DNA of 38,163 bases from assembly GCA_015039365.1 (NCBI GenBank), contig WION01000514.1, forward strand, positions 1 to 38,163. Direction: 5' to 3'. The notes beneath the pieces were generated by a model that searched no databases, had not been told where the DNA came from, and saw only the letters and a list, made by a program, of their open reading frames with translations. The position numbers were made by a program, and so were the translations under genes. This stretch comes from Amanita rubescens. Its lineage: Eukaryota; Basidiomycota; Agaricomycetes; Agaricales; Amanitaceae. The stretch's first letter is position 1, and every line of letters begins with the position of its first letter. Positions 1 to 38,163 of the stretch are shown here, in pieces.

Positions 1-1795
1 GTGAAGGTTTGGCACCTCAGTTGAGGCATCCCACACCCACACAGACCCGTCGTATGCTCCGGAGACGATGCGTGTACCATCAGCAGAGAAGGTGACGGAA
101 GTGATGGTACCCGAGGCGCCGTTAGGAGCGAAGGGGTTTGTATCGGTGTGGCCATGATCGAGTACCTTCAGCTTAGCCCCAGTTGAGGCATCCCACACCT
201 GCACAGACCGACCCGTGGATGCAGAGGCAATGTACATGCCATCAGCAGAGAAGGCGACGGAGGAGACAGTCGCATAAGCATTGAGCAACTTCAGTTTGGC
301 CCCAGTCGCAGCATCCCACATCCGCACAGACTTGTCGTCTGAGCCAGAGATGATGCGTGTGCCATCAGTGGAGAAGGCAATAGAATTGACATCATCGGTG
401 TGGCCATTGAGCACCTTCAGCTCAGCCCCAGTCAAGGCATCCCACACCTTCAAAGACCGGTCACCTGAGCCAGAGGCAATGCGCGTGCCATCAGCAGAGA
501 AGGCAACGGAATAGATGGCCCCGGTGTGGCCATTGAGCAACTTCAGTTCGGCCCCAGTCGAGGCATCCCACACCCGCACAGACTTGTCACCTGAGCCAGA
601 GACGATATGTGTGCCATCAGCAGAGAAGGCGACGGAATAGACGGTCTCAGTGTGGCCCTTGAGCACCTTCAGCTCAGCTCCAGTCAAGGCATCCCACACC
701 CGCACAGACCGGTCTCTTGAGCCAGAGACGATGAGTTTGCCATCAGCGGAGTAGGCGACGGAATAGACGGTCCAGCTGTGGCCATTGAGAACCTTCAGCT
801 CAGCTCCGGTCAAGGCATCCCACACCCGCACAGAGTCGTCGTGTGAGCCGGAGACAACACATTTACCATCAACGGAGAAGGCGACGGAATAGACAATACT
901 GGCGTGGCCATTGAGCACCGTCAGCTTAGCCCCAGTCGATGCATCCCACACCCGCATGGACCTGTCTTCGGAGCCAGAGAAGATACGTGTACCATCAGCA
1001 GAGAAGGCAACCGAATAGACGACCCTGGTGTGGCCCTTGAGCACCTTTAGCTTAGCCCCAGTCAGGGCATCCCACACCCGCACAGAATGGTCACTTGAGC
1101 CAGAGATGATGCGTGTGCCATCAGCGGAGAAGGCGACGGAATTAACATCACCATTGTGGCCCTCGAGCACCTTCAGCTCAGCTCCAGTCAAGGCATCCCA
1201 CACCCGCACAGAGGCACCACGTGAGCCAGAGGCAATGTGTTTACTGTCAGCAGAGAAGGCAACGGAATAGATGGGCCCGGTGTGGCCATTGAGTAACTTC
1301 AGTTCTGCCCCAGTCGAGGCATCCCACACCCGCACAGACTTGTCGTCTGAGCCAGAGACGATGAGTTTGCCATCAGCGGAGGAGGCGACAGAATAGACGG
1401 TCCCGGTGTGGCCATTGAGAACCTTCAGCTCAGCCCCAGTCAAGGCATCCCACACCCGCACAGACCGGTCTTCTGAGCCGGAGATGACGCGTGTGCCATC
1501 AGCAGAGAAGGTGGCGGAATAGATGGATTCAGTGTGGCCATAGAGCGCCTTCAGCTTAGCCCCAGTCGAGGCATCCCACACCTCCAAGGAGTGGGTTGAG
1601 CTAGAGACGATGTACATGCCATCAGCAGAAAAGGCAACGGAACGGATAAAAGCGGGGTGGGAGTCCCTGAGCCCCCTCAGTTCAGCCCCAGTTGAGGCAT
1701 CCCACACTTGCACTCCGTTGTCGTATGAGCCAGAGACAATGCGCGTGCCGTCAGCAGAGACGGCGACAGATTGAATAGAACTTTCGGTTTGTATA
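1..1795 (-). repeat. WD40 repeat tract, at least 14 units of 126 bp
   Basis: The motif for V-R-V-W-D-A recurs near 25, 185, 311, 437, 563, 689, 815, 941, 1067, 1193, 1319, 1445, 1571 and 1697, so most units are exactly 42 codons. The unit after the one at 185 carries an extra loop rich in N, P and G, which makes that interval about 158 bp. The backbone (SVAFSADGTRI-SGS-D-S-VRVWDA-TGAELKVL-GHT) is nearly invariant. Variation concentrates on the residue after SGS (D, E, G, R, H, S), the residue two further on, and the residues after GHT. The array continues past the left edge. This extent is the WD part of the NLR gene, not a separate gene. Confidence 0.93.
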
Positions 1796-4733
1796 ACCGC
1801 CAGTGACACATCACTAGCCGTCCTATGAGTGAAAGAAGGGATGTGAGGGAACTGATCTCTCCACTGTTGAGAGAGAGTGGACCCTGTTGACCAGGTCGCT
1901 AATGCTGAGATGTACAGGTGCGGTGTGGACAAAGCAGGTGGATGTGCAACAAAGTAAGTGGCGAAATTGGCTGCTTCCGCAATGTTGGCAGCAAGCTTGG
2001 ATTCTGCGTTCGCGTTCTGATTGACCAAACGTTGGAAATTGTGAATCCAAACTGATAGTATTCTCACCTTCAAGACCCACCCACGCGCAGATTGGAGGAT
2101 TCTGGTACACTGACCGCTGGATCCAAGTAGGTTCATCGCCTCAATCCAGAAGAGAATCCGGATACGAAGAAAGTCCGTGATACGATCGCAGAGATTCGAC
2201 TTGTCATCGGCCTCCGTTTCATCGGTCAGGGCCAAATGATGAGCCCAGTGCCGAGAGGCGTACCTCAGGATGGCATTGATATTAGTGTCAACCCGGTGCG
2301 TCAGTTCTGGGTCCTCAGAATCGAGAACGAATGACGATGGTATGTCACCTATATTGAAACGTAGCAACTTCAACATGAAATCGAAGCAATGGTTTGTGAG
2401 GAGAGCGTGGTGGTGGGGCTGGATTGACATGGAAATCCGACGACCATCAAGCTCGAATGTCGATCGTGTCTGACTGAAGATGAAGTCGGGAAATGATGCG
2501 TGGTACCAAAGAACCTGGTCATCTTTGCAATAGAGAACCGCGTGAAGTTCATTCAACACCGTGATCGCAGTTTCATCTGATTCAGAGAGGAGGGTAGCAG
2601 CAAGAGATGTCGATGTGCGTTCAAATGTACAGAGGAAGGTATGAAGGATGCGCAGACGAGAGTCGAAGAGGTCGTCGTCAAGGCCAGAAAATGCGTCACG
2701 CAGGATTTGCTGATATAACTCGTCAATGAGTAATGGTCTCCGTGTACCACTTGCTGAAAATGATTGCCGGACGTGCAGTTTTCGCAGTAGCTTGCACTGC
2801 TCGTCTACCGTGATCAGTGGACGTGGTGTCAAATACCTCACGATGGTTGCGGCGGAAATAAACAGACCGTCCGCCAGTCGTGCCGTGGTCTCCAACTCTG
2901 GCTTTCCCGCAAAGTTCGGAAGCTTGACGTGCAGGTATTTGGTGATATCTGATTCTATATGCTCAATCGGCACGTCTTGCAGGCGACAGACGGCGTTGGA
3001 CGAGAAAGACTTGCAGAGTTCGACGACATGAGGGTCTGGTCGGCTTGTGATAAGAAATTTGAGTCCTCGGAGGGGATGTCGGTTAATTGTCCTGAGTATG
3101 TCTTGAAGAAACTTGGACCCTCCAACGGCTTCGATCTCGTCCAATGCATCAACGATGATGAGGTAAGGTGGGAGCTCTGTATGACGTTGGGGTTTGGACT
3201 TCTCCCATGGGCCAATAAAGAGGTTCTCCATCTGCTCGGTCAACTTGTCGGCCGAGTCGAACTTGTCTGATTCATGCAAAGCGTGTGCGTACGATCTCGA
3301 CTTTCGAGCGAGCTGGTATACAAGGGTGGGTATAATATGGACTTGTCGTCTTGTCTCTTCAAATTGGCGGGAACAAAAAAAGGTGCCGCCCAAGACGGTA
3401 TGTCGTCCCGTATGTTCTTTCTTCTCAAGCCCATCGAAGTGCTGGGCAATGGTATATGCGATTGTTGTCTTGCCAGAGCCAGCTTGACCGGTCAGCCAGA
3501 ATACAGGCGGGCAGTCCGCCGAGATGGCCTCGGCCCATGTGATTACATCCTTGAGAATCTGCTCGCGCGTTCCTTCGGTGCATGGGTCGCGGGTCACTGT
3601 CCCCCCGCCCCCCAAGTCAGCGTTGTAGATCGCCTTCCGAGCGCGCATATGGTCAAGCTGCGATAGCTAATGGATGATTAGCACTCGTCCTAGTAGAAGA
3701 TTGTGATGTTTACTTTGATCTCAGAGTGTATATCATCCACCTTTCTCTCGGTGGTCCAGGCGATGTCGAGCTGGATGCGACGAGTGAGCAAGTTGGTAAT
3801 CTGTTAGGAAGTTCAATAGGGTTGACCTGGAAAGTCTTCCTAGCCTCGTCAATCCGTTTGAATGCATCCTCTATGGTGCTCCTGTCTGCTTCGTTCTCCA
3901 ATAATTGTCTAAGTGTTCCTTTCGATGCCATTTGCTCTAGCTTGCGGATTTCATCCCGGAGGATCCTGCGCATATTGGTTTAGTAATGTCTACGATTTTG
4001 TTATGTGAATGGCTTACTCGGCAAAGGCCATCATTCGTGGTTTTGCAGAGTCAGGGATACCTTCGTCCACGGCCTTATTCACGGCAAGGAGTCTTTCAGC
4101 AGTCTGAATGATGATTTCTTCAAGGGTGTCCTTGTTGTCTTTAACCGCCTGAGGCAGAGAATGAGTGAGTGTGTGGTAGACAGGCTGACAATGTACATTT
4201 TTTATGTCGATGATGGCGTTAGCAGCGGCAACAGGCGCCTTTGCCAGGGTTCCACCGAGACATCCCTCGACCTTCTTGAGCAACATTTCCATGCCAGTCC
4301 AAGCGATTGCGAGTATATCTTTGGCCGAGTAGGAGTTTTGCGCTTGAGAATACACCGAAAGCGCATGTGGGTGCGTCTCGGGAAAGGCTGTTCCTGAGAT
4401 GGCGGGTGTTGGGGAGATGGATGTTGAACCACATGGGGTAGAAGTCGAAATACGGCTTGTTTCGCCGTCGTCACGCCCTTTGAGACGTATCCGAGGTCAA
4501 TTGAAAGTTCGGCGTCTTGTAATCTCACCTTGACCCAACAGATCTGGAACGCTCGTATACAAAGGAGGTGGAGATCTTCTTGTTGAGTCGGATACAATAC
4601 ACTGACTTGAAGTCGTCGACTTTGCAATTACTGCATTAGAGGCAGAAACCGGACTCGTGACTGATTTGGGTGTCTTAACCCATCCTCGAAATGCTTTTAG
4701 GAACGTCTTCGACGAGGGTCGATGATCGGCCAT
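1..4733 (-). CDS. NACHT-WD40 (NLR-like) protein, 3' end beyond window
   Basis: STAND-type signalling NTPase of the fungal NLR kind. In animals and fungi such proteins sense non-self and act in the cytoplasm; the ligand here is unknown. My exons, all in phase: 4529-4733 (ATG GCC GAT start), 4197-4393, 4018-4148, 3827-3965, 3714-3770, and 3666 leftwards to the edge, giving about 1465 residues without a stop. Introns are 47-56 nt except a first one of about 135 nt, which might hide another exon. A helical N-terminal region (residues ~70-240) is followed by NACHT with Walker A GSGKTT (~306), the LGGTFFCSRQ strand and Walker B LIIVDALDEI (~410). WD40 units start near residue 868. No N-terminal effector domain (HET, lipase or similar) is recognisable. 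The NACHT core has no break, so the gene looks functional. The first exon is the least certain. Confidence 0.88.
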
Positions 4734-4844
4734 GAGAGCGAGCGGTTGGCACGTGGACCCCTGATACCGGCCCCGTCATGACATTCTCCACGTAGAACAT
4801 CAAGCTTTCCCCTCCCCCGGTTAACGACCACCAGCTCAGACAAT

Positions 4845-5244
4845 ATGCTGTGGACGAGCACGATTGAGAAACTTATGAAGAGCGAGCGCAAGGGGCGAAG
4901 GAGAGGGAGACGAAAAGGGCACGCGAACGTGTGGTCACAATTTGAGGTCAAGTGCGAGGTTGCGAGAGGGAGAGGCCAATATGGTGGAAGCGAGCTGCGC
5001 TCGGAGCTTGAATGGACTCAAATTCCACCTGTCACGCCCACTCGGCTTATTCACCAAGGTCCCATAGCTGTGGAGGAACTGGATTTGTTCAAGCAGCTTT
5101 TCTCCATAGACAGAGACCCTCAGTGGTATGAGTTAGGTGTGTGTATCGTTTGCGTTTCTAGTATATGTTGCTTACATGCATATCCAGCGTAATGAATATT
5201 ACTTTGCGAAAAGCCTCAGTGTTCACGATTGGCGCATAGCTTAA
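4845..5244 (+). CDS. Possible chimeric small gene formed at a duplication junction
   Basis: An ATG at 4845 opens a frame of 98 codons to 5138. A GTGTGT donor and a TATCCAG acceptor then lead to 5188-5244, giving 116 residues. The first ~65 residues are basic and of no recognised family (R/K/G-rich). From 5041 the frame enters the duplicated block and matches the last exons of the unrecognised gene at 22.6-23.2 kb (RLIHQGP, AVEELDLFKQL, SIDRDP, WYELG). The final exon encodes a C-terminus ending in HDWRIA, which differs from that of the right-hand copy. I see an in-frame fusion of local sequence to a duplicated gene tail. Whether it is expressed or only a remnant cannot be told from sequence. 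Confidence 0.35.
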
Positions 5245-5573
5245 ACCGCTTGATTCCTTCTCGCCTGACGTGTGATTCAAAGGTGTGGGGGTTTCGATGA
5301 GGTTGTCCACTGTTAACAGATGTCGTGATAGTATACTGGCAGCGTGGGTCAATGAGGATCGAGAGGTTAGATTAGCCTAGACATGAAATCGCGCGAGGCA
5401 ATGGAAATGACCGAATGCTACACTTTATTTGACCATAAATTTTGGAGTTCGATTTAAAATCTTTTCCGAAGTGCCCGTGGTACCGCACTTCTGGTAAGCG
5501 CAGCGCACCGATTGTCGTTGCCACCAGCAATGTCAGAAAACGGGTACATAGGGAATTTAGATTGCTCACCAAC

Positions 5574-5691
5574 ATCCACGGCCATAGGACTCTGAAAGCA
5601 CCGCATCCCGTTCGATCTGCGCAGTCAACCAGAGTGCCGCCTAGTTAGTACCACGGTGGGGGACCACGCGGGAATCCTGGGTGCTGTGGTT
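5574..5691 (+). rRNA. 5S ribosomal RNA, left copy
   Basis: The 118-nt stretch has the familiar fungal 5S layout: an ATCCACGGCCATAGG start, the internal control region around AAAGCACCGCATCCCG and GATCTG, the ACCAGAGTGCCGCC segment, and the GTACCACGGTGGGGGACCAC and GGGTGCTGTGGT 3' end. The two ends pair (CCACGGC with GCTGTGG). It differs from the copy at 23740 by one visible base (CCGTTCGATC here, CCGTCCGATC there); the right copy carries the usual form. It would be transcribed by RNA polymerase III from the internal promoter. It sits inside the segmental duplication, so it is a dispersed 5S gene. Confidence 0.95.
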
Positions 5692-5696
5692 TTTTT
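5690..5696 (+). terminator. RNA polymerase III oligo-T terminator of left 5S gene
   Basis: Seven Ts immediately follow the 5S 3' end, the normal Pol III stop signal. Confidence 0.85.
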
Positions 5697-6109
5697 CTTT
5701 CTCCGATCCTATATCTAAGTTGTCGCTATATAGCAATAGGATCTTTTTCTTTTCTCGTGCGCAAAACGCTAATATACAGCTACGCACGCCGATAGCCCGG
5801 GCATATTTTAGAAATCATGCCATAAAACGCCACAAATGTTGAGACGTCGAGCGGGGCAACCGTTCCTTGACGTACCCTGCCGTTGGGTTGGAACAACTGC
5901 CAACGACCGCACATATACTGATTAATGAGTTTCTCGTGGTCAAAAGCGCCGTTGTGATACAAATGCCATCATTCTCCCAAGTTCCAACCTCTATTCTTTT
6001 CCATAGTCTTGATAATACAACATCATCAGGTTCGAGCCGTTATCAGTAACAGCATGCAGTTCCTAATAATCATTGATACAGTACGAGTGAACAACATATA
6101 AATATACGT

Positions 6110-6540
6110 GTTTCATAGCTTGGTAGATGCGGGTCCCGAGTCCCGACTCGATGTCCTTGAATATGTCATTGAAGTTCCGATGAAGTTCTATTTCACGAGT
6201 TACCTAACATCACGGTCAGCTTCGTCGGGGTGAATGGATATATCATGAAAAATACTTACACCATGTTCGTCATGCTTCACAAATGCCCTATGCAAACGAC
6301 CAGGTGGACCACCTCGCGTCTCGTCGCCTTCGTACACCAGCAGCATCCGCTTTGGGTCCGCATCGCCATCTTCTGGGGGAAAATGCTTTGGATTGAAGGA
6401 CAACTTGCCAAATGCTCCTCGAGATAGCCTCTCCACCTTCTCACGCTGGCTTTGGGTATTGATGCCTCTCGGGAGGATATCTGATACTTAGAGGATATAG
6501 TATTGCGGAGGGATTAATGTGATTTCCTTTCTGTGGAATT
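6110..6540 (-). pseudogene. Truncated Nudix hydrolase gene (3' fragment)
   Basis: This copies the last two exons of the Nudix gene at 24276-25392. Exon 4 is present from 6540 to 6260 and exon 5 from 6203 downwards. The upstream exons with the Nudix box are absent because the duplication ends at 6540. A 3-nt deletion plus a substitution near 6487-6492 puts a TAA directly after the codons for PPQYYIL, where the intact copy reads on with YTLSD. The last exon also carries a 3-nt and a 7-nt insertion relative to the intact copy. It is non-functional as a hydrolase, since catalytic motif, start and frame are all lost. Confidence 0.88.
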
Positions 6541-6771
6541 TAACGGTGATCACCCAACTCTGACACTGCCAGTCACATGACTCCAAATATGGAATGTCAA
6601 TGAAAAGAGCTACACATTGTTGTCTTCATATCTCAAAAACTACTTCTAGGGTTGATATGCCATATATGTACATTAGCTTTCAACTGCTATATTCACTTCT
6701 GGGAAAAAAATGGTTCTTTGTTAAACATATATAGGTATAAGATCCACATTAATGCATACCATATCTTGGCT
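6541..6771. other. Spacer between duplication end and GTPase stop codon
   Basis: AT-rich sequence with no ORF. It would hold the 3' UTR of the minus-strand GTPase gene, whose stop codon is at 6772-6774. I saw no clear polyadenylation signal. Confidence 0.4.
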
Positions 6772-7105
6772 CTACTCAATGTGAGTCACTTGACTATAGA
6801 GTAACGTGACAAAATCTTGAACACCAGAGCCCATAAAGTTAGGAGTAATGTCAGTCTTCAGCTTCTGAACATAGCCTTTTTGCTTGTATTGATCCAAGGC
6901 CTCCATGATTGATGGCAGAAGTGGTTTATTGATCCAAAATGATATCTTTGCAATGATAATAATTGCTTGAAAGTTTAAGCATAAATCCAGTAAAAGTGAA
7001 AGGAGTAATTTACAAACTAAGATTTGGAAATCAGTAGGCTTGTTGAAATAGGATCAGTTGTGTACTACACAAAAAAAACAACAGAAAGACCTTGAAAGCA
7101 AAATT
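6772..7105 (-). other. Terminal exons of the GTPase gene, beyond the retrotransposon
   Basis: Acceptor TTGCAAAG precedes a 174-nt exon (6945 to 6772) encoding 57 residues and a stop. The peptide is protein-like, starting ISFWINKPLLPSIMEALDQY and containing TPNFMGSGVQDFV. Upstream on the same strand a TTT microexon (7014-7016) lies between CAAATCTTAG and GTAAAT. A 15-nt candidate exon (7091-7105, encoding NFAFK) lies between CAACAACAG and a weak GTCTTT donor. The introns are 68 and 74 nt. The phase (0) agrees with the rest of the gene. This piece would be unexplained without the gene on the other side of the element. Confidence 0.65.
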
Positions 7106-10100
7106 CTGTTGTTGCTTGTATCCAAAGATGGAGAAAAGCTCATGCTAATCATGAGATAGAGTAAAACATCTCAGTAGTACATAGTGTTACAACACGGTAC
7201 GGACTCCCGCATTATGATTACATGACACGTCGGACATGTTTATTTCCTTTTATCTTACCTTACTTGTCGCTCCCCTTATGCTCGATTCATACGGACTAAC
7301 TCGTTCCCTTTATTATACCATCCCTTGTTCCACATATGATGCCGTCTTTATACTTACTTTCGTACTTACCTTTATACATTAATTAGTACGTCTCATTGTA
7401 CTTGCTAGTATAAGTACCGCATGTATTCTAGAGTCGAACCCTAAGTTCGACTTAGCTGTTTATTGTCGTCTGACAATATAACCTTGCTCTTAAACTCATC
7501 TACCACAATCGTCCTCAGATCCTAAGTCAACGTCTTGACTTAGTATTGAACTTATAATCTTAACGTTTGACTTAAGACTTGTAATCGTGACTAGAGTTGC
7601 CGTTGCAACTTAGGTTGAGATTAACGAGTTCGTAACAATTAAGTCGAACTTATCAATAAGCCTGAACATCGATTCATTGGCATTTGATAACACACACTTC
7701 GACGAACTTCCGGAAAGCCAGCCCGTAGGTTACTGGCCACGTTGTCAAAACGGATTGGAGAGCTCCACCAAATAGAGCTACACGAGATCGTAAAGGGAAC
7801 TACGTTCTTGACGGATACTACGTCAGACTAAACGGTGCAAAACGAATCTGGGAAGATACAGGAGGGAATCCAGTAAAAGAACAAGAATTCTGGATACCAC
7901 AAAAAGAAACTAGACCTCCGAATGAATCATACTATTACTTCGCAGATCTATATCTTCAGGAACAACACATCAGATTCGATCACCTCACAGAACGTTGGAT
8001 AGCATCCGAGACACAAGACTTTGTCCCTAACGAATACTTCAACACCCCTACTTGGATAAAAGGGACTGTTGATGCTCTACCGGAAAACTTAAGACCGAAA
8101 ACTCTCCTTTCCATACAGACAACTACAAAAGGCAAAAAGAAAGCAAATTTTGGCCTAAACGATAGTGAATCCGAGAAAGAAGAAGAAACAGATCAAAAAC
8201 CCGATCTATCTCTTGATTTTCTCAGTGACCTTTCAGTTGGAACGACACCAACACCTGCCCAACAACCGACCAATCCCGAACCAGGTCCTTCGAACCCTAA
8301 AGAAGAAAAGGACGAAGAAGACCCGTTTGACTCTGACAAAATCGAAGTAGACGAACTTAAACCCGATCCAACTCCACCACGCAGAGATCCATCACCCCCA
8401 CCATCACCAAGAATGTCTGGAGGAAGTACAGACCCTATACCCAACCCACGAACCCCTAGTCTCATCGGAGATCTCCCTGAATTTAAAGGGAAGCGAAAGG
8501 ATGCCAATACGTTCATAGAAGATATCGAAATCTTCTTTGACATGAATCCTGAACGGATGAATACAGACCGTTTAAAGATCCTTGCTGCCCTGAACAAGAT
8601 CTCAGATGGAGCTAGACAGTGGAAAAAGAATAAATTAGCGGAGTTACGAAAATCACGCGCTACCGTTGAAGGAGGCGTCACAAGACCCGCTTTATTCGAT
8701 GACTGGGAAGCATTCAAACTGTCATTCTTGACAGATTGGGGAGAAGTTGATCCAAGCGGAAATGCATACACGAAAATTCTCAATCTACAGAACAGATCGT
8801 CCATGAAAGGAAAGAAACAGATGACCTTGCCTAATTACGTCAATCAGTTCAAGGAACAAATCACGAAAGCAGGAATCGAAGGAGAAGCAGCATTCCATAT
8901 GTTCGGAAAAGGACTTACAGCACCCGAGTTCGAAAAAGCAATGCTCATGAACCCAAAAACATTACAAGATTGGTACGACATTGCTATCAAACTCGACAAT
9001 ATCCGAACCCGTTCATACGCTTATTCCCCCCGATCTGGAAATGGTCATTCATCATCCTCTCATAACGACGAATCATGGGCTATGCAGATCGATCATAAAA
9101 TTCTAGAACAAGAAGAAGACCCAGAACTAGAACTTATGATCAGATCTATGTCCAAAGAAGAAAGAGAACGCTACATCAAAGACGGTTTATGTTTTATCTG
9201 CGGAATCAAAGGACACATGTCAGGGCAATGCCCGAAGAAGAAAAGAAACAAAGGGAAAGGCCGATTTAAAGGAGGGAGGAAAAGAGGATTCACGCCCAAA
9301 CGTCACATTCGAGCCACATCAAATGATGGTGACGGAAATTGGGAAGAAGAAGAAGTCCGAGAGTCTAAACCAAATTACACCAAGAACATCCGAGCGCTGA
9401 TGAAAGGGATGTCAACCGACGAAAAGAATGATCTATTATTATCTCTTGCCGATGATAACGAGGATTTTTGACAGTGGGACTCATGACAGTGGATGAAGTC
9501 TCAGACACACCAGATTCAACTCTCGATATATCTCATGTAACAGTACAATCTATTTCGAAACGAAGATTATCTGTCCCTATCAAAGTTGAAACTGAAAACA
9601 ACACTGAAAACCTCGTTGCCCTTGTCGACTGCGGAGCCGAAGGGGTATTTATCGACAAAAGGATAGCACACAAATGGAGAAAACGAAAAACTCTACGACC
9701 AATTAGAGTTTATAACGTCGATGGCACCATAAACAAAGAAGGAGAAATTGATGAACAATGTCTAATCACCTTCGAAATGAACGGAAAACGCATGACAGAA
9801 TGGTTTTACGTATCAGCAATAGGAAAACAAACGGTTATACTGGGGCTTCCTTGGTTAGAGAAGCATAACCCTGACGTAAATTGGAGAGAAAAGACTCTAG
9901 AGTTCCGAGACTCTGAACAGGACAAAATCAAGGCATCACTTCGGAGCATCTGTCAACAGATTGACAGAATAGCTATGCCTGAATGGGAAGAAAATCTCGT
10001 CATCGGATATTTGATGTCACACAAAGGATCACAGACGACAGATCACAGATGGAACACGCATACATTTGAGGATATAGGAAGCTGGTCAGAAGACGAATAC

Positions 10101-13100
10101 GACCAAGTAACTATCGCACGATATACACCAGCTCAACAAATGGAACACAAATACCATCAAACAGAGGAGGTTTACACGCTCCCTCCTGAATACTCGGCAT
10201 GGAAAGATGTATTCGAGAAAAAAGCAAGTGAACGATTCCCGGAAAGCCGATCTTGGGATCACCAGATAGAACTTCGCGATGATTTCATACCAAAAAGAGG
10301 AAAAATCTATCCCTTATCTCCGAAACAGCAGAACACACTGGATGAATGGATCAAAGAACATGTTGAAAAAGGCTACATCAGACCATCGAAATCGCCGCAG
10401 GCATCACCTTTCTTCTTTGTAGAGAAGAAAGAAGCACAAAAACTACGACCCTGCCAAGACTATCGATATTTGAACGAATACACTAAACCAAACGCATACC
10501 CATTACCCCTTATCTCCGATCTTATGATTAAACTCAAAGATTCGGAATACTTTACGAAATTGGACATCCGTTGGGGATATAATAACGTTCAAATCAAAGA
10601 ATCTGACAGATGGAAAGCCGCCTTTATCACCAATCGAGGTTTATTTGAACCTAACGTCATGTTCTTTGGATTACGAAATTCACCAGCAACGTTCCAAGCT
10701 ATGATGGACGATTATTTCAGGGATTTTACAGAAAAAGGATGGCTCGTCATCTACATGGATGACATGCTAATACACGCGCGCACTAAAGAAGAACTCGAGA
10801 TTCGAACAAAACAAGTACTTGAACGATTACAGAAACACGATCTTTACCTCAAGCTTGAAAAGTGTAAATTCGCTGCCAAAGAAGTTGATTTTCTAGGCAC
10901 TGTCATATCCAAAAATACAATAAAAATGGACCCGATCAAACTTGCCAGAATCAGGGACTGGCCAACCCCTTCTACCGTTAAACAGGTTAGATCCTTTTTA
11001 GGATTCGGAAATTACTATCGAAGGTTTATTTTCGGATTCGCCCATCTTGCACGACCCCTGCACGACCTAACAAAGAAAAACAAATTATGGACATGGACCG
11101 CAGAATGCCAAGTCGCATTTGATCTATTAAAAGAACGCTTCACATCCGCGCCTGTCTTAATGATGCCCGACGTTAACAAACCTTTCATTCTACAAACGGA
11201 CGCATCAGACCGCGCTATCGGAGCAGTTCTTATGCAGAAAGATGACAATGGCGACTTACACCCATGCGGATACCTATCCCACGCTTTAACACCGACTGAA
11301 ACACGATGGCAAATCTACGACCGAGAGTTATTCGCCATTTACTACGCTCTTTACAATGAATGGAGATACCTGCTTGAAGGAGCAGAACACCCTGTCATTA
11401 TTCATTGCGACCACAAGAACCTACTCTACTATCGAGAACCACAACGTCTTACAAACCGCCAAGCACGATGGTGGAACGACTTGTCTCGATTTAATATTAA
11501 ATTAACGCATGTTCCTGGAGCAAAACTAATAATAGCGGATGCTTTATCCCGCCGACCCGATCATATGACAAAAGATGAACCAGAAGAGTTAATAACAATG
11601 CTCCCAAAAGAACTCTTTATTCGCACGATCGCCGAAGATCTCCGTGACAGAGCAATAGAAATAACTGTCAAAGATGAATTCGCTCAATCAATCAAGAAAT
11701 GCCTAAAAGAAAAAGGAACACCGCCTTTACGAACAGCCCTTTCTGATTGGACCCTCGACAACGAATTAATCCTATACAAAGGGAAATCTTTTATCCCTCC
11801 TGACACCGATCTTCGCCGAGATATTATTAGAGATTTTCATGAATCACCAACAAGCGGACACCCCGGTTTCTTCAAAACACTAGCCTTATTAAAGGAATAT
11901 TACTGGTGGCCATTAATGTCTAAAATGGTTAAACAGTTTATTGACGGATGCACGGCATGTCAACAAATGAAATCAAATACTCACCCTACCGCCGCACCCC
12001 TGATGCCAATCAAGTCTCACGCACACCGACCCTTCCAACAAATAACCATGGATTTCATAACCGACTTACCCATAAGTGACGGTTTTGATTCTATCTTTAT
12101 CGTGGTCGATCAAGGACTTACAAAGGGAGTAATTCTCATGCCTTGTAATAAAACTATCACCGCCGACGAAACCGCCGACCTCTACATTCGGAATGTATTC
12201 AAAAATTTCGGTTTACCCAACATCATGATCTCCGATCGAGGACCACAGTTCGCATCACACGTTTTCAACGGCATAATGGACTCATTAAAGATCAAACATA
12301 AAATGAGTACCGCCTTCCATCCACAAACTGATGGACAAACGGAGCGATATAACGCCGAATTAGAAGCTTATCTCCGAATATTCTGTGCCTATGAACCAGA
12401 TACTTGGAACAAGATGATACCAATAGCACAATTCGCGCATAATTCACGCACTCATGAAGCGTTGAAACAATCACCCTTTCAATTGATGTATGGAACATCC
12501 CCGGTTGCACTTCCCCTTGTCTCAAATAAGACAAATACACCAACCGCCGATAACCGCATCAACTCTCTGTTCCGCGCACGAGAAGAAGCACTCGCCGCAC
12601 ATGATCTAGCACGAGCTAAGATGATGGAAAGAACAACGAGAAAGACTAAACTGTTCAAAGTCAATGACAAAGTATGGTTAGAATCTAGGAACCTGAAGAT
12701 TCCTTATCAGAGCAGAAAGCTCGCACCTAGACGAGAAGGTCCCTTTTCCATCAAAGAAGTCTTAGGACCAGTGACATATCGTCTCACGCTACCAAGACAA
12801 TGGAAAATTCATAACGTATTCCACGCCGCCTTACTAACGCCGTTCAAAGAAACTTCCTTTCACGGAATAACAGAAACAAGGCCCCCTCCCGATCTGATCG
12901 AAGGAGAAAAAGAATACGAAGTAGAAGCACTGCTTGCACATCGCAAGTTCAGAGGAAAATTACAATTCCTAGTAAAGTGGAAAGGCTATGACACCAGCGA
13001 AAACACATGGGAACCAGAAAATAACTTGACGCATATGGAAGACCTCCTTCTAGAATATAAAAGACGAAGGAAACTCTGAAATGTCACTCACATACCAAGC

Positions 13101-16100
13101 TATTATGCAAAATGGAAACGACACCACCGACGCCGTTCAGCACTTCCCCTGGTCTGAATTCTACGCTGGAGAGAACACCGACACCCGACTCACCACTCTC
13201 ACTGAACCCCACCGACCTCGACTCGTTCTTCATACCACCGACACCGACGAAGAAGACACTGACCCGAACGACTTCGTTGATGTTCCCTACAGATCTTCCG
13301 ATCAGACCTCGTCTCAAACGATCCTGGTCACTCCCACCGAAACCCAGGAAACCCATCACGGAACATCAGAAACTCTGGCTGTACCTGGACGAATTACGGA
13401 AGATCGCAATAGCCGACCGATCCCACCTAGAAACGCTGAAGACATTAGCGTTACCTTACATAGAGAGACGGTATCTGCCGGTCACGCTTCGACTCAACCT
13501 CATAACGAATCTATTCGAGGCAACAACCAGAGTCACGGTACAGATGGGACTAACCGCGATATGGCTAGCTCCATCATACGAACCACCCCCGATCTCTATC
13601 TCAGTTATCACGGAATTACTACTTACACCAAGGTTAGAGACCGCGTCACTCTGATCTGTAACGCCGCTAGACTACAAGTCGACGTCTTTGACCAAGAAAG
13701 GATAGCTCGAGTCTGGCGACTTCTCATGGACTTCCGAACCGCCACTACCCTTGCCGGTCAAGCCCGAGATCAGTACAATTATCATTGTGCCGATTTAATC
13801 GAAACGTTTGTAAACGTTACGTCACTATACTGGGAAGACGTTCATCCGAAAGGAGGAAATCTGGATCAATTGGCGATAGATCTATTACGACGACTTCTCA
13901 CAGCTGACATCGAACGCTATATCATCCTTGCTATAGAAAGCATTGACGATCAAAGATTTGGACTAAAGATACAGCCCCATGATCAGAATAACCGCATCGC
14001 TGTCAACCATTGGTTTCGCGCTACCGAAGCTACACCCGACCGACACCGAGCAACTAGATGCATTATGGAGACAGATCGTAAATCGAGAGAAATCTGGTGC
14101 CTCACCGGAAAGATCCGAGACCTCTTGTCCAGTATCCAAGGAGACACAGAATGGACTACAGCCGAATTCGCAGATGGAGTTCCCTTGCATCAACTCACTA
14201 GCGACCACATTGCGCAGATCAATAATGCGATCAGCGATCTCGATCTTCATCGCCGAATCCGTACAACAGGCAATCTCATTGAGGAAGAACCGAAACGAGA
14301 TAAGAAGGCTCCTCCTCCTCCTCGATCCGTATCACCCCCAACCACCACCGTTATTCGCCACGGAGTCTGGAATATTCCTGTCCCCACTACTCGACGACAC
14401 GACACTCCGCCTGCTCGACGACCTACGACCCGCAGTATGACCAATGCCGCCAACCAACGCCCTCACCGTTACAACCGTTGCATCCACTGCCGAGGTAAAC
14501 ATGCCTCTGAGGATCACCATCTCGCTACTACAATTCCTCCTATGTCTACTCTACCTCCACGCGCTCCCACGCGCCGACGCGATCCGACGCCCGGTCCTTC
14601 CACTAAGAAGAAAGGACGTTCTCGAACTACCACAGATGCCGCCAATACCCCCACTTCCACTAGCCGCCGCCCTCATCAGCCGAAGAAGAAGGGAAAAAAG
14701 AAGGCACACCACGCGTCACAGTGTCAGGCATGCGTCAACGGACGACAGTGCGACGGAGCCGACGACGACGCCTGCGATCTTTACGGCGACTACGGCTATC
14801 AGCACGACGACGACGCCATGCACAACATGAACACCTGAACGTTTTGTTGTTGCGGTCAACAACGTAGGGGAGAGCTAGTGTTACAACACGGTACGGACTC
14901 CCGCATTATGATTACATGACACGTCGGACATGTTTATTTCCTTTTATCTTACCTTACTTGTCGCTCCCCTTATGCTCGATTCATACGGACTAACTCGTTC
15001 CCTTTATTATACCATCCCTTGTTCCACATATGATGCCGTCTTTATACTTACTTTCGTACTTACCTTTATACATTAATTAGTACGTCTCATTGTACTTGCT
15101 AGTATAAGTACCGCATGTATTCTAGAGTCGAACCCTAAGTTCGACTTAGCTGTTTATTGTCGTCTGACAATATAACCTTGCTCTTAAACTCATCTACCAC
15201 AATCGTCCTCAGATCCTAAGTCAACGTCTTGACTTAGTATTGAACTTATAATCTTAACGTTTGACTTAAGACTTGTAATCGTGACTAGAGTTGCCGTTGC
15301 AACTTAGGTTGAGATTAACGAGTTCGTAACACATAGTACCTCATAAACCAGAATCACTCACCTGGAAATCAAGGAAAGTGATTTAAATGAGAGGAATGGT
15401 CACATCACTTGGCAGTGAGAGTGGGTGAGATGAAATGTAATCTTACAATCTACAATAACTTTAGTGTAAAAGAAGACAGGAAAAAGATAAGGCAACATGC
15501 TCACTTTCTGACATTAGTAGGATTTAATGGTATATCAAACATTCATGAATGATGGGATGCTGAGAATGCAGGTTAGAAAATTTGCAATGTCACATACAGC
15601 CTGTTGGTCATAGGAAAAGATGTGATGACACTGCCTTTCACAAATTGTGCAATGTCACTCACTCCCTGTTGGTGATAGGAAAAGATGTGATAACACTGAG
15701 TGCCTTTCAAAAAATGTGTAATGTCACTCACTGCCTGTTGATCATAGGAAAAGATGTGATGACATGCTTTTCACAAGATGTGCAATGTCACTCACTTGCT
15801 GTTGGTGATAGGAAAAGATGTGATGACACTGCTGCCTTTTACAAAATGTGCAATGCCACTCACTTCCTGTTGGTCATAGGAAAAGATGTGATGACACTGC
15901 CTTTTGCAAAATTGGCAATGTCACTCACTGCCTGTTGGCCATAGGAAAGAATTTGGTGACATTGCCTTTCACAAATTTGCAATTTCACTCACTCTCTGGT
16001 GGTCAAAGGAAAAGATGTGATGACACTGCCTTTCACAAAATGTCCAGTGTCACTCACTGCCTGTTGGTCATAGGAAAAGATAGGATAACACTCAAACCTT

Positions 16101-19100
16101 TCACAAAATGTGCAATGTCACTCACAAGCTGTTGGTCATAGGAAAAGATGTGATGACACTGTCTTTCACAAAATGTGCAATATCACTCACTCCCTGTTGG
16201 TGATAGGAAAAGATGTGATGACACTCAGGCCTTTCACAAAATTTGCAATGTCACTCACTTCCTGTTAGTCACAGGAAAAGATGTGATAATGCTGCCTTGT
16301 CACAAAATATGCAATGTCACTCACTCTCTGTTGGTCATAGGAAAAGATGTGATGACACTCAGGCCTTTCACAAAATGTGCAATGTCACTCACTTCCTGTT
16401 GGTTGTAAGAAAAAATGTGATGACACTGCCTTTCACAAAATGTGCAATGTCACTCACTTCCTGTTGGTCATAGAAAAAGATACAATGACACAAAATTTGC
16501 AATGTCACTCACTTGCTATTGGTCATAGGAAGAGATGTGAAGATGCTACCTTTCACAAAATGTGCATTGTCACTCACTTGCTGTTGGTCATAGGAAAAGA
16601 TGTGATGACACTGCCTTTCACAAAATGTGCAATGTACTGTCACTCACTTCCTGTTCATAGGGAAAAATGTGATGACACTGCCTTACACAAAATGTGTGAT
16701 GTCACTCACTCCCTGTTGGTCATAGGAAAAGATGTAATGACACTGCCTTTCACAAAATGTGCAATGTCACTCACTCCCTGTTGGTGATAGGAAAGATGTG
16801 ATGACACTATGTTTCACAAAATGTGCAATATCACTCACAATCTATTGGTCATAGGAAAGTATGTGATGACAGTGCCTTTCACAAAATGTGCAATGTCACT
16901 CACTGCCTGATGGTCATAGGAAAAGATGTGATAACACTCAAACCTTTCACAAAATGTGCAGTATTACTCACTCCCTGTTGGTCATAGGAAAAGATGTGAT
17001 GACACTGCCTTTCACAAAATGTGCAATGTATGTAACTCACCTGCTGGAAAAGATATGATAACAATGCCTTTCACAAATGTACAGTCACTCACTCCCTGTT
17101 GCCAGTCATAGGAAAAAATGTGATGACACTGCCTTTCATAAAATGTGCAATATCACTCACTCCCTGTTGGTCATAGGAAAAGATGTGATGACACTGCCTT
17201 TCACAAAATGTGAAATCTCACTCACAATCTGTTGGTCATAGGAAAGATGTGATGACACTGCCTTTCACAAAATGTGCAATATCACTTACTCCCTGTTGGT
17301 CATAGGAAAGATGTGATGACAGTGCCTTTCACAAAATGTGCAATGTTGCTCACTGCAACCTGTTGGTCATAAAAAATGATGTGAAATGATGTTATAACAC
17401 TGCTTTTCCCAAAATGTGCAATGTCACTGACAACCTGTTGGTCACAGGAAAAGATGTGATGACACTGCCTTTCACAAAATGTGTAATGTCACTCACAAAC
17501 TGTTGGTCCAAATAGGAAAAGATGTGATGACACTGCCTTTCACAAAATGAGCAATGTCACTTACTTGCTGTTGGTCATAGGAAAAGATGTGATGACACTT
17601 CCTTTCACAAAATGAGCAATGTTGCTTACAAACTGTTGGTCATAGGAACACAGGCCTTTCACAAAATGTGTGATGTCACTCACTCCCTGTTGGTCATAGG
17701 AAAAGATGTGATGACCGTACTGCCTTCATCAAATGTGCAATGTCACTCACATCCTGTTGGTCATAGGAAAAGATGTGACAACAATGCCTTCATAAATGGG
17801 GCAATGTCACTCACATCCTGTTGGTCATAGGAAAAGATGTGACAACAATGCCTTCATAAATGGGCAATGTCACTCACTCCCTGTTGGTCATAGGAAAAGA
17901 TGTGATGACACTGCCTTTCACAAAATGTGCTGGGAATGTCACTTACTTCCTGTTGGTCATAGGAAAGATGTGATGTTGCTGCCTTTCACAAATAAGCAAT
18001 GTTGCTTACAAACTGTTGGTCATAGGAACACTTAGGCCTTTCACAAAATGTGCAATGTCACTCACTGGCTGTTGGTCATAGGGAAAGATGTGATAACACT
18101 GCCTTCATACAGTGGGCAATGTCACTGACTTTCTGTTGGTCATAGTAGGAAAAGATGTGACAACAACGCCTTCATAAAATGGACAATGTCACTCACTGCC
18201 TGTTGGTCATAGAAAAAATGTGATAACAAAACATGTGATAACACTGCCTTTCACAAGATGTACAATTTCACTCACTCTCTGTTGGTCATAGGAAACAATG
18301 TGATGACATTGCCTTTCATAAATTTGCAATCAGTGTCACTCACAAGCTGTTGGTCATAGGAAAAATGTGATGACACTGCCTTTCACAAAATGTGCAGCAT
18401 CACTCACTGCCTGTTGGTTATAGGAAAAGGTGTGATGACACCGCCTTTCACAAAATGTGCAATGTCACTCACAATCTGTTGTTCATAGGAAAAGATGTCA
18501 TGACACTGCCTTTCACAAGATGTGCAGTGTCACTCACACGCTGTTGGTCAAAGGAAAAAATGTGATGACACTCAGCCTTTCACAAAATGTGCAACTTGTG
18601 TCACTCACTCCCTGTTGGTCATAGGAAAAGATGTGATGACACTGCCTTTCACAAAATGTGCAATGTCACTTACTCCCTGTTGGTCATGGGAGAAGATATG
18701 ATAACACTGCCTTGCACAAAATGTGCAATGTCACTCACAAACTGTTGGTCATAGGAAAAGATATGATGGCACTGCCTTTCACAAAATGTGCAATGTCACT
18801 CACTCTCTGTTAGTCATATGAAAAGATGTGATGACACTGCCTTTCACAAAATGTGCAATGTAACTCACTTGCTGTTGATCATGGTTCATAGGAAAAGATG
18901 TGATGACACTGCCTTTCACAAAATGTGCAATGTAACTCACTTTCTGTTGGTCATGGTTCAGAAAAGATGTCTTTCACAAGAATCTCCAAAGTCACTCACT
19001 TCCTGTTGGTCATGGGAAAAATAGATAGGACAGCTTTTCAGCATCATTTGCAATGTTACTCACATGCTGTTAACCATAGGCAACATTTTGATAAGGTCAT

Positions 19101-21499
19101 TTGAACTACTAAAACAACATGACATACTGCTTACCTGCTATTTATAGAAAAAGCTGTGATTTCACTGCTTTTCACAGAAAGTTCAATATAACTCACCATC
19201 TATATAACAAAGAATAAGTTTAAATTGTATGTGTCCAAATTATCTTGCACCAGAGTGGTGAGCATGCTGCATCACTCACTTCCTTTTAGGGTGGACAAGT
19301 TAGTGTATTGAGTTGGGGAAAAGACAATTCCACAGACTCTCTGTTACCATAGTTGTTCATCTGATGAATTTTCATGTCATGAAAGTATCACATACATCCT
19401 GTTCATTTTGCAATAGTTTATGAAGAGGCTTTGAAAGGGAAAAATTATAAATATTTACTATCTGTCATTTGAGGCAAGATGTAATGTTTATAAGCAGATA
19501 GAAAGGAGATGTCACTTACATCCTGTTATGAAACTTGTTGAGACTCTCTTTCAGATAACAGTAGTATGTCACCAACTTTCTATAGTTCATTCAGTTATCT
19601 ATGACTCTAAACTGCAGAAATGTCAACATTGCTTACTTTCTTTAAGCAGGTCAGATGTGATGTGAGGCAGTATTTTGTTACTCACTCCCTGTCCATGAGA
19701 GACTGGATTAACAAGTCTGCTTTCAGTGATAAATTAACTTACACGCTATTGGTCATATGATGTGCATGGGATCATTTACCAAAATCAGAATTGAGTCATG
19801 TCACTCACTTCCTGTAGATTATGAGACAAGATCTCTGATCACAAAAGACAGCATTACTTACAAACTGTTGTCATGAGAAAATATATCAGATTTATGTTAG
19901 TTCAATGTGACTTACCCACTGATATAAATAACATCAGGTCTTGCCACTAAGAATGTGGTGACACCTGACCTGTGTTTCACTCAGTTGTTTATTGGCCACC
20001 TGAAGTATCAGTAATTTTGTTTTCATGTAAAGGCATTGGAGTGTTGCTTACCTCCTGATGAACTTGTTGCAAATATTTATTATTTCATATGAAGGCACCC
20101 ACCTCCCTGTCCACCTATTTGCATTTGATTTTTCCTATGCTGAAGTGCAGTTGACAAAAATGCATACCCAGAAATGTGGAAATTTTGCAAAAACTATGAC
20201 AATGATATCATTCCATGTCCAATGTTGTTTATGGTCCAAGGCATGTCTGAACAATGTCAATTATGTCCATAAGTGACTTTTGAAAGTGGCCCTCACCGAA
20301 GTGCAGATTTAACACAAAGGTCAAGATTATTCATCTGGGTTGAAACAAACAGCTGATTCATGCTGTTATCATCTATTGCATCAGCAGTTTCCTGAGTTAA
20401 TTCAGCACAATTCATTTCTGGTAAATCCATGTCTATGAGACAACATTACTGCCATTTTTAGGGAGAAGCTCTCATCATTCTCACCTTCCAATTTCACATA
20501 TCCCTTGGGAGGATATTTGGCATTCAAAACTTTAGGAAGATAAACTTTCTGAAAAGTGATTTCAGCAATTTCCCTGGCTCTCTCCCACTTAACTTCATCC
20601 TTTGCATCAGGCAAGTTGACAAATTCACTGGCTATTTGACCATCAAATTTAGTGAATACAACCACCAAGGGGACTGTAAAGGAAATATTTATTAGTCAGT
20701 ACTATCAGATTTTGTGGCAAGTTGGCCAATGGAAAGGAGTTAAGGGGAACCAATCTCTCCAAAACCAATAAGATGACTTGTGAATTCATTATGACTTACC
20801 TCTGCCTGTCCCTTTATTAAAAAATTCAAGTTCTGCAGGTAAAACAGGACGAGGGCTGTCCATGGGTATACAGTACCTATAGGAAGCCAAGTCAGAGAGA
20901 CTATAAAGGGATAAAGCAAAATACCAGATTGCATGCAGCTGATTTTTTAGCTCAGTTTCTGCAGACTTCTTTTCAATGAACTCCCAAGCAATCTCCAATT
21001 CCTCAGTTGAACCAGATTCAAAACCCCGAGAGTCATGGAAGATAAAGTTACTTCCAGGGTATGTAATTTGATGCTCAATATCATGCTCGCCTCTCTGTTA
21101 TCATTGCATGTGAATGGGTACATCCATCTGACAGGGCCATAAATCATTATCTGACTCACCTCAATTGATGGCATCAAATGAATATCAGACTGTTTAAGCT
21201 GATTGCCTGCAAGAAATTCAACAGTCAAAAGAAGCACAAAACTGAGACTGACTTACCATCCTTGTTATATATAATGGGCTTTGCCCCCTTTGCCACACCA
21301 CAAACCTTCTCAAGGATGGTTGTTTTGCCTGCATTGGCCCTCCCGATGACAAGGATACGAAAGTGTGGGCATAGGTAGTGTTCTCTGAGTATTTGAACAT
21401 GTGCCTCATCTACATCTGATATGCATTAGTCAAGGATTAGCAATGCTGAGACTCATAAATCAGCCTACTCAAAGATGGTGCACCAGTTGTAGCTGCCAT
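6772..21499 (-). CDS. G-domain GTPase gene with ~71 single-codon microexons and an intronic retrotransposon
   Basis: P-loop GTPase of the MMR_HSR1-like type common in agaricomycetes. Its role is unknown; it is presumably cytoplasmic. Ordinary exons: 21469-21499 (ATG GCA GCT start), 21257-21415, 21160-21206, 20925-21094, 20800-20876, 20485-20673, 20297-20432 and 20168-20246. They sum to 888 nt in perfect phase. Motifs: G1 GRANAGKTT, G3 DSRGF, G4 TKFD. Then come, all phase 0: a 12-nt exon (20103-20114), GAG, a 30-nt exon (19970-19999), 15 single-codon exons to 19064, the homogenised array 19002-15598, AAA (15505-15507), ATT (15447-15449), a 15-nt exon (7091-7105), TTT (7014-7016) and the terminal exon 6772-6945. 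About 445 residues in about 84 exons if spliced as read. An 8.1-kb retrotransposon lies in one intron, antisense to the gene. The G domain is secure; use of the microexons is inference. Upstream non-ATG exons cannot be excluded. Confidence 0.75.
7180..7184. repeat. Target-site duplication (left), CATAG
   Basis: CATAG precedes the left LTR and recurs at 15332-15336 directly after the right LTR, as expected for integrase-mediated insertion of a Ty3/Gypsy element. Confidence 0.95.
7185..7637 (+). repeat. 5' LTR
   Basis: 453 bp with TG...CA ends and the short terminal inverted repeat TGTTAC/GTAACA. It contains palindromes: CTAAGT-TCG-ACTTAG at 7441-7455, and arms CTAAGTCAA (7522-7530) and TTGACTTAG (7535-7543) around a CGTC loop. 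If the element self-primes as proposed, R would start near 7442, leaving a U3 of about 257 bp. I did not find a clean TATA box. Confidence 0.95.
7640..7652 (+). promoter_or_regulatory. Putative self-priming primer-binding site
   Basis: Two bases after the LTR, TAAGTCGAACTTA is the exact reverse complement of 13 nt inside the same LTR (TAAGTTCGACTTA, 7442-7454). In Tf1 and sushi elements the mRNA 5' end folds back on the primer site and replaces a tRNA primer. Both 13-mers are nearly palindromic, which lowers the specificity of the match. I did not recognise a tRNA 3'-end complement here. Confidence 0.5.
7729..9471 (+). CDS. Gag polyprotein (first ATG at 8413)
   Basis: The frame is open from 7729, just after a TAG, to the TGA at 9469-9471. 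The first ATG is at 8413, giving 352 residues. The capsid-like part (from ~residue 20: GDLPEFKGKRKDANTFIEDI) is followed by the zinc knuckle C-FI-C-GIKGH-MSGQ-C (CX2CX4HX4C) and a basic tail. The 228 codons upstream of the ATG read like protein: mixed hydrophobic and aromatic residues (YVLDGYYVRLNGAKRIWEDT), then an acidic proline-rich stretch. No ATG in any frame occurs between about 7442 and 7919. A non-AUG start or an unseen splice is therefore possible; the safe call is 8413-9471. Confidence 0.85.
   Translation, partial: VTGHVVKTDWRAPPNRATRDRKGNYVLDGYYVRLNGAKRIWEDTGGNPVKEQEFWIPQKETRPPNESYYYFADLYLQEQHIRFDHLTERWIASETQDFVPNEYFNTPTWIKGTVDALPENLRPKTLLSIQTTTKGKKKANFGLNDSESEKEEETDQKPDLSLDFLSDLSVGTTPTPAQQPTNPEPGPSNPKEEKDEEDPFDSDKIEVDELKPDPTPPRRDPSPPPSPRMSGGSTDPIPNPRTPSLIGDLPEFKGKRKDANTFIEDIEIFFDMNPERMNTDRLKILAALNKISDGARQWKKNKLAELRKSRATVEGGVTRPALFDDWEAFKLSFLTDWGEVDPSGNAYTKILNLQNRSSMKGKKQMTLPNYVNQFKEQITKAGIEGEAAFHMFGKGLTAPEFEKAMLMNPKTLQDWYDIAIKLDNIRTRSYAYSPRSGNGHSSSSHNDESWAMQIDHKILEQEEDPELELMIRSMSKEERERYIKDGLCFICGIKGHMSGQCPKKKRNKGKGRFKGGRKRGFTPKRHIRATSNDGDGNWEEEEVRESKPNYTKNIRALMKGMSTDEKNDLLLSLADDNEDF
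9483..13079 (+). CDS. Pol polyprotein: protease, reverse transcriptase, RNase H, integrase, chromodomain
   Basis: Open from 9459; first ATG at 9483, in the -1 frame relative to Gag and 11 nt past its stop. Domains: aspartic protease with ALVDCGAEGVFID (Cys where Ser or Thr is usual); RT with YMDDMLIHA as the catalytic box; RNase H with QTDASDRAIGAVL and YDRELFAI; integrase with an HHCC zinc motif (HESPTSGH...GCTACQQ) and DDE residues in TMDFITDLP, ISDRGPQFASH and HPQTDGQTERYN; a GPY/F-like module (GPFSIKEVLGPVTYRL); and a C-terminal chromodomain (YEVEALLAHRK, FLVKWKGYDTSENTWEPENN). All catalytic residues are present. The chromodomain probably guides integration to marked chromatin. Expression probably needs frameshifting or reinitiation. 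Confidence 0.95.
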   Translation: MTVDEVSDTPDSTLDISHVTVQSISKRRLSVPIKVETENNTENLVALVDCGAEGVFIDKRIAHKWRKRKTLRPIRVYNVDGTINKEGEIDEQCLITFEMNGKRMTEWFYVSAIGKQTVILGLPWLEKHNPDVNWREKTLEFRDSEQDKIKASLRSICQQIDRIAMPEWEENLVIGYLMSHKGSQTTDHRWNTHTFEDIGSWSEDEYDQVTIARYTPAQQMEHKYHQTEEVYTLPPEYSAWKDVFEKKASERFPESRSWDHQIELRDDFIPKRGKIYPLSPKQQNTLDEWIKEHVEKGYIRPSKSPQASPFFFVEKKEAQKLRPCQDYRYLNEYTKPNAYPLPLISDLMIKLKDSEYFTKLDIRWGYNNVQIKESDRWKAAFITNRGLFEPNVMFFGLRNSPATFQAMMDDYFRDFTEKGWLVIYMDDMLIHARTKEELEIRTKQVLERLQKHDLYLKLEKCKFAAKEVDFLGTVISKNTIKMDPIKLARIRDWPTPSTVKQVRSFLGFGNYYRRFIFGFAHLARPLHDLTKKNKLWTWTAECQVAFDLLKERFTSAPVLMMPDVNKPFILQTDASDRAIGAVLMQKDDNGDLHPCGYLSHALTPTETRWQIYDRELFAIYYALYNEWRYLLEGAEHPVIIHCDHKNLLYYREPQRLTNRQARWWNDLSRFNIKLTHVPGAKLIIADALSRRPDHMTKDEPEELITMLPKELFIRTIAEDLRDRAIEITVKDEFAQSIKKCLKEKGTPPLRTALSDWTLDNELILYKGKSFIPPDTDLRRDIIRDFHESPTSGHPGFFKTLALLKEYYWWPLMSKMVKQFIDGCTACQQMKSNTHPTAAPLMPIKSHAHRPFQQITMDFITDLPISDGFDSIFIVVDQGLTKGVILMPCNKTITADETADLYIRNVFKNFGLPNIMISDRGPQFASHVFNGIMDSLKIKHKMSTAFHPQTDGQTERYNAELEAYLRIFCAYEPDTWNKMIPIAQFAHNSRTHEALKQSPFQLMYGTSPVALPLVSNKTNTPTADNRINSLFRAREEALAAHDLARAKMMERTTRKTKLFKVNDKVWLESRNLKIPYQSRKLAPRREGPFSIKEVLGPVTYRLTLPRQWKIHNVFHAALLTPFKETSFHGITETRPPPDLIEGEKEYEVEALLAHRKFRGKLQFLVKWKGYDTSENTWEPENNLTHMEDLLLEYKRRRKL
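13081..14838 (+). CDS. Third retrotransposon ORF in env position, unknown function
   Basis: An ATG one base after the pol stop opens 585 codons in Gag's frame. There is no signal peptide or membrane segment, so it is not a typical Env. The first ~165 residues are low in complexity (T, H, D, N). Residues ~170-400 look helical (VRDRVTLICNAARLQVDVF, ERIARVWRLLMDF). Then comes a proline-rich basic part with a knuckle-like cluster CIHCRGKHASEDHH, a lysine/arginine tail and a cysteine cluster CQACVNGRQCDGADDDAC, ending in acidic repeats. The overall plan resembles a nucleic-acid-binding or Gag-like protein. Residues 1-165 may not be used, because a second frame there looks more protein-like. Confidence 0.7.
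   Translation: MSLTYQAIMQNGNDTTDAVQHFPWSEFYAGENTDTRLTTLTEPHRPRLVLHTTDTDEEDTDPNDFVDVPYRSSDQTSSQTILVTPTETQETHHGTSETLAVPGRITEDRNSRPIPPRNAEDISVTLHRETVSAGHASTQPHNESIRGNNQSHGTDGTNRDMASSIIRTTPDLYLSYHGITTYTKVRDRVTLICNAARLQVDVFDQERIARVWRLLMDFRTATTLAGQARDQYNYHCADLIETFVNVTSLYWEDVHPKGGNLDQLAIDLLRRLLTADIERYIILAIESIDDQRFGLKIQPHDQNNRIAVNHWFRATEATPDRHRATRCIMETDRKSREIWCLTGKIRDLLSSIQGDTEWTTAEFADGVPLHQLTSDHIAQINNAISDLDLHRRIRTTGNLIEEEPKRDKKAPPPPRSVSPPTTTVIRHGVWNIPVPTTRRHDTPPARRPTTRSMTNAANQRPHRYNRCIHCRGKHASEDHHLATTIPPMSTLPPRAPTRRRDPTPGPSTKKKGRSRTTTDAANTPTSTSRRPHQPKKKGKKKAHHASQCQACVNGRQCDGADDDACDLYGDYGYQHDDDAMHNMNT
13112..13654 (+). CDS. Overlapping ORF inside the third retrotransposon ORF
   Basis: 180 codons from an ATG 32 nt past the pol stop, in the +2 frame relative to the window. 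It starts with a T/P/S-rich region (METTPPTPFSTSPGL) followed by an amphipathic helical region (HQKLWLYLDELRKIA, RLNLITNLFEATTR). This looks more like real protein than the other frame over 13112-13590. Around the C5 run at 13586-13590 the better-looking sequence changes to the 13081 frame. That could be a -1 frameshift, a one-base indel in the homopolymer, or a true dual-coding stretch. Confidence 0.45.
   Translation: METTPPTPFSTSPGLNSTLERTPTPDSPLSLNPTDLDSFFIPPTPTKKTLTRTTSLMFPTDLPIRPRLKRSWSLPPKPRKPITEHQKLWLYLDELRKIAIADRSHLETLKTLALPYIERRYLPVTLRLNLITNLFEATTRVTVQMGLTAIWLAPSYEPPPISISVITELLLTPRLETASL
14866..14874 (+). promoter_or_regulatory. Polypurine tract
   Basis: AGGGGAGAG lies four bases before the right LTR and would prime plus-strand DNA synthesis. 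A 7-bp hairpin (GTTGTTG/CAACAAC, 14846-14863) lies directly upstream. Confidence 0.7.
14879..15331 (+). repeat. 3' LTR
   Basis: 453 bp. I found no difference from the 5' LTR on line-by-line reading. It is followed by CATAG (15332-15336), the right target-site duplication. Confidence 0.95.
15337..15597 (-). other. GTPase gene introns with two further single-codon exons
   Basis: On the minus strand an AAA exon (15505-15507) sits between AATGTCAG and GTGAGC, and an ATT exon (15447-15449) between ATTGTAG and GTAAGA. At 15361/15362 an acceptor TTTCCAG meets a donor GTGAGTG with nothing between them. Insertion of the retrotransposon is 30 bp further on. These introns (90, 55 and ~85 nt) are not part of the homogenised array. 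Confidence 0.55.
15598..19002 (-). repeat. Homogenised array of ~53 mini-intron + single-codon units
   Basis: The unit is 64-69 bp. On the minus strand each unit reads donor GTGAGTGACATTGC, a body with GTGAAAGGCAGTGTCATC, then TTTTCCTATGACCAACAG, then exactly 3 nt, then the next donor. I count 53 junctions: 52 with 3 nt and one with 6 nt (17354-17359). The triplets are GGA 12, GAA 7, GCA 6, CAA 5, AGA 4, TTT 4, ATT 3, and CTT, GAT and AAA twice each; GCT, CAG, GTT, CCA and CGT occur once. None is a stop. Two donors are changed to GTCAGT (17426-17431, 18124-18129). Units 17565-17632 and 17947-18012 form a higher-order pair. Plus-strand ORFs here are by-products of the repeat. Confidence 0.9.
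19064..20114 (-). other. Diverged single-codon exons linking the G domain to the array
   Basis: Reading away from the G domain: 12-nt exon 20103-20114, GAG 20052-54, 30-nt exon 19970-19999, then TGG 19916, TTT 19862, GAA 19809, CGT 19743, GGA 19686, AAA 19637, AAA 19577, GAT 19520, ATA 19459, GAT 19396, AGA 19338, GAA 19280, ATG 19197, CAG 19135 and CAT 19064 (lowest coordinate given). Introns are 46-80 nt with unrelated interiors. Most donors fit GTRAGN; weak ones are GTTGGT, GTCTGT and GTAAAT, and every acceptor is AG. The exact 3-nt exon length persists although the introns no longer align. Confidence 0.75.
20168..21499 (-). other. G-domain coding part of the GTPase gene
   Basis: Eight exons encode 296 residues. 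G1 RILVIGRANAGKTTILEKV is in exon 2; the G3 motif FIFHDSRGFESG is in exon 4; G4 VVVFTKFDGQ opens exon 6. Typical family segments follow (EDMDLPEMNCAELTQETADA, FVSTQMNNLDLCVKSALR), ending in FAKFPHFW. Each intron is 48-63 nt with GTRAGN-type donors except GTATTT (exon 4) and GTAGGC (exon 1). The spliced sum of 888 nt is a multiple of three, which is why the microexons start in phase 0. Confidence 0.92.
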
Positions 21500-22160
21500 G
21501 ACTGACGTTGTGCTAGGATCAAGATCAGATTGTTTGATTGTGGGTGTGACAAAATGGAAGTCACCAGAGCTGATCAAAAAAACAGTGGTGAGACTAGCTG
21601 GGTGTGTGTTATGGTGTGAATCAAGGAGACCAGTAGTGTGAAATGAGCTCCTCAACGGGGGCAACGGATGATTCCTGGACTCTGGATTAAGATATCAGCA
21701 GGCATCAGTGGTTATTCCAATGACGTAGCCCCACCTAGTAGTATGTGAAATGCAGATGGCAAGGAGATAACGGTGCGTCAGGTGACCGTGCGATACTAGG
21801 CGGCAGTGGTTAGAAACGACGCGTTTGGTCAAGATTTGAGAGCGCGCAGAGCGAATGCGAGTGTACTGTATGGTACGGCTACGAGCGAATCGAATGGTGC
21901 GTCCGGTCAAAGGGTTGAAAGCGCGCAGGACTATAAGTTCACGAGGCAGCACTGACCCCAGGAACCAGGCAGCTCTCAGGCCCAGTCGTACGTATTTGGA
22001 TAACTTCTCTTCTCACGGGCACCCGCTTACTATGAAGGTGCTCCGTTCACTGTCCCGCTTTCACACACTGCTCAACCACATCCAACCTTATAATCAACAT
22101 CACGCTAAGCGAGGAACCACCTCCCTACTAGCGTCGTGATTTCTGAATCCCCTTTTGCAA
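21500..22160. other. Divergent intergenic region
   Basis: This lies between the start of the minus-strand GTPase gene and the plus-strand gene at 22.6-23.2 kb, so it would hold both promoters. The minus frame stays open up to 21664 without an ATG, so an upstream GTPase exon is possible. I recognise no motif. Confidence 0.4.
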
Positions 22161-22629
22161 TATCGTGGCGTCCTACCAGGATGGAGTATGCGGACCGTTT
22201 CGCAAGGTGTGTTCATCCCTTCAATTGTATATACCTTTCCTGACCTCTTCCGCAGGCCTCAAAAATCCTTCATTTATCCTTGATCTACGCCCGGCGCCCA
22301 CCAACTCGTCAGGACCTCAGCCACTCTTTTTCCGATTTCTTCATGGAAGATAGTCGTGCCCACGCAAGACGTGTTCAGGCCGCCTGCTCGAACGGCGGCT
22401 GTATAAGTATTACGCCCACTCTTATCCAGACGATCACTCGCTTCAGCCTCGCTTCATCAATGTCCACCGTTCTATCTGCTCCGGACCTCACAATCCACTC
22501 TTACACCCCTGGCAATACATTCTACTACTTCCCGCATTGTCCCCGACCGGTCTGGCTCTCCTTCGTTCCGGTCCTGTCATTACCACTACACAGCTCCATC
22601 ACAGGACTACCAAAAAGGCAAAGTGAACG

Positions 22630-23198
22630 TATGGTCGCGGGGGCGGTGGCGGTGGAGAAAAGCCTGATGGTGGAAAAAGCAGCAGCGCAACTGCAAGCGG
22701 GTATGAACGTTGTCCGTGCAATTGGGTAAGTGTCTTTTTTCATCTTCCAGAGGGGCGATTATTGAGATGCTACCAGTGCCAGACGACTTGAAGGACCGAA
22801 AAGCTGGATTCGGTTACTTCATAGATGATGCTTTCCTGGGTGACTACCACGGAGAGAAAGGAAAGCGCTACAGCCGAGATTCAAAAATATCTATCGTGCG
22901 GAATATTGCTGAGATGGCAGAGTGTTATCCAGTAATTTTGTCAAGTTATTCGGGAGCGGCAGTCGTCCCTTGCTTCGCAACTCACAATGCTCGGCTTATT
23001 CACCAAGGTCCCACAGCTGTGGAGGAACTGGATTTGTTCAAGCAGCTTTTATCCATAGACAGAGACCCTCGGTGGTATGAGTTAGGTGTGTGCATCGTTT
23101 GCGTTTCTCTTTGTCGCATAGTAGTACATGTTGCTTACATGCATATCCAGCGTAATGTTACTCAGAATGTTACTTTGCGAATGACGATTGGCGCATAG
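22630..23198 (+). CDS. Unrecognised protein, 5' end uncertain
   Basis: Secure exons are 22751-23087 and 23151-23198 (GTGTGT donor, TATCCAG acceptor). They encode GAIIEMLPVPDDLKDRKAG, GYFIDDAFLGDYHGEKGKRY, a segment ending CYPVILSSYSGAAVV, and the WYELG tail shared with 5041-5138. I do not recognise the family. Upstream, one reading uses an ATG at 22630 with a 25-nt intron (22726-22750), too short for normal splicing. A 50-nt intron (22701-22750, donor GTATGA) instead joins a Gly/Ser-rich frame with no visible ATG. The final exon differs in frame from the left duplicate, where the C-terminus is longer. Function unknown. Confidence 0.5.
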
Positions 23199-23739
23199 CT
23201 TGAACCGCGTGATTCTTTCTCGCCTGACGTGTGAATGCGCGCTACGTTATGGTGATCTGCTATTCCGTCATGCGAGGTAGCGAAATAAACATCCATGCTG
23301 TTACTACGCGTCAGGCCTTCAGGTGGTAACCCTATTAATACTAACCCCACGGATGCACTTATCGCGACCTCGCCTTTGCACACAGTTGCTCTTGCGTACA
23401 CTCCTCTTGATTATTTGCAGCAATCGATTTTGAAAGCGTTACTGTAAGGCGCTTCAGCTCGCGTTGTTCGCCCTCTGACCAATTTTCCATCTCAAGTGAT
23501 CTATGATTCGATTTGCGAGCAACCAGGTGTATACATGTGCCTTGTGGTTAATCTTTTTCCATGTGAATGCGTACTGCGAGCCTCTTTATTTGACCATAAA
23601 TTTGGAAGTTCGATATAAAATCGTTTCATCATCAAAGTGCGCGTGGTACCGCACTTCTGGTAAGTGCAGCGCACCAATTGTCGTTGCCACCAGCAATGTC
23701 AGAAAATGGGTACATAGGGAATTTAGATTATTCACCAAC

Positions 23740-23857
23740 ATCCACGGCCATAGGACTCTGAAAGCACCGCATCCCGTCCGATCTGCGCAGTCAACCAGAG
23801 TGCCGCCTAGTTAGTACCACGGTGGGGGACCACGCGGGAATCCTGGGTGCTGTGGTT
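23740..23857 (+). rRNA. 5S ribosomal RNA, right copy
   Basis: 118 nt with the same fungal 5S architecture as the left copy and the standard CATCCCGTCCGATCTG segment. It lies between two protein genes inside the duplication and is transcribed away from the minus-strand Nudix gene's direction. Confidence 0.95.
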
Positions 23858-23862
23858 TTTTT
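23856..23862 (+). terminator. RNA polymerase III oligo-T terminator of right 5S gene
   Basis: Seven Ts at and after the 5S 3' end, as in the left copy. Confidence 0.85.
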
Positions 23863-24275
23863 CTTTCCCCGATCCTATATCTAAGTTGTTCGCTATCTAG
23901 CAACAGGATCTTTTTCTTTTCTCGTGCGCAAAACGCTGATATACAACTACGCACGCCGATAGTCCGGGCATATTTTAGAAATCATGTCATAAAACGCCAC
24001 AAATGTTGAGACGTCGAGCGCCCCAACCACGTACCCTGCCGTTGGGTTGGAACAACTGCCAACGACCGCACATATACTGATTAATGAGTTTCTCGTCCCC
24101 GGTCAAAAGCGCCGTTGTGATACAAATGCCATCATTCTCCCAAGTTCCAACCTCTATTCTTTTCCATAGTCTTGATAATACAACATCATCAGGTTCGAGC
24201 CGTTATCAGTAACAGCACGCAGTTCCTAATAATCATTGATACAGTACGAGTGAACATCATATAAATATACGTGTT

Positions 24276-25392
24276 TCATAGCTTGGTAGATGCAGGTCCC
24301 GACTCGATGTCCTTGAATATGTCAAAGTTCCGATGAAGTTCTATTTCACGAGTTACCTAACATCACGGTCAGGTTCGTCGGGGTGAATGGATATATCATG
24401 AAAAATACTTACACCATGTTCGTCGTGCTTCACAAATGCCCTATGCAAGCGACCAGGTGGACCACCTCGCGTCTCGTCGCCTTCGTACACCAGCAGCACC
24501 CGCTTTGGGTCCGCATCGCCATCTTCTGGGGGGAAATGCTTTGGATTGAAGGACAACTTGCCAAATGCTCCTCGAGATAGCCTCTTCACCTTTTCACGCT
24601 GGCTTTGGGTATTGATGCCTCTCGGGAGGATATCTGATAATGTATAGAGGATATAGTATTGCGGAGGCATTAATGTGATTTCCTTTCTGTGGAATTCGGC
24701 GAGAGCGTCACTAGGATGAACGAATCGGGTAGATACAATTTCTTTTCCTCCGTCTGGAACCGAAGGAATAAGAAAGCAATAAGGTAATTGAACGGGGTAA
24801 CCGCATACCGGACGTCGGTAGGAAATCTTGCTTGGTACCAGTCGAGAACCTGGAAGAATACGATGCATGTAGAAAGGTGACGAAGAAGCGAGTGCAGAAG
24901 CGTCTAGTGGATAAAATTTTGAGAAATCCGGCAGACGTAAAATTTGAGCAAGAATTTCTTACCGTTGTGCATACTCTGGTGTCGTCCAATCAGTAAATGG
25001 CAGCAACGAATCGACAGCTGGTTTTAGTTTGTACTTGTTCAAAAAATCGCCGAAAGAAAGCTCTTGCCCATGAACGGCATGTCTGGCTTTATCCCATTCT
25101 GATTCAGGGATTGCAGATCCCGAGTGTTCTGGAGAGGCAAGTAAGAGACCAGTCTCTTCAAAGGTCTCGCGGATGGCCGTTATTTCAAGAGAAGCGTCTT
25201 GTGAATCGTAGTTACCGCCTGGGAAGACCTAGTACATGTTCCATTCAGCGGATCCTAATGTAGAGGAGCAAGACTCACATGGACTCCCCCGTATGCCCGC
25301 GATTTGGGGTTCCTATGAACTAGCAAGACTTCGTTTCGGTGATTTAAAATAACCAAGCTAGCTGACAATCTTGGGTGCTCCGGTTGAGGCAT
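24276..25392 (-). CDS. Nudix hydrolase, NUDT19-like
   Basis: Five exons in phase: 25279-25392, 24963-25228, 24809-24903, 24413-24753 and 24276-24356, giving 298 residues. The N-terminal strand (SASLVILNHRNEVLLVHRNP) leads to the Nudix motif FPGGNYD...AIRETFEETGLLL, with catalytic REXXEEXG intact. Later family features are RFCTRFFVTFL, DGGKEIVSTRFVHP and MPPQYYIL. Nudix enzymes of this type cleave nucleoside diphosphate linkages, and NUDT19/NUDT7 relatives act on CoA and acyl-CoA; the substrate here is inferred. An in-frame ATG at 25503 would add 37 residues that are basic and hydrophobic (MPIRHVFLNVPPCIRSL), like a mitochondrial presequence. A strong GTAAGT donor in that stretch makes it ambiguous. 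Confidence 0.9.
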
Positions 25393-27204
25393 CGTGCTTG
25401 GATTTCCCGACAATAGCCTCGAGCAGACTTGAAGTCGTTCACTTACGGCCGATAACGAGCGTATGCATGGTGGGACATTCAAGAAAACATGGCGGATGGG
25501 CATTGGTCGGGGGTTGCCGGTCCCGGTACCTCATTCTTGGGAAAATAGTCGCGGCGACAGTGGTTGCGTCGCAACTACGCTGCACTCCGTTGCCACCGCT
25601 GCTTGGCACCATTGGTTTATAAATGGGACATGTTCTAGTTACAATATTGCTTTAAATGCCGCCGTTCCACTATCTTTCCACGTTCTCTTACCCACTCCTT
25701 GCCTGCAGTCAGCTCGTGACAACCAGTTCATTCATTCACAAGGAGATCCAGCTGCAGTCATTTTCTGCTACCTCTGCGCTTCTATCATTGGGTGTCAATG
25801 GGTGAACCTTTTCGTTCCAAATATGCAGTAAAAGAAAAGCAAGGGATAGCAAAGTGACTCGCAATTGGCAGTCTTCGAGTCTTTTACGAATTTCATGAGC
25901 CAGGTTAGCAGGGGACTAAGTCTCCGTCTAAGCCAGGGCTAGTGGATGATTCAAGGAGAGACGAGGGTTCCTGGATGGGACTGGTACCAGGCGGGGAGTT
26001 ACAGGCTCCTGTCGTAGAATAAATATTTTATATTTTTCAGCATGAGCATATATGTGTAAAACATTCTTTTGACACTCATTTTGTTCTGCGAACCTTCTTC
26101 CAGATGGCCAAGGCGGAAGAGCAGCTGGACTCACTGCTGGGCGCTGGAGCGTCGGTCCAAGCGTGGCATGTAATGTGACACGTTTCTCTTGATCCTTTGC
26201 CAGCAAAATTGTCCTCCTAATTCGTGTTGACTCCAATTCTGCCATTCGTTTGCTAAAAGCTACCCGCTGTGACGGTTCGCTTCATCAGAAGTACTACCAC
26301 GCGTCTAGTGCGCGTATCACAACATGTTTTGACATTGCCGGCAGTCGTTTTCTTTCTGAGGTTAGTTTGCACTGTGGCAGATCGTGGCGTAACAGATGTC
26401 AAATGATCATTCCTCTGACGACCCCAGATCACAATAGAATGCATAGATTCTGGTAAGACTCAGTCTAGCGCGAAAACCTGTTAAAGATAAACGTACCCAT
26501 TACTCGTCTTGCATACAGGACCTCTATGCATTTTTGTCCTTGTTAAAGCGATTGATTCTATGGACCTGCATTTTATGAATTGGTTTTGTCTATTGGCAGC
26601 CAAAAGCGAACACCAGAGTTCTCCGGCTAATTAGGCGACTTGCAAGGAATGTGCGGTGAATAACTGATAAGTCACCGGCGTTCTCATTTTGTCAACATCA
26701 GGGTCATTCTCTCATCTCGGCAACCGTGAGATCTGAAGCGCATCGGGTGGGCTTCCTTCATAGTTCAATGCAATATATTAATTGTCAGTGTAGGGAGATG
26801 GCACTGACGATGGCAGTGATGGTGAACACAGTTTCTACACAGATGGAGGGAAACCATGTTCGCTACAGTCTCAGTGGAACAGCATCTTGACCATTACTAA
26901 TGTGGCACTATACCACATCTGGAGACTGGAATTCAGAAGAATTTGTATCACATAAAGGTGCATACTCATTGTCTGCATTCACGCCGTTGGTTTCGAATAG
27001 CGATGTTCCATTCGGACCAGTTCGTCGTGCTTCTAAGAGCCCTGGTATGCTGGGGGGTTCCCGTCTGTTCCCGTCCGATACGGGTCTTGGCATATGAGCG
27101 CAAGACAGGGTCGAACAAGGAAGAATCCTTGTGGCAAAGGGATGACATCGCTGATGACATTGGGTGAGAAAGAATGGGGATACTTAAATCGCGCTTTGCT
27201 AACA

Positions 27205-27239
27205 TCAGCCGGTTGCTAGCAAAATCAGCAACCGGCTGA
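27205..27239. repeat. Perfect 13-bp inverted repeat with 9-nt loop
   Basis: TCAGCCGGTTGCT (27205-27217) pairs exactly with AGCAACCGGCTGA (27227-27239) across AGCAAAATC. It could form a hairpin or be a palindromic binding site. It is about 440 bp upstream of the first protease gene. Confidence 0.85.
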
Positions 27240-27621
27240 AATGCATATGGCCACACCGGCGTGTTGATGCTTCGGAGACATTTTACCTTTCTAAATATAT
27301 CCCGAGAGATGCTTGCGCTCATCGTCCTATCCACCGTCTTGTATGCCGTCCATTCAAGATGTTGATTAGCTGCACCCTGGATGCTAGTCAGTAGCTTCTG
27401 CACGCAACATCATGAGATGTAATAACGTGTTTCAAGGTTGGCTGAACGACATCCTAAACGTACTAGCGGCTATCACTTATACTCCCCCATCAGTGATGTG
27501 TCGTAAATAGCATCACTTTTGCGCTAAAAGGGGCATGTTTTCTTGTCAAATTCCATGTGGTAAAAAATTCCGCAAATCGCGATGCCGTTTCAATTTACCC
27601 AATTAGCGTTATTCGCTTCAA

Positions 27622-27633
27622 TATTATTTAAAG
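27622..27633 (+). promoter_or_regulatory. TATA-like element of protease gene 1
   Basis: TATTATTTAAAG lies about 50 bp before the ATG at 27682. The second gene has a TAATATAATG at 30706-30715, a similar distance from its ATG, which supports a shared promoter layout. Confidence 0.5.
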
Positions 27634-27681
27634 GGGTCGCACAAACGCGACGCGCACACCAGCCCCACACCCAGAGCAACC

Positions 27682-29444
27682 ATGTTTCCCGAGGCGCTTC
27701 TCAACACCCTACTTCTGGCCCTCGTCCTTGCCGCTAATCCGGCTTCGGCAGCCTTTAACATGGCTCTTACTAGACATGTTAATACGGTCAATGCTCGGGA
27801 CGTCTTGACGCGTGATCAAGCCCGCGCTAGTTACCTTGCAACTGGGTCGTCCAACAGTTACTCCCAGGCAATTAGTAACCAGGCTACGCATTACACGGCC
27901 CAAGTTGGCGTTGGAACTCCTCCTACTAACTGTACGCTTCGAACGCTCAACTACTTGAAATAGTATTAACGGCTCTTCAGTTTCGCTTCTTATTGATACT
28001 GGAAGGTAGAGCGCCTAAGCATAAAATTGAACGTTATATCTTAATGGTTCTGCAGTTCCAACTTATGGTTGGGGGCTAACTTGACATATGTCAAGACAAG
28101 CTCCAGTGTGCCACTTGGTCAAAATTTCGTAAGCCGGACGCTTTTTTTTGCAAATAAGTCGCCGAATTTTCGTTCAGTCTATCACATACGGTTCAGGAAA
28201 TGTCACAGGTAGAGATGCCTTTATTCTCATATGACTACCGCTCTTTCTGATCTCCTCAAAGGTGCCGAGTTCAATGACACCATCACCCTGGGACAGCTCA
28301 AGGTTTATAATCAGTCCATTGGTGTCTCAAATCCAAAATCAGTGAGTAGCTAACTTGACCGTAAATGACGACCGACTTCATGGGATTAGGCCCACGGATT
28401 CAATGGTTTTGATGGCATCATAGGGTAATATTTGCCCTCGTCTAATTGATAGCACTTTTGACGTTCTTGGTCAGAATCGGTCCAGTCGACCTAACTATAG
28501 GTATGTTGGTCATAATGTTGCCAAATAAAGCTGTTTCTGATTGGTTTCTAGGAACCCTTAAACCAGACAATACGACCAAGGTCCCTACTATAACCGATAA
28601 CGCGTTCTCTCAAAAAGTGATTGGTGCCAACGAGATCGGTGTTTCGTATGAACCGACAACGGCAAGCGGGGTTGCCAATGGAGAGCTGACATGGGGTTAG
28701 TAATTGTATTTATTTACTAAAAGTCGAAAACTGAGACATCAATAGGTGGTTACGACTCAACGAAGTTTAAAGGGTCGCTCCATTATGCGTTAGTTGATTT
28801 CTGTTTCATTAAAACTATTGTTTTGACCTGGCTCTCAGATCTCTCACGAGCACTAGTCCAGCTGGTCAATACTGGGGAGTTAATCAAACCGTTTCATACG
28901 GTTCTCACCTGTCGATCATGGGCAACTCTGCGGGCATTGTTGACACTGGTACGTCCAGAAATCATTAGACTGGAACTGTTGCTCAAATAATTGCTCCAGG
29001 TACAACATTGATCCTCTTAGCGACAGATGCGTGGTATCGGTACGGGAATGCGACAGGGGCTACGTTCAACTCAACCGTAGGCTTGCTCGAAATAACTGCT
29101 GCTCAGTACGAGGCTCTACAGCCTCTGACCTTCACCATCAACGGTGTATGTTGCCATTCATACGTCCTGTATCTTACATTGCTGACTTGGACATGCAGAA
29201 AAACTTCACCCTAACACCGGATGCACAGGTATGGCCTCGTGCTCTGAACACTAACGTCGGCGGAGTGGCTGGCGCTATATATCTGGTTGCCGGCGATCTT
29301 GGAACGATGAGTGGTCAAGGACTCGATTGGATCAACGGTTATACCTGGCTCGAGAGGTTCTATACGCTCTATGATACCACCAACAAACGGATTGGATTTG
29401 CCAACACTCCTTTTACCACTGCCACCACGAACTATAATCTATAA
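27682..29444 (+). CDS. Secreted pepsin-like aspartic protease, paralogue 1
   Basis: Family A1 endopeptidase. A signal peptide (MFPEALLNTLLLALVLAANP) and a propeptide precede the mature part starting near HYTAQVGVGTPP. About 402 residues in about 12 exons with 46-65-nt introns; every junction I traced keeps frame. Catalytic motif 1 is LLIDTGSSNLWLGA (GAT at 27995), the flap is SITYGSGN with its tyrosine, and motif 2 is GIVDTGTTLILLAT (GAC at 28942), each split by an intron after the third codon's first or second base region. The C-terminus is RIGFANTPF. It is probably secreted for extracellular protein digestion at acid pH, as for polyporopepsin-like enzymes. It looks intact and active. Confidence 0.9.
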
Positions 29445-30757
29445 ATTTACTATTGTATTTATCTGACTTTTGTCTTAATATGATTGACATAATTGAATGT
29501 TAAACTGGTTGCAAGAGAATGTGTACTGAAAGGGAACGATGGATAGGTTTGAACTTATGATGCCGGAGATGGCTAGGTAGAGCGGTTGTATGTCGCATAA
29601 GAACCCAAGTCAGACCTGAAATAATGCGGCAAGCGTCCGAAGTTCAAGAAAACCGTCAAAGATCGAGTTCTGTCAAACCTTATTGGAGTGACGCATGGTG
29701 TCAAGCGAGGGCTTGCCGGTTACCATAAAAATTACCCCAAATAGGTTGAAACCTTTATTCTCATTTCGCCTAGAAATGATACTTGAGCAAGAAGGCGTGA
29801 TGGTGGAATGATTTCGCGTACTGGCGGTTACCTACGTGATGGATATGGCGAGTATCGGGGCACTCCAAACTCTATCTACAGCCAATCGGAACATCGAAAG
29901 TGGCAGTGACAGAGTGGCGTGTGTTTACACTAGTCAGATATCCAGTAAACTAAATGCGGAGCAGGGAAGACGAGCGAAAAGGAGCGCATCCAGTTGCGAT
30001 CCGAGGGGGCGGCTGGCGGAGATCGGGGAAGCGACTTACAAGTACAAGGGCAAGCAGATGCAGCTCTGGATGGTCATTAATTCATTATTGGCGGCGTTTT
30101 CGGTGCTTATAGGCTGCGCATCTAGTTGCGATCCCAGGGGCGACTGGCGGAGATCGGGGAAGCGACTTAAAAGTTTACAATGCCGGTATCGTGAACTGGG
30201 CACCTTAGGGCGAGCAGATGCAGCTCTGGAGAGTGTACGAGCGTCATTGACGACGTTTTCGGTGCTAGGCTAAACGCAGTGAGCGAACAGCAGTCTGATG
30301 GATGTCAGGATTTGCAGCCTCGCGATCGTCTATTATTATCATCCACGTCAATTCAAATCGGTCATCAGAAATCTCACCGTTTCCGCCGTTTACACTAGCC
30401 TAATACAAACTCAGACACGGACGCTCACCCGACTCGCCTTGCCTCGTCCCTCCAGGCTACATCTCTCTCTGTCAGCTCCCATGCACGCTTGGCATGGGGC
30501 CGCTCGGATAAGCACCGTATTCCAATCAACATGGACTAGCTCACTCGGCACAAATAGCAGCTTACTCCGAGTCGCTTCAACGTTGGTTGAATTTAATCCA
30601 AAAACGCACTAGCGCATAACGCTCATCTAGCACATCATGCATCATGCCGTCAGCATAAAAAACTTATTCACGAACATGTGGCAACAATATTGCCGTAATA
30701 CCCTCTAATATAATGCGACGGGCACCTGCGAATGCGAACAGGCCCCTCAGAGCAATC
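29445..30757. other. Intergenic region between protease 1 and 2
   Basis: Holds an imperfect tandem duplication (29986-30267) and the promoter of protease 2. A plus-strand ORF at 29836-30273 simply reads through the duplication and has no domain. Confidence 0.5.
29986..30267 (+). repeat. Imperfect tandem duplication, two units
   Basis: Units 29986-30107 and 30116-30267 share GCGCATC-AGTTGCGATCC, GGCGGAGATCGGGGAAGCGA, GCAGATGCAGCTCTGGA and GTTTTCGGTGCT. The second unit has about 30 extra bases in its middle. No coding role is visible. Confidence 0.8.
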
Positions 30758-32518
30758 ATGTTTCCCAAGACGCTGCTCAGCACCCTCCTTCTCGCTCTCG
30801 TCGTCGCGGCTAATCCAGTCCCTAGTCTTGTCAAGTTACCCCTTACTAGACGCTTCAATAGTGATAATGCCACTGCATTCAACATTGTGAAACGTGACCA
30901 GGCTCGCGCCCGTTCCCTGGTCACTAGAGCTTCTACCCCTGTTACCAATAGCGCTTTCCACTACACTGCGGATGTTGGGATTGGAAGTCCCGCTACCACT
31001 TGTATGCTCGGCTCTCAACTACTGCTCGGACTAGGACTAACGGCCCTTCAGATACCCTGGTTGTTGACACGGCGAGGTGCGGTATCTCATCACATTCTCT
31101 TTTCGTCATGTTCACTGCTTTACAGCGGAAACACCTGGATCGGAGCTGATAAAGCATATGTTCAGACGAGCTCTAGTTATCAAACGCCTGATAAAGTGGT
31201 ATGCCGAACGTCTTCATTTCAGACGAGTCACCAAACTTTCTTCCTAGAGCGTTTCGTACGGTTCAGGGTCGTTCTCAGGTTGAGACACATTCATTCTGAC
31301 ACAATTGTATCCGATGCTGATATCACGAAGGTCAAGAGTACACGGACACTGTCACACTCGGCTCTGGCCTGGTAATTCAGGAGCAGTCAATCGGTGTTGC
31401 AAGTACTGTGAGTAGCTAAATTGGTTCACATAATCATAATTAATTTGTTCATGCCTTTAGTCTACCGGGTTCACTGGTCTTGATGGCGTCTTGGGGTATA
31501 TTCAGCATTGTCTGACAAATCGAATTACTGACATTTTGGTAAGAATTGGTCCGGTCGACCGGAGTATAGGTATGTTGGTATTATTTTTCGCGAAAATAAG
31601 GCAGTTTCTGATTTGTTCTCCAGGAACCCTCTCCCCCGACAGCCACTCCACGATCCCTACAGTGACGGATAATGCATTCTCTCAAGGTTCGATAGATGCG
31701 CATATGATTGGCATCTCTTTTGAGCCGGCGACGTCGCAGTCGGATCAGAACGGAGAACTGACATGGGGTCAGTGATTGTATTTATTCTTTAGAAGGCGAA
31801 AAATCCCAATATCGACAGGTGCCACTGACTCTTCGAAATTCACTGGAGATCTGACTTATGTGTGAGCTTGGCTTGCACTCATTAGGAACTATTGTTATAA
31901 CACTTTCTAGGCCCATCACGTCCACTTCTCCAGCTAGTACTTATTGGGGAATTGATCAATCCATTACGTATGGTTCCAGCGGGACGCCAATCTTGAGTAG
32001 CACCGCCGGCATCGTCGACACTGGTATGTCCAAGACCATCCTTGAACTTTAACCTGCACGTTAATGCATTATTCCCAGCCACGAGCTTGATTCTCATTGC
32101 GTCAGATGCATTTACGAAGTACCAACAAGTGACAGGTGCCACAAAGGACTCGGCTACTAGCCTGCTGACAATATCTAGTAGTCAGTTCGCTAATCTAGAG
32201 TCCTTGTTCTTCCACATCGGTGGTGTATGTTACTATTCTCTCCTGCCTTAATTTTATCACATTACTGACGTTAACGTACAGACAACCTTTGAGCTGACTG
32301 CCAATGCGCAGATATGGCCCCGTGCCCTGAATACTGCAATTGGCGGCACTGCAGGCAATATCTATCTGATTGTTTCAGATCGCGGCGCAAACAGCGGCGC
32401 AGGGCTTGATTTTGTAAACGGTTATACCTTCCTAGAGAGGTTTTATACCGTCTATGATACCGCTAACCAACGAGTCGGTTTTGCAACAACTCCTTTCACT
32501 ACTGCTACGTCAAACTAG
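30758..32518 (+). CDS. Aspartic protease paralogue 2, both active sites DTA (probable pseudoenzyme)
   Basis: Same exon layout, signal peptide (MFPKTLLSTLLLALVVAANP) and prodomain as paralogue 1, and an open frame to the TAG at 32518. Motif 1 spliced reads LVVDTASGNTWIGA: GAC at 31066, then ACG, then GCG (Ala) at 31072-31074 where paralogues have Gly. Motif 2 is also changed: G at 32023 joins CC at 32079-32080 to make GCC, giving IVDTATSLILIAS instead of DTGTT. The flap tyrosine is kept (VSYGSGSF). Both catalytic Asp remain, but Gly-to-Ala at the third position of DTG impairs known family members. Likely loss of activity with a retained binding or other role, or early decay. Confidence 0.85.
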
Positions 32519-32967
32519 TGCTGTATCGGAGAAGAACAGTTATCATCTTTATCCTATTTTCAATTTATAATAAACCTGTTTTAAATACATTGTGCGACGA
32601 GAGGCAATTCTGGATAAACTTGGACATGATCCTCGGCCCGTCGATGGCGGATAACACAAGGCAACGAGATGGCAGGTATCGAGAGTGGCTCTCGATGGCA
32701 ATTCAATTTGATGAATAACTGAAAGAGGGTCTGAGAGCCTCTTTTTGTACATGGACTAAATTCCTTCTGAAGACAGAAACCTGCAACTACATGTGGGCTG
32801 GGGTTCGCAATGATTAATGTAACGTAAACAATTCAATTCGTAGATTGCTAGTACAAAACGGGCCTCAATGTAAGTCGTGAATACATAGTCTAATTATGCA
32901 ACAGAAACTAAAATAGAACGAACTTCCCCGGAAATAAAAGAAAACGACGCCAAAAAGGTTTCGTCGT
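32519..32967. other. Intergenic spacer
   Basis: AT-rich sequence between convergent genes; no ORF of note. Confidence 0.5.
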
Positions 32968-33813
32968 TTATGGTATAATGACACCTGCGATCGGGCATTG
33001 TTCAAATTCCGCATGTCGTTTCTTCCGCCAGTTTCTTTGGGTTTGAAGGCGATCAACTGCTTGTCGCATCGCACTGCCTTTGTACACCCACGTGTTTTGC
33101 GGCTTAACTTCTCCCATACCAGCGCTTCCGGTGAATATCTTATCTCTTCCCACGCAACGCTTCTTGACGATCCTCGCACCCTCATCGACTTTAGGGGATG
33201 CGAATGCGTCCTGCGTGGCAATTAACCTGTGGTGCGTCCGTTCGCTTGGTACATTCCCCAACAAAGGGTTGCTACGTGTATGAGCAACCCCTCCGGGAAT
33301 AGAATTACTTTTCACCCGACCCTCCGGCTGTTTCAGCTTGAATTGTACCTGTCCCTCCGGCCTTTCATCGGCACTCGCCTTCTTCTTCTCCCAGTTTACT
33401 TCCGACAAGGGCTTGAAGTCCTTTTGTGATCTTTCCAGCACCTCTTTAACCTTTTTCCCCCATTCCTCCAGTTCGTATAGTTTGTGGACCATCATTTTAA
33501 ACGTGAATGGGTACCATCTCCCCACGGTGAACTCATGCGTCAAATCAACTGAGATCGTGTCGTCTGCAGTCAATCCCGGGTTGGCTACAGCGTTACTCCG
33601 TAACCCAGCGGATCTAGTATTTCGCGTCTGCTGTTGGGGCGTGTCCTTGCTTCGTACGGCGCTGCTGTGATTTTGAATGGTCGGTAGTGTCAGGTCTGCA
33701 GTGGCAGCAGAGGTCCTGTGGATCTCTGGTGGCATGGACGCATGATCTTTGGGCGAAGCACGATTGATGAGACGTTCGAAGAATTTGGCGAATTCGGCTT
33801 TTTTGGCTTCCAT
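32968..33813 (-). CDS. Hypothetical basic protein, single exon
   Basis: 281 codons from a real ATG. The N-terminus is charged and helical (MEAKKAEFAKFFERLINRA), followed by a disordered S/T/P stretch. A folded-looking central segment follows (FTVGRWYPFTFKMMVHKLYEL...WGKKVKEVLERSQKD), and the C-terminal half is basic, containing KKRCVGRDKIFTGS and TWVYKGSAMRQAVDRL. The KRCVGR...WVY pattern recalls a motif I associate with uncharacterised agaricomycete proteins; I cannot name a family. There are no membrane segments, so a nuclear or cytoplasmic location is most likely. It separates protease 2 from protease 3 and is convergent with protease 2. Confidence 0.6.
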   Translation of the reverse strand: MEAKKAEFAKFFERLINRASPKDHASMPPEIHRTSAATADLTLPTIQNHSSAVRSKDTPQQQTRNTRSAGLRSNAVANPGLTADDTISVDLTHEFTVGRWYPFTFKMMVHKLYELEEWGKKVKEVLERSQKDFKPLSEVNWEKKKASADERPEGQVQFKLKQPEGRVKSNSIPGGVAHTRSNPLLGNVPSERTHHRLIATQDAFASPKVDEGARIVKKRCVGRDKIFTGSAGMGEVKPQNTWVYKGSAMRQAVDRLQTQRNWRKKRHAEFEQCPIAGVIIP

Positions 33814-34617
33814 TGCGCGCGGGCTTTAGAGGAAGGTATCAAGGATAAAGAACGAGCTGAGTTGGGCGTGGCATGGATGATTAAATCGTGGCAAGGGACA
33901 AAGCGTTTCGACCTGTATTTGGCAATGGCCTTTGTCTTCCGCACCTGATAAGATGACTCATGTGGCCAAGTTTCAGTGGCCACAAGGATCATCAGTTTCA
34001 AAATCAGCCATCATGAATATTCTGACAACACCGGCATCGGCTTGAGTTTGTGTGGTTTGATATTTCGCAATCGAAGAAATAGAGTGCTTACCAATGATAC
34101 TTAAATAAGCAGTCTTTCATCGCAAAGACAGCTATAAGCTTCGTGATCTTCACAATATTTGATTCGTGTGCATGACGTATAGAGCTTACGCATCGCCTGA
34201 TGAATCCAGAGCAGTACAGAGACCAGATGACCGGCTTGACGATGCGACGGAATCATTGCAAAGCGTGAGTGGACTTGAGAGGTGTACAGTGAACAGGCAA
34301 AAGTCATAGTGGGGGTAGTAAACACTCAGACTCTTGCACTTAAGCAGAACATCCAGGTCCAGGTATTGACTAATAATCAGTCCAAACCCTATAGAAAGCT
34401 AGTAGATCCTTTTTACCGCCTGTGCTGGTTAATCCCTGCAACAAAAACGTTTATGTGGTGGTCAAGGCGATGGCAGGGACTTACGTGGGATTGCGATTCA
34501 GTGCATAAGGACGAGGGCGTCGAAACGGAAAATCGAAAATTGTGCGAATAATACTTACGTCAGGAGTCGCAATCATACTTGCCCGATCGATTATAACAAA
34601 CTTTCCTCTGTTCCAAC
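33814..34617. other. Non-coding stretch upstream of the hypothetical gene
   Basis: No recognisable gene on either strand. It would contain the promoter of the minus-strand gene at 33813. Confidence 0.4.
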
Positions 34618-35013
34618 TTGCGCAAGATTGCAATACACTATCACAACATTGGCTTCAACGATGTATTCAAACATTCTCGACTTGTGGATTTCCCCCCGCA
34701 GGTAACTGGGTTAGAGATAGTCCACACGTTCAGCCCCGAAATACCCGACTTTTTGAAATCAGGGTTGCGAGACAAAGGCGACGCATATAGGAGTCCCCGC
34801 TATCTTCCCAACGACTGGCACTTGCCAAATGTCAGACACCTAACTTTGGCAGGTGTTGGGGCTTGTTACGCTGCAATGATGGTTAACGTCTGCCCGAACA
34901 TTGTGAATTTGGAACTCGATCCCTCATACGGCCCTCTTAGGGAGATATGCATCGACCCCGATTCGCTTCAGCGACTCGCAAGAGATATTATCTACTGCAA
35001 ACTTGCACGTTGA
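34618..35013 (+). CDS. Possible LRR / F-box-like fragment
   Basis: Open for 132 codons with no ATG at its left end until deeper in the frame, so it would be an internal or 3' exon, or a remnant. Text such as WHLPNVRHLTLAGVGACYAA and VCPNIVNLELDPSYGPLREI shows the leucine spacing of F-box-associated LRR proteins of basidiomycetes. No F-box is visible upstream. It ends at a TGA in an otherwise gene-free stretch, suggesting a decayed copy. Confidence 0.35.
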   Translation: MRKIAIHYHNIGFNDVFKHSRLVDFPPQVTGLEIVHTFSPEIPDFLKSGLRDKGDAYRSPRYLPNDWHLPNVRHLTLAGVGACYAAMMVNVCPNIVNLELDPSYGPLREICIDPDSLQRLARDIIYCKLAR

Positions 35014-35774
35014 GCATCTCCCTTCCGTGCTTTATCTGGCCAGGGAGATATATCTGGTGCTTGGGCCTCGGAATATATTTATGGCGTCATGAAAAGTTTA
35101 GGTATGATTATGCTATATTTTTCGTGTTGTATTATTATCTTGCAAATGTGAAGATGTGGGCGCGATGGTATCCGTGTTGGACTTTCGGAAAGGCGGGCGC
35201 TATTTTTGTATGTTTTGCCAACCTAGCGGTCTTTGCCCCTCCTTAGCGTGCCGAAGTACTAATCCATGTCAGAGGAGGAGGACGCACGCGTTATAGGCTT
35301 GACTTTGCTGTTCGCTGTCAAAACAACCGCACGAGAGGAATGATGAGCTGAATGTGGGAACGACAGAAGCGCTATTCTACCTAAATACCGTTTTCGACTA
35401 TCGATTAGTATCGCAATAGCCGATTTCCTTGCGCGTTGATCGCATCGAAGAAGGTGTCTCCACTTAGTACCCTCGCGAATACGGTACGGGCCATACGACG
35501 TAGGCGCAATAGCCATTGTAAGTTCGAGAACTTCGACTCTGACGCGTTTAATATTGCGTTTCTAGTCTGATGGAGGTATACCATAGACGCTCTAGGGTGT
35601 ATCCACTCGGTTCTTTCATCAATGATTATTGAATGATCTCTCGTAAATGCGCAATAGAAATGGTAATTTTTAGCTAAACTTCATGGTGATGGGCGGCGTT
35701 AACATGTGCCAAGCCCTTACTAAAAAGGAGCGCCCACAACCACTTTCAGTGCACTGGGTTCTCGAACAAGAGTC
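35014..35774. other. Intergenic region upstream of protease 3
   Basis: No convincing ORF. ACTAAAAAGG (35719-35728) is at the TATA position seen in the other two protease genes but is a weak match. Confidence 0.4.
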
Positions 35775-37522
35775 ATGTTTCCCGGGCCCAAAGCGCTGCT
35801 CAACGGCTTACTCCTCGCTCCATTCCTTGCGGTCAATCCGACTTCTGCTGTTGTAACGATACGTCTTAACAGACATCTCAATACCGCAAGTGCTCTGAGC
35901 ATCTTGAAGTTTGATCAAGCTCGCGCCACTTTCCTCGCGACTGGAGTTTCCAGCTGGGATGAACCCGAGTCAATTGTTAATGAGGCTGAATATTACACTG
36001 CCGATGTTGGGATTGGAACTCCCCCCACCTACTGTGCGCTTTGAACTTAATTTAACTATTTCGGTTGTTTTAACGGTCCTTCAGATTCCCTTCTTGTTGA
36101 CACCGGAAGGTGAGGTGTCAAGGCATCGTGGTTCTTTTGTTGTCTTCACACGATTTGCAGTTCAAACACCTGGGTCGGAGCTAACAAGACGTATGTGGAG
36201 ACACTCTCCAGTGTCAAAACTAATCAAACTGTGGTAAACCAAATGTGTTCATTGCATATCAGTTGCCGATTTTTTTTAGGCTGTTAAATACGGTTCAGGA
36301 AACTTCACAGGTAGAGATATCTTCGTTCAGACGTGCTTATTGCTCAAATCGATTTCCTCAAGGTGTGGAGTACATAGATACCGTCACTCTTGGAGAAATG
36401 GTAATTCATAATCAATCCATTGGCGTTGCAACTTCAGTGGGTGGCTAGCTTGATTGTAAACTATGACCTTTACTCATGACTTTACAGGCCCACGGATTCC
36501 CCGATATTGATGGCATCTTGGGGTATGTTCGTCCTTGCTAACTAATAGCATGTCTGACCTTCTTTAGAGTCGGTCCAATCGACCTAACTTTACGTACGTT
36601 TTAGTTATATTTTTTCAAAATACAGCTGTTCCTGATAGCTCCCAGGATCGCTCTCTCCGGACAACACGACCACGATCCCCACTGTGACCGATAACGCATT
36701 TTCTCAAGGTCTGATACCCGCACACGAGATCGGCATCTCGTTGGAGCCGACGACCTCGGCTATGACGCGGAATGGAGAGCTGACATGGGGTCAGTAATTA
36801 CATTTATTCTGGGGGTTCAAGACTTGAACATCAACAGGTGGCGTCGACCCATCGAAGTTTATTGGGTCGCTCCATTATGCGTGAGCTAACCTGTGCTTCA
36901 TTGGAATAATCGTCATGACAGTGTTTAGACCTATTACAAGCACCCTTCAAGCTGGTAGATTCTGGGGAGTCAATCAAACCATTACATACGGTTCGATGAC
37001 AATCTTGAGCAACTCTGCAGGCATTGTTGATACCGGTACGTTCGGAAACCATTAGACTGGAGCTGCTCAATGGAAAATTTCGTCAGGTACAACATTGGTC
37101 CTCCTTGCTACCGATGCGTATCAACGGTACGCAAATGCGACAGGGGGCACGTACAACTCAACTGTTGGCTTGCTCAAAATATCTACTGATCAGTACGAGG
37201 CCTTATGTCCCCTGAACTTCGACATCAATGGTGTATGCCGCCATCCGTTTCCCTATACCTATCTTATATCGCTAACATGTGTATGCAGAAAACCTTCACT
37301 CTAACACCAAATGCGCAGATATGGCCTCGTTCTCTGAACAATGTAATCGGCGGCGACCGTAATGATATATTTCTGATTGTTCAAGATCTTGGCTCAGCGA
37401 GTAAACTATTCAGCTTCGTAAACGGTTATACCTTCCTTGAGAGACATTATACTGTCTATGATAGCGCCAAAAGACAAGTTGGCTTTGCCAACACTCCTTT
37501 TACCGATGCTACGACGAACTAA
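35775..37522 (+). CDS. Secreted pepsin-like aspartic protease, paralogue 3
   Basis: Third copy with the same exon arrangement. The signal peptide (MFPGPKALLNGLLLAPFLAV) precedes a prodomain and the mature start EYYTADVGIGTPPTY. Motif 1 spliced is LLVDTGSSNTWVGA, the flap is VKYGSGNF, and motif 2 is GIVDTGTTLVLLAT. The frame closes at 37522 after QVGFANTPFTDATTN. Both catalytic motifs are canonical, so this copy should be active. It is more like paralogue 1 than paralogue 2 over the second half (SLHYA, RYANATGGTYNSTVGLL). One donor (GTACGT after the LTL codons) gives Arg in place of the Gly found in the paralogues at that junction. Confidence 0.9.
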
Positions 37523-37639
37523 AACTTTGAGGGAAGGGAACCATTGTATTTATTCGTACCAAGTTATCTTTCGTTCTGATGTGGTTAATTTGATTGGATA
37601 CTAATAAAACACTAATGACGGCGACATACAGTCAGCCCA

Positions 37640-37831
37640 TCATCTCGCAGCCCGCACACTGCCGTTCCGTTTGCGCAGTGCTGAAAAGGGCTGAGCCGTT
37701 AGGAATGTAACTCCTGCTGGACCGGAAGTTGATGATCCATTGGTAGGTGACATACTGAGACTTTCAACCGTATCCACGGCAAAGTCGGCGAGCTGGCTTG
37801 CAAAATAGCTGTTGGGGTGAATTAGATGCAT
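37640..37831 (-). CDS. Small ORF convergent with protease 3
   Basis: 63 codons from an ATG (MHLIHPNSYFASQLADFAVD start) ending RKRNGSVRAAR. A good TATA box (TATAAATA on the minus strand, within 37950-37959) lies about 120 bp upstream. No family recognised. The ATG could equally be inside an intron, because a CCCAACAG acceptor directly precedes the serine codon region. Confidence 0.3.
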   Translation of the reverse strand: MHLIHPNSYFASQLADFAVDTVESLSMSPTNGSSTSGPAGVTFLTAQPFSALRKRNGSVRAAR

Positions 37832-38163
37832 TACCTACGTGTTGTGATTCTAACTAAACGCAGCTGAGCGCACCTTTGCGCTTGACCAATGCATGATAAG
37901 TGGCTAAATGACGAGACGCAATCTTCCTTTTGTCTTGCTTTCGTGTTCCTATTTATAAAGGTTGAATTCAAGATCGCCTACTATACTTCGGCGGAACAAT
38001 GAGCATCTAGTGGTGCAAATCATGGCTGTAATGGACAGATGAAAGAGGGCAAGTAAGTGCCAGGCGAAGTTCACGTTCACGTCGTTGATAATGCGATCAA
38101 AAATTTTCGCCATGACTTTGACGGTCGTGGGAAGCAGATGAGAGGCCTGAGCTCATTCGAATT
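37832..38163. other. Right-hand end, no gene seen
   Basis: Contains the minus-strand TATA-like site and otherwise no ORF of substance. Confidence 0.4.

Follow-up and report, generated by a model that had tools for sequence, protein, structure and literature searches.

Predicted arrays of one-codon exons in a large, hypervariable gene family of the mushroom Amanita rubescens

The minus strand of the window, as we call the whole stretch of 38,163 nt of Amanita rubescens DNA analysed here (contig C456, positions 1-38163, from a 75.7-Mb assembly comprising 786 contigs), raises the question of whether a gene can encode part of its protein in dozens of consecutive exons of a single codon each. The array in this gene is probably spliced in just that manner, and it would then yield a fast-changing, probably disordered loop in the proteins of a large mushroom gene family.

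Layout of the gene and its surroundings

The gene opens with a G domain in eight ordinary exons that end in phase 0, as the initial annotation had described; they join in frame to 888 nt (296 codons) and end FPHFW. The features are listed below; P0001 and P0008 are homologous proteins that are discussed further on.

21499-20168, minus strand: G domain, eight ordinary exons (21499-21469, 21415-21257, 21206-21160, 21094-20925, 20876-20800, 20673-20485, 20432-20297, 20246-20168)
20114-20103, minus strand: 12-nt exon, V-D-R-E, in frame, with AG before and GT after; conserved in paralogue chains
20054-20052, minus strand: first one-codon exon, GAG, from the array parse
19999-19970, minus strand: 30-nt exon, V-A-N-K-Q-L-S-E-T-Q, in frame, matching TNEQLSET in P0001 and MANKQLSEAQ in P0008
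19918-19280, minus strand: anchor, W F E R G K K D I D R E in twelve successive one-codon exons; the alignment covers 17 non-redundant paralogues, and P0001 and P0008 contain the peptide
19199-15505, minus strand: variable array of 57 micro-exons (56 of 3 nt, one of 6 nt) in tandem units of about 65 nt
15449-15447, minus strand: candidate one-codon exon ATT after the array, with an equivalent position in paralogue chains
7185-15331, plus strand: LTR retrotransposon between array and terminal exon, with LTRs at 7185-7637 and 14879-15331 and a 5-bp target duplication, CATAG
7105-7091, minus strand: candidate 15-nt exon
7016-7014, minus strand: candidate one-codon exon TTT
6945-6772, minus strand: terminal exon, ISFWINKPLLPSIMEALDQYKQKGYVQKLKTDITPNF...THIE and stop

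Of the 70 micro-exons of the form AG-exon-GT between 20054 and 15505, 69 measure 3 nt and the remaining one (GTTGCA, 17359-17354) measures 6 nt; all are multiples of 3 nt, which makes for many short in-frame exons in one gene. After the first of them, GAG, comes the 30-nt exon, and from 19918 the other 69 succeed one another without interruption; within the variable array a tandem repeat of period 65 covers 15577-18954. The initial annotation had counted about 68 AG-3 nt-GT junctions in 15598-20114, with which our parse agrees (69 micro-exons there, 68 of them 3 nt long), and the intron range it gave, 46-80 nt, also holds throughout the run, the intron before the last micro-exon being 90 nt. 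The 12-, 30- and 6-nt exons keep the frame as it had claimed, while its 15-nt exon is a candidate with an uncertain junction, because the counterpart is 16 nt in C13, C254 and C46 and 15 nt in C35. The terminal exon, which had been called plausible, is kept in frame in 11 further segments (nine paralogous contigs and the near-copies C33 and C437) and is matched in pieces in a twelfth, C12; its start lies at 6945 or possibly, by homology, at 6965.

For neither the window protein nor the terminal domain did Pfam return a match above cut-off; PF01926 (MMR_HSR1) scored 20.3 bits on the window protein, just below its cut-off of 21.9. The window G domain is matched by the A. rubescens protein F5887DRAFT_1064134, and relatives such as P0003, P0023 and P0025 carry PF01926. 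The deposited model P0003 (248 aa), which belongs to the C33 copy of the locus, ends NLDLCVKSALR, before the tail, so that the annotation misses the array.

The LTR element is 8.1 kb long and its LTRs are equal at 453 of 453 positions, which indicates a recent insertion. Its ORF at 9468-13079 encodes reverse transcriptase, RNase H, integrase and a chromodomain, and we take the element to be of the Ty3/gypsy type. Two near-identical copies of the locus (L061 and L062) are without it, the empty site being present in L061; the element may have damaged or may disturb the window copy of the gene. Elsewhere in the window a tandem repeat at 144-1767 (unit 126 nt, 12.9 copies) has a unit that may correspond to 42-residue WD40 repeats like those of fungal NLR-type genes.

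Exon length and codon content of the arrays

The region 20060-15500 contains 134 YAG and 62 GTRAGY sites, from which about 1.8 pairs would be expected per distance; 59 are seen at 3 nt, and chance pairing of AG and GT was rejected on this count. No YAG/GTRAGY pair at 3 nt occurs in a control of 14 kb upstream of the gene, and the nine in another stretch of 16 kb correspond to its overlap with the 3' end of the array, where nine such junctions sit. In the array L076 (C56:29600-36000), 53 of 58 GTRAGY donors stand exactly 3 nt after YAG, the next commonest distance accounting for 7. This spacing is found at very different levels of intron similarity: mean intron identity is 98% in C13, 78% in the window and 59% in L076 (48% for shuffled pairs), and the units of C8, which are 56 nt long against 65 elsewhere, still hold 3-nt exons. 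Among the anchored junctions of 36 surveyed segments (218,691 nt), 602 had a donor no more than 40 nt away, and in 583 of these the gap was 3; a further 118 acceptor-like sites had no donor in that distance. A parser left free to choose exon lengths of 1-45 nt returned 3 nt for 866 of 1,033 exons, the remainder including ordinary and misparsed exons. The constant feature of the arrays is the exon length, even where the introns have diverged.

Two very uniform arrays, L063 (C13:579000-587000) and L079 (C749:900-4600), also contain triplets of 0, 1, 2 and 4 nt, 17 of 39 in C749. These are probably consensus errors at places where the units differ; C749 was used only for this inspection and for the genome-wide counts of 0-2-nt and 4-5-nt gaps. 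An assembly artefact behind the arrays as a whole would fit such odd lengths, which occur in the most uniform arrays at points of difference between units, but the diverged arrays (window, C35, C56), which cannot arise by collapse or polishing, share the exon length, and we give this explanation practically no credence.

The triplets were then considered as codons. Stops account for 1 of 445 junction triplets against 23.8 expected from base frequencies (23 segments, C13, C33, C437 and C459 having been dropped), and TAA or TGA for 2 of the 2,443 motif triplets genome-wide. TNA triplets are scarce in general, TTA and TCA being rare too, and because part of the stop deficit reflects this wider lack, the deficit is not used alone. 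The anchor offers a second line of evidence. Its consensus in the 17 non-redundant paralogues is W-F-E-Q-G-K-K-E-T-D-R-E, with an identity of 0.916 in the triplets, 0.825 in the introns and 0.955 across the six bases of the donor; of the 204 triplets, 193 occur with a length of 3 nt, 10 are missing and one has another length. For this alignment 5 of 32 rows were dropped as belonging to another branch (C56_29600, C10, C1_108381 minus, C737 and C718), and near-duplication removed 10 of the remaining 27.

The arrays contain 23 NAG against 219 NAA codons and 7 NTA against 138 NTT, and G or C in the third position 58 times against 609 for A or T (table without C33, C437 and C13, with C254 kept); the corresponding figures for the ordinary exons of the window gene are 32 against 37, 15 against 46 and 132 against 222. 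Since NTA would create a second YAG and NAG a tandem NAGNAG acceptor, the rarity of both supports real and accurate splicing. The same evidence bears on the idea of combinatorial splicing, by which the near-identical sites would be used selectively and one gene would give many in-frame loops. Every exon is in frame and freely skippable and the splice sites hardly differ, but the avoidance of competing acceptors points to accuracy, and such selective use seems rather improbable to us. As to composition, Thr, Cys, Met and Trp appear once each and Pro five times among the 445 distal triplets of the 23 segments; a codon set fitted to splicing may limit the amino-acid alphabet of the loop.

Homologous proteins and the predicted fold

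Two homologous proteins, P0001 (386 aa) and P0008 (311 aa), come from JGI contigs of 1,446 and 1,903 nt; both cross the G domain unbroken, where the window has eight exons, and continue with WFEKGKKESDREIEYDGG and WFEHGKKDTDKQIVYDGE, respectively. The one-codon exons of the window spell WFERGKKDIDREM, which scores 67 against P0001 and 61 against P0008; 2,000 shuffles reached at most 55 and 52, respectively. When the tails of nine paralogues, cut to 60 residues and with unclear exons omitted, were compared with both proteins, 17 of the 18 comparisons beat 500 shuffles; the best was C46 with P0008 (97 against a maximum of 47), the exception P0001 with C33 (59, shuffle maximum 63). P0001 and a consensus anchor coincide at 32 of 41 positions. 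From their shortness and unbroken frame the two contigs would be spliced RNA of other species. These species are not A. rubescens, whose best per-exon identities among the matches listed are 89% for P0001 and 78% for P0021.

To make the anchor peptide, A. rubescens would need to join one-codon exons, there being no other way for it to do so; no spliced genomic copy (retrocopy) was present among the genome matches listed. A protein search with the anchor gave no match, and one with P0021 residues 285-461 gave only P0021 and P0026. The tails of P0011, P0016, P0026, P0032 and P0042 do not score above shuffles against the window tail, and that of P0021 is marginal (3 of 2,000 shuffles reach its score). 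P0001 and P0008 are the closest proteins but are without the C-terminal domain, and the proteins that have it form a more distant branch.

The residue-by-residue assembly of the protein that the initial annotation had proposed is thus supported by the fixed length of 3, the few stops, the conserved anchor and the presence of the same peptide in RNA-like contigs; the window gene itself would be spliced likewise. A non-coding tandem repeat that mimics splice sites, in which the triplet is merely the most variable spot, would account for the tandem unit and for the odd-length triplets of C13 and C749. It is hard to reconcile with an exon that stays 3 nt despite differing periods and diverged introns, with the near absence of stops and with anchor codons that match homologous proteins; a satellite without coding role was rejected on the exon length, the scarce stops, the anchor conservation and the tail-protein matches, and we regard a repeat of this kind as highly improbable. 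The exons might also be real but mostly unused, the array being a relic that the main transcript skips or in which it ends. To splice each transcript some 70 times would be costly, and the deposited model P0003 does stop before the tail, but relatives carry the tail in RNA-like contigs, the codon choice avoids competing acceptors, and length and stop avoidance have been kept over thousands of units; we consider a disused array improbable, and splicing of the array into the protein remains our preferred reading.

The place of the spliced segment in the whole protein is suggested by P0021, P0026, P0032 and P0042, where a variable segment separates the G domain from a C-terminal part (for example CQVLAAMNIIAKLSF...DALDQFKRQDYTDKLKTCIT) that is homologous to the terminal exon of the window. 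In an AlphaFold2 model of P0021 (34 sequences, mean pLDDT 78.9) most of the G domain and the C-terminal helices are confident, while residues 295-357, in the variable segment, fall below a pLDDT of 50 with confident structure on both sides. By this model the variable segment is probably a disordered loop between the G domain and the C-terminal helices. Of the tail built one residue at a time that had first been described, the one-residue assembly is supported, but the segment lies between two folded parts. A fold search with the P0021 model found a GTPase-like fold, with no clear family beyond it: immunity-related GTPases top both lists, with poor superposition and nearly tied with other GTPases.

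Extent, turnover and possible origin of the arrays

The observation is larger than the initial annotation had said, as the window gene belongs to a large family and its distal codons are hypervariable amid introns that are near-copies. A genome search with the G domain gave at least 345 exon-level matches, near-copies included. The exact motif CCAACAG-N3-GTGAGT occurs 2,443 times in the genome, against 23 occurrences with 0-2 nt between CCAACAG and GTGAGT (17 of them in C13 and C749) and 10 with 4-5 nt (5 in C13 and C749); the reversed motif, as a control, gave 0, 0 and 2, respectively. The 15 arrays that were parsed, near-copies among them, have the exact motif at 329 of their 866 three-nt exons, and by a rough extrapolation from this fraction the genome may hold about 6,400 one-codon exons. 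The array L078 (C1:31600-33200), with at least 21 three-nt exons and diverged introns, was reached through a single exact motif match, and the exact-motif count therefore underestimates the number of arrays. Two seemingly isolated copies of the motif (C1:764513 and C1:32366) both lie in arrays, with 5 and 21 three-nt exons per 1.6 kb.

Beyond the anchor the tails of the paralogues look unrelated. Junction pairs whose 80-nt flanks are 95-99% identical share the triplet in 66 of 494 cases (13.4%) with C254 excluded, against 8.3% by chance, and in 26 of 273 (9.5%) with C8 excluded as well. Where the 80-nt flanks are fully identical the triplet is shared in 15.4% of 299 pairs, 253 of which belong to the one array C254, which may contain consensus errors; with C254 set aside the figure is 8 of 22. 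The 494 pairs are therefore the basis for saying that the distal codons vary almost independently of their flanks. C13 and C254, for instance, are 98.6% identical in the G-domain region, 99.4% in the next 900 nt and 97.6% around the terminal exon, and yet their tails are spelled differently, a difference whose existence is surer than its size, both having odd triplets. Between the proteins P0021 and P0026 the flanking domains match at 279 of 292 and 91 of 102 positions, but the variable part at 5 of 21 aligned positions, with 17 gap columns besides. The near-identical copies in the window, C33 and C437 show no change at 207-210 triplet positions and 4-8 changes at about 4,500 others; one whole unit present in C33 and C437 is missing from the window. 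In C8 a block of three codons has been duplicated together with its three introns.

Such changes suggest how the arrays might work and change. Each short intron would be recognised as a unit and removed, every step adding one residue. The repeated unit would consist of an intron and one whole codon in phase 0, with introns homologous over their length, and unequal exchange between similar introns could add, remove or reorder whole residues; as each unit is an intron plus a whole codon in phase 0, the frame survives. The array would then amount to a set of frame-proof codon cassettes, whose codons may be kept diverse among similar introns by selection or by targeted change. The loop might serve to recognise variable partners, of a self/non-self or immune type, a guess made from the variability alone. 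It is possible, and we put it forward tentatively, that the whole forms a codon-cassette system across the genome, with several thousand one-codon exons in a large family of immune-type GTPases, whose recognition loop is rewritten by intron exchange with the frame kept safe, and in which selective splicing may add variants.

For the origin of the arrays there is a serious rival, compatible with the splicing model, in which mobile introns (introners) invaded a contiguous coding linker after each codon, making the codons old and the introns young. It would suit both the near independence of the triplets from flanks that are 95-99% identical and the one intron consensus common to the contigs, but it is difficult to see why introns should insert after each codon without exception, the three-codon block of C8 was duplicated along with its introns, and the two seemingly isolated motif copies examined both proved to lie in arrays. 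We think such an origin unlikely, without dismissing it. The introner-like elements of fungi are near-identical copies of a spliceosomal intron in unrelated genes (PMC4457414); the array introns of Amanita are near-identical copies too, but follow one another at intervals of one codon within a single gene family.

No report of one-codon exon arrays was found in the literature searched, preprints and most subscription papers being outside its reach. Recursive splicing removes introns stepwise at AG/GT ratchet points and leaves no exon. It resembles the splicing proposed here in that a 3' splice site lies next to the following 5' splice site and removal is stepwise; it differs in that a ratchet point has zero length, whereas the exons of the Amanita array measure 3 nt and each step would leave one codon. 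A zero-length junction, TTTCCAG/GTGAGT, is found at 15361-15362, within the long intron that follows the ATT exon, with TTTCCAG/GTATGT equivalently placed in C35, and is a possible ratchet point.

Other systems share single features with the Amanita genes, so far as the passages cited describe them. The MEG genes of schistosomes produce variable proteins from many short, mostly in-frame exons and are missed by standard annotation; their short exons number 10 to 20 and measure 6-81 bp (3-81 in the abstract), mostly 15 bp, and their introns measure 0.1-5 kb (PMC10526429). Many short in-frame exons are found in the Amanita gene as well, but it has dozens of one-codon exons, and its introns, in tandem copies, measure 46-80 nt (one 90) instead of 0.1-5 kb. 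The bicycle and megacycle genes of aphids are likewise a fast-evolving family with many small exons, more than 100 microexons in megacycle genes; almost all their internal exons, however, have phase 2, they are more than single codons, and the passages cited make no mention of tandem intron copies (PMC9168663). Isolated micro-exons of 1 and 3 nt are spliced in plant APC11 and VPS55 and in Drosophila homothorax (PMC8831610, PMC7392893), and these are single cases in ordinary genes, not runs of dozens.

If the arrays are spliced as we propose, they hold in-frame exons at the lowest possible size, one codon, dozens of them consecutively, and test how far intron definition can reach; the limits of spliceosome accuracy would become directly testable. 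Similar genes may hide in other genomes, since the deposited model of one copy stops before the tail. For the proteins of this mushroom family the arrays suggest a new route of evolution, in which separable single codons and recombining spacers would permit fast change of length and sequence without frameshift.
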